Shown: piece after piece, positions 1-64,000 of the stretch
Position numbering within the stretch: the first letter of the stretch is position 1
How the letters are laid out: each line of letters opens with the position of its first letter
Source of the DNA: Bacteroidota bacterium
GTDB taxonomy: Bacteria > Bacteroidota > Bacteroidia > B-17B0 > Aurantibacillaceae
Length of the DNA stretch: 64,000 bases
Direction: 5' to 3'
Assembly: GCA_030692515.1 (NCBI GenBank)
Contig: JAUXZS010000020.1
Coordinates: forward strand, 372,001 to 436,000
The notes under the pieces: generated by a model
The model's database searches: none
The model's input: the letters and a program-made list of their open reading frames with translations, nothing else
What the model was told of the DNA's origin: nothing
Program-made: the position numbers and the translations under genes

Positions 1-1
1 T

Positions 2-2851
2 TTTATTTTAAATCTTGAAACTGAAAAAATTGTACACGAAGTACGTATGCCTAAGTACGAATCGCATGGTATGTATGATAAAGCACTCCTAAAAGACATT
101 AATAAACGTCCATCAATAACAAAACCCGATACAATTAATTTTGCAAAAGATGAATATGTTTATGACATAGATTATTTATCAAAAACCGGTACCGCCGTTT
201 ACGCCACATTAAAAGGTGTGAAGTTTATAGACTTAAAAACAAAAAAACTAGTTAGACAAACAAAAGGACTTGCTTTGAGTTTAAAAATTTCTCCTAGGGG
301 AAATAGAATGATAACCAATAGTTATTCTCCATACCGCTCGCTTCGTGTTTTTGATCCGACAGATATGAAATTAATTTCTGAACGACCATCCATGGGAAAT
401 TCAATTTACTCTGCACATATCAGTCCTAATAATCGCTGGTTATACACCAACGGAACGTCCTCCGGATTTTTTTGGGACTTAACCAATTTTACAAAATATG
501 TAGAGTTAAAAGATGTTTCAGGGAGCGACACTTCTTATATTAGCAATGTGTTTTTCTTGAACGATTCTGAAGTAGTTGTAAACTCAGGCAAAAGTTTTCA
601 AAATTTAAACTTAACCATTTACAATATAAACAAAAAAAAATACGGTAAAACTATTAAGAAAAATGTTTACTCTATAGCTTCTGGCTTTTTAAATGGAGAA
701 TTTTATTATGTTGATTATACAAGTTTGCACATACTAAATTTAAAAACTCTGCAAGAAGAAAAATACGAGGGTTTATTTAGTCTGGCAGCTTCGCCCATAT
801 ACAAAGTCGTCAACTTTACAAAAAATCTGGTATTTGTTCCCGAAAGTGGAAAATATAAAATCATTAATCGAAAAACCAAAAAGATAGAATACGAAAGTAC
901 CTCATGGTCTATGACCGCTAATGTAATTATTAGTCCGGATGAAAAATATGTTTACACAAGCAGTAACATTACAAAGAAAAAAAATATTAATGGTACCGAA
1001 ATAGACTTTCCCACAAATGCAATTGTAAAAATTGACATGACAAAAAAGGAAATTATTCAGGACTATGCACAAACATTTTATCCTTATGATTTTAAAATAA
1101 AAAATGAGGGTAAATTGATTGGCATTTGGTATGTAAAATATGATTTGGGAACTGGCTATACAGATGGTTACGAAACTGTTTATTCAGAATATGATACTGA
1201 AAGTGGAAAAGAATTATTTTCAAAAACCCTCATAAAGACTAAAGAAATTATTTCGTTTCATACAACCAGCGAAACGGGAAAATATTTTACCTTAAACAAT
1301 CCGTTTGGCGATTTTTTTAAAGTGTTTGATGAAAAAGGAGATTCGCTTATTGATTTAAAAGAATTAAAAATTTCGATGCCGAATTGTTTTTTTGTTGAAA
1401 GATTAAATCAATTAATTATTACAAGCTCTATTAACTCATTAGTTTCGTTTATTGATCTAAAGAAAAGAGAAATTATTGGTCAGCTTGCAAATGCTAAAGA
1501 CGATAATTTTTTTCTCATAACTTCCGATTTACATTATTTAGGCTCAAAAGAATTTGTAAAAAGTATTCGCTTTAAATACCAATCAGAAATCTACAGCTTC
1601 GAACAATTTGATGCATACTTAAATCAACCACATAAAGTATTAAGAGCATTTGGTTGTTCTGATAGTTCACTAATACAAGCTTATGAAACAGCGTATTTAA
1701 AACGCATGCGCATTTTAGGATTTAAACCTGATAACAAAATTAATTTTTCATCCTTGCCAACATTTCAAACAGTTAAAATGGAAGAAGAGAAACCGGGTTT
1801 TGTAAACTTTTCAATAAGCGCCAATCAAGGTAAAAACAAACTATCAAAATTAGAAGTGCATAATAATGGAACCACCATTTATTCTGAATCAATTGCAGCG
1901 GAGCAAGCCGCTCGTTACGACAAAAACTTTTCGTTTGAAACTTCTTCGGGCATCAACCGTTTTGAATTTATTATTAAAGATGAAAAAGGAATTGAAAGTC
2001 CGAGGTTGACAAGATACTATAACAATACATCTACCAACAAATCAAATTTATTTTTAGTAGTTATTGCCAGCGAAAAATTTAAAAACAACAAATATGATTT
2101 AGCTTATGCGGAAAAAGACGCAACAGATATTGCCAATAACATGTCTAATTCCAAATCTTTTAATACTATACAAATTAAAAAATTATTCAATAAATCATTC
2201 AACGCAGATTCGGTAAAAAACTTAACTAACTTTTTTTCTAAGGCTGGCGTAAATGATGTTGTTATGGTATTTTTTGCAGGGCATGGCTATTTAGATGAGG
2301 ATATGAGTTATTATTTCCCAACTTATTACACCGATTTTAGCGACCCAAAAATAAACTCAGTTGCCTACAAAAATTTCGAAAAATTATTTCAGGACATAAA
2401 ACCACTTAGAAAATTAATGTTTATTGATGCTTGTTTTAGTGGAGAAGTAGATGAAGAAGGTTTGTTTCAAGAAAATGAAAACAAAGGAAACAACCAAAAA
2501 GATAGCTCAAGAGCCGTTAGATTATCAGGTAATATGTTCACACAAAGTACAGCATTAGAAATGTCTAAAGCAGTATTTTCTGACTTAAGGCAAAATTCTG
2601 GGGCAACTATTATTTCATCTGCAGGAGGTACAGAAGCAGCATTTGAAGGAGAGAAATGGAATAATGGTTTGTTTACTTATTGCTTATTAAACGCTATGAA
2701 AAATTTTAAAGCTGATTATAATTCTGATAAAAAAATATCATTAAGCGAATTACAAAAATTTGTAGCAGAAGAGGTTTATCGTCTCTCTGAAGGAAAACAA
2801 TCGCCTACTTACCGAATGGAAAATACGGTGTTGGATTATGAAATTTGGTAA
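2..2851 (+). CDS. Beta-propeller (WD40-like) protein with C-terminal caspase-like (peptidase C14) domain, 5' partial
   Basis: Frame stays open from base 2 (FILNLETEKIVHEVRMPKYE...), so the ATG at 47 is probably internal. Propeller-like repeats, then caspase-type His motif VMVFFAGHGY and Cys motif LMFIDACFSGE. Confidence 0.85.
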   Translation, partial: FILNLETEKIVHEVRMPKYESHGMYDKALLKDINKRPSITKPDTINFAKDEYVYDIDYLSKTGTAVYATLKGVKFIDLKTKKLVRQTKGLALSLKISPRGNRMITNSYSPYRSLRVFDPTDMKLISERPSMGNSIYSAHISPNNRWLYTNGTSSGFFWDLTNFTKYVELKDVSGSDTSYISNVFFLNDSEVVVNSGKSFQNLNLTIYNINKKKYGKTIKKNVYSIASGFLNGEFYYVDYTSLHILNLKTLQEEKYEGLFSLAASPIYKVVNFTKNLVFVPESGKYKIINRKTKKIEYESTSWSMTANVIISPDEKYVYTSSNITKKKNINGTEIDFPTNAIVKIDMTKKEIIQDYAQTFYPYDFKIKNEGKLIGIWYVKYDLGTGYTDGYETVYSEYDTESGKELFSKTLIKTKEIISFHTTSETGKYFTLNNPFGDFFKVFDEKGDSLIDLKELKISMPNCFFVERLNQLIITSSINSLVSFIDLKKREIIGQLANAKDDNFFLITSDLHYLGSKEFVKSIRFKYQSEIYSFEQFDAYLNQPHKVLRAFGCSDSSLIQAYETAYLKRMRILGFKPDNKINFSSLPTFQTVKMEEEKPGFVNFSISANQGKNKLSKLEVHNNGTTIYSESIAAEQAARYDKNFSFETSSGINRFEFIIKDEKGIESPRLTRYYNNTSTNKSNLFLVVIASEKFKNNKYDLAYAEKDATDIANNMSNSKSFNTIQIKKLFNKSFNADSVKNLTNFFSKAGVNDVVMVFFAGHGYLDEDMSYYFPTYYTDFSDPKINSVAYKNFEKLFQDIKPLRKLMFIDACFSGEVDEEGLFQENENKGNNQKDSSRAVRLSGNMFTQSTALEMSKAVFSDLRQNSGATIISSAGGTEAAFEGEKWNNGLFTYCLLNAMKNFKADYNSDKKISLSELQKFVAEEVYRLSEGKQSPTYRMENTVLDYEIW

Positions 2852-2877
2852 ACACTAATTAATTTTATTTTTCAAAT

Positions 2878-2965
2878 CGTCATTACGAGGAGTTTTGCGC
2901 TTACGCAAAATGCTGACGAAGTAATCTCAACAATTAGTGAGATTGCTTCCTTCGTCGCAATGACG
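2878..2965. repeat. Dispersed palindromic repeat, family A copy 1
   Basis: CGTCATTACGAGGAG...CTTCGTCGCAATGACG with complementary ends; followed by AGTTAAAAGCTGGTCGTTGAA, also seen after copy 2. Confidence 0.85.
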
Positions 2966-3117
2966 AGTTAAAAGCTGGTCGTTGAACTTAATACCTCCTA
3001 ACTAAATATTTTACAAACTTTCTTTTTAGACGGCAATGCAAAGCATTGAGCGGGCTTGTGCGATAGTTACAAAGAAAAGTCTGCTGCTATTCTTTTTCTT
3101 AATTTCTACGTTTGTAC

Positions 3118-3689
3118 CGCGTTAGCAAACACAGCTTGTCCTCCTCTGGAGGAGTTGCCCAAAGGGCGGAGATGGATGAAATTATTCTTTCTTTTCTTGG
3201 TATTCAGTTCTTATAAATTTCTCGTCTCAACTTTTTCTTGACAAAAAGTTGAATAAAAGTCAAGGCTTAAAAAAAATTCTTTGATTTTATTGTTTTGATT
3301 TTTATAGTCGCCCTGAATGTGACTTCTTTGGAATTATAAACTAGTCAGGGCTCATTGAAATTTTAAAATGGGATTATGCAAAAATGTATTAGCTTAATTA
3401 CATTTTAAAATTACCACTGACTGAAAAACCAAGCCGAAAAATCTTACAGAATTTTTTTAATGCCACTAAACTGTATTTACTCCGCGTAAGCACACATAGC
3501 TTATCCTCCTCGGGAGGAGGTGTCTGAAAGGCGGAGGAGGAAAATGTAAACTTCTTTCATTAAAAAAATCAATCAGCGTCATTGCGAAGCTTTTCGCCCG
3601 AAGAAATCTCAAACTATGAGTGAGACCCGATAGCTATCGGGTGCTTTCTTCATCGCAATGACGAGTTAAAAGCTGGTCGTTGAATTTAA
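3118..3689. repeat. Composite dispersed repeat, copy 1 (near-duplicate of 15062-15705)
   Basis: Long stretches almost identical to 15062-15705, e.g. CGCCCTGAATGTGACTTCTTTGGAATTATAAACTAGTCAGGGCTCATTGAAATTTTAAA. Confidence 0.9.
3577..3663. repeat. Dispersed palindromic repeat, family A copy 2
   Basis: CGTCATTGCGAAG...CATCGCAATGACG with internal perfect 16-bp palindrome CCCGATAGCTATCGGG (3626-3641). Confidence 0.85.
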
Positions 3690-3906
3690 TAACAGCTCCG
3701 CAGAATTTATACTTCTGCGGAATATTTACTTTGATATAATACACTGTTTATTAAATAGCAAACCTCCCTCGGCTTTCAGCCACTCCCTCTTGAGGGAGAT
3801 ACCGTGTTTGCTAACGGCTTATTACAAATCGTTTACTAAATGCCCCTCCCTTATCTCCCCAAAGGGGGAGAAGATAGAACAGCTTCTGCTATGTAATTTT
3901 GTTTTA

Positions 3907-5178
3907 TCATCTCGATATAAAAAAACGTTTACTAACGTTTAGCATATTGTCATCCTGACGATAGGAAGGATCTGTATTTAAATCCCTCGTGCCTCGGGAT
4001 GACAGTTTTAAAAAGTAAACTCCATTTGCTAGCTCCATAGTGTTTATTAACACAGTCTTCACTTTGACTCCGCTCAGTGTGACATCTTTAAAAACAATTT
4101 CTTCTTCTCGTATTACTTGCCCTAAGGAATTTATAATTTGAATATGCGCATCTCGATACGCTTCGCTACTCGATGTGACAAATTCTACATTTAAAATTTC
4201 ATTTGCAGGATTTGGATACAGCCTCACCCCCAACCCCTCTCCGAGGGAGAGGGGAGTTAAGCCTAAGCCACTTGCGTGCACCACAACCGTATCATATTTT
4301 ATGTTGCCGCAAATATCCTGTTTTACCATATAGGTTTGGGTTGTTGTTGCAACTGTAACAGTAATACCTGCTGCTGTATCAATCGCTGTTGTTGTATTAG
4401 GTAATTTATACCACATACAAGCCTCATCTATACCAACATCTTGTGGCCTGCCTAAATAAACGGTGTTGGTTGGTATGCCCCATACATCTGCTCCTGCATA
4501 GGCAGGTAAATCAATATCAATAACACTTACGTCGTCTATATTTGCATCGCACCAAGCATAACTGACAGTTGGTTGTATTTGAGTTTTCATTGTAGCAGCA
4601 TCACTTTTAAAATTTCCAATTACCATAAATTTTTCTGTTCCTGTTGCAACAAATGTCCCAGTAATTAATCCCCAATTTAAAGTGTCAATAATAATATTTC
4701 CTATTGGATTTTGTATTTGAGGTGTTAAATAAGTTAGAGGCTTTAATGTATAATTAATTGTATCTAATCCATTATTGCCAAAATATGCGCCATACGAATC
4801 AATACCAAATGCCGAAATATTAATATTATTAACATAAAACTTCACACAGTAAGTAGATCCTGTATTTAATTTTGCCTTGAGCCTATTCTTAAAGTAATTT
4901 CTATTAATATTTGGATTGCAAAAATTAACATCACATAACATTGTTCCTAAAACAAATCCATTACCATGGCGTGGATGTTGATATGTATAACCACTATTCG
5001 GAACATTTCCATAACACACATTTAAAGCTTGAAAACCAGGCTTAGTAGTGTCGATATTTCCCCAAGATTTTATTTTAAAATAGAAAGGGTTATTGCAATC
5101 AATCAAATCTTCAAATCCACCATTACTAACATAATTTGCTAGTTGTGCTTTATAATCAGTGGATAAAAGAAAAAACAA
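3907..5178 (-). CDS. T9SS type A sorting domain-containing protein
   Basis: YPNPANEILNVEF...IQIINSLGQVI...ANGVYFLKLS...KRFFISR at the C-terminus. Start is TTG and the signal peptide looks shortened, so the 5' end is uncertain. Confidence 0.75.
   Translation of the reverse strand: MFFLLSTDYKAQLANYVSNGGFEDLIDCNNPFYFKIKSWGNIDTTKPGFQALNVCYGNVPNSGYTYQHPRHGNGFVLGTMLCDVNFCNPNINRNYFKNRLKAKLNTGSTYCVKFYVNNINISAFGIDSYGAYFGNNGLDTINYTLKPLTYLTPQIQNPIGNIIIDTLNWGLITGTFVATGTEKFMVIGNFKSDAATMKTQIQPTVSYAWCDANIDDVSVIDIDLPAYAGADVWGIPTNTVYLGRPQDVGIDEACMWYKLPNTTTAIDTAAGITVTVATTTQTYMVKQDICGNIKYDTVVVHASGLGLTPLSLGEGLGVRLYPNPANEILNVEFVTSSSEAYRDAHIQIINSLGQVIREEEIVFKDVTLSGVKVKTVLINTMELANGVYFLKLSSRGTRDLNTDPSYRQDDNMLNVSKRFFISR
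3949..4003. repeat. Palindrome-ended repeat inside CDS
   Basis: GTCATCC...GGGATGAC; encodes SRGTRDLNTDPSYRQDDNMLN on the minus strand. Confidence 0.7.
4221..4263. repeat. Repeat-like insertion inside CDS
   Basis: CTCACCCCCAACCCCTCTCCGAGGGAGAGGGGAG; encodes LTPLSLGEGLGVR immediately before YPNPAN. Confidence 0.7.
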
Positions 5179-5322
5179 AACTTTTTATTATTTGGCAATA
5201 ACCAATTTTTTAGTTGTGCTTTCATTTCAGCCCCCTTCTGCATTCGCACAGTCTCGCTCAAAAACCGTTTTAGGTTTTTGCCGTCCCAAAGGGGGAATAA
5301 TAGAACAGCATGTTTTAACTCT

Positions 5323-6921
5323 TTATCTAATCAAAGTAACATTTCCTTTAAACGTCTTCTTTTCGCCGTTTAATTCAAAGTTGATGAAATAAAAATAAAT
5401 TCCATCGGAGCAAACCTCACCGCTTGTTGTATGGCCATCCCATTTTATGGCTGGGAAATTTACTTTAACATCATCTTTTTGCGATTCGTTTGGTGTTTGT
5501 AAAATGGGCACTCCCCAACGGTTAACAATATTTAATTGAAAATTTTTAATGTACTGCGTATTGCTAAAATTCACACCCCATGTATCATTTACTCCATCGC
5601 CATTGGGTGTAAATATTGTAGGTATAGTATAAGTTGGCTCACAGTCTTCTACTGTAATTGAAACCGTACTATTATTAGTTATATTACATTGGTTGCGTTG
5701 CAAAGTATAGGTGATATTTGAAATTGGGTTTGCATAAGGCATTGCACAATTAACGCAACTTAAACTAATGTTGGGCTGCCAAATATAATTTGTAAAGTAA
5801 GTGCTATCTGCCACCCCTAACCTTGCATTTTTACCCAAACAAATTGTATCGTTTATTCCTGCATTGGCTAAAACACTTGGTGTAGTTACCGTAACGGTAA
5901 TGCTATCTTTTGTAATAAAACTGCATAGGGTTTTTGTAACATAATATTTTGTTGTTGTTGTTGGTGTGGCTATTGGGTTAGGGCAATTAGTGCAGCTCAA
6001 GCTTGGGTGTGGTTGCCACGCTAATATTGAACTGTCTTTTATATTGTTACTGATGGATACACTTGAATTAAAACAAATAATCGTATCATTTTTACATTGT
6101 GCTTTACCGCTATAATAACCGAGATCATAGAGGCTTAAATCGTCAATAAACAAATATGATAGATCATTATATAATATTCCTGGATCATTAAAAGCGGTGT
6201 TTCTATTAACATTAATATATTTCGATTTTACACCATCTCTAAAATTCCCAATTGTGACATACTGCTCTCCACCATTAGAGATAAAGCAACCATTTAAAGG
6301 CTGCCAATTCATAGTATCAGTTATAAAAATAGTAGTATCATGTTCAATTTGGCAAGGCAAGTTATTAAAATAAGAATTTAAATTGAGTGGATCGTAAAGA
6401 ATCGCTGTAAATTGACTAACAGAAAAATATGCTTGTAATTGGTTACTGGCAGTTCCACCGCCATCAGCCAAACTATAAAACAATAAAAAATCATAAATAT
6501 GATCTTTTATTAATTGTTGTTTTAAAGGAGTTTGCATTAGCTCAATATAATTTGAGTAAGCAGGATAACCTGCGCCTTGTAATCCTGAATTTTTTGTTAC
6601 TATTCCAGTATAAAAATTACCATGCTTTGCTTTTTGATAACCAAAAACATTTTTAGGTATTGCAACGCTAGCTCCGGGAGATATTACAAATGTGGGTGAA
6701 TAAACAGAGTAATAGTCAGGCGTTGTATTATTTGGAGAAAGCCAATTATTGCATTTATTTATTTCAGAATGGCTTGTTGGAATACTAATACTATCCTCAA
6801 AACTCGGATTTGTAATTAAATTAATTTGCGCTTTTAAAGAAAATAAAAAGAATAAAGTAAAAAGGGTTAAAACCCTTTTTACTTTAAATAAAGAATAAAC
6901 TATTTTTTTAGAACCAAACAT
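5323..6921 (-). CDS. Gliding motility-associated C-terminal (T9SS type B) domain protein
   Basis: C-terminus PTIFTPNGDGVNDTWGV...LNIVNRWGVPILQT...KWDGHTTSGEVCSDGIYFYFINFELNGEKKTFKGNVTLIR; N-terminal signal peptide. Confidence 0.88.
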   Translation of the reverse strand: MFGSKKIVYSLFKVKRVLTLFTLFFLFSLKAQINLITNPSFEDSISIPTSHSEINKCNNWLSPNNTTPDYYSVYSPTFVISPGASVAIPKNVFGYQKAKHGNFYTGIVTKNSGLQGAGYPAYSNYIELMQTPLKQQLIKDHIYDFLLFYSLADGGGTASNQLQAYFSVSQFTAILYDPLNLNSYFNNLPCQIEHDTTIFITDTMNWQPLNGCFISNGGEQYVTIGNFRDGVKSKYINVNRNTAFNDPGILYNDLSYLFIDDLSLYDLGYYSGKAQCKNDTIICFNSSVSISNNIKDSSILAWQPHPSLSCTNCPNPIATPTTTTKYYVTKTLCSFITKDSITVTVTTPSVLANAGINDTICLGKNARLGVADSTYFTNYIWQPNISLSCVNCAMPYANPISNITYTLQRNQCNITNNSTVSITVEDCEPTYTIPTIFTPNGDGVNDTWGVNFSNTQYIKNFQLNIVNRWGVPILQTPNESQKDDVKVNFPAIKWDGHTTSGEVCSDGIYFYFINFELNGEKKTFKGNVTLIR

Positions 6922-7443
6922 TATTTACTGATAATTAATTTATCGGCTTTAATGATCTTATTATCTATTACAATTTTATAAATATAAGTACCGTTTTTAA
7001 ACTCACTTACGTTTATTTTCGTTACACTATTAATTTCGCTTTCGATCACTAGCTGTCCAACTAGGTTAAAGATAAGCAATTTTGCGCCATCTAAATCAGT
7101 TGTAACCGTTAACTCTGTACTTGCAGGATTTGGAAACACAAGAGTAGATAAAGCTTCTTTGCCAGTATTTAAATCTGTTGCGGTGTTCATAAAACGGCTA
7201 CTGCTATTTTGCGGCTGGCTATATTCACAAGCGTTAAAAAACTCAGTTGTGTCAAAACGTTTCACCATAGCTCTTGCCTGATAAACGCTTGTGCCATCGG
7301 TAAATGGACAAAGTGCGGATAAAGTCTGCAATGAATTAATCTGAGCGTTAGTTAACAGACCTTGGTTTTTAATATAATCAAAATAAATTACGTTAAAACT
7401 TTTTTGATTAGCCTCTGGGGTGTTGGTTCCGTTAATAGTTAAA
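6921..7443 (-). pseudogene. C-terminal remnant of a T9SS type A cargo protein
   Basis: ORF 6921-7331 has no signal peptide. Its frame extends upstream to about 7443 (LTINGTNTPEANQKSFNVIYFDYIKNQGLLTNAQINS...) and then reaches TGA. The tail resembles the C-terminal region of the 9118-12834 protein. Confidence 0.6.
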
Positions 7444-7551
7444 TTTCAATATTAAAATTTTTAATGTAAAAGGTCTTACTTATTAATAAATACAATTTTA
7501 AATCACTAAAACTGCTTATTCAAATTATCCCTTTGCTATAATAAAAATAAA

Positions 7552-9108
7552 TTAGCGCTGAACAATTACCTTTTTAGTAATATTTTTTTTAAGATTGGTT
7601 TCGTAAAAAGTAAAATGATAAATACCTATTGGTAAATTGGCAAGGTTTACTTGTCTGTTGCTTGTTACATCATTAATATCTATTAGCTTTTGCCCTAATG
7701 TGTTATAAACAGCTATGTTGTAATTACTACTTGCAGGGAGTGCAATTGTTACAATATCGTTTGTTGGGTTTGGGTAAATGGTTATGTTATCCCAAATTGT
7801 TTCGGGTATTGGCGTTAATGTGGGGGTGGTTGGTGTAATTTTAGCAGTACTATCAATAGTCATTAAATAAAACACGCCTTTGTAATTGGTTTGGGTGCTA
7901 TCTTTAGCTTCACTTACTAAATAGTACATGCCACTTCCAGTTTGTCCTATCTTAATAGTACCCCCATTTGCCATTTTTAATTTAGCCGTAGTGTATTTTA
8001 AAACATCAAATTGGTTAATTATTTTTAAGTTACTGTCAATTATAAAAAATTTACCTGTGTTATAAGGATCTATGCCGTTAGAATAATTATACTTTGAACC
8101 TAGACCTATATAGCCATTGTTTTTTGTTTTTTGCAAATAACCAATATCATTAAACGTATAGCCAGTACCAGGTCCACCAACAGAGTTAAAGCTTAAAGGG
8201 AAAAAAGTTGTATTTATAGTATCCTCATTTTCGTTTACCCTAACATGGTATTGTTTTATTTGATATAAAGGATATGTTTGTTGCGCATAAAAATAATCAT
8301 CAAAACTATAGGTATAGCCATGTTTATCTTTTACTATATTGCTTGGAAAAAAATAATTAAATGGAGGGGTACATCTTTTTAACAGGCAAGTATATGTTAA
8401 TACTGATAAGTTTGTATCTAAAATTAGCAATTGCTTTGTAGGGCCTATAGCATTGCCAGCACCATTAATAAATAACCGTAGATTATTAGCATTATCGAAA
8501 ATTAGCTTTCGGCAAAAATATGAGTTTGAACTATCACTTACCACTTTAAAATTTAGTTGTTGTAAGTTTAAATCTAACACCGTAATATTTATTTTTTCGA
8601 AAGTATTAAAATAGTTATTGTTGTGGCCTACCACGTAAAGTTTATTATGATTTAATACCATTGGGCCAGGGTCGTATAAGGTAGAGTAGGTTATTATTGT
8701 TGAATCAAGTATGTTTAAATCATAATCTAATTTAAACACTACCCCATGCGAAAATTTGAATAAAGGTGGCCTAGGGCCGGAGCGTGAGAATGTAAAAATA
8801 AATTTATTTACTGTGTCAATGCACATATCTGCCGCCTCAATATATCCGCCAGTACCCACAAACTTTGTTTTTTTTATAAAACCTTGGCGATGTGTGTATT
8901 TATAAACGTAATGAATAGAGCCACCTATTGAAATAAAACCAAATAACAAACTATCGTGGTGTACGGGAGGATTATTGTAGCGCACATTCCATGCACCATT
9001 ATTTACTCCATATTGATCAAAAAAATACCACTCTTTTACAGTTTGCGCTTTGTTTATGTTAAACAAAAAACAGACTAAAAAGAGTGGTAGTATTTTTTTA
9101 AATTTCAA
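7552..9108 (-). CDS. T9SS type A sorting domain-containing protein
   Basis: Signal peptide MKFKKILPLFLVCFLFNINKAQ; C-terminus ITIYPNPTNDIVTIALP...YNTLGQKLIDI...LPIGIYHFTFYE...KKVIVQR. Confidence 0.85.
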   Translation of the reverse strand: MKFKKILPLFLVCFLFNINKAQTVKEWYFFDQYGVNNGAWNVRYNNPPVHHDSLLFGFISIGGSIHYVYKYTHRQGFIKKTKFVGTGGYIEAADMCIDTVNKFIFTFSRSGPRPPLFKFSHGVVFKLDYDLNILDSTIITYSTLYDPGPMVLNHNKLYVVGHNNNYFNTFEKINITVLDLNLQQLNFKVVSDSSNSYFCRKLIFDNANNLRLFINGAGNAIGPTKQLLILDTNLSVLTYTCLLKRCTPPFNYFFPSNIVKDKHGYTYSFDDYFYAQQTYPLYQIKQYHVRVNENEDTINTTFFPLSFNSVGGPGTGYTFNDIGYLQKTKNNGYIGLGSKYNYSNGIDPYNTGKFFIIDSNLKIINQFDVLKYTTAKLKMANGGTIKIGQTGSGMYYLVSEAKDSTQTNYKGVFYLMTIDSTAKITPTTPTLTPIPETIWDNITIYPNPTNDIVTIALPASSNYNIAVYNTLGQKLIDINDVTSNRQVNLANLPIGIYHFTFYETNLKKNITKKVIVQR

Positions 9109-9117
9109 TTAGATAAT

Positions 9118-12100
9118 TTAGTTATTTAAAATTAATGATTTTTTTACAAATTCGCCAGTTTTTGTATTAGTAAGATTAACAATATAGCTGCCTTTTGGTA
9201 ACTGGCTTAAATCAATTTCTTTACTATATACAAACTCACCTTTTGCCACTTCTACGCCTAATACGTTTGTAACGCTAAACTGGGTTAAATTAGTGTGTGC
9301 CACAGCTAAATTTATTTTTCCGGAGCTTGGGTTAGGATAAATTGTAGCGCTGTTTAGTGTATTTGCTACAATTGAATTTATATTACGGCTATTTGATTGC
9401 GCTAACGTTACCACCGCACTACTATCTCCCCAATTAAAATCCATGTTAAAATCTGCATTTAAAATGGCACGAGCGTTATAAACTGCAGGGCCAGCTTCTA
9501 AGGGATGTAATTTGGCAATATCAATTAAAGTTGTTTTTTCGGCGCTGCTGGCTAAACGGAAATTTTGCGTTTTTTTTGCTGCAATAATATTATAAACAGT
9601 AGCTAAATTATTTTCGTATACATTGCCAGTACTCGTGTTTTGTAATAAAACCGCAGCCATACTATAATTTTTAGCAGTTAAATGTTCGTTAACAGTTACT
9701 AGGTTTACCAAGCGTTGATTGTCTGTTGCCGATAGAGATTGTATGGTTAAATTTTTATTATTGCATTTTGCTGTAAACTTATCGTGCCACGCTTTATAAT
9801 TAGCCAATAATGTTGCATTGGCAACCGACATTTTCATTGCCATATTTTCAGTTTCATTTTGCTCATTACCATTATTGCCACCAGCCATTCTGCTGCTGGT
9901 GCCGCACACATAATTATTAGGTGTAGCATTGGCATCAGCTATAATGTTTCCTGTAACACCCGTATACGTTATTTGATTGGTGTTAGGTGTAACCCATTGG
10001 TTTAGCGATGGAGAACTGTAGTAACATTCCATATCATATCCTGGTTGTAAACCACCAACAAATGTATTTTTGCGGTTATAAACATTTACAATACCATGAA
10101 CATCTCCCGTATTACGTAACCACTCCCATCCAAGTTGAATGCCGATTACGCAATTACTTAAGGTATTACACATAACATTAGCATTTGTCATATTCAAGCG
10201 CTGTTCTATCCCTCTACCAGCACTAATATTATTGCTCCAAACAAACATCATTGGCGAGTCGCTTACATCAATACCAATGTTTTGCCAATCTGCACTATTA
10301 CTGCTATTTACAGTGTTTGTTTTTATTTTTGTTTGTGGGCTATTGTAATTACGAATGCCAGTAGCTCCAGCATTAATATTGCTGCTATAATTAATAGTGT
10401 TAAACTCTATATTCGCAAAATTATTAGTTAAATCACTAGACAAGAGTGGATTTAAGGCATTGTAATAGGGTGTTCCCTGAGTAGGGTCAATATTCCCTTT
10501 TATATTTTGTAAAGTAATGGGCATTGCCAATTGATTAATACTATTATTAGCAATACTAAATTTACCAAATGTTTGGTACGCACTTGTTAAGTTAGTTTGG
10601 TTTAAATAAATACCACCGGCCCATGATGCATTTTGCATGGTATTGTAGTTAATTTGTATGTTAGTATTTATATCCTCATTATCTAAACAATAAACCGTAT
10701 TCCAATTACAACCATTAAAGCTATTAGCGTCTGCAATATTACCAGCGTTTGAACCCGATGTATTATCACCACCAACTAATAATTTTTTTCCCCAATTGTA
10801 GTTCCAATTAATAGAGTTAGCTAAACAATTATTTAATGTACTTTTTTGCACGGTTAAGTTATTCCCAAAATAACAATCAATATCTCGGTAATTAGCATAA
10901 AAATAATTGCTTTGTACATTAATGTTTTGAATGCTAAAATTTGCATTACTTCTAATACCCGTTCCCTTTATATTTTGATAGGTATTAAAATAAGAATTAG
11001 CAGAACTAGAAATACAATCAACCCCTAGTTGTCCTCCATAAAATGTATTAGGGCTGCCGCTTATTAAAGCAATGTTTTGTAAAGTGGTATTTTGAATTTC
11101 AATACCTGTAATACCGTATTTACTTGAATAGCCATTATTACTTCCATAAGCTTGATCACGTAATGGATTAAGTTGCTGAAACGAAGAACTAGAAAACTCA
11201 TTACTTGTATTTCCATTTATAATTACTACAGATTTTTCGTTATCATACATGTTAGTATTTGTAATAACTTTAATAATCGAATTATTTTTATTAGAAAAAA
11301 TGCCTTTAATTGCATCGCTTAATCGGGTTGCCGGTTGACCCTTACCAGCAATTCTTTGTAGAGTTAAAAATGTTGATGAGGCAGAATTATTATCATTAAC
11401 TACAATACCATTCCACATTAAACCACAAGGGTGTGCATGTAAATAAGAACCTGAAACAGAGAGATTAGAACCACCATTCATTTTTATTGTGGTGTTTGTG
11501 TGTTGTTGAAATTCCATCCCCCTTATATCTAAAACAACAGGTGAGGTAATAGTTAAATCACCACCAAATCTCACTAATGGAAAAGATGTAAGAGAACCTA
11601 AATAAGAATTTTGCTGTAGCCCAAAGAAAGGATTTGATGTAGGCAACCAAGTACCTCCAGTCGAAGCAGTATAATTATTAACATCAATATTAATGTTCGG
11701 ATTTAAGTCATAATTTTCCCCATCTATTTGGTCTGGCATTAATATGAAATTAAAAGAAGAGCCATTAGGTAATGCGTTAGATACAGATAATAAAGAAGTA
11801 AATAAGTTTGAAGTTGTATTTATAGACCGAATTGCGGTAGTTGATGCGCAAATTATTTCGTTTCCATTATAACTTTTTTCAAGCATAGAATTTGTATACG
11901 CGGACGAACTCCCAATTAATGTTACTGGGGAGGTAGATGGTTGAGTTAAATCTTTATAAATAACACCAGTGTTTCTGTTAGCAACGTATAGAAAATTTCC
12001 AGTCTTATCAAACTCTAACCCTTTAAACTGATTTGCACCAGAGGTATTATATCCTGAATTAAACGAATACAAAGTAGTTGATATTGGTAAACCAGTACTT

Positions 12101-12834
12101 GGGTTTAGAAATAGCATGTTAACATCATTACCTACTGCTCCTCCAAGAAAAGTACCTTCAGTCCATGCTAACTTATCCCCAGCATCAGAAATTTCTAATT
12201 CGCCTGTTTCTGTTTTATCATTGCTATTACTTGTAAAAATTGTTGTGCCAACACTTACAGAATTAGTAACATCATATTTACGTATACCGGAACCAAAAGC
12301 AGTATATAAAAAACGTGTATTGCCAACTTTTTTAGAGAGAGCTAAATTTTGAATCCCCGCAATTAGCTGATCAACTAGTACAGAAGGCCCTGCGCTTCCA
12401 TTTCCATTGTTGGCTTGCATATCTATTATTTTATATCTCAATTCATCAGGTGAACCGCAACATTTACCCTCAAGATAAAATACAAAATAATTTGCTATAC
12501 ATGGTGAATTATCGCTTGAAGGTGCAATAACATATGAGATTGATATCCCTAAGGGACCTGGAGCCAAAACAGTTATGAAAGCTCCAAATTTATTATAAAC
12601 ATTGTTGTTGGCAATGTAAAACAATAATTTCCCCTCAGAATCGTACATACTATTTATTCCGATATTATTATGCGGTGTTGATGTTGAATAAGGTGCGTTA
12701 AGAACTGGTGTAGTTGTTCTTAAATCTAACAAATTGTTCCCAATGTGCCATCCCTTTAATTGGTTTTGCGCAGTCAACACTATGGATAAAGTTAGCCCGC
12801 AGGTTAAAAATAGTTTTTTGATGTTTGTTTTCAT
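9118..12834 (-). CDS. Large T9SS type A cargo protein with propeller-like N-terminus and probable right-handed beta-helix region
   Basis: Signal peptide; N/T/S-rich repeated strand pattern; C-terminal ATIYPNPSSGKINLAVAH...LPKGSYIVNLTNTKTGEFVKKSLILNN. Confidence 0.85.
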   Translation of the reverse strand: MKTNIKKLFLTCGLTLSIVLTAQNQLKGWHIGNNLLDLRTTTPVLNAPYSTSTPHNNIGINSMYDSEGKLLFYIANNNVYNKFGAFITVLAPGPLGISISYVIAPSSDNSPCIANYFVFYLEGKCCGSPDELRYKIIDMQANNGNGSAGPSVLVDQLIAGIQNLALSKKVGNTRFLYTAFGSGIRKYDVTNSVSVGTTIFTSNSNDKTETGELEISDAGDKLAWTEGTFLGGAVGNDVNMLFLNPSTGLPISTTLYSFNSGYNTSGANQFKGLEFDKTGNFLYVANRNTGVIYKDLTQPSTSPVTLIGSSSAYTNSMLEKSYNGNEIICASTTAIRSINTTSNLFTSLLSVSNALPNGSSFNFILMPDQIDGENYDLNPNINIDVNNYTASTGGTWLPTSNPFFGLQQNSYLGSLTSFPLVRFGGDLTITSPVVLDIRGMEFQQHTNTTIKMNGGSNLSVSGSYLHAHPCGLMWNGIVVNDNNSASSTFLTLQRIAGKGQPATRLSDAIKGIFSNKNNSIIKVITNTNMYDNEKSVVIINGNTSNEFSSSSFQQLNPLRDQAYGSNNGYSSKYGITGIEIQNTTLQNIALISGSPNTFYGGQLGVDCISSSANSYFNTYQNIKGTGIRSNANFSIQNINVQSNYFYANYRDIDCYFGNNLTVQKSTLNNCLANSINWNYNWGKKLLVGGDNTSGSNAGNIADANSFNGCNWNTVYCLDNEDINTNIQINYNTMQNASWAGGIYLNQTNLTSAYQTFGKFSIANNSINQLAMPITLQNIKGNIDPTQGTPYYNALNPLLSSDLTNNFANIEFNTINYSSNINAGATGIRNYNSPQTKIKTNTVNSSNSADWQNIGIDVSDSPMMFVWSNNISAGRGIEQRLNMTNANVMCNTLSNCVIGIQLGWEWLRNTGDVHGIVNVYNRKNTFVGGLQPGYDMECYYSSPSLNQWVTPNTNQITYTGVTGNIIADANATPNNYVCGTSSRMAGGNNGNEQNETENMAMKMSVANATLLANYKAWHDKFTAKCNNKNLTIQSLSATDNQRLVNLVTVNEHLTAKNYSMAAVLLQNTSTGNVYENNLATVYNIIAAKKTQNFRLASSAEKTTLIDIAKLHPLEAGPAVYNARAILNADFNMDFNWGDSSAVVTLAQSNSRNINSIVANTLNSATIYPNPSSGKINLAVAHTNLTQFSVTNVLGVEVAKGEFVYSKEIDLSQLPKGSYIVNLTNTKTGEFVKKSLILNN

Positions 12835-12962
12835 ATTTTTTATTTTAGTTATTATTTAATTTACATATGATTCTCATTTCTCTAAATACTCTTGTTTCGA
12901 TCAAGATTTTGCTGGTTTTTGCATTTACCCACCCCTCCTCTTAGTTTATTCCAAATCAGAAT

Positions 12963-13124
12963 TTACTGATATGGTTTTGAAGCCTTAGAGGGTGTCTTTC
13001 TCTTAGTTAAGTTGTTATTACTTTGTAGTATAACAAATTCTATTTCAGAAAACGAAACAGTTAACTCCTGAGCAAGCAAAAACATAATTAAAAACTTAGT
13101 GCTACTATCGCTTAACTCTCCCAT
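12963..13124 (-). CDS. Possible small ORF (53 aa), hypothetical
   Basis: ATG..TAA encoding MGELSDSSTKFLIMFLLAQELTVSFSEIEFVILQSNNNLTKRKTPSKASKPYQ; below the length cut-off of the ORF track. Confidence 0.3.
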   Translation of the reverse strand: MGELSDSSTKFLIMFLLAQELTVSFSEIEFVILQSNNNLTKRKTPSKASKPYQ

Positions 13125-13485
13125 TTTTATAATTAAACTTTGCTAAAACATATTGCCCTTGCAACGATTCCTCAATAGCTCCCAGCTATAAAAAGCTACA
13201 GAGAAACCATGGCAAAATGGGCAGTTAATTTTCAAATGTAAATGAATTATTATAATTATATATAATTATAATGTTAAATATTAGTTATTGTTAATATCTA
13301 ATATAAAAGGCATTTTTTTTCGGGGATTTATTAAGAAAACTAGTGATTTATTATAAATTATAATAATAAACAATGTTTAAGTAGGAGGGTGACCAAATGT
13401 TTTTTTACAGAAAAGCCAATAAATACTATTTCTTAATAATAAAGTGGTAATACAAAAAAGAAGAAATGTAAAATTGTAGAAAATG

Positions 13486-13758
13486 CTATTTAGATTTTTT
13501 TTGAAGAAGGGTAATTAAATCTAATTTTTCTAAACTTAAATTTGCAACAAGTTGTCTTAGCCTAAAATTTTCTTCTTCTAACTCCTTCGTCTTATTGCTT
13601 GGTACAGGATTATTTGCTGCTTGAAATTTCTTTTTCCAATTATAAACTGTAGCTAATGTAACACCCATTTTTTTACAAGTATCCTCAATAGAAGTCCCTT
13701 TCTCTATCTTGCTTAAAGCCACTTCAATTTCTTGATCTGTAAATTTACTTTTTCTCAT
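13486..13758 (-). CDS. Orphan IS3/IS911 OrfA-like helix-turn-helix protein
   Basis: FTDQEIEVALSKIEKGTSIEDTCKKMGVTLATVYNWKKKFQ followed by a leucine-rich coiled coil; no OrfB (DDE) in the window. Confidence 0.7.
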   Translation of the reverse strand: MRKSKFTDQEIEVALSKIEKGTSIEDTCKKMGVTLATVYNWKKKFQAANNPVPSNKTKELEEENFRLRQLVANLSLEKLDLITLLQKKSK

Positions 13759-13866
13759 TTTAAACTATTTTAAACTTTACTAAAAAAAATTGCGTTAAAG
13801 CAATCAATAAATAACTTTTCAATCAACCATTTTTAAGAAACTATAAATTATAATTATAAAATAGCT

Positions 13867-14226
13867 TTAAGAGTAAAAGGTATTTAAATAAATTATAGTA
13901 GCATGGTTTTCAACTAACGTGTTCTTAATACTATTAACTTCCGAAAATAATTCAGAATATTTTGCCTTTAATTCAACATTTTCGGCATAAACAGTATGAT
14001 AATTAATTACTTCATTATGCATTTTAATATGCAACTTACTCCAATCATATATGCTTAACATACTTGTTCCTGTTGCGTTACAGTATTTATCTAGCAGATC
14101 AGAAACCTTAGGGTAATTATCAGAAACATTTGTAGCATTGTAAAAATCATCAATGCATACAGCCTCCTTTACAATTAACTCCCAATCTCCAATAGCCTTC
14201 TTGTCTTTTTTTAATTTTACTTTCAT
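13867..14226 (-). CDS. Hypothetical protein
   Basis: 119-aa ORF in a plausible coding context; no family recognised. Confidence 0.5.
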   Translation of the reverse strand: MKVKLKKDKKAIGDWELIVKEAVCIDDFYNATNVSDNYPKVSDLLDKYCNATGTSMLSIYDWSKLHIKMHNEVINYHTVYAENVELKAKYSELFSEVNSIKNTLVENHATIIYLNTFYS

Positions 14227-14383
14227 AAACTAATCACCATTAAAAAACAATTACTCTATCAAAAATAATAATAATAATTTAATTTTAAAAATTAGATAAA
14301 ATAAGTAATTTAGATGGAGATAAGCACAATAACATCTTTTACAAATTTCATGTGCAATTTAAATTAACACCCTGGTTTATTAA

Positions 14384-14839
14384 ATGAAAAAAGAAACTAT
14401 AAGTATTTTATACGTTGATGATGAGCCCAATAACTTAAATTCATTTAGGGCAAATTTCAGGAAAAATTACACTGTTTATACTGCTGAATCTGCTGATGAA
14501 GGCCTGGCAATATTAAGAACTACCCCCATACAAATAATTATCACAGACCAAAGGATGCCAGTAATTACAGGTGTTGAATTTTTAGAAATGGTTATTAAAG
14601 AGTTTCCTGAACCTATTAGACTGTTGCTTACTGGCTACTCGGATATTAACATAATAATTGATGCTATAAATAAAGGATTGGTGCATATGTATATGATGAA
14701 ACCCTTTAATGAATTAGAAATAACAGTAACTATAAACAATGCCTTTGAAGTTTATTTATTACGCGCAAAAAACAAAGTGCTCTCGCAACAACTTTTAAGT
14801 GTAACAGAAGAGTTAACTACTATTTTAAATAAAAAGTAA
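14384..14839 (+). CDS. Single-domain response regulator (receiver)
   Basis: ILYVDDEPNNL, IIITDQRMPVITGVEFL, LLTGYSD, YMMKPF receiver motifs. Confidence 0.9.
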   Translation: MKKETISILYVDDEPNNLNSFRANFRKNYTVYTAESADEGLAILRTTPIQIIITDQRMPVITGVEFLEMVIKEFPEPIRLLLTGYSDINIIIDAINKGLVHMYMMKPFNELEITVTINNAFEVYLLRAKNKVLSQQLLSVTEELTTILNKK

Positions 14840-14891
14840 TTTTGTTAGATGAATGATTTTCTTCTTTTGTCCTCCTCTTGAGTAGGTGCCT

Positions 14892-14940
14892 TATTGCGAT
14901 AACTCCTATGTTTGACATTGCTTCCTTCGTCGCAATGACG
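14892..14940. repeat. Dispersed palindromic repeat, family A copy 3 (truncated)
   Basis: ATTGCTTCCTTCGTCGCAATGACGAGTTAA matches the 3' half of copies 1 and 4. Confidence 0.75.
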
Positions 14941-15061
14941 AGTTAATAAGTTGGAGGTTGAATCTGTAGAATCGTATTTAAGTTTCTAAAGTAATCCATT
15001 TAACCTTCCCCTTTCTTTTGTCTTGACGCAAAATTTTAAAAGGCCATTATGCTTTGGGTGC

Positions 15062-15705
15062 TCCGCTTAAGTGCACGCAGTTTGTCCTCCTCTTGAGGAG
15101 GTGCCCAAAGGGCGGAGGAAGATGAAATTATTCTTTCTTTTCTTAGTATTCAGTTATGATAAATTTCTCGCCTCAACTTTTTCTTGACAAAAAGTTGAAT
15201 AAAAGTCAAGGCTTAAAAAAAATTCTTTGATTTTATTGTTTTACTCACACACTTTCTGGCTCATCGCTAAAAATGTTTGCCAAACATTTTCTTAACGCTC
15301 CGCCCTCTTTCGCCCTGAATGTGACTTCTTTGGAATTATAAACTAGTCAGGGCTCATTGAAATTTTAAACTGGGATTATGCAAAAATGTATTAGCTTAAT
15401 TACATTTTAAAATTACCACTGACTGAAAAACCAAGCCAAAAAATCTTACAGAATTTTTTTAATGCCACTAAACTGTATTTGCTTCGCGTTAGCAAACACA
15501 GCTTGTCCTCCTCTTGAGGAGGTGCCTGAAAGGCGGAGGAGGAATTGTATACTTCCATCATTAATCAAAACATTCAGCGTTATTGCGAGGAGTTTTGCGT
15601 TTAAGCAAAATGCTGACGAAGCAATCTCATCTATTGTTTGAGGCCCGATAGTTATCGGGTATTTCCTTCGTCGCAATGACGAGTTAACAAACTGGTCGCT
15701 ATCAA
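15062..15705. repeat. Composite dispersed repeat, copy 2
   Basis: Near-identical to 3118-3689, with extra sequence around 15244-15310 (CTCACACACTTTCTGGCTCATCGC...). Confidence 0.9.
15578..15681. repeat. Dispersed palindromic repeat, family A copy 4
   Basis: CGTTATTGCGAGGAGTTTTGCG...CTTCGTCGCAATGACG with CCCGATAGTTATCGGG inside. Confidence 0.85.
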
Positions 15706-15831
15706 GCCAGTAATAAATATAATGCTCTTATAATACCCACAATTTGTAAAAAATTAACGTAAAAAGTCCTAACTATTTATTTTATTTGCACCTTAAACTA
15801 AAGCCTTAAAATTGTATCAAATACTTAAAAA

Positions 15832-18678
15832 ATGTTCATGAAACATAAATGCAATTTTACATTTTTATTATTTCTTGTTTTTTGTATAAAAGGATTTTCT
15901 CAAATAAAAGTTTCGGGTTTTATTTCTGATAAAACTGGAACTATTATTCCAGGCGCTATTATTAAAGTTAGCACCCAAGATTCTATTTATGTTACCGGCA
16001 CCCAAACTGATAGTTTAGGTAATTTTATATTATCTCTTAAGGAAAATCAAAAATATGTATTTAATTATTCTTACTTCGGTTATGCTAACCGTATTAAATT
16101 AGTAGAAATATTTAACGAGCCTTTACAATTAGGAAAAATTGTTTTAAAAGAAAGTGCTCAGAATTTAAAGGAGGTTGAAATTAAAACTACACAAATTCGT
16201 GGAGAACAAAAAGGCGATACCACACAATTTAATTCGGATAGTTTTAAAACAAACCCAGATGCCAATGCCGAAGACCTCATCAAAAAAATGCCAGGTATCA
16301 CTTCAGATAATAACGGTTTAAAAGTAAATGGCGAAACAGTTCAAAAAGTATTAGTAGATGGCAAACCGTTTTTTGGTGACGATCCAAATGCTACATTAAA
16401 AAATATTCCTGCCGATATTATTGATAGGGTTGAAATATTTGATAAAATGAGCGACCAATCTGCATTTAGCGGTTTTAACGATGGCAATCAACAAAAAACA
16501 ATTAACCTACGCACAAAAAAAGGAAAAAATGTTGGCACTTTCGGGAAAGTTTATGCAGGTTATGGCACCGATGAAAGATATAATGCAGGAGCAGCCATTA
16601 ATAATTTTAATGTAAAACGCAGAGTTTCATTATTATTATTATCCAATAACATTAATCAACAAAACTTTAGCGCATCAGATATTACAGGCGCCATGGGTAA
16701 TACTGGCCAAAGCTCTAGCAGAGGTGGTGGACGAGGTGGAAACTCTGGAAGTTCGTCATTACTAACTTCACCACAGAACGGAAACAGCACAACACAATCG
16801 GCAGGATTAAATTATAGTGATGCCTGGGGAAAAAAAATTAATGTTTCCGGAAGTTATTTTTACAATTATACAGATAATTTAAACCATTCAGATATTACAC
16901 GAAATTATTTTACTCAAAATGGTTTAGTTTACAACCAAATAAATAACGACCAAAACATTAATCAAAATCACAGAGGTAATTTAAGATTAGAGTATGCTAT
17001 TGATTCTGCCAATAAACTAACTATAACACCAAGCATCAATTATCAAAACAATGTTGCGAAAAGTAATTTGGTAGCAAGCAATATTCTTAGCGACGGTAAA
17101 TTTTTGAGCAATACCAATACAAACTCCACCATTAATAATATTGGTTACGATTTTTCGAACTCCGTTTTATTTCAACATAAATTTTCAAAAATTGGGCGCA
17201 CCATTTCATTAAACATTAGCACACAATTAACAGAAAAAAATAATGATGGCACTTATGTTTCCATTAATAATTATGGTGACACTACCACATCCGGCTTAGA
17301 CCAAACTTTTGCAGCCTATAGCAATAGTAAAAAAATTACCGGCAGTATTTCCTACACTGAACCTCTTAACAAAAACGCGCAGTTACTTTTTAATTATAAT
17401 CCGTCTTATACAGAAGCTTTATCCAACAAAAGCACCTCCGATTACGACAGCTTAATGAAAGATTACGTAGATTTTAATGCTTCCTTATCTAACAAATATA
17501 ATAACGTTTATCAAACCCAAAGAGCCGGACTCAGTTACAAATATCAAAAAGAAAAATTAAATTTTACATTTGGTGCAGATGCCCAACAAGCTACCTTAGA
17601 AGGTGAACAACTATTTCCGGTTGAATTAAAAATAAATAAATCGTTTCAAACTATTTTACCAAATGCTCAGTTAAATTATAAATTTTCTAAAAGTAAAAAT
17701 TTACGAATCAACTATCGCACCTCAACCAACATCCCTTCCACTTCGCAACTACAAAATGTAATAGATGTTTCAAACCCACTTCAAATAAAAGATGGTAACA
17801 GCGATTTAAAACAAACATTCGAAAATAATTTATTTGCTCGCTTTGGTGGTTTTGATACAAAAACATCGCGTAATGCCATGATTTTTATTAGAGGAAATTA
17901 TGTAGATAATTATATAAGCAATGCCACTTATGTTTTAAGAACAGATTCAATCATGCAAGGTTATACGGTTAAAGCTGGGAGTCAACTTACTAAACCAATA
18001 AATTTAAATGGTTATTACACCGCCAGCGCATTTTTTGTTTATGGTTTTCCGGTAACTGCATTAAAAAGTAATTTAAATATAAACGGTGGTGTTACATATA
18101 ATCACACGCCATCGCTAATTAATAACGTTTTAAATATCTCAGATAATTTTGCATATAATGGTGGGGCCTACATTGGAAGTAATATTAGTCAGAACCTTGA
18201 TTTTTCTTTAGGTTATAACGGTAGCTATAATACGATTACTAATTCAGTACAAAAATCATCAGATAATAATTTTGTTACGCACGCTACCACATTTAAAATA
18301 AACTGGATATTTTTAAAAGGTTTTGTATTAAATACAGATGTAGTGTACACGGTATACAATGGTTTAAGTCAGAGCTATAATCAACAATATTATTTATGGA
18401 ATGCCTATGCAGGTTACAAATTTTTAAAAAACAAATCGCTTGAAGCAAAACTATCTGTATTTGATATTTTAAATCAGAACCGTAGCATTGGAAGAACAGT
18501 AACCGGTAACTATACTGAAGATTTTAATACTACAGTTTTAAAACAATATTACATGTTTACGCTCACCTATACCTTTAAAAAATTTAAAAGTGGCACGCAG
18601 CCTGTGGCAGAAGAAGATCCAAATCCAATGCGTAATATACCGGGCATGCCTCAGCGGCCAGGTGGCGGTGGGCATTAA
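15832..18678 (+). CDS. TonB-dependent receptor / outer membrane beta-barrel protein with carboxypeptidase regulatory-like N-terminal domain
   Basis: KVSGFISDKTGTIIPGAIIKV...; plug-like DLIKKMPGITSDNNGLKVNGETVQKVLVDGKPFFGDDPNATLKNIPADIIDRVEIFDKMSDQSAFSGF; barrel strands; Gly-rich tail. Confidence 0.9.
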   Translation: MFMKHKCNFTFLLFLVFCIKGFSQIKVSGFISDKTGTIIPGAIIKVSTQDSIYVTGTQTDSLGNFILSLKENQKYVFNYSYFGYANRIKLVEIFNEPLQLGKIVLKESAQNLKEVEIKTTQIRGEQKGDTTQFNSDSFKTNPDANAEDLIKKMPGITSDNNGLKVNGETVQKVLVDGKPFFGDDPNATLKNIPADIIDRVEIFDKMSDQSAFSGFNDGNQQKTINLRTKKGKNVGTFGKVYAGYGTDERYNAGAAINNFNVKRRVSLLLLSNNINQQNFSASDITGAMGNTGQSSSRGGGRGGNSGSSSLLTSPQNGNSTTQSAGLNYSDAWGKKINVSGSYFYNYTDNLNHSDITRNYFTQNGLVYNQINNDQNINQNHRGNLRLEYAIDSANKLTITPSINYQNNVAKSNLVASNILSDGKFLSNTNTNSTINNIGYDFSNSVLFQHKFSKIGRTISLNISTQLTEKNNDGTYVSINNYGDTTTSGLDQTFAAYSNSKKITGSISYTEPLNKNAQLLFNYNPSYTEALSNKSTSDYDSLMKDYVDFNASLSNKYNNVYQTQRAGLSYKYQKEKLNFTFGADAQQATLEGEQLFPVELKINKSFQTILPNAQLNYKFSKSKNLRINYRTSTNIPSTSQLQNVIDVSNPLQIKDGNSDLKQTFENNLFARFGGFDTKTSRNAMIFIRGNYVDNYISNATYVLRTDSIMQGYTVKAGSQLTKPINLNGYYTASAFFVYGFPVTALKSNLNINGGVTYNHTPSLINNVLNISDNFAYNGGAYIGSNISQNLDFSLGYNGSYNTITNSVQKSSDNNFVTHATTFKINWIFLKGFVLNTDVVYTVYNGLSQSYNQQYYLWNAYAGYKFLKNKSLEAKLSVFDILNQNRSIGRTVTGNYTEDFNTTVLKQYYMFTLTYTFKKFKSGTQPVAEEDPNPMRNIPGMPQRPGGGGH

Positions 18679-18689
18679 TCCTTTATTTC

Positions 18690-19290
18690 TATTTTTTCCA
18701 CTTTTAGCGCAGGGCATATGAGTCGAAAATATTTGAGCCAGCATTATGTGGCGGCACAATTTTTCTTCTTTACTTTTCCTTAGTCGAAAAGTAAACAAAA
18801 GACAAGGCAAAACGATCTTTCTTCCCACTCTTGATTTTTCTTGAAAGGCTAATAAAGTAAAAAATTCTGTTTCTCGTTCTTATTTGGAAAGAACAGAATT
18901 TTAAACGGCAAGCGCCTTTATTGCCTTTCCACAAAAAATCAATTCACCCTACCCCGCACCAAGCGTTTTGCCTACCCGACGCACAGATAACTCAAACACC
19001 TAACCACGAAGCTACAGCCGTAAACCTGTCCGCGTAAGCACACCACGCGAGCCGACCTCATAAGATTTTGCACAGCAAATGTGTATTGCACATTTGAGCG
19101 AGGAAGTGCTTTGGCTTTGTTGTTTGCTTTCGCACGTGCCCGCTCAATGCTTCGCATTGCCGTCATCAAGCAAAAAGTGACGACAGAAATAAAAGTTCAG
19201 GAATTATTTACATCTTGATTTTTTGGCTACCAACACATCGTCTCGCTCAATGCTTCGCATTGCCGTGGTCAAGAAAAAAGTGACGCCAAA
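18690..19290. repeat. Relatively GC-rich repeat-like intergenic region
   Basis: Contains CGCTCAATGCTTCGCATTGCCGT twice (19141-, 19244-), related to the reverse complement at 3031-3052, plus the hairpin element at 18769. Confidence 0.6.
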
Positions 19291-19352
19291 ACCTATTAGT
19301 GCAATAACTTTTTGTCGAATGATAATTCTATTTTGGTCAAAACGAGAAAATA

Positions 19353-19622
19353 TTAATGCAACAATTTTACGATCTCGTTTAAATCTAAATTTTTTACGTA
19401 TTCAAATAAAATTTGATTATTTTCTTGAATTTCTATACTTACAATTATATTTTGTTCTCTGTTAAAAAAAACTTCTACGTAAAAATCCTCTACCAAAAAC
19501 AAAGTAATATTACATTCGTAGTACACCTTTTCGGATATTACTTCGCTGTAGTTTAATAGAAACTCAGTCTTATCTGCAATAGTTAGCTTTATAAATTCTT
19601 CTTTGTTCATTTCGTTACTCAT
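19353..19622 (-). CDS. Hypothetical protein
   Basis: 89-aa acidic ORF with balanced composition; preferred over the overlapping plus-strand ORF. Confidence 0.5.
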   Translation of the reverse strand: MSNEMNKEEFIKLTIADKTEFLLNYSEVISEKVYYECNITLFLVEDFYVEVFFNREQNIIVSIEIQENNQILFEYVKNLDLNEIVKLLH

Positions 19623-19683
19623 TCAAAGTTACTCTATAAAAGAGCTAATTATTGCTACAATATATAGTATCTTAATAAATAAC

Positions 19684-19720
19684 AAAAAAAACTCCAACCG
19701 TAATTGATTGGAGTTTTTTT
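19684..19720. terminator. Bidirectional rho-independent terminator
   Basis: AAAAAAACTCCAAccgtaattgaTTGGAGTTTTTTT downstream of the 19743-21317 minus-strand gene. Confidence 0.8.
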
Positions 19721-19742
19721 ATTTAAATTTTATTATTGCGGT

Positions 19743-21317
19743 TTACTCTTTAATTATTTTTTTAGTTATTGATGAATTACCATCTGTTACTCTTACAACA
19801 TAAATTCCTTTAGGCTGATTGTTTAAATTGATGTTAATGTTTTTTTCTGTTACATTTTTATTCTCATAAACAACTTTCCCTGCCACATCATAAATATAAA
19901 TGTCTTTTATTGACTCTGAATCTATAGTCATATCAAAAACACCATTATTAGGATTAGGTGAAATTACAATCACATGTTTATCTATTAATTTTACAGAATT
20001 TATATTTGTAGCAATCATAAGATCTTTTGGCATTGGAGGAGAATAAGGATCATTTTCAACTATAAAAACTGGTCCATTAGTACTTTTACAACTTGAACAC
20101 ATATAAATAGATTTCGACATGCTTGCCCAAGGCGTACAATCTCCCCATGTACCTCGAGTAATTCTATATCTGTGATCTAGCTTAAGAAGACCTGGTGCTG
20201 GAGTGGTGCCAATACCATATGGAGGAGTTGGTATCGGACTACTTGGCGGCCACGCTACATAATTCAAATAATTATGGTTATATCCTGGAAAAGTATTATT
20301 ACTCGTAAAGGGATTGTACCACCATGTTTGAGCATTTGTCATTGTAGTATTTGGAGTAACAATAGTTCCAGTAGCTAAATCAACTTCGGATATTTCCCAC
20401 CAAAACCCTGGAGGTGTTGATACCGGAATAGCGTGTATGGTATAATCAGAAGCACTGATATCATCGCCGCCTATTGTAAAATTAGGATCCAAAACCACAG
20501 TCGGTAATACTGTAACTGTAGTTGTTGTTGAAACTAATGATGGAGAGCATGCACATCCTCCCATACCCTTCACAGTATAAGTGGTGGTTGAGCTCGGTGT
20601 AACTACAATACTTGATCCTGTAATCGCACCAGGATACCAAGTGTAAGATGTTGCTCCGGTTGCTGCTAGTGTTACTGTTGTTCCTGCACAAATAGTTTGA
20701 CTTGCACTTGCAGATATTGGAGGGCAACAATATCTAAACGATACATCATCAATTGCAAAATCTCTATCCATTCCGGGTGAGTTTTGTTTGATGTCTAAAA
20801 ATATCACCCCGGAGGCAGGCGTAGCGGGTGCCGTCCAAACTATCTGATGGTACTTCCATGTACTGTATGCTAAATTAGAAGTTATTGAACTTGTTGTTCC
20901 GTATGCGCCGGAAATAATCATTGTTAAATTAAACGCGGGTAAGCGTGCGCTATTCGACCAAAATGAGAATGTATAGGTCTTTCCTGCACATGCTGTCACA
21001 CTTTGCCTCCATACAATTAGAGGTGTTGGGCACACCTCTGCGCCATCCGTAACTAATAGGTTCGTACCACCGCCCGGTGTATGATCAGGTACATTTGGCC
21101 AGCCTGTGCATTTCAGATTTAAATTCGATGTGAGAAGTCTTGTACTGTCAGCACAAGCTGAGCTGCTTGGAAAATTAGTGCCAAAGCCGCCCGGCAAGGC
21201 AAAATTGCCATTGAAAACTAAGTCAGCAGTTCGACATGGCTTTGAAGCAAACTGTCCTTTTGTTATAAATGACAGCAGCGAAAAGACAATTAATAAGTTT
21301 AAAGTTACTTTTTTCAT
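19743..21317 (-). CDS. T9SS type A sorting domain-containing protein
   Basis: Signal peptide; lectin/CBM-like N-terminal region; Ig-like TYTWYPGAITGSSIVVTPSSTTTYTVKG; C-terminal ISPNPNNGVFDMTI...KIIKE. Confidence 0.85.
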   Translation of the reverse strand: MKKVTLNLLIVFSLLSFITKGQFASKPCRTADLVFNGNFALPGGFGTNFPSSSACADSTRLLTSNLNLKCTGWPNVPDHTPGGGTNLLVTDGAEVCPTPLIVWRQSVTACAGKTYTFSFWSNSARLPAFNLTMIISGAYGTTSSITSNLAYSTWKYHQIVWTAPATPASGVIFLDIKQNSPGMDRDFAIDDVSFRYCCPPISASASQTICAGTTVTLAATGATSYTWYPGAITGSSIVVTPSSTTTYTVKGMGGCACSPSLVSTTTTVTVLPTVVLDPNFTIGGDDISASDYTIHAIPVSTPPGFWWEISEVDLATGTIVTPNTTMTNAQTWWYNPFTSNNTFPGYNHNYLNYVAWPPSSPIPTPPYGIGTTPAPGLLKLDHRYRITRGTWGDCTPWASMSKSIYMCSSCKSTNGPVFIVENDPYSPPMPKDLMIATNINSVKLIDKHVIVISPNPNNGVFDMTIDSESIKDIYIYDVAGKVVYENKNVTEKNININLNNQPKGIYVVRVTDGNSSITKKIIKE

Positions 21318-21450
21318 AAGTGGTTTGGTTTATTATTTGCCACAAAAGAAACTTTAATCTTTTCATTAATCTACCTATACTTCAGGTGAGGTAGGTTTTT
21401 GGAAATAAATGGCGGGTTTTAGAAATAATTGGTTACACAAAAAAATGAAA

Positions 21451-21486
21451 CAAAAAAAAAGGGAGTTATTTAAATATAACTCCCTT
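21451..21486 (-). terminator. Rho-independent terminator
   Basis: Minus strand AAAGGGAGTTATatttaAATAACTCCCTTTTTTTTT, just after the 21506-21946 gene. Confidence 0.8.
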
Positions 21487-21505
21487 TAGTAAATTTATCA
21501 TTTAA

Positions 21506-21946
21506 TTACATCACAACCGTACTATAAATAGCTGTAGCAGAACCACTCGGGTATGTTGTACCCATTGATGTACTGTAAAATAGGTAAACCGTTGTCCCTA
21601 AAGGATACGCAGGGCTAACCACGTAAGTTGCTTTTGGGGTAACCCAAGACACAGGAAGAACTCCGTTGCTCCAAGGACCTGCAGCGCTGGCTGAATAATG
21701 TGCATACAAAGTTCCTGGATAATAAGCTGACGTATAAGTATCAAAGGTTCCGATTAAACTTTCTTGTCCTGCTTTAATTCGAATTAAATTATTTGTTGAA
21801 ACAAGTGAAGGCACACGAACATTGCCATTAACCTCAACTAATTCACTTTTAGATTCATTTGGTGTAACTAAAACTGTTTTTTTACAAGAAACAATTGTGA
21901 TTGTTAATAATCCTAAAACTGCGATTGATTTAAATAATGATTTCAT
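21506..21946 (-). CDS. Hypothetical lipoprotein
   Basis: MKSLFKSIAVLGLLTITIVSCKK lipobox; no recognised domain. Confidence 0.65.
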   Translation of the reverse strand: MKSLFKSIAVLGLLTITIVSCKKTVLVTPNESKSELVEVNGNVRVPSLVSTNNLIRIKAGQESLIGTFDTYTSAYYPGTLYAHYSASAAGPWSNGVLPVSWVTPKATYVVSPAYPLGTTVYLFYSTSMGTTYPSGSATAIYSTVVM

Positions 21947-22123
21947 TTTTATTTGATTTACTTTATGCTTACTCTATATGGTTTTCAGCTTTCCCAAAAA
22001 ACTTATTTTATTTATCTAAGTTCCTGCGTGTAAAAGTAAATTTTGATCTGGGGATATAATATAGAGAACCTATATTTGGATATATTTAAAAAATAGATGG
22101 CAGAATTTAGAAATATTTGGCAA

Positions 22124-22879
22124 CTACATTTGCACCAAAGAAAGCTTTGAAAGTAACTCATTCTTCTTTCTGCGGGATACTTCAACACTCGAGCCATCAG
22201 ACATTACTACATAACCACCCTCGCCTTTAATGTATTTAGTGACATGTGCTAAATTAATTAAGCTAGAATTATGAACCCTAAAAAAATTAAGGTCGGATAA
22301 TAACTCTTCGTATTCTTTTAGCAAACGCGAAACGGTAATTTTAGTATTATTAATTAAAGTAATGTGCGTGTAACTTTCATCGGCAGAACACTTAATAATA
22401 TCTGCAGCATTAACCATTTGTAAGCCTTCAAATGTTGGCACTGCAATTTTTGCATTATTACCTTTTACTTTTAGATTAGATAATAATAATTCGAATTTTG
22501 AATCAGATATTGCAGAGCTTGGTTTATAACCTTCTACTTTAGCAATTGCCGCCTTTAAATCGTCAGAATCTATTGGCTTTAATAAATAATCTAAAGCGCT
22601 ATACTTAATTGCTTTAATGGCATAATGATCATACGCAGTTGTAAAAATAACTTCGAATTTTGGATTCTTAATTTTTTCGAGTAGGGTAAATCCATTATGA
22701 AAAGGCATTTCAACATCCAAAAAAACTAAATCAGGTTTTTGATTAGCAATTGAAATAAGTGCTGAGTTAACCGAATCGCATAAATCAATTACCTCAACAG
22801 TTGGGCAATACATTGTAAGCAAACTGTTAAGCGTTACTCTGCTTTTTTCCTCATCATCAACTATTAGTGCTTTTATCAT
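22124..22879 (-). CDS. LytTR family response regulator
   Basis: Receiver ALIVDDEEKSR, LVFLDVEMPFHNGF; LytTR region IIKCSADESYTHITL...FFRVHNSSLINLAHVTKYIKGEGGYVVMSDGSSVEVSRRKK. Confidence 0.93.
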   Translation of the reverse strand: MIKALIVDDEEKSRVTLNSLLTMYCPTVEVIDLCDSVNSALISIANQKPDLVFLDVEMPFHNGFTLLEKIKNPKFEVIFTTAYDHYAIKAIKYSALDYLLKPIDSDDLKAAIAKVEGYKPSSAISDSKFELLLSNLKVKGNNAKIAVPTFEGLQMVNAADIIKCSADESYTHITLINNTKITVSRLLKEYEELLSDLNFFRVHNSSLINLAHVTKYIKGEGGYVVMSDGSSVEVSRRKKNELLSKLSLVQM

Positions 22880-22900
22880 ACTTTACTAAAATATATAAAA

Positions 22901-25855
22901 TTACTGAAAAGGTAAATTTAATTCTATCCTTGTGCCAGCAGCCATTCCTTGCTCGTCCTCTAAATCAATTATCTTTACTGTTAACATACTATTATTTTGT
23001 TGATTGAGAACATCCAAACGCTCTTGAGTAATTGACATGCCAACCGACTTATGAAATTCGCCATTTTTTTCTTTAACTATTTGTTGCGATTTTTTTCTTC
23101 CAATACCATTATCTTCAATTTCGCAGATTAATGCCTTTTCCTTAAGATCAATCCTAATGCTAATTTTACCTTTTGTATCTTTATGCATTAAGCCATGCCA
23201 AATGGCATTTTCAACATAAGGCTGTATTAACATAGATGGTATTTGAACATTTTCTATATCAACGTTATTGCTAACATCAATAGTATATTCGAATTTATTT
23301 TCGAATCTAAGCGACTCAAGATCAAGATATATATTAAGCGCTTCCAACTCTCTACTTAAAGGAATGGAAGAAGGTTTTGAATTATCTACAACATACCGAA
23401 TTAATTTTGCAAATTTTGATAAGTATTTTTGAGAGGAAATGGGATCGTTATTAATAATAAAATATTGAACTGAATTAATTGCATTAAAAACAAAATGCGG
23501 ATTCATTTGGGCACGCAAGGCTTTTAATTCGGCATTTGCTAACCTAGTTTGACTAAGCGACTTTAAGCGTTCCTTTTTCTTAATAATATCTAACCGATAT
23601 ATAAAAATTAAACCAATTAAAATAAAAATTAATAATACAGATGCTATAATAAATGTCCATGTTTTCCACCATGGAGGTAATATTACAAAAGAAATTGCCG
23701 CAGGAGTTGAACTCCAATATCCATCATTATTTTTTGCAGCTACTAAGAATCGGTATGAACCAGAAGGAAGCGTAAAATAACTAACATTCGTATGATTTGA
23801 ATATATCCAATTAGAATCTACACCCTCCATTTTGTATTTATATTCAATATTCCCAGCATCTTTGTATGAAAGACCAATATAATGAAAGGTTAAATAATTT
23901 TGATTATAAGATAATTTCATAAGATTATCTTTTTTACTCAACGTATCATTAACGAAAATTTTTTCAATATATATTGGCGGTGGATATTTATTAGGTTTAA
24001 TATTTGTTATATCAAAAACCGACACTCCGCTATTATGAGCTAACCATAATTTGCCCTGATGCTTTAATATGGCATTTACTTCGTTTGTTAGTAAACCATT
24101 TTTCGCATAAAAATTATCAATATTATAAGTTCCATTTCTACCAATTAAAATTCTGCTTAAACCTTTATTAGTGCCCACCCACACTATATTTGAATCAATA
24201 AATAAACACCTACACATATTTCCCGCTAAGCCGTCTGTTTCTGTAATTTGAATAATTTTATTTCCATCTTTAACAATCACTCCTCCGCCCCTTGTAGCTA
24301 CCCAAATACTTTTGTCGGCCGCTTCTGAAATCTCAGAGGCTCTAATTTTAAATAATTTATCAGAAAGTCCTAAAAAATTTATTTTTCCATTTTCATAAAC
24401 ACGAACACCATCAGGGCAACTTAACCAAACTGACCCATTACTAGCTTCAAAAATATTATCTACTCTAGCATTTATTAAAAAGGCCTCAATTTTATTAGGT
24501 GATTTTTTCATCTCAAATTTTATGAGTTGGCCATAATTTAAACCCCAAAAACATCCATCTCGACTTTTAATAATTCTCTTAAAAGCAATATTTTTAAATT
24601 CAGGAATTAGTTTTAATGATTTGTTGTTTAATTCATAAACACCTCTCATTGAAGTTACAATTGTTCTTTTATTATTATTATTTTTATTATTGTTATTAGT
24701 AATACTTGTAATCCTTTTAGATTGAGCAATATTACCTGTTGTTTTAGGACTCACTATTTTATAAACATTATCTGAACAAAGAATACTCATAGACCCATCT
24801 AAATGGCCAATAACCACGTTTGTATCACTATGCCCGATACAAACTATTTTAGATTCGGAAACTCCATTTTGATTGGTATAATAGAGAAAATTACGATGTG
24901 GAATATAAAACAATCCTTGCCCTTCACTTGTCATCCATAAACCATTTCCGTTATCTACGCAAACTCCTGTAATAATTTTATCAACCAGTTGATTAATACG
25001 CTTATTGAACTTTATTTTATCTGAAGAATAAAAAGAAATTCCGTTAAAAGAACAGGTAATAATATTGTTATTATCCTCAAGTAGACTAATGACTATAGTT
25101 TCATCATCTGCTTGATGTAATATTCCCTTTGAATTGAATTTAATAATTCTTTGATTGAGAGATGCTAAATACGAATGATCTTTCAATTCTATTAAATAAT
25201 ATCTTAAATATTCCTGTTTTTTTGCTTTTACACCAGGGTCAATTTTAAAAGTTTCGCGAATACCTTTATCATTATATCCAGTTATTGTACAGTTTTCATT
25301 TGTACTTCCACCAAAAATCAGCCCAATACCTTCTACCTTAAAAAAATATTTCCCGGGATTCATTTTCACTTTTCGCAAATCATTTTTTCGCCAACCAGGA
25401 TATATTTTTACATAAAAAGAATCAGTAACTCCAAGCCAAATAGTATCGCCTTTATCAAGATATATAGAATTAATAAATCTCTCCTTCATAATTAACCCTA
25501 AAGTATCGTTACAAGCCAATTCTTTAATTGAATCATTTTGATAAAATGATAATTTGCACGAAAATGGCTCAAACCATATTCTGCCTTTTATATCTTCATA
25601 CATTGCAAAAACACTATTGTCTGGCAAACCATTTTCTGTACTAAAATTTTTAAACTCATAGCCGTTAAACCTGCTAACGCCCATATCGCCACAAGACCAG
25701 ATATAACCTTTTGAGTCTTGTAAAATATTATACATTTCTGAGCTCGATAAACCATCTTTTACATTATAATTTATCAATTTATCAAATTGTCCAAAAAGGG
25801 TTCTTGGAATAATTATAATACTAATAAATAAATAAATTTTAAACAGATTCAACAT
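22901..25855 (-). CDS. LytS-type sensor histidine kinase with Reg_prop beta-propeller and Y_Y_Y domain
   Basis: Propeller repeats (DSKGYIWSCGDMGVSRFNG), Y_Y_Y (YKYKMEGVDSNWIYSN), His_kinase LRAQMNPHFVFNAINSVQYFI, ATPase QPYVENAIWHGLMH. Confidence 0.93.
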   Translation of the reverse strand: MLNLFKIYLFISIIIIPRTLFGQFDKLINYNVKDGLSSSEMYNILQDSKGYIWSCGDMGVSRFNGYEFKNFSTENGLPDNSVFAMYEDIKGRIWFEPFSCKLSFYQNDSIKELACNDTLGLIMKERFINSIYLDKGDTIWLGVTDSFYVKIYPGWRKNDLRKVKMNPGKYFFKVEGIGLIFGGSTNENCTITGYNDKGIRETFKIDPGVKAKKQEYLRYYLIELKDHSYLASLNQRIIKFNSKGILHQADDETIVISLLEDNNNIITCSFNGISFYSSDKIKFNKRINQLVDKIITGVCVDNGNGLWMTSEGQGLFYIPHRNFLYYTNQNGVSESKIVCIGHSDTNVVIGHLDGSMSILCSDNVYKIVSPKTTGNIAQSKRITSITNNNNKNNNNKRTIVTSMRGVYELNNKSLKLIPEFKNIAFKRIIKSRDGCFWGLNYGQLIKFEMKKSPNKIEAFLINARVDNIFEASNGSVWLSCPDGVRVYENGKINFLGLSDKLFKIRASEISEAADKSIWVATRGGGVIVKDGNKIIQITETDGLAGNMCRCLFIDSNIVWVGTNKGLSRILIGRNGTYNIDNFYAKNGLLTNEVNAILKHQGKLWLAHNSGVSVFDITNIKPNKYPPPIYIEKIFVNDTLSKKDNLMKLSYNQNYLTFHYIGLSYKDAGNIEYKYKMEGVDSNWIYSNHTNVSYFTLPSGSYRFLVAAKNNDGYWSSTPAAISFVILPPWWKTWTFIIASVLLIFILIGLIFIYRLDIIKKKERLKSLSQTRLANAELKALRAQMNPHFVFNAINSVQYFIINNDPISSQKYLSKFAKLIRYVVDNSKPSSIPLSRELEALNIYLDLESLRFENKFEYTIDVSNNVDIENVQIPSMLIQPYVENAIWHGLMHKDTKGKISIRIDLKEKALICEIEDNGIGRKKSQQIVKEKNGEFHKSVGMSITQERLDVLNQQNNSMLTVKIIDLEDEQGMAAGTRIELNLPFQ

Positions 25856-26033
25856 AATGTTATTTATGGAATATTTTTATTACGAAGCTATCATAAAAAT
25901 ATAAAAAACAAATTTCTTTTTTTCACGAAAAAAATGACTCCTTTAAGAATAGTGACTTAATTCGTAAAGATAAAGACTACAAAAGGTACAAAAATTAATA
26001 AAAATTAGTGCTAATGTAAACTCAATTCGTGGC

Positions 26034-29000
26034 TTAGTAAATTAATTGAACGAAGCCACGGTAAATTTTAGTTTCCTTACTATTTACTTTTAATAAGTAA
26101 AAGTACGTTCCTGCGCCTAATTTGCCTGAGCCTGTTTTGCCGTTAACATTCGGACTTCCATCCCAAGTATTATTATAACCCGGCATTTGATAAACTAAAT
26201 TTCCCCAACGATTATAAATTAATAATTCGTTGTCCGGAAAAAACTCAATGTTTTTAATATTAAATACATCATTTTTACCGTCACCATTAGGTGTTAATAG
26301 TTCTGGAATTTCAATCTCGCTGAAATTAACATTTATCACAATTTGAGTTGTATCTGAACAAAATCCATTAGACACTAATAAAACAACCGTGTAAGTTCCC
26401 GGTTCTGTAAAAACATTTGATGGATTATATATTCCGGTCGAATTTCCATCTCCAAAATTCCAATTAATAGTGTTGCTTGGATTTATACCAATACTTGTAT
26501 TCGTAAATTGTATTGCTAATGGCGCCTGACCAGATATAGTAGAGCTAGCAATTGCTGCAACAACATTATAATAATTTGCAATGATTGGTGTTACACTGCT
26601 TGTACAACCATTTAAAATACCCTGAGCATAAAATGTATAAGTTCCAAAAGCCCCAAAAATTGGAGCAAAGGTGTTTGTGTTTGACGCTAAATTTGTGGTT
26701 AAGCCTAAATCTTGAAACCAATTTACAGATACGGAACTACCAAAATTTGCACTTAATACTAAGCTTTGTCCAAAACAAATAATACCACCATTACTGCTTA
26801 CTAAACTAGGTGTAATATTTATAAAAACATTTGTGGTATCAGAATTAGAACAATTATTTGAATCAAAAACAGTTAGGGTATAGATACCCGCAGAGTTTAC
26901 TTGAGCATTATTAATTACCGGGTTTTGAATAGTTGCCGTAAAACTATTTGGACCAGACCAATTATATATTGAAGCATTGGAAGAACCCAATAAATTTATT
27001 GTTGTTCCTGTGCAATAGGTATTAGTTATTGCTCCAGCTGATGCATTTAAAGGTGTTAGCGAATAAACAAAAACAGGAACTACTAAACTTGATTGGCAAG
27101 TATTATTATCTATAACAGTAACAGTATAATTCCCAGAATTATTAACAGAAGTGTTTGTTATAGTTTGAGAACTACCCATTGCAGTATATGATACTGGTCC
27201 ACTCCAAGTATAAGTTGCAATATTATTTCCATTTGCAGTTAATTGTATTGGAGAATTACTACATACACTTGCAGAACTTGTCGCAGCTGTAAAGCTTGGT
27301 AAAGAATAAACATTTACAGGAATAATTGTGTTAGTGCTACAACCCGTTAAAGTGTTTGTTACACTTAAGCTATAATTGCCGGCACTTAAAGTACTTGTAG
27401 GGGTAACCGTTGGGTTTTGTGTTAAAGAATTAAATCCGTTTGGTCCGCTCCATAAATAACTATTTCCTCCAGAAGAATTTAAAACAATCTGATTTCCAGA
27501 ACAAATTGCAGTATTTGTTGCAAAAGCAACTAACGAAGGATTTGCATTGATGGTTATAGAAACATTTGTTGTTCCTGTGCAATTGGCTGCATTAGAAACT
27601 ACTAATTGATATAATCCAGAAGATGCTACAGTTGCAGGTGTAATTGTAGGATTTTGAACTGATGAAGAAAAACTATTTGGACCCGTCCAACTATATGTAC
27701 TTGCACTTGAAGAAAATAATAAAACGGTATTACCTGCACAATAATTTGTAAAAGATGAATTAGCCGTTGGTGTTGGATTATTGTTAACTGTAACAGTAAC
27801 ATTTGTGGCAGGGCCGCTGCAACCAGATGCAGTAGCAAAAACAGAATAAACGCCGCTCATTAAATTTGTTGCATTGGGAATTGTAGGATTTTGGTTAGAA
27901 GATGAAAAACTATTTGGTCCACTCCAATTATACGTTGCACCAACGGCAGGCGAATTTGAAAATAAATTAATTGTACTACCTGCACATAATTGCGAATTTG
28001 AAGCACTTGCTGTTGGTGCAGCTGGAGCTCCAGGATTAACGATTGAGTATGGACCAAAACTATTAAAACATCCATTACCATCTTTCACTAATAAATTATA
28101 GGTGCCGGCTGGTTGTGAATTTAAATTGGGACTAGTTCCAACTAATGCGCTTGTTCCATTTGTCCAAGAATAAGATAAAACCGGCGAACCGCTAACGGTA
28201 ACATTATTAATTGTACCCGTTGATGCAGAACAATTACTTGGTAAAACATTTGGTACAGTATTTAATTGCGGAATAGCCAATACCGTTACCGTTGAAATTG
28301 CAGTATTGCTGCATCCAGTTACAGCAGTACCGGTAACAGTATAAGAAGTTGTAACGGATGGACTAACTATAATACTTGGACCAGATGAACTCGTACTCCA
28401 TCCATATACGTTGCCACCGTTAGCTGTTAAAGTAGCAGAACTAGTATTACATAAAGTTGGAGAGTTTACCGAAATTGTGGGTAAAGCATTTACACTTACT
28501 TGAGCAAGAGCAGAGTTTGTACATGAATTAGCAGCGGTTCCTATAACCGAATAGGTTGTTGTAATGACTGGAGATAAACTTACTGTGTTTGTAGTTGCAC
28601 TTGTATTCCAAACATAACTCACTCCCCCACTCGCTGTTAATATGCCAGATTTACCTGCGCAAATGGTAACAGAGGTAGCATTAATAGTTGGTAATCCATT
28701 TACACCAACATTAACAGTTGATGATTTTGAACAACCAAAACTATTTGTACCCGTAACAGTGTAAACCGTTGCTGAAGGTGGAGTAACTGAAATAATTGTG
28801 TTTGTAGAACCAGTACTCCAAGTATAAGTGAGTCCACCACCTGCAGAAAGAGTTGCCGAAGATCCAGAACATATTGTTGGCGAACTTGCACTAATAGTTG
28901 TGGAAGGAACAGGATTTACACTAACCGTTGTAACTGTTGAATTAATACAACCTTGAGAACTTGTACCGGTAACCGTATAATTTGTGGTTGTGCCAGGAGA

Positions 29001-31175
29001 AACATTTATAGTTGAAGTTGTTGGTCCTGTATTCCAGGTATAAGTTGCAGCACCGCTTGCATTTAAAGTAGTGGTTTGTGTACCACAAGTACTTATTGCA
29101 CTTCCTGAATTAATTAAAATACTTGGCAAAGGGTTTACTACAATTTGCTTTGTTAGTGTTTGCTTAAAACCACAAACACCTCCCGCAATTAAAGTATAAG
29201 TAATTGTACTACCTGGATTTACTAAAATACTATTAGTGGTTGCGCCACTTGGCAACCAGGTATAGCTGCTTGCACCTACTGGCCCGGTTAAAACTACACT
29301 CCCACCAGGACAAATAGAATTATTGGAAGCTGCAATGTTTGCAAAAGAAACTCCCGTTAAAGCATTGATATTATAATTACAAATATCGCCTGCAAAACCA
29401 TCAATCATTAAATAATAATTATTTCCTACTACTAATCCATTTGCATTTACCGTAAATGTGCTACTGCCTTCTTTAAAGTCAGAAACAGGGGTAAAACTGC
29501 AACATGCAGCGGCAGCACTAAAAATTTGCATTTGCAAACCACCACTAGGATAATTACCTACCCAACAATTTCCAACATTAACTTTGAATGATGCTGTTGT
29601 TGATGCTGCTGTAAATCTAATCCATGAATTATTATTGATGTTTACATCAAAAAAAGGAGAACCAACACCCCACGGACCACCTTGCCCAAAAGGTCCGCCA
29701 GTATTAATACCATTTGGTTGATCTACTCCAGCATTGGTTTCATTATTACCAAACATATTACAAGGACGGTCTGCCGTGTATGCTGCACTGGTTGAACCTG
29801 AATATCCATTTATGTCACAAATAAATAATGCGTTTGAGCAATTATCATTTGTTGGAGACTGTACGCAAATACCAAAACTACCTTGTGATGATGCGTAAGC
29901 CCAGTACCTTAAATACACAGTAGCGCCTGGCGTTAATCCAGAAGCTGCAATGTATGGCAATAAATCATTTGAAGTACCAGGATAAGCTGAATAATCATCA
30001 GAGCAACTAATCTGCGTTAATGCCGAACAAGATGGTCCGCCATATAAAGCCATTACACCATCACCAATATAACCTACTCCTAAATTTGGTTGTGGTGTAA
30101 TAAAAACACTACCGGTTGCTGGCACAGTTATTTTAAACCATACGTCTTTAGAAGTTGCAGAATAACCGCCCATAAAAGGAGAACTACCCCCTGCACAACT
30201 TGCAGGTAAAGGCGCTAATAAAGACGATGTAGAAGTTGCACCAACTGTAGAAAATTGTAAATAATTACAACCAGAAGTAACAGCAGGTAATTGTAAAGCA
30301 TTACAAGGATTATCATTTGGTTGGCCAGGCCCAATTGCATTTCCAGTTACACAAATACTAAAAGGATATCCACCGCCAGAATAATAATCATATACTCTTA
30401 TATAATAAGTTGACCCTGGTGTTAATCCAATTGCATTAATAGTTTCAATTCCATTCGTAAAAGTGTTGTCTTGGCAATATAAAGAAGTTAAACCACCACA
30501 TGAGCCACTAAACAATTCAACCACAGCATCCATGTTTACTGAAGAAGTAACCTGAATGGTTTGTGTATAATTATTAGCGGTAAAACTAAACCAAACGTCA
30601 TCATCGGCAGTACCTGCACATGCTGCTTGCGATTGTGTAGCGCCATATGATGTAGTGGCTGTATTTACACAGCTTGCATTTACAATTAAAGGTTTTGCGC
30701 TAACACATGCATCATTACCAGGTGCTGGAGGTGCATTTGATATACAAGTACTAAAAGTACTAGACCCACTCCCTGCATAATAATGGTATATTCTTAAATA
30801 ATAAGTTACCCCAATTGAAAGACCACTTACTAAAACATTCTCGGCAACACCAGTTAAACCGGCATCAACACAATTTAAAGAAATAAAAGAAGAACAATTA
30901 CCCGAAAAAATTTCAACTACAGGGTCATAACCTGCAGACGGAATTACTTGTATTGAATGGCTAGTTGCAGTTGCTACAAACTTGTACCAAACATCATCAT
31001 CGGCATTACCAACACAGCCGGCAATAGACTGTGTTGCGCCTAATGAGGTTCCTGCAAGAGGTGTAGAACAAACTGCGCCAATGGTTAACGTTGGAGCAGA
31101 GGCACAATTATCACTTTGCGAAAAAGAAAAATTGATGCCAAAAAACAGAAAAATAAAAAATAAAAAATGTCTCAT
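26034..31175 (-). CDS. Giant T9SS type B surface protein with N-terminal repeats, two Ig-like repeat arrays, PKD domain and gliding-associated C-terminal domain
   Basis: DDDVWYKFVA repeats; repeated WSTGST..ISVTP..TTYTVTGT and WSGPNSFSSS..NPTI units; PKD NWNFGDGNSTG; C-terminal IPELLTPNGDGKNDVFNI...IYNRWGNLVYQ...WDG. Confidence 0.92.
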   Translation of the reverse strand: MRHFLFFIFLFFGINFSFSQSDNCASAPTLTIGAVCSTPLAGTSLGATQSIAGCVGNADDDVWYKFVATATSHSIQVIPSAGYDPVVEIFSGNCSSFISLNCVDAGLTGVAENVLVSGLSIGVTYYLRIYHYYAGSGSSTFSTCISNAPPAPGNDACVSAKPLIVNASCVNTATTSYGATQSQAACAGTADDDVWFSFTANNYTQTIQVTSSVNMDAVVELFSGSCGGLTSLYCQDNTFTNGIETINAIGLTPGSTYYIRVYDYYSGGGYPFSICVTGNAIGPGQPNDNPCNALQLPAVTSGCNYLQFSTVGATSTSSLLAPLPASCAGGSSPFMGGYSATSKDVWFKITVPATGSVFITPQPNLGVGYIGDGVMALYGGPSCSALTQISCSDDYSAYPGTSNDLLPYIAASGLTPGATVYLRYWAYASSQGSFGICVQSPTNDNCSNALFICDINGYSGSTSAAYTADRPCNMFGNNETNAGVDQPNGINTGGPFGQGGPWGVGSPFFDVNINNNSWIRFTAASTTASFKVNVGNCWVGNYPSGGLQMQIFSAAAACCSFTPVSDFKEGSSTFTVNANGLVVGNNYYLMIDGFAGDICNYNINALTGVSFANIAASNNSICPGGSVVLTGPVGASSYTWLPSGATTNSILVNPGSTITYTLIAGGVCGFKQTLTKQIVVNPLPSILINSGSAISTCGTQTTTLNASGAATYTWNTGPTTSTINVSPGTTTNYTVTGTSSQGCINSTVTTVSVNPVPSTTISASSPTICSGSSATLSAGGGLTYTWSTGSTNTIISVTPPSATVYTVTGTNSFGCSKSSTVNVGVNGLPTINATSVTICAGKSGILTASGGVSYVWNTSATTNTVSLSPVITTTYSVIGTAANSCTNSALAQVSVNALPTISVNSPTLCNTSSATLTANGGNVYGWSTSSSGPSIIVSPSVTTSYTVTGTAVTGCSNTAISTVTVLAIPQLNTVPNVLPSNCSASTGTINNVTVSGSPVLSYSWTNGTSALVGTSPNLNSQPAGTYNLLVKDGNGCFNSFGPYSIVNPGAPAAPTASASNSQLCAGSTINLFSNSPAVGATYNWSGPNSFSSSNQNPTIPNATNLMSGVYSVFATASGCSGPATNVTVTVNNNPTPTANSSFTNYCAGNTVLLFSSSASTYSWTGPNSFSSSVQNPTITPATVASSGLYQLVVSNAANCTGTTNVSITINANPSLVAFATNTAICSGNQIVLNSSGGNSYLWSGPNGFNSLTQNPTVTPTSTLSAGNYSLSVTNTLTGCSTNTIIPVNVYSLPSFTAATSSASVCSNSPIQLTANGNNIATYTWSGPVSYTAMGSSQTITNTSVNNSGNYTVTVIDNNTCQSSLVVPVFVYSLTPLNASAGAITNTYCTGTTINLLGSSNASIYNWSGPNSFTATIQNPVINNAQVNSAGIYTLTVFDSNNCSNSDTTNVFINITPSLVSSNGGIICFGQSLVLSANFGSSVSVNWFQDLGLTTNLASNTNTFAPIFGAFGTYTFYAQGILNGCTSSVTPIIANYYNVVAAIASSTISGQAPLAIQFTNTSIGINPSNTINWNFGDGNSTGIYNPSNVFTEPGTYTVVLLVSNGFCSDTTQIVINVNFSEIEIPELLTPNGDGKNDVFNIKNIEFFPDNELLIYNRWGNLVYQMPGYNNTWDGSPNVNGKTGSGKLGAGTYFYLLKVNSKETKIYRGFVQLIY

Positions 31176-31202
31176 GTAAAATATAGTTTGGGAATTAAAT
31201 AA

Positions 31203-31559
31203 TTATTTAAGAGAAGTAACGGTAAGTTCAATTGGTTCTAAATTATTAGAAATAAGTAATTTTTTTAATTCAATTAAATCAAAGCCTTTATCTTCTTCAG
31301 AACTAATCGCTTTTTCAGAAGTATGCAAAAACAATTCTCCTTTCTGAGAATCAGCTTTATATTTAATTTTAGCCATAGTAACAAATACTAAAGACGATAA
31401 TCTGTTTTCCAAGTCTAAAATACTTTGCGAGTTTAGTTGTCCCTTAAAAGTATAATTATATTGTTTTTTTAAGTGATTGCTATCACTTTTAGCTTGAGAA
31501 AAAATTTTTGAACTTAATAGAATTAAAATAATAAAAAAGAATTTTGATGCATATTTCAT
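31203..31559 (-). CDS. Small secreted hypothetical protein
   Basis: Signal peptide MKYASKFFFIILILLSSKIFSQ; 27 bp upstream of the giant adhesin gene, same strand. Confidence 0.65.
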   Translation of the reverse strand: MKYASKFFFIILILLSSKIFSQAKSDSNHLKKQYNYTFKGQLNSQSILDLENRLSSLVFVTMAKIKYKADSQKGELFLHTSEKAISSEEDKGFDLIELKKLLISNNLEPIELTVTSLK

Positions 31560-31818
31560 ACGAAAACAGATTTTAAAATTAAGGTGACAAAAATATATAT
31601 AAAAAAGTCAAGTTTTTGAATAAAAAGAACAAGGATATTACTACTTTTAACTAAAACAAATTAGAATTAGCCTCCTAAACCCATTTAATAATTATTTGTA
31701 ACTAAAGTATTTAGTTTAAAAAATATTTGAAAAGGTAAGTGATAATTATCAATAACATAATTCCCAAAATATTATAAGTTTTAAGTACATTAGTGTAAAC
31801 AAAATAACACTCATAATT

Positions 31819-32157
31819 ATGAAACATTTCGGCGATGAAATTGCTGCATTTTTAAAAAATGCTTCAACAAAAATAGAAGAACTTCAAGTGCAAGCAACTC
31901 TTGGAAAAGCAGAACTTGCAGATAAACTGGAAGAAATTAAAAAAGATACAAAGGACAAAATAAATCATTTTAAATGGGATGTAAACTCAGCAGTTGAAGA
32001 AGGTAAAGATGTTTACACAACTCTTAAAACAAAAATGGAGCATTTGCAATTGCAACTAGCTTTAGGAAAAGCAGAAACTGCTGATGAACTGAGCGAACAA
32101 AAGAAGAAATTATCCAATGCCATCAGAGACGTGAAAAATCTAATTGCAAAAGATTAG
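31819..32157 (+). CDS. Small coiled-coil protein with an internal duplication
   Basis: ELQVQATLGKAELADKLEE and HLQLQLALGKAETADELSE are two copies of one motif. Confidence 0.65.
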   Translation: MKHFGDEIAAFLKNASTKIEELQVQATLGKAELADKLEEIKKDTKDKINHFKWDVNSAVEEGKDVYTTLKTKMEHLQLQLALGKAETADELSEQKKKLSNAIRDVKNLIAKD

Positions 32158-32203
32158 TTCTATAAAATAATTTATTCTCCTTATAACTTAATTTTTCTAA
32201 AGT

Positions 32204-32242
32204 AAAAAGTCATTCCAAACAAAACAGGGAATGACTTTTTTA
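32204..32242 (+). terminator. Rho-independent terminator
   Basis: AAAAAGTCATTCCaaacaaaacagGGAATGACTTTTTT after the 31819-32157 gene. Confidence 0.85.
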
Positions 32243-32311
32243 ATTTCCAAATAACGTATATATCTCTTTATTTTAAATTACTTATCTTAGCACAAACTAA
32301 AATAAATTCTT

Positions 32312-32533
32312 ATGTCTAAAACTAAAATTACAGTAAATAACAACGGCTCAATTAGATTAGAAGGTGATTTCGAAATTGTAGACAAGATTGGAGCCCCTTA
32401 TGACTTAGGCGGAAGAGAAATTGTCTCGCTTTGCCGTTGCGGGCTTTCTAAAAACAAGCCTTTTTGCGATGGTTCCCATAATGGGCATTTCGAACATGAT
32501 GCTGTAGCCTTTGCGTTACCTCCAAAAAAATAA
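32312..32533 (+). CDS. CDGSH iron-sulfur domain protein
   Basis: CRCGLSKNKPFCDGSHNGH matches the C-X-C-X2-(S/T)-X3-P-X-C-D-G-(S/A/T)-H cluster motif. Confidence 0.93.
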   Translation: MSKTKITVNNNGSIRLEGDFEIVDKIGAPYDLGGREIVSLCRCGLSKNKPFCDGSHNGHFEHDAVAFALPPKK

Positions 32534-32717
32534 TTGCCTGTTTTTTACAGACAAGTTGTATTTATTGCTGAAATTAAAAAATCAGGTAACTAAAATTTAT
32601 GATATAAAATAAAATTTTCTGAATAAATCAAAAAGTTAATTATTAAACACCATCTGATAATTAGAGTTTTATAGATTTATAAACATTCGGAAAATTTTAG
32701 CGAAAAAAATAACTTTC

Positions 32718-33569
32718 ATGGGGATTTCATACTACCTTGCAAATCCATTGCAAAATATAATGTCTCATTTTAAACAAATAAATACAAAACCTAACTCGCT
32801 ACTAACTTTTGATAATTACTTTAACAATCAAAAGGAAGTTATAGCGTTAAAAAAAACAACAATCACGAATGAAGCAGAGTCATTAATTTTCTCTGGCTCA
32901 AACGGCAGCGGAGTAACACATCTTTTAAATGCAATTTGTAATTCACAAATTAAGCAAAATAAAAAAGTGTTTTTCATTACTGCTCAATGGCTTATTTATG
33001 TTAAAAAAAATCTAAAAACCCAAGCAGATAAAGAAGCATTTATTAATTCAATTTTAAAACATGATGTAATAGCGATTGATAACATTCAATTTTTTTATCG
33101 TAAGACAAAACATCAAAATCAATTTATTCATAATATTATTAGTAAAACTGCTAATTCAAATAAACTAGTGTTTTTAGGTTGTAGCGAGCCGCAAAAAGAC
33201 TTTTCCAAGTCGAAAAAAATTAAAAAAACACTGGCGCTTAAACGAGTTGAATTACTGCAATTAAGTAGTTTTGATGTCTACTCTATTTTAAAAAATCTCT
33301 GTTCTTTAGAAGACAATATACCAGATAATCTACTATATGCTATTTCAGGTTATAATGGCTCAATTCAACAATATATTAACTGCTTAATATCAATTCGATT
33401 CAATATTAGCTCACAAAACATTCCATCACAAGAATTATCCATAGAGGAATTTGATGATATATTTAATTTAAAAAAATATTTTCATAAACAACAATTAAGA
33501 AAATGTTTTATTCAAACGCAACTAAAATTTCCGAAGCATCTATCGTTTATTTTGGAAAAAACCAACTAA
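32718..33569 (+). CDS. Divergent DnaA-like AAA+ protein (start possibly 32760)
   Basis: LLTFDNYF, SLIFSGSNGSGVTHLLNAI (Walker A-like, Lys replaced by Val), DVIAIDNIQFFYRKTKHQNQFIHNI (DnaA-like Walker B). Confidence 0.65.
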   Translation: MGISYYLANPLQNIMSHFKQINTKPNSLLTFDNYFNNQKEVIALKKTTITNEAESLIFSGSNGSGVTHLLNAICNSQIKQNKKVFFITAQWLIYVKKNLKTQADKEAFINSILKHDVIAIDNIQFFYRKTKHQNQFIHNIISKTANSNKLVFLGCSEPQKDFSKSKKIKKTLALKRVELLQLSSFDVYSILKNLCSLEDNIPDNLLYAISGYNGSIQQYINCLISIRFNISSQNIPSQELSIEEFDDIFNLKKYFHKQQLRKCFIQTQLKFPKHLSFILEKTN

Positions 33570-34171
33570 AACACATAGCCAATACCAAATAAAACTCCTA
33601 AACTATTTATTCCAAGAGAATAGCTACTTCCAAAATAAATCACGAAATCTTCGTTCTTTATAAAACGGAAACGCCCAGCGCCAACCGGGGCAAAACGTAA
33701 AACATCATTTTCATTCAATAAAAAACTTGCTAATGGTCCCATTTCTAATTCAATGGCAGATTTTTCTCCAATTCTAAATTTAAAAATTCTAAATTGTAAA
33801 CCTGTGCCAAAAGTTGGCGACGCGCGTTCATTTACAATTTGACCATTAACAATAAACTGTTTAGTTTGTGTAGGTAAATTGAAGAATACTGGAATTTTCA
33901 TCTTTTTGGTGGGTCTAAATTCAGCAAAAAACAATCGAGCAGAAGTTGGGACAATTATAGCCGAATTGTTTTTAATTTCTTCTAATTTACTATCAGAAAT
34001 AAACAAAAGTGTTTGACCAAGACTCAACTCAAAAAAACGTCTATCTTTTTTCTTTTTAAGGGAATCTTGCAGTTCTATTGCTTTATCAACTTGACACTCC
34101 ATCTTTGAAGGAAAAATAAAACAAAAAACAAAAAAAATACCGATAATTTTTATAAAAAACTCACTATTCAT
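33566..34171 (-). CDS. Hypothetical secreted/outer membrane protein
   Basis: Start moved to internal Met (MNSEFFIKIIGIFFVFCFIFPSKMECQ), giving a signal peptide; beta-rich C-terminus ending in YVF. Confidence 0.6.
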   Translation of the reverse strand: MNSEFFIKIIGIFFVFCFIFPSKMECQVDKAIELQDSLKKKKDRRFFELSLGQTLLFISDSKLEEIKNNSAIIVPTSARLFFAEFRPTKKMKIPVFFNLPTQTKQFIVNGQIVNERASPTFGTGLQFRIFKFRIGEKSAIELEMGPLASFLLNENDVLRFAPVGAGRFRFIKNEDFVIYFGSSYSLGINSLGVLFGIGYVF

Positions 34172-34389
34172 AAGATAAATATACGTTATTTCCTTAAATA
34201 GATAATCGACAGATCGAGCCCAATATCTAAGAAATAGTGAAAAAATAGAGACATGGGCTATATGATGAAAAACAATCACATTATATCTAAAAAAAATTGT
34301 TATTTTCGTTATATATAACTAAAGGCAAATAAATGGAACTAATCCCATATGTAAAATTATCTATTCATCCTACTTACTAAAACACCTAA

Positions 34390-34767
34390 ATGACAAATTT
34401 ACTCATTGAAGAAACTCTAGAAACTCCTGAAATAAATTTCGACTCAGAATCAGGAATTCTTAAAATTTCAGGAAGAGCTTATTCTAGCGACATCTCTCTT
34501 TTTTATAAAAATATAGAAGCTTGGCTTGAAGAATATATACAAAACCCTAAAGAATCAACGATAATAGAACTGCATTTAGATTATTACAATTCTGTTTTCC
34601 ATAAATTATTATTTAATTTTTTAAAAAAAGGCAAAACACTTACGGAAAAAGGAAAGGAATTAGCTATAAAATGGTTTTACCAAGAAGGAGACGAAGACAG
34701 CGAAGAAGCCGCCATGCATTATTCAAAAACACTTGATTTTCCATTTGAAAAAATAGAATTTGAGTAG
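34390..34767 (+). CDS. SiaC family regulatory phosphoprotein (DUF1987)
   Basis: PEINFDSESGILKISGRAYSSDISLFYKNIEAWLEEYIQNP...LHLDYYNSVFHKLL matches the DUF1987/SiaC pattern. Confidence 0.85.
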   Translation: MTNLLIEETLETPEINFDSESGILKISGRAYSSDISLFYKNIEAWLEEYIQNPKESTIIELHLDYYNSVFHKLLFNFLKKGKTLTEKGKELAIKWFYQEGDEDSEEAAMHYSKTLDFPFEKIEFE

Positions 34768-34806
34768 TTATTTTAAATTGTGATATGGTTATTTAACTTG
34801 TAGTTT

Positions 34807-37176
34807 TTGAGAATAAAAATCACATACTTTCTCTCTTTATTAATGCTTAGCTATTCGCTAAAATCTCAACACTATAAAATTGATTCTTTAAATTTAGTTT
34901 TTAAATCCCTCAGTAATGATTCTGATAAAGTTTTACTTCTTCATCATTTGGCGTCAGCAAGTGATTCAGTTTATTATTCATTTAAAGCTTTAGAATTAGC
35001 TAAAAAACTTAATTTTAAAAAAGGAATTTCACAATCTCTTTTAGATATAGGAAGGCATTATTACTTTAATGGAAAGGAAGATGTTGCGCTGGATTACCTT
35101 ATTAAGTCTGTAAAAATTGCAGAAGAAATTGGTAATAAAAAAATTATGGCAAGCGCATACCGCTACATTGGTTTTGTTTACAGAAACAACGATTCCTATA
35201 CCGCCGAAGATTATTACAAGAAAAGCTTAAAAATGTGTGAAGAAATTGGAGATAAAATTTCGGCTTCCTATGCATTAAGCGCAATAGGAAATATTTACGA
35301 AGGTGGTTTTGAAGGTGCTACAGAAAAAAATAAAAAAGCGCTTAATTACTATTTAAAAAGTTTAGCTATTCGCGAAAAAATTGGTTCAATGGACGAAATT
35401 GCCTCTTCATTAAACGAAACATCAAGAGTATATAATTTAATTGGATTACATGATAAAGCTATTGAATTACGATTAAAAGGGTTAGAAATTGCAGAAAAAT
35501 CACAAAGTTCTGAAAACATAGTTTACTTAACTAACCTAATAGGGAAAGACTATAGCTTTAGATTACATAACTATAATAAAGGCTTAGGATACCAACTTAA
35601 AGCGTATGAAATTAGTAAATCGTTAAAAAACAACTTTGACGTAATGCAAAGTATTACAAAGGGTATAGCATTTACGTATTCCTATTTAAAAGATTTAAAA
35701 AAATCAAATGAATTCTTTTTACTTTCAAATATATTAAGTGATTCTATTGAATCGCAAATGTCAAAAAACCAGTATAATTTATCTGGAATTAAACACGATT
35801 TAGAAAAAGAACTAGAAAAACAAAAATTACTTTTAAAAGATTCAGAAATACAAACCGCAAAGGCTGAAGCAGAAAGACAAACAACACTGCGAAACTCATT
35901 TTTTATTGGATTTGCTCTGATTTTAATTTTTTCAATTTTTGTTTTTATAGGAAATAGACAAAAACAAAAAGTAAATCAAGAATTAGCTTTAAGAAACAAC
36001 GAAATCAGAAAAGCTTATCAAACACTCGAAACAAGCGAGAATAATTTTAAACAAATTACAGAAACAATCAACGATATATTTTATTTATATAATATAATTG
36101 AAAAAAAATATGAATATATAAGTCCTAATTGTTTTTCTATTTTTGGTTTAACTCCAGAATACTTTTATGATGGGAAAAGTATGAAAGTTGTCGTTCATAC
36201 AGATGATTTAGAAAAAGTTATTGCCGCAAATATAAAAGTAGACTCCGGCATTGCATATGATATTGAATATAGAATAATAGTTGAGAACCAAGTTAAGTGG
36301 ATCGAAGAAAAGTCATCGCCAATTTTTGATGATAACGGTTTATTGATTCGTAATTCAGGAATATGTAGTGATATCACTCAAAGGAAAACTGATGAGGCAA
36401 TGTTGGTTAAAAAAAATAAAGATATTACAGATAGTATTTTATATGCCAGAATTATTCAAAATGCAATTCTTGTTCCAAGAGATGAGATATCAAAAAAAAT
36501 AAAAGAATTTTTTATATTATCTAAACCCAAAGATATTGTTGGTGGAGACTTTTATTTTTATAAAGAAACTAAGAATAGCATAATCCTAGCTGTTGCAGAT
36601 TGCACCGGACACGGTGTACCGGCTGGTTTTATGAGCATGATAGGGAATGCGTTTCTTAACGAAATAGTGAGTGCAAATGAAGATATTAGTCCTGCTGAAA
36701 TCCTAGAACAATTAAGTGAAAAAATAATTAAATCTTTAAATCAAAACAGAAACGATTCTGAAAGTAAAGATGGAATGGATATTGCTATTCTTTGTTTCGA
36801 AAACAAAAGTTCAACTGTTCAATATGCCGGTGCACAAAACTCGCTATACCTTATTCGAAATAAGGAACTGACTGAAATAAAAGCCGATCTATTTCCAGTT
36901 GGGATAAGTTCATTTGACAAAGAAAGTATATTTACAAATAATAAATTAGAACTTCAAAAAGGAGATTCTCTTTATATATTTAGTGATGGTTATGCCGACC
37001 AATTTGGCGGCGAACTAAGCAGAAAATTCATGAAAAAACAAATGAAAGAATTATTACTATCTATCCAAGAAAAAAGTATGATTGAACAAGAAGAAATATT
37101 AGATAAAACTTTCAATAATTGGAAAGGTAAATTGGATCAAGTAGATGATATGCTTGTAATTGGTGTGCGTGTTTAA
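34807..37176 (+). CDS. TPR-TM-PAS-SpoIIE (PP2C) serine phosphatase
   Basis: TPR repeats; PAS (EYISPNCFSIFGLTPEYF); SpoIIE KPKDIVGGDFYFY...VADCTGHGVPAGFMSMIGNAFL...YIFSDGYADQFGG. TTG start. Confidence 0.9.
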   Translation: MRIKITYFLSLLMLSYSLKSQHYKIDSLNLVFKSLSNDSDKVLLLHHLASASDSVYYSFKALELAKKLNFKKGISQSLLDIGRHYYFNGKEDVALDYLIKSVKIAEEIGNKKIMASAYRYIGFVYRNNDSYTAEDYYKKSLKMCEEIGDKISASYALSAIGNIYEGGFEGATEKNKKALNYYLKSLAIREKIGSMDEIASSLNETSRVYNLIGLHDKAIELRLKGLEIAEKSQSSENIVYLTNLIGKDYSFRLHNYNKGLGYQLKAYEISKSLKNNFDVMQSITKGIAFTYSYLKDLKKSNEFFLLSNILSDSIESQMSKNQYNLSGIKHDLEKELEKQKLLLKDSEIQTAKAEAERQTTLRNSFFIGFALILIFSIFVFIGNRQKQKVNQELALRNNEIRKAYQTLETSENNFKQITETINDIFYLYNIIEKKYEYISPNCFSIFGLTPEYFYDGKSMKVVVHTDDLEKVIAANIKVDSGIAYDIEYRIIVENQVKWIEEKSSPIFDDNGLLIRNSGICSDITQRKTDEAMLVKKNKDITDSILYARIIQNAILVPRDEISKKIKEFFILSKPKDIVGGDFYFYKETKNSIILAVADCTGHGVPAGFMSMIGNAFLNEIVSANEDISPAEILEQLSEKIIKSLNQNRNDSESKDGMDIAILCFENKSSTVQYAGAQNSLYLIRNKELTEIKADLFPVGISSFDKESIFTNNKLELQKGDSLYIFSDGYADQFGGELSRKFMKKQMKELLLSIQEKSMIEQEEILDKTFNNWKGKLDQVDDMLVIGVRV

Positions 37177-37583
37177 AATAAAATAATTCCAGAAAAAATA
37201 ATGATTTCTAAATTATTAGGTTTCCTTAAAACATAATTAACCTTTTTATATTAATATCAGGCAATAGTTTTCCCTCTATAAAGCAAAAACCAACCTTACG
37301 GGGCTGGTTTTACTTTGCTTGTTCACAACTAGGAAACCTTAGGGGGTTAGCCTATTTACTTTTTTTTTTAATAAGGGACCTTACGGGGCCAGCTTGACTA
37401 AAATAGAATTCCGATTGAACCCAACGATACAAATATATATGAGATTATTTTTTTAACTAATAATTATAATCAACTCCTTAGTTGATTTATATCACTTTCA
37501 ATTTTAGTTTTTTTTTAATAACTAATTTGATAAAAATGATAGCAGTAGTTAGCTAAGTTATATTTTTAATATTATTTTAAATG

Positions 37584-38951
37584 CTACCTTTTGAAAGAAG
37601 GAAATTCTACAGTGAAAGTTGTCCCCTGCTCTTCTACCGTGCTTAGAAACGTTACTTTTCCATTTATGAGTTCTAAATACTGTTGCACAATATTTAATCC
37701 TAGCCCAGTACCTTGGATATTACCTACATTTCCGGCTCTAAAAAACTGATTGAATATTTTATTTTGATCATCCTCAGGAATTCCAATACCAGAATCTTTC
37801 ACACTTATTGTTACATGATTTTTATCCACTACAGTGTTAACACGGATCTCACTGTCATTTTCTGAATATTTTGAAGCGTTAGAAAGAAGGTTTAATAAAA
37901 TATTTTTGATTATTTTTTCAGATTGATCAATAAGTTGCTCACCTTTATAAAAACACTTTATTTTTTGATTTTTTATCTTTAAAATCCCGTCAAATTCTTC
38001 AATCAAACTTCCCAAAAAAACCGCTAAATTAAAAGTAGTAGATTCTACCTTTATTTTTCCTTTTTCTAATTCTCCTAAAGAAAGAAAATCAGAAAGAATA
38101 TCGTCAAGATTTTTTACTGCAGAGCAAATTTGGTTTATGTGCTTAAGTCTATTTTCTTGTTGCTCAGTTTTAGGGTACATTTCAATAATACTGGCGCTAG
38201 AAAGTATACTCGCTAAAGGGGTGCGAAATTCATGAGAAACTAATGAAACAAAACTAGATTTAATTGCATTTAAATGTTTTTCTCGCTCAAGAGACTCTGT
38301 GAGTTTTAAAGTTCGTTCTTTTACTTTTGCTTCAAGTTCGTTATTAAGCATTAATATTTTCTCATTAGCAATTTTACGAGGCGTTATATTAGCACGAACT
38401 GCTAGGTATTTAAAAATTTTCCCATTATCGTCAATAAAAGGCACTATTGTGGTTTCTACCCAAAAATACGAGCCGTCCTTAGCTTTATTCTTAATCTCTC
38501 CCTTCCATACATTTCCTTGAGTAATAGTTGACCATAAATTTCTCATAAATTCTTTAGAATGGTATCCAGAGTTAACCAACCTATGATCTTGTCCCACAAG
38601 TTCATCCGTATTATATTTTGAGATCTCGCAAAAGTTATCATTCACATGAACAATTATACCCTTCACATCAGTAATAGTAACTAGACTAGATTCGTCCAAC
38701 GCAAACTTATAATCTGAAATGTTTTTGTAAACATCATCCAATAATTTATTTTGAAAAATTATTTTCTGTTCTAATTGGGTCTTAAGGCTATCATTTGCCT
38801 TATACAGCTTTATAAGTTCATCTCCTGAAACATATAATTCTGCAATTCGTTTCTCATTCTCTTCATTTCGTAATGCAAGTTCTTTATTTGCGGAAATTAA
38901 TTCCTCTATAAGCTTTTCCTTTTCAGAGTCTTTCATAATTATTTGTCTCAA
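37584..38951 (-). CDS. PAS domain sensor histidine kinase
   Basis: PAS/PAC; H-box SLVSHEFRTPLASILSSASIIE; N-box LLNLLSNASKYS; G-boxes VKDSGIGIP, GTGLGLNIVQQYLELINGKV. Confidence 0.95.
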   Translation of the reverse strand: MRQIIMKDSEKEKLIEELISANKELALRNEENEKRIAELYVSGDELIKLYKANDSLKTQLEQKIIFQNKLLDDVYKNISDYKFALDESSLVTITDVKGIIVHVNDNFCEISKYNTDELVGQDHRLVNSGYHSKEFMRNLWSTITQGNVWKGEIKNKAKDGSYFWVETTIVPFIDDNGKIFKYLAVRANITPRKIANEKILMLNNELEAKVKERTLKLTESLEREKHLNAIKSSFVSLVSHEFRTPLASILSSASIIEMYPKTEQQENRLKHINQICSAVKNLDDILSDFLSLGELEKGKIKVESTTFNLAVFLGSLIEEFDGILKIKNQKIKCFYKGEQLIDQSEKIIKNILLNLLSNASKYSENDSEIRVNTVVDKNHVTISVKDSGIGIPEDDQNKIFNQFFRAGNVGNIQGTGLGLNIVQQYLELINGKVTFLSTVEEQGTTFTVEFPSFKR

Positions 38952-39272
38952 AAATTAAAAAAACAAAGATGATTTAAAGAGTGCGAAAAAATTATTTTAT
39001 TAAGGTTACATGGCCAACATATTCTTTTTTGAACATTAAATTTAGTTTGACTAAAATGGTGTTAAAAAATAAAACAGAAAAAAACATCCGTATTGGTTTG
39101 TAGACTTCATTCTAAAGTATCTCACTACGAATATAAAACTATTTTCGAGATTCAAAACACTAAATGAGTGAAACTTGGTCACAATTTACTGAACGGCAAT
39201 TAACAGATATGTTTGCCTGTAATAGTTCCTAAAAACTAATTAATCAACGAACGAAAAGCGAAAAAAAACAAT

Positions 39273-41708
39273 TTAAACCAGTTCTTTCACGCGTTCTTTA
39301 AGCAGCGCTATTTTCAACACTTCCTCCATTTGACTAACATAGCTAAAAGTTAAACCCTTCAAATAATCGGGTTTAATATCATCTACATCCTTTTTATTAT
39401 CGACACATAAAATAATTTCTTTTATTCCTGCGCGTTTGGCAGCTAATAACTTTTCTTTTATTCCGCCTACAGGTAAAACTTTTCCTCGCAAAGTTATTTC
39501 TCCCGTCATAGCCAAAGCTTTTCTTACTTTTCGTTTGGTAAAAGCGCTAGCTAAAGATGTAAGCATGGCAATACCCGCACTTGGGCCGTCCTTTGGAGTA
39601 GCGCCTTCGGGTATATGAATGTGTATGTTCTGATTTTCAAATGTATCGGCATCTGCATCAATTAAATGAGGTCGGGCTTTTAAATATTCCAAAGCAAGAA
39701 TAGCGCTTTCCTTCATCACATCCCCTAAATTACCAGTTAATGTTAATTTTCCGGACTTACTTTTACTTAAACTTGTTTCAATAAATAATATATCGCCACC
39801 AACTTGTGTCCAGGCTAAGCCCGTTACCACACCGGCAATATCGTTACCTTGGTATTTATCTTTAATATGTGAAGGACCTAATATTTTTACAATACTCTCC
39901 TCCGTAACTTTAGGAATCTCTTCATCACGAGCAATATGCACTGCAATATTCCGAGCAATTTTAGAAATCTTTTTTTCTAAATTTCTAACTCCACTTTCTG
40001 CAGTATAAGTATCAATTACGAACTCTAAAGCTTTATCACTAATTTTTAATTGTGATTTTTTTAATCCACTTTCTTCGATTTGTTTCGGAATTAAATGACG
40101 TTTAGCAATTTCTAACTTTTCTTCAACTGTGTATCCATTTACTTCAATAATTTCCATTCTATCGCGTAAAGCGGGTTGTATTGTAGATAAATTATTACAA
40201 GTAGCAATAAACATTACTTTACTTAAATCGTAATCTAATTCCAAAAAATTATCGTAAAAATTTGAATTCTGTTCCGGATCCAATACTTCTAATAAGGCAG
40301 AAGATGGATCGCCATGAAAATCACTTCCAACTTTATCAATCTCATCTAAAATAAAAACCGGGTTAGATGTTTGTACCTTTTTTAAGTTTTGTAAAATTCT
40401 TCCTGGCATAGCGCCAATATAGGTTTTACGATGTCCACGAATTTCACTTTCATCCTTTAAGCCTCCTAAACTCATACGCACATATTTGCGATTTAAAGCT
40501 TTAGCAATACTTTTACCTAAAGATGTTTTACCAACACCTGGAGGCCCGTATAAACAAATAATAGGTGACTTTAAATTTCCTTTTAATTTTAAAACTGCAA
40601 GATGTTCTATAATTCGCTCTTTAACTTTTTCTAAACCAAAATGATCTTCATCTAAAACTGTTTCTGCGTGTTTTAAATCAAAATTATCTATTGTAGTTTC
40701 TTCCCAAGGTAATTCTAATAAAAGTTCAACATAGTTTGTTTGAATACCATACTCAGCAGCATTTGGATTCATGCGCTGCAACTTAGCAACTTGCTTCTCG
40801 AAAACTTCTTTAATTTCCTTACTCCACTTTTTTTTCTCGGCTTTTTCTAAATAACCACTTATTTCTTGCTCAAAATTATTTCCACCTAACTCTTCTTGGA
40901 TGGTTTTAATTTGAGCATTTAAAAAATATTCGCGTTGTTGTTTGTCCAAATCCATTTTTGTTTTATTCTGAATTTGGTTTCGCAATTCCATTATTTGAAA
41001 TTCTTTATTCAAATTTTCGAGTACTAATAAACTACGATCTTTTAAATTGGCAACCTCTAACATTTTTTGCTTGTCTTCGGTGGTGGCATTCATGTTTGAT
41101 GAAATAAAATTCACCAAAAAAGTTGGGCTATCAATATTATTAATTGCAAAGCTTGCATCACTGGGGATGTTTGGAGAGATTTTTACAATTTGAACTGAAG
41201 TTTCTTTTAGATTAGAAATAATCGCAGTAAATTCTTTATCGGTTTTTGGTGGTTTAACTTCGTCAAAAGCAGAAACCTTTGCTTTGTGATAAGGCTCAGT
41301 TTGAATAAATTCATCTATTTTAAACCTACGTTTACCTTGTATAATTATAGTTGTATTACCATCAGGCATACGAAGCATTTTAATTATATGCGCTACCGTT
41401 CCAACAGTATATAAATCTTCTTCATTTGGCTCCTCTGTTGTATCGCTTCGCTGAGCAACAACACCAATCGTTTTATCACCCTTATTATAATCTTTTATAA
41501 GATGTATTGATTTATCTCTGCCAACAGTAATTGGTATCACAACTCCCGGAAATAACACCGTATTTCTAAGCGGCAAAATTGGCAGAATATCCGGAATTTT
41601 TTCATTCTGCATAGTATCTTCATCCTCAGTACTTAATAAGGGTATAAAATCCGAATCATCATCAATCCCTTGTTTAAAGGGCATATCATCTATATCTTGA
41701 AAATTCAT
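39273..41708 (-). CDS. lon: ATP-dependent Lon protease
   Basis: LPILPLRNTVLFPGVVIPI, CLYGPPGVGKTSLGKSIA, HRKTYIGAMPGRILQ, catalytic region PEGATPKDGPSAGIAMLTSLAS. Confidence 0.97.
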   Translation of the reverse strand: MNFQDIDDMPFKQGIDDDSDFIPLLSTEDEDTMQNEKIPDILPILPLRNTVLFPGVVIPITVGRDKSIHLIKDYNKGDKTIGVVAQRSDTTEEPNEEDLYTVGTVAHIIKMLRMPDGNTTIIIQGKRRFKIDEFIQTEPYHKAKVSAFDEVKPPKTDKEFTAIISNLKETSVQIVKISPNIPSDASFAINNIDSPTFLVNFISSNMNATTEDKQKMLEVANLKDRSLLVLENLNKEFQIMELRNQIQNKTKMDLDKQQREYFLNAQIKTIQEELGGNNFEQEISGYLEKAEKKKWSKEIKEVFEKQVAKLQRMNPNAAEYGIQTNYVELLLELPWEETTIDNFDLKHAETVLDEDHFGLEKVKERIIEHLAVLKLKGNLKSPIICLYGPPGVGKTSLGKSIAKALNRKYVRMSLGGLKDESEIRGHRKTYIGAMPGRILQNLKKVQTSNPVFILDEIDKVGSDFHGDPSSALLEVLDPEQNSNFYDNFLELDYDLSKVMFIATCNNLSTIQPALRDRMEIIEVNGYTVEEKLEIAKRHLIPKQIEESGLKKSQLKISDKALEFVIDTYTAESGVRNLEKKISKIARNIAVHIARDEEIPKVTEESIVKILGPSHIKDKYQGNDIAGVVTGLAWTQVGGDILFIETSLSKSKSGKLTLTGNLGDVMKESAILALEYLKARPHLIDADADTFENQNIHIHIPEGATPKDGPSAGIAMLTSLASAFTKRKVRKALAMTGEITLRGKVLPVGGIKEKLLAAKRAGIKEIILCVDNKKDVDDIKPDYLKGLTFSYVSQMEEVLKIALLKERVKELV

Positions 41709-41769
41709 AAGCTATTATCTTAAAGTTAACAATAATTAAAACACATTTTGTGCCATTAAAAAAACTAGA

Positions 41770-43506
41770 CTAATTGGCAGTATTATTAGGCATTCGCACA
41801 AAAAAAGAAAAGCCATTTTTTGAATACAATTTTGTGAGTTCAGGATTTAAACTCAACTCTTCTTCATGTTGCTTTTTTGCAATTATATAAGCAGGTTTTT
41901 CAATTTCATAATGTTCCATCCAATACAAATTTGCTAATGGGAAACTTGTTAAGGGTGATAAGCCATCTTTTTCCCAATCGTGTAATAATTCTTCGGTAAT
42001 TTTTATTTGGTTTTTATTAGAATAATCTTCCGGCATTCTATTAGAATAAAATAAATACGCGTAACTTTTAAAACCATGAGTTTCAATATGACAATCGTGC
42101 TTGCTAACTGCTTTATAAAACTCAATAGCAGCGTGTTGAGTGTAGAGCTCAATCTTGGGTACAATACAACTAATAATTAAGTAAATAAATATTAAATTAA
42201 AAAAAAAGCCATAATACAGTAATTTAATTTTGTGTTTGTTTATTCCTACAAAAATAAGAATAGCTCCAATTAAAAACACTAATGCAATAAGAGATTCAAA
42301 ACCCGTCCAATTAACATCAGCTTGTAAATTCAACAAGGCAAATTCATCTTTTATAATACCACTTTTTATAATAATAGGTTTTAAAACATTTATAAAAGCA
42401 ATAATCGTAAAAGCTAAAGTAAATACAACTGCAACCAGCCAATAAATTATTTTTAAAGCGGTATTAAATTTTATACGTTCAAAATTTTGCACTAATCCAA
42501 GTGCTGCAATAAAGGTTAATGGATAATAACATAACGAGGAATAGTGAACAATTTTAGTTTGAGCAAAAGAAAATAAAAGTATAACCACCCAAAATAAACT
42601 AATAAACATTTTTCGGAACTGTTTTTGATAGGGTGTTAAATCCCTAAAATTAAAATATGATGCAATGAAAATTAATGAAGCAGGAAAACAACCAATTAAT
42701 AAAACAACAAAATGATAAATAAAAGGGCCACTGTGACCGCTATCTTCGGTTTTAAGTAAACGTATTTGGTAATCGATAAATTCTTTTATAACATCTTGAT
42801 TCCCTTTAAGCCACTCTATAAAAAACCAACTACCTGAAACAATTATAGTTGTTATAGCGAAAATAATAAATGGCTTTGATAAAAATAACTTCAATTGTCT
42901 GTTCCAAATACTATAAACCAATAAGGTTAAACCAACTATGACAATGGCCGCAGGTCCTTTTGTTAAAACAGCCGTTCCTAAAAACAAGCCAGCCAACAGA
43001 GAATTATAAATTTCTTTTTTACCGTTGGGATTGTTGAGGAATTGAATGCTATTAAATACTGACAGAAAAATAAATAAATTAAACCACGGGTCAATTAAGC
43101 CCGATTTAAAATATAAATGTGGAAGAAGTGTAGCGGCATATATTAAACTCCAAATAATTCCAAATTTTTGAGAGTGAAATTTTTTACCAATTAAATAAAT
43201 TGCTATTAAAGATACTATGCTGCAAATAGCATTCGGGAAACGCGCTGCAAATTCGTTTACTCCAAAAATAGTCATACTGGCAGCCTGCAGCCATATAAAA
43301 AACGGGGGTTTTTCCCAAAATGGTCTAAAATTTAATTGTACCCTCGAGTAATTTCCTGAAACTACCATTTCGCGGGCGCACTCTGCAAAATTAACTTCGT
43401 CCCAATCAAATAAGGGGCAATTTCCTATAAAAGGAATAAAAATAAGTGCGGCAATAAGCACAATTAAAAAAATAATGAGCGCGTTATTTTTTAAGTTTAA
43501 ACTCAA
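41770..43506 (-). CDS. ArnT-like glycosyltransferase family 39 membrane protein
   Basis: FDWDEVNFAECAREMVVSGNYSRVQLNFRPFWEKPPFFIWLQA plus multiple TM helices. Confidence 0.9.
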   Translation of the reverse strand: MSLNLKNNALIIFLIVLIAALIFIPFIGNCPLFDWDEVNFAECAREMVVSGNYSRVQLNFRPFWEKPPFFIWLQAASMTIFGVNEFAARFPNAICSIVSLIAIYLIGKKFHSQKFGIIWSLIYAATLLPHLYFKSGLIDPWFNLFIFLSVFNSIQFLNNPNGKKEIYNSLLAGLFLGTAVLTKGPAAIVIVGLTLLVYSIWNRQLKLFLSKPFIIFAITTIIVSGSWFFIEWLKGNQDVIKEFIDYQIRLLKTEDSGHSGPFIYHFVVLLIGCFPASLIFIASYFNFRDLTPYQKQFRKMFISLFWVVILLFSFAQTKIVHYSSLCYYPLTFIAALGLVQNFERIKFNTALKIIYWLVAVVFTLAFTIIAFINVLKPIIIKSGIIKDEFALLNLQADVNWTGFESLIALVFLIGAILIFVGINKHKIKLLYYGFFFNLIFIYLIISCIVPKIELYTQHAAIEFYKAVSKHDCHIETHGFKSYAYLFYSNRMPEDYSNKNQIKITEELLHDWEKDGLSPLTSFPLANLYWMEHYEIEKPAYIIAKKQHEEELSLNPELTKLYSKNGFSFFVRMPNNTAN

Positions 43507-44198
43507 GATTTTTTAAAATTAAAAAGTGGCTTATTCAATTTTTCGAGTCTGCTGTTATTGATAAAAATAAAATAAAACACAATTGCAAAAACAGTTCCAA
43601 TTAAACTGCCAACCGTAATATCAACTAGCCAATGTTGCGAAAGATAGGTTCTGCTAAATGCCGCTAAAAGCCCAATAGTAAAAAAAATAATTTTAGTAAA
43701 TTTGTTTTCTGTAATTAAAGCCAAGCAAGTAAATAATGCGAAAGCAGAGGTTGCATGCCCGCTAGGGAAACTATTTAGGCCAACCATATCAACTCCGTTT
43801 ACTAAATTAAGTTTAACTTTTTGTACAAAATAACCAAAAACAAAATGTGGGCGGTTAACATCGCCAAAACAAAAATTCTTTAAAAAGGAAGTACATAATC
43901 CAGAAACAATATAAGTAGCCAAAATAAAAATACCTTTTCTGATGTTAAATAATAAAACAATGAGCCCAATTATTATAGCAAAAATGCCATCGCCAACATT
44001 TGTAAAATATTTAAAAAATAAATCGATAATTGGATTACCGACTAATGAATTTAATTTAATGTGAAGCGCTACTTTATCAAATTGAAATAAATAATACGCA
44101 GCCCAAATTAGAACCACCAAATAGAGGATAAAATAAAGCCAATTATTACGAAGAAATTTTTTCAAATTATAATTTTTTTGCTTCGTTCCAATAACCAT
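43503..44198 (-). CDS. PAP2 superfamily phosphatase
   Basis: SFPSGHATSAFALFTCLAL and SRTYLSQHWLVDITVGSLIG motifs; overlaps neighbours on both sides. Confidence 0.93.
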   Translation of the reverse strand: MVIGTKQKNYNLKKFLRNNWLYFILYLVVLIWAAYYLFQFDKVALHIKLNSLVGNPIIDLFFKYFTNVGDGIFAIIIGLIVLLFNIRKGIFILATYIVSGLCTSFLKNFCFGDVNRPHFVFGYFVQKVKLNLVNGVDMVGLNSFPSGHATSAFALFTCLALITENKFTKIIFFTIGLLAAFSRTYLSQHWLVDITVGSLIGTVFAIVFYFIFINNSRLEKLNKPLFNFKKS

Positions 44199-44937
44199 CT
44201 AACTCTTCCAATTTACAGTCGGCTATTTGTTTGCCCTGCTCTTTCACTTTTTCTTCCATATAACCGAAGCGTTTAATGAATTTTTTATTAGTCTGCTCTA
44301 ATGCATCTTCGGGATTAATATTTAAAAAGCGACCATAATTTATTAATGAAAACAAAACATCGCCAAACTCTTTTTCAGCCGCCTGTTGATTTTTGTTTTT
44401 TATTTCAACTTCAAACTCATCCAATTCTTCTTTTACTTTTTCATAAACTTGTTCGGGTTTGTCCCAATCAAAACCCACCGCCCGTGCTTTTTCCTGAATG
44501 CGATAGGCTTTCAATAACGCTGGCATGCTATTTGGCACTCCAGACAATACAGAGGTGTTACCTCCTTTTTCTTTTTGTTTTAATTGTTCCCAGTTTTGTT
44601 TTACTTGTTCTTCAGTTTCAGCTTTTACATCTCCATAAATATGTGGGTGTCTGAAAATTAATTTCTCGCATAAACTATCAATTACATCTTTAATATCAAA
44701 CGCTTTGGTTTCGCTGGCAATACGAGAATAAAAAACAATATGAAGTAAAATATCGCCGAGTTCTTTTTTTATTTCAGTTAAATCATTTTTAAGAATGGCA
44801 TCGCTTAACTCATAAGTTTCTTCGATAGTTAAATGTCTAATGCTTTCAATGCTTTGTTTTTTATCCCAGGGACACTGTTCCCTAAGTTCGTCCATTATTT
44901 TTAAAAGCTTTAAAAAGGAGCTTGCGCGTTCGTCCAT
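44167..44937 (-). CDS. mazG: Nucleoside triphosphate pyrophosphohydrolase MazG
   Basis: LREQCPWDKKQSIESIRHLTIEETYELSDAI, ELGDILLHIVFYSRIA, KVKEELDEFEVE...EKEFGDVLFSLINYGRFL. Confidence 0.95.
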   Translation of the reverse strand: MDERASSFLKLLKIMDELREQCPWDKKQSIESIRHLTIEETYELSDAILKNDLTEIKKELGDILLHIVFYSRIASETKAFDIKDVIDSLCEKLIFRHPHIYGDVKAETEEQVKQNWEQLKQKEKGGNTSVLSGVPNSMPALLKAYRIQEKARAVGFDWDKPEQVYEKVKEELDEFEVEIKNKNQQAAEKEFGDVLFSLINYGRFLNINPEDALEQTNKKFIKRFGYMEEKVKEQGKQIADCKLEELDGYWNEAKKL

Positions 44938-45082
44938 ATTGCAACAAATTTAACAATTTATAAAAAACAACATGAATGTTAAAAACTGATGAAGGTTTAT
45001 TTAACTTAATTTTAAGTTTTAATTGAATATTTAGTTAATTTAGATTATCATAAATCATACAGATATTAAGATCAAAAAAATC

Positions 45083-47863
45083 ATGAAAAAAAGAATTCAT
45101 AAACTTTCAAGAATTAAACTAGTTTTAATTGTATCAATACTTATTGCTACATCTTTTAATAAGTCAGGATCTTGTTTTTCGCAAGGTTGGCAGTGGGCTA
45201 AAAGTCAAGGAGGATTGAATAATGATGCGGGGAGAGCCATTTGTACTGACCCCTCTGGAAATGTTATAGTAGCTGGTGGTTTCTTTGCACCTTCTATACA
45301 AATTGGAACCGTTACCATAAATAGCTTAGGCGGTGGAGATATTTATCTTGCCAAATTTGATCCAATTGGGAATGTTATTTGGGTTCAAACAATTGGTGGA
45401 ACTGGATTAGATGTTGTTGGAGGTGTTTGTACCTCTACAAATGGTGATATATACATTAGCGGTTCTTATGATAGTCCAAACTTAACGGTTTCTAGCTATA
45501 ATTTATCACAAGCAAGTACTATTGGCAATATGGATATTTTTGTTGCAAAATATAATACAAATGGCGCAGTGTTATGGGCTCTAAAATATGGCACAACAGG
45601 AAACGAAAGAGCCACGGGTATTAATTATTCAAATTCATTAGGGAATGTACTTTTAACTGGATATTATTCAAGTCCAACTTTTACTATTGGTGCCTACCCT
45701 ATGACAAACTCAAGTGCTTCTGGTAGTAATGATTGTTTTGTAGCAAAATTTAATCCTACTTTTGGTACCCCTACTGGAGCCTTTAGTTTAGGTGGTGCCA
45801 ATGCAAATGATTACGGTTACTCAATTAGATCAGACGCTTCTAATTTTTATTTAGGAGGTTCGTTTTCGCCAATAACAGGAAATGTAAGTTCGATTGGAAC
45901 GGCGGTAACAAGTTATGGCTCTCAAGATGTATTTATTGCTAAATATACAAACGCTAACGCTTTTCAGTGGGTAAGAACAGGTGGATCGAGTTCAACCAGT
46001 GCAGATTACTTTACAGGAATGGCTATTGATGCTTCAAGTAACATCTATTTATCTGGCAATTATTATGGTTTACCCCTTGTTATAGGAACAGCTACTTTGG
46101 CAAATTCTGGAACAAATGATGGTTTTATTGCAAAGTATAATTCGTCAGGTACTTTTCAATGGGCTAATAAAGTAGGTGGCCCAGCATCGGATTTAGCCAA
46201 TGATGTAGCTGTCGACGCTAATAATAACGCTTACTTAACTGGTTCTTTTGCAGGCACATTAGTTACAGTAGGAAGTTTTAGCTTAGTTAATACTACTCCT
46301 GGTACAAACCAGGATATTTTTGTTGTAAAGTATAATTCTACTGGCACACCGCAATGGGTTAGTTCAGCAACTAGTATTGGCGGAGAAACCGCCTATGGAA
46401 TAGCTACAGATGCATTAGCTAATGTATATATTACTGGCTCATATAATATTTCAGGGCCAATTGCATTTGGATCAACTACTTTAAGTAGCGCAGGAAACAA
46501 TGATTCTTTTTTGGCTAAAATTGGATGTTTAACTGCAACAATTAATGGTTTATCAAATGTATGTGCAGGTACATCTGCTACTTTAACTGCTGGCGGAGCA
46601 ACAAATTATACCTGGAGTACAGGAGCAACAACCCCTTCAATTGTAATTACACCAACAGCTAACTCAACATATACTGTAGTTGGTGCTATTGGAACTTGTA
46701 CTGATTCAAGTAACCCTTTTAATATTACTTTTTTACCAGCAATTATAAATGCTGGTCCAAATATTTCTTTAACCTGTGGGCAATCTCAAATTATAAATGC
46801 TACAACCTCGCCTTCTAATCCAACAAGCGTTGCTTGGACGCCAACAACAGGGTTAAGCAGTAGCACTATTCTGTCTCCAACAATTTTAGCCTCTGGGCCC
46901 TCCAATCAGTATACAGTAACTGCTAATTTAAGTAATGGTTGTGTTGCAAAAACAACTTTAATAGTTTCTCATTATGCTCCTACTCCTGATATTTGTATGG
47001 TAACTGTAGATAGCTTGAGTTTAAACAATGAAATTTTTTGGGATAAAACGGCCTATTCAAAAATAGATAGTTTTATTGTTTACAGAGAAACATCCTCAAA
47101 TATTTTTAGTCGTATTGCTGCTGTAGGCAAAACTGCATTGAGTATGTATACTGATACTGCTCGTAGTGTAGGGCCTGCAAATGGAGATCCAAATATTACA
47201 TCTTACAAATACAAATTACAATTCAGAGATAGTTGCGGTAATTATAGTGCATTAAGTCCTTGGCATCAAACTATTTTTGTTCAAGATCAACAAAATGGAA
47301 ATTTTAATTGGAATAGTTATGCAATTGAAAATTCAACCTTAACACCTGTCTCAAATTATGTTTTGAATAGAAGAAATTTAAGCAGCGGTAATAGTACTAC
47401 AGTTTCAGCAACAACAGGCTCATCTATTTCTGATCCGCTTTATAGTTCACTATTCTCAACAAATATTAAATGGTTTGTTGATGCCCTAGGATTTAACTGT
47501 ACACCTACTGCTAAAATGAATAGTATATTGATTACAAAACAAAGGACCAAAAGCAATAACACCAACGAAAAAACCTTCCCAACTATCGGGATTAAAAAAA
47601 ATAGTTTAAATAATGAATCAATTAGTATCTATCCTAACCCTACGAATGGAGTTTTGAATATTGATTTTATAATTTCAAAAGTGCCCAATTGCAAACTTGA
47701 TCTAATAAATGTGTTAGGTCAATCAGTTTATACAGAAAACATTAAAGAATCAAATAGCTTTATTAAAACAATTAATACAGAAAATATTGTAAGTGGTATC
47801 TACTTCTTAAATATTAGCCAAAACGCAACCATTATTATAACAAAAAAGGTTATTATTAATTAA
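45083..47863 (+). CDS. SBBP-repeat T9SS type A sorting domain protein
   Basis: Repeats of GNVIVAGGF...GGGDIYLAKFDPIGNVIW; C-terminal SIYPNPTNGVLNIDFI...KKVIIN. Confidence 0.9.
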   Translation: MKKRIHKLSRIKLVLIVSILIATSFNKSGSCFSQGWQWAKSQGGLNNDAGRAICTDPSGNVIVAGGFFAPSIQIGTVTINSLGGGDIYLAKFDPIGNVIWVQTIGGTGLDVVGGVCTSTNGDIYISGSYDSPNLTVSSYNLSQASTIGNMDIFVAKYNTNGAVLWALKYGTTGNERATGINYSNSLGNVLLTGYYSSPTFTIGAYPMTNSSASGSNDCFVAKFNPTFGTPTGAFSLGGANANDYGYSIRSDASNFYLGGSFSPITGNVSSIGTAVTSYGSQDVFIAKYTNANAFQWVRTGGSSSTSADYFTGMAIDASSNIYLSGNYYGLPLVIGTATLANSGTNDGFIAKYNSSGTFQWANKVGGPASDLANDVAVDANNNAYLTGSFAGTLVTVGSFSLVNTTPGTNQDIFVVKYNSTGTPQWVSSATSIGGETAYGIATDALANVYITGSYNISGPIAFGSTTLSSAGNNDSFLAKIGCLTATINGLSNVCAGTSATLTAGGATNYTWSTGATTPSIVITPTANSTYTVVGAIGTCTDSSNPFNITFLPAIINAGPNISLTCGQSQIINATTSPSNPTSVAWTPTTGLSSSTILSPTILASGPSNQYTVTANLSNGCVAKTTLIVSHYAPTPDICMVTVDSLSLNNEIFWDKTAYSKIDSFIVYRETSSNIFSRIAAVGKTALSMYTDTARSVGPANGDPNITSYKYKLQFRDSCGNYSALSPWHQTIFVQDQQNGNFNWNSYAIENSTLTPVSNYVLNRRNLSSGNSTTVSATTGSSISDPLYSSLFSTNIKWFVDALGFNCTPTAKMNSILITKQRTKSNNTNEKTFPTIGIKKNSLNNESISIYPNPTNGVLNIDFIISKVPNCKLDLINVLGQSVYTENIKESNSFIKTINTENIVSGIYFLNISQNATIIITKKVIIN

Positions 47864-47885
47864 AAGATGCGGGTTTAGTATCTCC

Positions 47886-47917
47886 AAAAAGGCACGGATT
47901 TTATTCGTGCTTTTTTT
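47886..47917 (+). terminator. Rho-independent terminator
   Basis: AAAAAGGCACGgattttattCGTGCTTTTTTT. Confidence 0.75.
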
Positions 47918-47926
47918 ATTACTTTA

Positions 47927-50900
47927 GTGCCTGATTTGTTTAAAAAACTCCCATATTTAATATTTCTTTTTTTTATTATTTATAAAAATGGTTATTCGCA
48001 AAAAGGAGACCATTTTAATATTAATTATTTACCTCGAGTATATAATTCTGGCGCCAATAATTTTGCAATCACTCAAAACGAAAACGGACTTATTTTTGTA
48101 GCCAACGATAATGGAATTTTAATTTACGATGGTGGCAAAAACTGGCAAATTTGCAAGCGTTCCGATGAAGTTACTATTACTTACATTGCAAGAACACCTG
48201 AAAATAAAATTGTTTATGGCTGTGTTGATGGTGATTTTGGTGAGCTCGAAAAAAATTCTAAAGGGAAATTTTATTTAAATTCTTTTAAGCAAAATTTAAA
48301 TGAAATTAATCAACCAACCGAACCGATTAGACAAATAATAAATTTAAATGGCAAAGTTTATTTCCTTTCTTCTGACAAATTAATTGAATATAGTAATTCT
48401 AAATTTCAAATATATACCCCTACAAAAAAATTCCATACAAGGGCTTTAGTAATGGGCAAACATTTGTTTTTAGTGGATGTAGATAACACCATTTTAGTGT
48501 TGCAAAATGGCGTGTTAAATTCGCTGCCCAATACAACAGAACTTTCTAATTTTAAACCTTTTTTTTGCTTACCATTAAGCAATAGAGAATTTGCAATTGG
48601 CATAAGAGATGAGGGATTCTACAAAGCTAATTACGACTCGCTTAACCCAACCAAAACTTCTTTTATAAAAATAAACTCTCCTTCGAATAAAGAACTACAA
48701 GATGCAGAATTTAATAGCGGCTTAGTTTTAAAAAACGGAAATTTTGTAATTACCACGAATAAAAAAGGAGTCTTTGTTTTAAATAAAAAACTTGAAATTA
48801 TAGAAAAGTTTAATTCAAAAAATGGTTTAAACGATGATAATGTTAAGTCAGTATACGAAGATTTTAATGGCAATTTATGGTTCCCATTATATTATGGTAT
48901 ATCTTATCTAGAAACAAATTCAAGTTTATACAAATACACTAAATCTAACAACATAAAAGGACCAGTCCAAAGCGCTTGCTATTATAATAATCAACTTTAT
49001 ATTGCCACCGATAAAGGAGTGCAATATTTTAATGAGAGTTCTCAATCATTTATAGATTTACTTGAGTTTGATAAACAAAGTTGGTATTTATTAAATTACG
49101 ATAATAAATTATATATATGTACTCAAAAAGGAATTTTTATTTATAATGGAAAAAGTATACAGCAAATAAGCGAAAAAAATACTCACTTTATTTTTAACGA
49201 CCCTCACCAATCTAATATACTTTATGCCGCGCTTGATGATGGTGTTGACGTTTATACTATTTCCGGTAATAATCTAACACTTATAAAATCATATTTTTTA
49301 AATCACAAAGTTCAAAGTATTGCTAGCGATTCAACAAAGAATATTTATTTTGGAACAACAGATAATGGTATTTATTTTTTAAATCATTCTAAAGCAAACT
49401 TAATTGACTCAATTCAAGAAGCAGATGGATTACCAAGTCAAATTGCAGAAAATTATTTAACCACTTATAAAAACAAATTATTAATTGGAACAGGCAAGGG
49501 AATATTTACAGTTAAACCCGATGCTAAGGGTAAATATAAATGCGTAAAATTTCCTAAATTTTGGGAATTAACCAAAGGCTCAGAAATATTTAGGGCAGCA
49601 GAATTAAATGGAGATTTAATTTGTTCTAAGTCTTTTGAAAATAAAGTAACTGAACGCATAGAGCAAAGAACAATTTATTTATCAGAAAACAAGGGTAAAT
49701 TCTCAATAAACAACAAAGGAGGTATCTCACACTTAAAAGATATAAAATTAAATTTAATTAGTTATGATAGTAGTAATAGGATAACGTTTATCTGTACAAA
49801 CGAAGGCTTATTTCTTATGAATAAACAAGTTGAACTGGAACCAAAAAAATACAATTTGTATTTAAGTGCCTTCTACGCTAAGCGAGATACTGTTTTAGAA
49901 AATTTAATAGCCCATGATGAAAAACTAAAACTTAAATCTATAATTGATTACAAAAATAATGATGTAAGGTTTTGCCTTGGATATAATTGTTTTGAAGATA
50001 TTGGTAATACAGAGTTTAGTTATTACTTAGAAGGAAAAGAAAACGAATACAGTGCTCGCGATAAAAAATTTGAAATCACCTACAATAACTTAACTGAAGG
50101 CAGCTATACATTACATTTAAAAGCCTATAATGAAAATACTGATGATGTTTTAGAGTTAACCGTACCATTTAAAATATTGCCGCCATGGTACCGTTCTTTT
50201 TGGGCATACACCGCTTACATTATTTTGTTTATTTTGTTTTTACTAATAATTATCAAATTAAATAGTAAACGGTTAGTTGCTAAAAATATAAAACTTGAAG
50301 AGGTTATTAAACAACGTACTGCTACAATCGAAGATCAAGTTATTTTACTTGAACACCAAAAAAAAGAAATTATTGATAGTATAAATTATGCTCAACGAAT
50401 TCAACGCGCATTATTAGCAAGCAAAAATCTTTTAGATAATTATCTATCTTCAAATGAAAAAAACAGAGAGAGAGAGTACTTTGTTTTTTTTCAACCAAAG
50501 GATATTGTAAGTGGCGATTTTTACTGGGCATCAAACTTAGTGGATAATAATTTTGCAATTGCAATTGCAGATAGCACTGGTCACGGTGTGCCAGGAGCAA
50601 TTATGAGTATGTTAAATATTAGTTGTTTAAAAGAAGCTGTTATTGCTCAAAAATTAACACAACCAAATGAAATTTTAAATTATACTCGAACAAAAATTAT
50701 TGAAACACTTTCAAATGATGGAAGTTTAGATGGCGGAAAAGATGGTATGGATTGCAGCTTGCTTTGTTTTGACTTTAAAAAAAGGCTTTTGTGCTATGCA
50801 GCTGCAAATAATCCAATTTGGATAATACGAAAGAAAAACAACTCAAACGAATTAGAATTTGTTGAATTACGTGCTGATAAAATGCCAGTAGGTAAACATG

Positions 50901-51166
50901 AAAGGGATAACATTTCATTTACTCAACAAACTATACAGTTGCAGAGTGGAGATATGGTATATGCCTTTACCGACGGTCTGCCAGACCAGTTTGGAGGACA
51001 CAAGGGTAAAAAATTTATGTACAAACAATTTAAAGAAGTATTGTTCTCTATTTCTCAACTTCCATCTAAAGAACAGTCAAAAATTCTTAACGAAAAGTTT
51101 AACGATTGGAAAGGTACTTTAGAACAAGTTGATGATGTTTTAGTTTTTGGGATTAAAATTTATTAA
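47927..51166 (+). CDS. Reg_prop/Y_Y_Y sensor with SpoIIE (PP2C) phosphatase output
   Basis: Propeller repeats; Y_Y_Y FSYYLEGKENEYSARD; TM; coiled coil; FFQPKDIVSGDFYWAS...ADSTGHGVPGAIMSML...YAFTDGLPDQFGG. GTG start. Confidence 0.92.
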   Translation: MPDLFKKLPYLIFLFFIIYKNGYSQKGDHFNINYLPRVYNSGANNFAITQNENGLIFVANDNGILIYDGGKNWQICKRSDEVTITYIARTPENKIVYGCVDGDFGELEKNSKGKFYLNSFKQNLNEINQPTEPIRQIINLNGKVYFLSSDKLIEYSNSKFQIYTPTKKFHTRALVMGKHLFLVDVDNTILVLQNGVLNSLPNTTELSNFKPFFCLPLSNREFAIGIRDEGFYKANYDSLNPTKTSFIKINSPSNKELQDAEFNSGLVLKNGNFVITTNKKGVFVLNKKLEIIEKFNSKNGLNDDNVKSVYEDFNGNLWFPLYYGISYLETNSSLYKYTKSNNIKGPVQSACYYNNQLYIATDKGVQYFNESSQSFIDLLEFDKQSWYLLNYDNKLYICTQKGIFIYNGKSIQQISEKNTHFIFNDPHQSNILYAALDDGVDVYTISGNNLTLIKSYFLNHKVQSIASDSTKNIYFGTTDNGIYFLNHSKANLIDSIQEADGLPSQIAENYLTTYKNKLLIGTGKGIFTVKPDAKGKYKCVKFPKFWELTKGSEIFRAAELNGDLICSKSFENKVTERIEQRTIYLSENKGKFSINNKGGISHLKDIKLNLISYDSSNRITFICTNEGLFLMNKQVELEPKKYNLYLSAFYAKRDTVLENLIAHDEKLKLKSIIDYKNNDVRFCLGYNCFEDIGNTEFSYYLEGKENEYSARDKKFEITYNNLTEGSYTLHLKAYNENTDDVLELTVPFKILPPWYRSFWAYTAYIILFILFLLIIIKLNSKRLVAKNIKLEEVIKQRTATIEDQVILLEHQKKEIIDSINYAQRIQRALLASKNLLDNYLSSNEKNREREYFVFFQPKDIVSGDFYWASNLVDNNFAIAIADSTGHGVPGAIMSMLNISCLKEAVIAQKLTQPNEILNYTRTKIIETLSNDGSLDGGKDGMDCSLLCFDFKKRLLCYAAANNPIWIIRKKNNSNELEFVELRADKMPVGKHERDNISFTQQTIQLQSGDMVYAFTDGLPDQFGGHKGKKFMYKQFKEVLFSISQLPSKEQSKILNEKFNDWKGTLEQVDDVLVFGIKIY

Positions 51167-51175
51167 TTTCACATC

Positions 51176-52294
51176 GTGTTCAAAAAGCATATTCTTCATA
51201 GTATTTTATTTGTTTTCATAAACGCGGCTGTTTTTGCGCAAAATAGCACAAGCTGCAATCCTCAATGGCAAATTAAACCGGTAATCAACCAAGGTTTTAT
51301 TTTAGTTCATCGTATAAGTATTGGGCATCTAGTAAAAGGCTACCCAACTATTTATGAGTTAAACGTATCTAAACCTACTTGGGGCGATAAAATTTGGCAA
51401 ATTGAAAATAATAAGCCGGACGTTGGGATTTCTTTACAATGTATTGATTTTAAAAATCCACAACAATTGGGTTACTCATTAACAGTTGCACCTTATGCTG
51501 AAATACCTTTAAATGTAATAGCAAAAAAATCAAGAGTAGTTATGCGCTTATGTTGGGGCTTAAACTATATTACTAAACCTTTTGATGTGCAGACTAACCG
51601 AAAAAACATTGCTATTGGCAGCCATTTTAATTCTTTTGTTCAATTTAAATGGTTGTGGCATTTAAAAATAAACGAAAGTTTGCGTTTTGAGCCTGGTTTT
51701 GCATTTTCGCACGTTAGCAATGGCAAAGCAAAAAATCCAAACTTAGGATTAAATGTGGTGAGTTTAAATGCGGGTTTAAATTATTTAATACCCTCAAAAA
51801 AATCTCGTTCACAAACAAGTTGTGTTGATTCTTCTACTTGTGTAAAATCAAAAAATGAACTTTTAGTATTTGCGGCGATCGGCTTTAATCAAAGAGAAAT
51901 TTCAACACCCGATTTAAAAGTGATTACGGTTTCTGGAGCTTATCAGCGAAATGTAAGAAACACTCATAAATTTAGTGCGGGACTGGATTTGTTCTATGAC
52001 GAAAATTATCAAATCGATTATCAAAATGAATTTTTAAATAAACCAACTGGTTTTGATAAAATGAGAGTGAGTGCACGACTTGGTTACTCATATAATATTG
52101 GCAGAATTAGTTTACCAATTGAAATGGGTTATTACCTGTTTCAAAAATCAAAACCTGATGGTTATGTTGTGAGTAGAATTGGCGTTAGGTATTATAGTAA
52201 AAGTGGGCTTGTTGTGCATTTTGGATTAAGAACACATTTTGCAGTTGCTTATAATTTTGAATACGGGGTGGGATATCGTTTTTATTTAAAATAA
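51176..52294 (+). CDS. Acyloxyacyl hydrolase / PagL-like lipid A deacylase family protein
   Basis: FEPGFAFSHVSNGKAKNPNLGLNVVSLNAGLNYLI motif in a beta-barrel context; GTG start. Confidence 0.75.
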   Translation: MFKKHILHSILFVFINAAVFAQNSTSCNPQWQIKPVINQGFILVHRISIGHLVKGYPTIYELNVSKPTWGDKIWQIENNKPDVGISLQCIDFKNPQQLGYSLTVAPYAEIPLNVIAKKSRVVMRLCWGLNYITKPFDVQTNRKNIAIGSHFNSFVQFKWLWHLKINESLRFEPGFAFSHVSNGKAKNPNLGLNVVSLNAGLNYLIPSKKSRSQTSCVDSSTCVKSKNELLVFAAIGFNQREISTPDLKVITVSGAYQRNVRNTHKFSAGLDLFYDENYQIDYQNEFLNKPTGFDKMRVSARLGYSYNIGRISLPIEMGYYLFQKSKPDGYVVSRIGVRYYSKSGLVVHFGLRTHFAVAYNFEYGVGYRFYLK

Positions 52295-53044
52295 TTGATT
52301 AAAAAAAGTATTACATATTTAATTTTAGTTTTATTCTTTTTTGTTGGCTGCAAAAAAGAAAATGCTTTAGATTGTTTTAAATCTACTGGAAGTGACATTA
52401 CAGAAACGAGAGATTTGGGGGCATTTACGAAAATAACGATTTATGATAATATTGATTTAAATATTAGTAAAGGAACCTATTTTAAAGTAGATGTTGTTGC
52501 AGGCAAACACATTATTAAAAACATTAAAACAACCGTAGCGGATGGCGTTTTAAGTATTGAAAATAATAATAAATGCAATTTTGTGCGTGGTTATAAAAGA
52601 AGAGTAACCGTAAATGTTACAATGCCATATATTGTGAAGGCCGAAAGCCAAAGCGTTGGAACGATTAGATTTGCCGATGATTTTACGCAAGATACTTTAC
52701 AAGTAAGAGCCGAAAACTCGGGTGACATTTATGTTAATGGCGTTTTTAATGAGGTTAGAACTAGCTCACATGGCAATGGGGATATTTATGTAAGTGGAAC
52801 TTGCAATCGTCTTTTTGGTTTTATGTATGGCACTAATATATTACAAGCAGAAAATCTAATAATTAATTCTTATGTATTTGTTGAAACTATAAGCATTGCC
52901 GATTGTTTTATTAACGCACCAGTTAATGGCCCACTTGAGTATAATATTTGGCGCAGCGGTAATATTTATTATCGAGGAAATCCAACCCAAATAAATAGTT
53001 TTAGTAACAATGCTGGTAAAGGGCAATTAATAAAATTGGATTAG
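52295..53044 (+). CDS. Head GIN domain (DUF2807) lipoprotein
   Basis: Lipobox FFVGCKKE; TETRDLGAFTKITIYDNIDLNISKGTYFKVDVVAGKHIIKNIKTTVADGVLSIENNN. TTG start. Confidence 0.85.
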   Translation: MIKKSITYLILVLFFFVGCKKENALDCFKSTGSDITETRDLGAFTKITIYDNIDLNISKGTYFKVDVVAGKHIIKNIKTTVADGVLSIENNNKCNFVRGYKRRVTVNVTMPYIVKAESQSVGTIRFADDFTQDTLQVRAENSGDIYVNGVFNEVRTSSHGNGDIYVSGTCNRLFGFMYGTNILQAENLIINSYVFVETISIADCFINAPVNGPLEYNIWRSGNIYYRGNPTQINSFSNNAGKGQLIKLD

Positions 53045-53049
53045 AGATT

Positions 53050-54513
53050 TTATTTTTTATTTACTTTGAAATTGTAAACATTAAATTTTCGGTAGAAAAA
53101 AGTTCTTTCGCTAAACTTGAGTTTTTCAAATAGCGTTTCTTTTATTTTATTATTTGGCGAAGAAAAATCAGCTTCTGCATCAAAATATATTACTTTATCA
53201 AACGAATTTATCTTATTTATTAGTGAATCATTAATTTCATTTATAAAATAAATATTTTCGCTTTTAAACGCATTTTCCAATTCAGAATACTCAGTTTTTT
53301 GATTCTTTAATTTAAAATAGTCGATATTATAATAATACGCGAAATTTAATATAAAATCATAACCACAAACAAATACAATCGTTTTTTCATTTTTTTTTGC
53401 CTTGATATAATCTACCACATCCCTTACTTCTCTTTTTTTGCTAGGGTTTAAAGTGGCGCTAAAAAAGAAAACCCCAGTTAAAACAATAATGGCACCTGCT
53501 TGAAATTTAGGTTGTTTAAACAAATACAAAACAGAAAGCGCTAATAAAAAATAAAATGCAGGGCTTGTGAAAAGCAAATACCTTTCAATAAACATTGGTA
53601 TTTTGTACGAAATAAAAAACATAAGTAAAAAAGGGATAATAAACCACATTGCAATAAATATCGCGTATCTGTTTCCCGACTTCTTATTTTTAGATAAAAT
53701 ATATTTTACTAAAGCGCCAATAAGAAGCAATATGCAAATTACAGTGGGAATTGGCTCGTTACAAAAATACCATAACATATTATAAATACTTTCAAACCCA
53801 TCAGGTGCTTCTACCCAAGTTCCATTTGTAATTGATGCTTTCGTGCGATTAAATAAAACTACAATTTGAGGAATGTAAAAAAGAAGACTTAAAATAGAAA
53901 CTACACTGTATTTTTTTAGTATTAAAGGGGATTTTAAGAAGAAAGAAACAACTACTAAGAACTCTACCAACCAAACAAAAAAACCAAAATAATGTCCATA
54001 AACCAATAATAAATTAACAATAGCAAATAAAATAAGGCTTGACCATTTAAATTTTTCTTTTTCCTTTAAAAACTCAAAAAACAAATAAAAAGAAATAACA
54101 GTTAATAAAACAAATAAGGAATAAACTCTACAATCATGCGCATACCAAATATTGTAGGTAGAAAGGCTAAATAAAATAGATGTGATAATTGCGGTGCGTT
54201 TATCGAAATTTTTTATACCAATTTGATAAATAAAGAAAACAGAAAAGGAACTTAGCAACATCGGCAAAGTCCTTACACTTTCCGGGCTAATTCCAAAGAT
54301 TTTAATCCAGAAATGTAATATTATTTCAAAAAGAGGAGGATTGTTGTAATTTTTTAAATAATGAATAAGGTTGACAAAATCGAATTGAGCATGATAAATC
54401 GTAAACGGTTCATCTATGCAAATTGACTGAGTAGTTAAATACCATGATTTGGTTAAAATATTGATTAAAACAAAAATGATTGGTAAAAACCATTTTTTTG
54501 AAAGTAAATTCAT
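53050..54513 (-). CDS. Glycosyltransferase family 39 membrane protein
   Basis: TQSICIDEPFTIYHAQF...NNPPLFEIILHFWIKIFG...SVRTLPMLLS; multiple TM helices. Confidence 0.85.
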   Translation of the reverse strand: MNLLSKKWFLPIIFVLINILTKSWYLTTQSICIDEPFTIYHAQFDFVNLIHYLKNYNNPPLFEIILHFWIKIFGISPESVRTLPMLLSSFSVFFIYQIGIKNFDKRTAIITSILFSLSTYNIWYAHDCRVYSLFVLLTVISFYLFFEFLKEKEKFKWSSLILFAIVNLLLVYGHYFGFFVWLVEFLVVVSFFLKSPLILKKYSVVSILSLLFYIPQIVVLFNRTKASITNGTWVEAPDGFESIYNMLWYFCNEPIPTVICILLLIGALVKYILSKNKKSGNRYAIFIAMWFIIPFLLMFFISYKIPMFIERYLLFTSPAFYFLLALSVLYLFKQPKFQAGAIIVLTGVFFFSATLNPSKKREVRDVVDYIKAKKNEKTIVFVCGYDFILNFAYYYNIDYFKLKNQKTEYSELENAFKSENIYFINEINDSLINKINSFDKVIYFDAEADFSSPNNKIKETLFEKLKFSERTFFYRKFNVYNFKVNKK

Positions 54514-54568
54514 TAAGGGTAAAAATAGCGAATTATGCTCGCTTTAGGAAACACAGAATTTATCGAAA

Positions 54569-55162
54569 TTAATTCTCAATAAACCTATCTTTAATACGCT
54601 GCTCGGTATTTATGATATGAACAATAAACTTTATTTGATTGAGTAAAAAAAACTGTGGGTTTCTGTGAGCAATTAATTGATATTTTTCTGTATTAGTTAA
54701 TTGTAAAGAAGAGGCAACATTAAATACAGTTAGGTTAGATACCGTTTCATAATCAATAAATTTATTTTGAACGGTTCCAAAATAATTCACAACAGCATCT
54801 TGCAAACTATTTAATATTATTTTTTGGTTTACAGGTACATATTCTATTAAACCGGCGCCATATAATTTAGGTGTTAAAACCTTAGAATATTCTATTAAAT
54901 GAAATAAGTTAGTGCCTTCAATTAAAATTTCGATATCGCCGTTAGCAAAAGTTTTTAAAACCCTTTTTATTTTAACCTCGCAACCATATTTTTTTACCTT
55001 ACCTTTTTCAAAAAAAGGAATGCCAAAAGAAGCATCGTTGGCCAGGCACTCTGATACTAATTGTTTGTAACGTTCCTCATAAATGTGGAGTTTAGATGTT
55101 TCCCCTGGAAATAAAACCATGTTTAATGGAAACATTGGAATAGTTATTTGTCGAGTTGTCAT
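54569..55162 (-). CDS. LON peptidase substrate-binding domain protein
   Basis: IPMFPLNMVLFPGETSKLHIYEERYKQLVSECLA...FGIPF; N-terminal Lon-type domain only. Confidence 0.9.
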   Translation of the reverse strand: MTTRQITIPMFPLNMVLFPGETSKLHIYEERYKQLVSECLANDASFGIPFFEKGKVKKYGCEVKIKRVLKTFANGDIEILIEGTNLFHLIEYSKVLTPKLYGAGLIEYVPVNQKIILNSLQDAVVNYFGTVQNKFIDYETVSNLTVFNVASSLQLTNTEKYQLIAHRNPQFFLLNQIKFIVHIINTEQRIKDRFIEN

Positions 55163-55190
55163 AATATTATGTTTAAATACAAAAACCGTG

Positions 55191-55616
55191 CTAAAATTGT
55201 TTTTCGATTTCCCAGGTGTGATCGCTGAGTAATTTCACGCTACTAACGTACTCTAAATAAGTACGTTTAGACCTACCCCATTCGTTGGGTGCAATTAACA
55301 TTAATTTATAAGTATTGTTGATTTTATATAAATGATAGGTATTTCCAATAAAAGGCTCAAATGAAAGCTCGGCTTGGTAAATTTTCTCGCTAACCTCAAC
55401 TCTTTCTTTTAATTCGTTGGCCTGTTTGGCTAGTAATTCTGCTTGTTTATGTATTTGAAGCAATTGCCGGTTGGTTTGCTCTCGCATGGCGGATAAAGCT
55501 CGAGATTTTAATTTACCTTGATCTTCGGGCTTAATAACAATGCTCCCAACATTGTGTGGATAGGCAATTAAGCCTGGGTTTTCGGCAACCTTATCTTTAT
55601 CAATTGGATTAATCAT
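55191..55616 (-). CDS. DUF2452 domain-containing protein
   Basis: NPGLIAYPHNVGSIVIKPEDQGKLKSRALSAMREQTNRQLLQIHKQAELLAKQA...FEPFIGNTYHLY. Confidence 0.8.
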   Translation of the reverse strand: MINPIDKDKVAENPGLIAYPHNVGSIVIKPEDQGKLKSRALSAMREQTNRQLLQIHKQAELLAKQANELKERVEVSEKIYQAELSFEPFIGNTYHLYKINNTYKLMLIAPNEWGRSKRTYLEYVSSVKLLSDHTWEIEKQF

Positions 55617-55652
55617 TCTGTTAAGAACAATTAATCCAATAATAAGTTTAAA

Positions 55653-56816
55653 TTATTGAGTAATTCCTAATTTTTTAGCTATTGCTGCAGGAATTGCTTT
55701 CTTGTGAATCATGATGCTGGTAGTTTTGTATAAAACATAACTTTCACTTGCATAAAAATAACCATCGCATTGATTATTATCTTTACCCCAGCTGTTTTTT
55801 ACATAATAATAGTTGGTATTATTTTGGTCTTTTACCATCCCTAAAACATGCATTCCGTGGTCATCCTGCGTTTCGTAATTATCAAAAGCTTTTTGACGCA
55901 TTTCTTGAGTTATTGTTAATTGCTTAACTGGTTTTATTGAAAGACTCTTTTTTTCCTCATCTGTCATTGCAGAATATGGAGTTTCTGGTACTATTGCAAT
56001 ACCATCACGAAACATAAATCCTTTTTCGCTTACATCAGCAGCCCAAGCAAAAGAAAAACCAGTGTTAATAGCGCTGGCCATTACTTCTTGTAGTTCATTT
56101 AAAGGTATGTTATGCATTAGCTCCCAATTCCAATTATCCGGCACTTCTAAAACAAATTTAGAGTAAAATGGATGGTGTGTAAAAGAAGTCAAAAACACAT
56201 AGTCATTTGGATTTAATCCCGTTGCTTCTGCGTAGGTTTTAGGTGTATAACTTTTCCCCTTAAAATCAAATTTTTCTGGCGCTTTTCCTAAGAACTCATC
56301 GCACACAGCATTAACAGAATTATGAAGAAAACTAAAATCAATTTCTTGCGTTTCAGGAAGTGCAGCAGGACGTAAAATATTAATAAGGGTAGTTTCTAAT
56401 AATTTATGATTGTGTTGGTCTTTTACATCTTTTTTGCCGGTATAAGCCTCTTCCGGAACCATTCCGTAATTTTTTAATACATTAATTACATCCGGAAAAC
56501 CTCCACCCTCTCCAAAATTTGTTTTGCCGTGCATGCGTATAAAATTATCTGCCTTAAGCGAATACGCTTTTCTTGCAACAAACATTTCGCTTAAATTAAA
56601 TTCCTTGCCTTTACCCAAACGAATTATTTCACTTTCAAAAAATGATAATGCCGAAAAAGACCAACAAGTACCAGTTACATTTTGATTTTGAACAGCAGTG
56701 CCGTCTAAATTTTTTATAGTTGTAAATTTATATTCGCTGCCTTTTTTATTTGTTAACTCCTGAGCAGAAAATAAAGTGGAGATTAAGAAGAAAGTAAATA
56801 ATAAATTGTTTTTCAT
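55653..56816 (-). CDS. C1 family (bleomycin hydrolase/PepC-like) cysteine peptidase, secreted
   Basis: Signal peptide; GTCWSFSALSFFESE (Cys); DDHGMHVLGMVKD (His); YYVKNSWGKD (Asn). Confidence 0.93.
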   Translation of the reverse strand: MKNNLLFTFFLISTLFSAQELTNKKGSEYKFTTIKNLDGTAVQNQNVTGTCWSFSALSFFESEIIRLGKGKEFNLSEMFVARKAYSLKADNFIRMHGKTNFGEGGGFPDVINVLKNYGMVPEEAYTGKKDVKDQHNHKLLETTLINILRPAALPETQEIDFSFLHNSVNAVCDEFLGKAPEKFDFKGKSYTPKTYAEATGLNPNDYVFLTSFTHHPFYSKFVLEVPDNWNWELMHNIPLNELQEVMASAINTGFSFAWAADVSEKGFMFRDGIAIVPETPYSAMTDEEKKSLSIKPVKQLTITQEMRQKAFDNYETQDDHGMHVLGMVKDQNNTNYYYVKNSWGKDNNQCDGYFYASESYVLYKTTSIMIHKKAIPAAIAKKLGITQ

Positions 56817-57181
56817 TTTTGTTTAATTTTAATTAGTTGCAGCAAATATCTAATTTCAAATACTGTAAACAAAATATAATGCCCTATAAAATGGAGGAAG
56901 AAGCTAAAAAATCCCCCTTTTAGGGTGAAAGAATACACTACAATTAACACTCCTGATAAAATAAATTTAATAATTCCTGTGGCTAATAAAATACCGGCAT
57001 AAGTTTTGGCATCTGTTTTAATAAAATAAATAAGATTAATAATAACAAACATCCCTGAAAAAAAAACAAAGCTATGCCACCAAATAGTAGATTCTTTATT
57101 AAATTGAAAGTTTAAGAGAAAAGAATAAAGGATAGAAAAGCCTATAGATAATAAAATGGCGGATATGCTTTTTAAGATCAA
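56813..57181 (-). CDS. Hypothetical membrane protein in AtpZ neighbourhood
   Basis: Four hydrophobic segments; directly downstream of AtpZ/AtpI-like gene. Confidence 0.65.
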   Translation of the reverse strand: MILKSISAILLSIGFSILYSFLLNFQFNKESTIWWHSFVFFSGMFVIINLIYFIKTDAKTYAGILLATGIIKFILSGVLIVVYSFTLKGGFFSFFLHFIGHYILFTVFEIRYLLQLIKIKQK

Positions 57182-57182
57182 T

Positions 57183-57395
57183 TTATTTTTGTGATTTAAT
57201 AAGGTCTTTTAATACAATGTATAAAGCTGCCCCTATTCCTAAAAGTGACAATACAATTGTATAAATTGGTGTTTCATTTTTATAATAAATATCAAGTTTA
57301 TTTCCGCCCCAGGCAGCTAAACCAATAATTACACTCATTTGAATAGCTAAATTGCTATATTTTAGAAGTTGATTAGGCTGTTTTGGAGTTGGCAT
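57183..57395 (-). CDS. AtpZ/AtpI family protein
   Basis: YSNLAIQMSVIIGLAAWGGNKLDIYYKNETPIYTIVLSLLGIGAALYIVLKDL. Confidence 0.85.
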   Translation of the reverse strand: MPTPKQPNQLLKYSNLAIQMSVIIGLAAWGGNKLDIYYKNETPIYTIVLSLLGIGAALYIVLKDLIKSQK

Positions 57396-57786
57396 TACTA
57401 GCTTCCATATTTTGGTGTATGTTTTTTACTTTGGCACCCATATTGCAAGTTCCACTAAAAACTGCGCCAGGTTCAATTGCTAATTTACCGGTAATAATAT
57501 CTCCGCTAACTTTTGCGCTTGCTTTTAACGATAGCATTTCAGAAACATTTACTTTTCCTTTTATTTCTCCACTTATATCTGCATTACCACTAGTAACATT
57601 TCCGTCAACAACGCCGTTAGTGCCCAAAACAAATTTACCTGTTGTAACAATATTGCCTGTTAAAGTACCGTCAATTCTAACGTCACCTGCAGAATTTATA
57701 TCTCCAATTATTTTAGTGCCATTGCCAATTAAATTTACTGAACTAGCGTCTAGATTTTGGTTTTTATTTAAGCTTTTTCCTAACAT
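57373..57786 (-). CDS. Bactofilin (polymer-forming cytoskeletal protein)
   Basis: NLIGNGTKIIGDINSAGDVRIDGTLTGNIVTTGKFVLGTNGVVDGNVTSGNADISGEIKGKV. Confidence 0.95.
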   Translation of the reverse strand: MLGKSLNKNQNLDASSVNLIGNGTKIIGDINSAGDVRIDGTLTGNIVTTGKFVLGTNGVVDGNVTSGNADISGEIKGKVNVSEMLSLKASAKVSGDIITGKLAIEPGAVFSGTCNMGAKVKNIHQNMEASNANSKTA

Positions 57787-57787
57787 A

Positions 57788-60448
57788 TTATTTTATTTTA
57801 TTTTCAGTTAAGTTTTTGTAATTATCTAAAAAGAAAACTTTATAAGATTCTATATTTTTCTTTTTATATAAAAACGGTAAGTTATTTGCTAAGATAGGAT
57901 AAATATCTATTAATTCTCTTTTAACCTCATCTGTAAAAAGTTGTGGATCTTTAATTAAATATTCATAGTAAGTAATAACCTCTTTAGCATTTGCAAATGT
58001 TTTTAGTACTACTAATTGTTTGTTGTCACCAAATAAATTACTAGTTAAGTTAAATACTTTTGTGCTATAATAAGTATTATTAAATGTGTTTAAACGTATT
58101 TTAAAACTCTCGGCAATTTTTGGATCGTCGGGTACAATTGCAATTATAAAATGTTCTGCTTCTAAATTTACGCTAAACGTATCTAGTTGAGCAAATCCTG
58201 GTTCCGCAGCCTTATACAAATCAGGATTTTTTTGTTTTTTTATTGAAAGTAAAATCTCATTTGCTAAAGGCGTTACCTCTGCTTGTGGATGCTTGGCAAC
58301 TAATAATTTTAAATAAAACTCAAGGGAATCTACACCTTTTAATTTTCCAATACTTAAAGCTTTAATAAATTCAAATTTTGGCACATAAATATTTTTTCCA
58401 AATTTAGAAAGTCCTTCACTAGCCTGAGCTGCAGATTGAGAATAATTTTTTTCGTGATAAGATTTATAAACTATATCATAAAAATCTTCAACCTCACTTT
58501 GTTTAGAGTTTGCTTCCTCTGCATAGCTAGGGTTTTTAATGATTAAAGCAAATTCACTATCAGGAAACTCATTCAATATTTTTTCTTTATAATAATCTGC
58601 TCTGGGTTGATTTTTATCTGCCAAATTTGTTCGATACAAAATATAATAAGTATTTAGTAAGTATTTATTTTTCGGAAAACGCGTGTTTAATTCCTCAAAA
58701 GTAGCAACAGCTTTTTTATTGTTTTTTAATTCTTCTTTATAAATTGAACCCATAGTGTAATAGGCATAAACAATTTTTTTATTGCTTTTCTTAATCAGTG
58801 AATCATTAACCGGCAAATTTTGTTTATAGTAATCGCGTGTTTTATTAGAGCTAATTGAATTATTTGTTTTTGTTTTTGCAGTGTCATTTACGTTAGTAGG
58901 CTCATCAATTGTTAGAGCTTTGTTTGACCTTCGCCAATTGTCTTCTAATTTTCGGTTACCCCACTTTTTTGTAAAATCGGCAACGCCAAACGAAACTGTA
59001 TTTTGGTTGTAAAAATAAAAGGATGCACCCATTCCGGGAGCTCCAATATCTTGATTTATTGGCTGATTAATTGCTCCGAGTCCATTTCCAGGCAATTGAT
59101 TGTTACCCGCCGAACTTTCCTTTTCTTTTAATGCAAGCTCCTCTTCTTTTTCAAGATCATAAATTATTTTATCAATAATTCTATTTTGATCGCTTTCACT
59201 TAACTTAACAAATCTCTGCAAACTATCTTCGTTACTAATTGTGCGAATATGAGTCACTAGAGTTTCCAATGTTTTTTTTCTGGCAACAATAGTTTCATAA
59301 TCTGGAAAGTCTTTTGATAGAGTTACTACTGCGCTATCGTAATAAGCTCCGGCGGGCTGGTAATTGGTTAAATCAAAATTTATTTCACCTAACCTTAAAT
59401 AAGATTGCCCTTTTTGATTGGGATTGTTTAAACTAGTTTTTACAGATTTTTTGTAATAATATATTGCTTGATTTAAATTCCTTTCTTTCTCTTCAATCTC
59501 TCCTAAAGTATAATAAATAACATCATAGTACTCGTTATTTTTAAACTCTTTAGCCATTTTTAAAAGGTCTTTTTTTGTTTTTTCAGAGTTGTTACGTTTA
59601 ACATCGAGCAACTTTGCCATTTTAATTTTACTGTAAAAAACCAATTCGTAATTTGGTTTTAGTTTGATAGTCCTTTTATAAAACTCAACTGCACGTTTAT
59701 TGTTTTTTTGTTGTTCAAATAATTGAGCCACAATAAAGGTATAACGAGCTCTTTTTTTCCGAGAAATGCCAGTAAATGGATTAGACAATCTTGAGGCGGC
59801 CATTAGCTTTGTTGCAGCCTCGGTATATAAACCGCGACGCATATAATAATCGGCTTCAAGTACGGGAAGTTCTTTTTTGATTTTACTTGGTAAATTTTTC
59901 TCGTTCTTTAATAAACTTAAAACTTGTTCAGAACTGGTTACTGATCCAATTTCGTTATTGGTTTTTACCATCCAAGCCATTGCCGTATACTTATCTTTTG
60001 ATTTTGTATAGGTGCGCGCAACGTACTCAAAGGCTTCTAAACCACTAAACAACTCGCGCTTATATACATGAGCAATACCAATGTTTATCCAGTTATTATC
60101 AATCCATTTACCGGAGGATGGAATTTCATTATTTTTTTTATCCTTAATTGCATGACGTTGTATGCAGGTTGACGACTTTTTTATAGCCTTATCAAATTCT
60201 GGAAAAGTAGCTTTAGCTTTGTCTCCTTGGGGATAAATGTAAACCGGAAGTATTTTATCGAAATTTTCTTTATTGTTTTTTTCAATTTTAAATATTCCGT
60301 CATCTATATTAACACAGGAGTAGTAATACCCATTAAAGCGCGCAGTTAGATTATGATAACCTCTACCAACAAAAGTATTCTTTTTGGTGCTGCACGCAAC
60401 AAAAAACAAGGCTATTGCCAATAAATATATTGAGCGTTTAATTAACAC
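57788..60448 (-). CDS. T9SS periplasmic lipoprotein PorW/SprE
   Basis: Lipobox LFFVACSTKKNT; NTFVGRGYHNLTARFNGYYY start; TPR-rich; located next to bactofilin. Confidence 0.88.
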   Translation of the reverse strand: MLIKRSIYLLAIALFFVACSTKKNTFVGRGYHNLTARFNGYYYSCVNIDDGIFKIEKNNKENFDKILPVYIYPQGDKAKATFPEFDKAIKKSSTCIQRHAIKDKKNNEIPSSGKWIDNNWINIGIAHVYKRELFSGLEAFEYVARTYTKSKDKYTAMAWMVKTNNEIGSVTSSEQVLSLLKNEKNLPSKIKKELPVLEADYYMRRGLYTEAATKLMAASRLSNPFTGISRKKRARYTFIVAQLFEQQKNNKRAVEFYKRTIKLKPNYELVFYSKIKMAKLLDVKRNNSEKTKKDLLKMAKEFKNNEYYDVIYYTLGEIEEKERNLNQAIYYYKKSVKTSLNNPNQKGQSYLRLGEINFDLTNYQPAGAYYDSAVVTLSKDFPDYETIVARKKTLETLVTHIRTISNEDSLQRFVKLSESDQNRIIDKIIYDLEKEEELALKEKESSAGNNQLPGNGLGAINQPINQDIGAPGMGASFYFYNQNTVSFGVADFTKKWGNRKLEDNWRRSNKALTIDEPTNVNDTAKTKTNNSISSNKTRDYYKQNLPVNDSLIKKSNKKIVYAYYTMGSIYKEELKNNKKAVATFEELNTRFPKNKYLLNTYYILYRTNLADKNQPRADYYKEKILNEFPDSEFALIIKNPSYAEEANSKQSEVEDFYDIVYKSYHEKNYSQSAAQASEGLSKFGKNIYVPKFEFIKALSIGKLKGVDSLEFYLKLLVAKHPQAEVTPLANEILLSIKKQKNPDLYKAAEPGFAQLDTFSVNLEAEHFIIAIVPDDPKIAESFKIRLNTFNNTYYSTKVFNLTSNLFGDNKQLVVLKTFANAKEVITYYEYLIKDPQLFTDEVKRELIDIYPILANNLPFLYKKKNIESYKVFFLDNYKNLTENKIK

Positions 60449-60503
60449 CAGTGTTTTATAACGGCAAATAATAAGATTTAGTATACATTTTTTAGTTTGA
60501 AAA

Positions 60504-61427
60504 TTAAACTAAAGCAATGTCAAATTGAACCAAGTCAATAAATTCTTGAACTCTTTCATCTACCTCACTTTGAGAAAGGCCAATTAAGCGCTCCGTACCA
60601 AATTTTTCAACGGTAAAACTTGCCATTGCGCTTCCAAAAATAATAGCGCGCTTCATGTTTTCGAAACTGATGTCTTGAGTTTTAGCCAAGTACCCTATAA
60701 ATCCTCCTGCAAAACTATCACCGGCACCAGTTGGGTCATAAACATCTTCTAAAGGCAAGGCTGGTGCAAAAAACACTTCTTTTTTATTAAACAATAAAGC
60801 GCCATGCTCTCCTTTTTTTATTACCAAAACAGTTGGCCCCATTGCCAATATTTTTTGCGCAGCTTTTACTAAAGAATACTCTCCAGATAACTGACGGGCT
60901 TCTGAATCATTTATGGTTAAAACATCAATCATAGCAATGGTTTTTTTAAGTTCATCCATTGCAATATCCATCCAAAAATTCATGGTATCTAATACAATTA
61001 ATTTAGGACGCTTTTTCATCTGACTAATTACTCCTCTTTGAATAGCTGGAACAAGATTACCAAGCATTAAAAAATCACATTCTTTTGCTGATTCTGGTAC
61101 AATAGGATCAAAAGTTTCTAAAACATTTAACTGAGTATCTAAAGTATCGCGGGAATTTAAATCGTTGTGATATTTTCCTTTCCAGAAAAAAGATTTCTCA
61201 CCTTTTTTTATTTGTAAACCTTCTAAATTAACCCCCTCTTTTTTTAAGAGGTTTAAAAAATCTTCGGGAAAATCATCACCAACTACTGATACCATATGGA
61301 TATCTCTTGTAAAATAAGAAGAGGCTAATGCTATGTAAGAGGCCGCTCCGCCAACAATTTTATCGGTTTTCCCGAAAGGTGTTTCTATAGCATCAAAGGC
61401 TACTGTACCAACAACTAATAAACTCAT
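60504..61427 (-). CDS. PfkB family carbohydrate kinase
   Basis: KIVGGAASYIALASSYF; VLVIKKGEHGALLF; DPTGAGDSFAGGFIGYL PfkB signature. Confidence 0.93.
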   Translation of the reverse strand: MSLLVVGTVAFDAIETPFGKTDKIVGGAASYIALASSYFTRDIHMVSVVGDDFPEDFLNLLKKEGVNLEGLQIKKGEKSFFWKGKYHNDLNSRDTLDTQLNVLETFDPIVPESAKECDFLMLGNLVPAIQRGVISQMKKRPKLIVLDTMNFWMDIAMDELKKTIAMIDVLTINDSEARQLSGEYSLVKAAQKILAMGPTVLVIKKGEHGALLFNKKEVFFAPALPLEDVYDPTGAGDSFAGGFIGYLAKTQDISFENMKRAIIFGSAMASFTVEKFGTERLIGLSQSEVDERVQEFIDLVQFDIALV

Positions 61428-61459
61428 TTAATTATATTTTAATTATTTTGGTAAAGATA

Positions 61460-61490
61460 TTGTTTATTTCATAAAAGTGATGTAAATTTG
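61460..61490 (+). promoter_or_regulatory. Bacteroidota-type promoter upstream of tRNA-Asn
   Basis: TAAATTTG (61483-61490) fits the -7 TAnnTTTG consensus; TTG at 61460-61462 with 20-bp spacing. Confidence 0.55.
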
Positions 61491-61628
61491 CCACCCTAAT
61501 CAGAAAAATTGCATCTAACTTTTTTGATAACTACGTGAAAGCTAGAAATATAGAGGATTAGGGAAGTTCTTTTTAATAAATTAATAAAATAGATTGTAAA
61601 AATAGTTTACAATTTTAACCAGAAATAT

Positions 61629-61702
61629 TCCTTCTTAGCTCAGCTGGTTAGAGCACATGACTGTTAATCATGGGGTCCCTGGTTCGAGCCCAGGAGAGGG
61701 AG
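61629..61702 (+). tRNA. tRNA-Asn (GTT)
   Basis: Acceptor TCCTTCT/AGAGGGA; anticodon arm CATGA-CTGTTAA-TCATG; T arm CCTGG-TTCGAGC-CCAGG. Confidence 0.95.
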
Positions 61703-61905
61703 CAAATGAAAGCCATACTGAAAAGTGTGGCTTTTTTGTTTTATATGTTTTTCTAACTCTCAAGCCTTCATTTTTTTGAACAAATTAGTTCAGCTAAAAA
61801 GTCTAAATTATTTAGGCTATTTTTATTAACATTTAACTCTTTTCGACGAAATATTAGGAATTTGAAATTCCCTGATTTAATTTCAAATAACTAAAAAAAC
61901 ACACC

Positions 61906-64000
61906 ATGAAAAAAATTACATTTTTATTACTTTTTTCCTTTCTACTAACTAATTTATTCTCTCAAGAATGGGCAGAAAAAATGCAAGACCCTAATGCAAA
62001 TTTTTATCAAATACAAACTGCTTTTAATAATTATTGGGCGGCTAGGGATAATACAGAAAAAGGAAAAGGTTATAAAGCATTTAAACGTTGGGAAAACTTT
62101 GTTGAAAAGAGAGTTTATCCTTCAGGCGATTTATCTTTATTATCATTAACAGCAAAAAATTACCAAGCATTTTTGGATACTTATGAGCCAGAAAATACTG
62201 GTAGTAAATTTACAAGTAATAGCATGCTTGCATCTACCACTTGGACTGCTATTGGTCCAATGGGTCCAATTAGCGGTACGGCTGGTGGTCAATTATTAAA
62301 GTCTGGAAGGATGAATTTTATTACAATTGATCCAACTAATTCAAATAATTTATGGGTGGGTGCTCCTGCAGGTGGCTTATGGAAATCTACAAATGGAGGA
62401 ACTTCATGGACAACTAATACAGATAATTTAGCCGTTATAGGTTGCTCTGATTTAGCCATAGACCCTACTAATACAAACATTATGTATTTAGCCACGGGCG
62501 ACGGTGATGCTGGTGACACCAGAAGTATTGGCGTTTTAAAATCAACAAATGGAGGAACAACATGGGCCGCAACAGGTTTAACAAATGCCGTAACAAACAA
62601 TTTTACTATACGTAGATTAATTATTAATCCTTCTAATCCTTTAATTGTTTTAGCAGCAACTTCGGGTGGTATTTACAGAACTATAAACGGAGGCACTAAC
62701 TGGTCGCAAGTTGCCACAGGGAGTACTTTTGATTTAGAATTTAAACCAGGAGACCCTACTATTGTTTATGCAGGTGGAACAACTTTCAGAATTTCTACTA
62801 ATAGCGGTGCCGCATTTACTACAGTTAACGCGGGTATTCCTACTACTGGTGTAAATAGAATGGCTATAGCTGTAACACCAGCAAATGCTAATTACGTTTA
62901 TGTTATAGCTTCTCAAAGCGCTGGAAGTGGCTTTCAAGGTTTTTATCGTTCAACAAATAGTGCAACAGGTTTTACACAAATGGCAACAACTCCAAATTTA
63001 TTAGGTTGGGCTACTGCAGGAAACGATACAGGAGGGCAAGGCTGGTACGACTTATGTATAGCGGCTTCTCCACTTGACGCAAATGAAGTTGTTACAGGAG
63101 GTGTTAACGTTTGGAGAACTACAAATGGAGGAACTAGCTGGGCAATATACGGTCACTGGACAGGTTCAGGAGCCCCATTTACACATGCCGATCATCATGA
63201 TTTGGAATATGATGCGACAGGAACTTTGTATAATACAAATGATGGCACAGTATACAGACGAACAGCTACTGCTTGGCAAGAAATATCGGGCACAACAAAT
63301 ATTTCGCAGATTTATAAAATAGGCCTTTCTTCATTAACTCCAAATTTATGGATTACCGGACATCAAGATAACGGAACAAGCTCATGGAATGGGACAACTT
63401 ATCAAGCTCGAATTGGTGGAGATGGAATGGATTGTTTTATTGATAGAACAAATGATCTTAACATGTTTGGGGAAACTCAAAATGGAGGGATGCGTAAATC
63501 AACTAACGGTGGCGCTTCTTGGGCAACATGTACATCTGGATTAACTGGTACTGCTCCTTGGGTAACTATTTGGAAACAAGACCCTCAAGTAGCTACAACA
63601 TTATATTGTGGCCGCGTTGACCTTTTTAGATCAACAAACTCAGCAGGTACATGGTCAATGGTAACTGCTATTCCTGGAACAGGTTCTATTAGAGAATTTG
63701 CAATTGCACCTTCCAACAATCAAGTAATTTATGTATTAAAAAGTTCGGGTATATATAAAACAACTAATGCAGGAACATCATGGACAAACGTTACAGGAAC
63801 TGTGCCTGTAGGCTCAGCAGCGCCTGAATTTGTTACTATTGACCCATTAGATCCTAATAATGCATGGGTTGTTTTAAGCGGTTATTCTAATGGTAATAAA
63901 GTTTTTATGACAACTAACGGTGGAACAACATGGACTAATTTCACGGCAAATTTACCTAACATTCCTGCTAACTGCAGTGTATATCAGCCAGGCTCTAGTG
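61906..64000 (+). CDS. Secreted BNR/sortilin-like repeat protein, probably T9SS cargo, 3' partial
   Basis: ATG at 61906 with signal peptide MKKITFLLLFSFLLTNLFSQEW; repeated LWKSTNGGTSWT units; sampled frame segments through the right edge show no stop. Absent from the ORF track. Confidence 0.88.
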   Translation, partial: MKKITFLLLFSFLLTNLFSQEWAEKMQDPNANFYQIQTAFNNYWAARDNTEKGKGYKAFKRWENFVEKRVYPSGDLSLLSLTAKNYQAFLDTYEPENTGSKFTSNSMLASTTWTAIGPMGPISGTAGGQLLKSGRMNFITIDPTNSNNLWVGAPAGGLWKSTNGGTSWTTNTDNLAVIGCSDLAIDPTNTNIMYLATGDGDAGDTRSIGVLKSTNGGTTWAATGLTNAVTNNFTIRRLIINPSNPLIVLAATSGGIYRTINGGTNWSQVATGSTFDLEFKPGDPTIVYAGGTTFRISTNSGAAFTTVNAGIPTTGVNRMAIAVTPANANYVYVIASQSAGSGFQGFYRSTNSATGFTQMATTPNLLGWATAGNDTGGQGWYDLCIAASPLDANEVVTGGVNVWRTTNGGTSWAIYGHWTGSGAPFTHADHHDLEYDATGTLYNTNDGTVYRRTATAWQEISGTTNISQIYKIGLSSLTPNLWITGHQDNGTSSWNGTTYQARIGGDGMDCFIDRTNDLNMFGETQNGGMRKSTNGGASWATCTSGLTGTAPWVTIWKQDPQVATTLYCGRVDLFRSTNSAGTWSMVTAIPGTGSIREFAIAPSNNQVIYVLKSSGIYKTTNAGTSWTNVTGTVPVGSAAPEFVTIDPLDPNNAWVVLSGYSNGNKVFMTTNGGTTWTNFTANLPNIPANCSVYQPGSS

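Follow-up and report, generated by a model that had tools for sequence, protein, structure and literature searches.

A dispersed, folded intergenic repeat of Bacteroidota with a terminal hairpin whose loop pairs with a downstream segment

The window, a 64,000-nucleotide stretch of a Bacteroidota genome, contains three copies of a hairpin on its plus strand. Copy 1 lies downstream of a plus-strand gene (47–2851) whose product carries a caspase-like peptidase domain (Peptidase_C14) and is followed by a minus-strand gene (3907–5178) for a T9SS sorting-domain protein from a large family of paralogs. The 10-bp stem of copy 1, S1 (3227–3252; arms 3227–3236 and 3243–3252), encloses the loop CTTGAC (3237–3242), and a linker (3253–3258) leads to GTCAAG (3259–3264), the exact complement of the loop. 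We refer to this partner segment as S2′ and to its helix with the loop, for which covariation is described below, as S2. In copy 2, S1 (15173–15198) again carries the loop CTTGAC and S2′ is GTCAAG (15205–15210), the stretch 15173–15210 being identical to copy 1. Copy 3 has its S1 at 18769–18795 (arms 18769–18778 and 18786–18795), the loop CTTAGTC at 18779–18785 and the S2′ GACAAGG at 18801–18807, which pairs with the loop through one bulged A; the same sequence occurs in four other genomes or loci. The S1 folding energy is about −8 to −9 kcal/mol on either strand (RNA folding, a nested prediction that cannot show S2). A sequence-only reading of this DNA had reported the three hairpins, the loop-to-downstream complementarity of each and three compensated stem changes in copy 3, all of which are real. 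It had also drawn its support from three copies. However, copies 1 and 2 lie in one duplicated block (93% identity over 168 bp and 86% over 391 bp), and so count as a single data point that alone proved little, and the module of copy 3 is of another type.

Each hairpin is followed by a longer inverted repeat on the same strand. In copy 1, the arms of this closing stem, P3, are GGCTTAAAAAAAATTCT (3264–3280) and AGAATTTTTTTAATGCC (3448–3464), an inverted repeat (I1) also seen in a close relative (locus L020), which gives a module (module A) of 3227–3464. The same inverted repeat in copy 2 pairs 15210–15226 with 15450–15466 and, with the domain that it encloses, spans 15210–15466. The closing helix of copy 3 (module Y), GGCAAAACG/CGTTTTGCC, and its enclosed domain extend over approximately 18806–18974, as supported by two further loci (L153 and L086). 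Other repeats share these intergenic regions. Copies 1 and 2 are flanked by another dispersed palindrome family, ATTGCGA...TTCGTCGCAATGACGAG (2935–2972, 3576–3672, 14888–14945 and 15577–15695), which resembles CGTC-tagged REPs, and a repeated module, TTGTCCTCCTC..GAGGAGGTGCCCAAAGGGCGGAGGA, occurs as many as three times in one intergenic region (3120–3180, 3480–3545, 14866–14890, 15081–15122 and 15502–15543). The multicopy gene beside copy 1 was considered as a mobility gene and rejected, as it belongs to the T9SS-secreted paralog family. Paralogs of it at G000:C18:292449 and G000:C42:199 have one such hairpin up to about 200 bp from the 3′ end, which suggests that gene and repeat were duplicated together.

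Copy 3 sits in an insertion-like block (18679–19356) between two convergent genes, which comprises the Y module, a centre and broken hairpin ends. It forms the Y end of what is an inverted-pair type of block; the opposite end is a broken hairpin on the minus strand (19141–19188), consisting of GTCACTTTTTGCTTGAT and then the palindrome CGGCAATGCGAAGCATTG. Half-hairpins (GTCACTTTTTGCTTGAT / GTCACTTTTTTCTTGACC) are found at 19141–19188 and 19244–19291, their 3′ half replaced by the palindrome CGGCAATGCGAAGCATTGAGCG, and look like one palindromic repeat nested in another. In three sister species the stop codons of the two genes abut, whereas the window has ~670 bp of module sequence at this place and UBA2475 (G020) has about 650 bp with other modules. 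At the empty site, the flanks have diverged and been edited so far that no target-site duplication can be delimited. Empty and occupied states of one orthologous site indicate gain and loss, as for mobile repeats.

The wider search of Bacteroidota that the sequence-only reading had proposed was run with patterns. Scans of 398 and 299 Bacteroidota genomes held S1 and the A-rich linker fixed and left the loop and the downstream segment free. The second pattern, a single narrow one, matched in 46 of the 299 genomes, covering 28 of 142 genera, and its reversed control matched in one genome only. The loop and partner change together among the matches: CTTGAT/ATCAAG, CTTGAA/TTCAAG, CTTGAC/GTCAAG, CTTGGC/GCCAAG and AAGTC/GACTT were all seen, along with the shorter candidate pairs GCCG/CGGC and GGTG/CACC. 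Mean loop–partner complementarity was 3.68, compared with 3.04 when partners were permuted (maximum of 3.42 in 2,000 permutations), and permutation remained significant for loops lacking CTTG or CTTA (p=0.0005). Among 52 distinct 47-mers, the S2 helix was 91.3% paired versus 82.0% after shuffling, and its covariation score of 0.244 (0.094 shuffled) was reached by 0 of 500 shuffles, statistics that are inflated by the shared ancestry of the copies. Co-varying pair types were UA/AU/CG and AU/GC; the column pair 15–32, for example, held 21 UA, 13 AU and 10 CG. The signal collapses once the partner is slid by 1–3 columns. Because slides destroy it and because the pair types recur in separate genera, shared ancestry is a disfavoured account of the S2 signal. 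S1 and S2 pairs were counted directly, as a covariance model cannot hold a pseudoknot and the variable domain would need hand alignment.

On this phylum-wide evidence, pairing of the loop with the downstream segment beyond chance is strongly supported. One feature of an H-type pseudoknot, a loop that pairs, with covariation, with a segment outside its own hairpin, was found here; a true pseudoknot would also hold both helices in one molecule at the same time. The earlier argument for selection on structure rather than chance is likewise supported: the downstream partner is conserved, both helices are kept through compensatory changes across many genera, and the observations named there as refuting it were not made.

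The hairpins are one end of a dispersed, non-coding, folded repeat, usually of 150–270 nt, that is found across the phylum Bacteroidota. Homology between copies begins about 10–30 bp outside the hairpin and runs for 190–500 bp to one side; this one-sided homology that starts at the hairpin marks the hairpin as a terminus. Within a module, S1 comes first, then the A-rich linker, S2′ and the long stem P3 that closes the fold, together with a folded domain that varies. P3 starts directly after S2′, with arms such as GACTGCAAAAAAATGAC/GTCATTTTTTTGAGGTC, GCGCTTAAAAAGTATTA/TAATACTTTTAATGCGC and GGCTGCAAATCCTTGGC/GCCAAGGATTTAATGCC, and its helix score is at least 9 in 127 of 181 copies versus 9 of 181 in shuffles (matches of both strands pooled). 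Many distant copies have in common the motif GRCTG...TGAGGYC in P3 with TAA.../TTAACG inside it, and a sub-hairpin with the internal-loop core AACTC...CTCAAACAG, a core with 15 occurrences close to hairpins and one at another place in the loci fetched. S1, S2 and P3 are preserved through compensatory changes. In module X, for example, compensatory columns read CG12/TA12 and CG13/GC11. Of the sequence-only interpretation, then, the two helices stand and the stand-alone switch does not: each hairpin terminates a larger structured repeat that is dispersed and varies in its presence between species.

Exact hairpin copies number 7 in the genome of the window (0 for a reversed control pattern), and an S1-only pattern finds ~15 related hairpins there, a second type, GTCACTTTTGGCGCGCAAAAGTAACCAAAACGC, that is about as frequent, and more in relatives; resting on patterns, these copy numbers are lower bounds. 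Modules occur singly, in tandem or as tail-to-tail inverted pairs. A second module is often found 400–730 bp away in inverted orientation, which produces a block of hairpin, module, centre, module and hairpin, and same-orientation tandem units of about 290–520 bp are present in other Bacteroidota genera. Same-orientation clusters at three loci (L243, L244 and L246) include 8 copies in 12 kb (genome G149) and 294-bp tandem units (genome G133). The modules are intergenic and mostly downstream of genes: of 73 copies placed, 34 have convergent and 9 divergent neighbouring genes, and the orientation of the copies is inconsistent. At one orthologous locus, two species share a hairpin and differ in the internal domain, which is A in the first species and B in the second; module X at this locus also shows compensatory changes.

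A search for machinery that could mobilize the modules covered their neighbours and known enzyme families. Neighbouring proteins (n=99) showed no common or enriched family, and no parent transposon with the same ends was found among the loci examined. Y1/RAYT genes are present in these genomes, and none was flanked by the hairpin among the loci fetched; a RAYT link was rejected, as the palindromes near Y1_Tnp genes are other ones and not the S1 hairpin. A reverse transcriptase was similarly rejected as the mover, because RVT_1 had no match in 5 of 8 element-rich genomes and none of those examined is hairpin-flanked. An IS4-like DDE transposase gene (locus L001, 189–1469; G000:C19:238815–240353) has its ends, CCCCGATAGCTATCGAATTCGCGTCAAG, inside a chimeric module; as an insertion beside a copy, it is not the source of the modules and was dismissed as their autonomous partner. 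The palindrome CCCGATAGCTATCGGG also takes the place of S2′ in several X modules without the insertion sequence. Viral contigs gave no match to one exact hairpin form.

The two strands of a module are not equivalent with respect to non-Watson–Crick pairs. On the strand read here, with S1 before S2′, A.C exceeds G.T in module B (17 versus 6 cells), in the shared pairs of module X after re-orienting (17 versus 4), in P3 with its invariant T.G column excluded (22 versus 11, p=0.08) and in the sub-hairpin (9 versus 1, p=0.02), although these cells are not independent, as copies share ancestry. An excess of A.C over G.T on one strand points to single-strand folding of the other. This wobble asymmetry thus suggests that the modules fold on the strand opposite to the one read, where the geometry of the pseudoknot would be tighter. 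By contrast, the strand read is favoured by the T.G and G.A pairs that keep fixed positions in P3, by the A-rich linker and by the pseudoknot geometry. An H-type geometry on that strand has 0–2 nt crossing the 6-bp S2 and about 6–9 A-rich nt along S1, spacings with which such a fold is sterically plausible. The evidence on the functional strand, wobble asymmetry on one side and pseudoknot geometry on the other, is contradictory.

From the inverted pairs, the empty sites in sister species, the siting downstream of genes and the lack of an orientation rule or a common neighbour family, we infer that the module is mobile and non-autonomous, of the REP/MITE kind. We consider it somewhat probable that the modules are a dispersed element of this kind whose end folds when single-stranded and is recognized by trans-acting machinery. 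In a single-stranded module (RNA, or single-stranded DNA during replication or transposition), the end would fold into S1, and the S1 loop would dock on the neighbouring S2′ segment, either as a pseudoknot or as two alternating hairpins. Trans-acting mobilization machinery would then recognize the folded shape. Against the mobile-element reading, no transposase or reverse transcriptase was linked to the modules among the loci and genomes examined, and the contradictory strand evidence also weighs against it. A bolder version is tentative, and we hold it to be rather unlikely as a whole: the modules would be mobile structured RNAs of ~150–270 nt, a class spread over the phylum and new to science. 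Each would have a terminal hairpin with a docked loop and a conserved core at an internal loop, and an enzyme from outside the RAYT and RVT_1 families examined would propagate them in trans.

Several other accounts would explain part of these data. The modules may be transcribed into a putative structured RNA that serves the cell, chiefly within 3′ UTRs (in mRNA stability, in processing or by binding a protein), and that was spread by duplication and selected for its RNA function, in which case the pseudoknot would be a genuine RNA fold. Compensatory pairs throughout the phylum and the majority position downstream of genes agree with such an RNA, and the conserved unpaired motifs fit it and a mobile element equally well; however, presence and absence at orthologous loci, both orientations relative to genes, unrelated neighbouring genes and the swap of internal domains at one locus do not, and we regard this account as possible but doubtful. 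Paired changes could also arise with neither selection nor function if template switching at palindromes rewrites one arm to match its partner. Such correction does occur at quasi-palindromes, and the hairpins here are AT-rich and the elements carry nested palindromes. Yet such correction would remove mismatches, and several have lasted throughout the phylum (T.G and G.A in P3 and the AACTC/CTCAAACAG internal loop); it also leaves both the conservation of the linker and the consistent bias of A.C over G.T unexplained, which renders it improbable.

Readings of the hairpin as a duplex site or a transcription signal fare worse. S1 and S2 are both inverted repeats, and the module ends in paired blocks resemble terminal inverted repeats, so a dyad site for a DNA-binding protein that reads the duplex, or for a DDE transposase, might be imagined, its inverted half-sites shifting with protein specificity. 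Loops CTTGAT, CTTGAA and CTTGAC, with their differing S2 pairs, nevertheless coexist in the genome of the window, and covariation reaches through P3 and the domain over 150–270 nt; we deem this reading very improbable. An ordinary intrinsic terminator or attenuator would account for a hairpin downstream of genes, but a terminator scan lists other sites and not S1, the stem is A+T-rich, the tract after the hairpin in the direction read is A-rich rather than T-rich (the flank on the other strand is also A-rich) and the larger module would be left unexplained, all of which makes it highly implausible.

Rfam searches at gathering thresholds returned only tRNA, and at E≤1 a single sub-threshold speF match (E 0.43), so the repeat is widespread and structured with no Rfam family. 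Searches of the open-access literature turned up no description of the motif; subscription papers and preprints lay outside this search, and an earlier description is possible. With these modules, a set of sequences is at hand for covariation analysis of a pseudoknot-like interaction, and they allow a clear-cut test of whether repeats between genes are mobile, or function as RNA or as single-stranded DNA. In Pistol-type and H-type pseudoknots, the segment that pairs with the hairpin loop lies a few nucleotides downstream of the hairpin; the Bacteroidota module shares this pairing but differs in having no Rfam match. Like MITEs, the modules are short, non-coding and multicopy, with presence/absence at orthologous loci, and their inverted-pair blocks carry terminal inverted repeats, which single modules do not. 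Unlike MITEs, the modules are commonly single and then lack a second inverted end, and the loci examined held no parent transposon with the same ends. STAXI is a repeated pseudoknot motif that occurs in tandem near DNA-handling genes and is debated as RNA or single-stranded DNA (PMC2864571). The modules are likewise a repeated motif, a candidate pseudoknot, that could act as either, but they have no gene preference and another architecture.

In their genomic behaviour, the modules are like REP and BIME sequences. REPs are hairpins of 20–40 bp with a GTAG or CGTC tag (TGTC, CCTC) beside the stem, the GTAG kind being associated with RAYT (Y1) transposase genes and the CGTC kind having no dedicated transposase (PMC3733652). 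A tag of the GTAG/CGTC type accompanies 33 of 41 copies in the genus of the window versus 2 of 47 in other Bacteroidota, and this rarity outside the genus, together with module size, rules out membership in the CGTC-REPs. The modules differ from REP/BIME in their length of 150–270 nt, with a docked loop, a closing stem and a domain. As in REP/BIME (PMC3733652), they are dispersed intergenic palindromes, present singly or as inverted pairs, that lie mostly downstream of genes or between convergent ones; the inverted dimers and gene-downstream siting expected of REPs were both found. They also resemble the CGTC REPs in that no dedicated transposase was found among the loci examined, and they bear on what mobilizes REP-like repeats of this kind.
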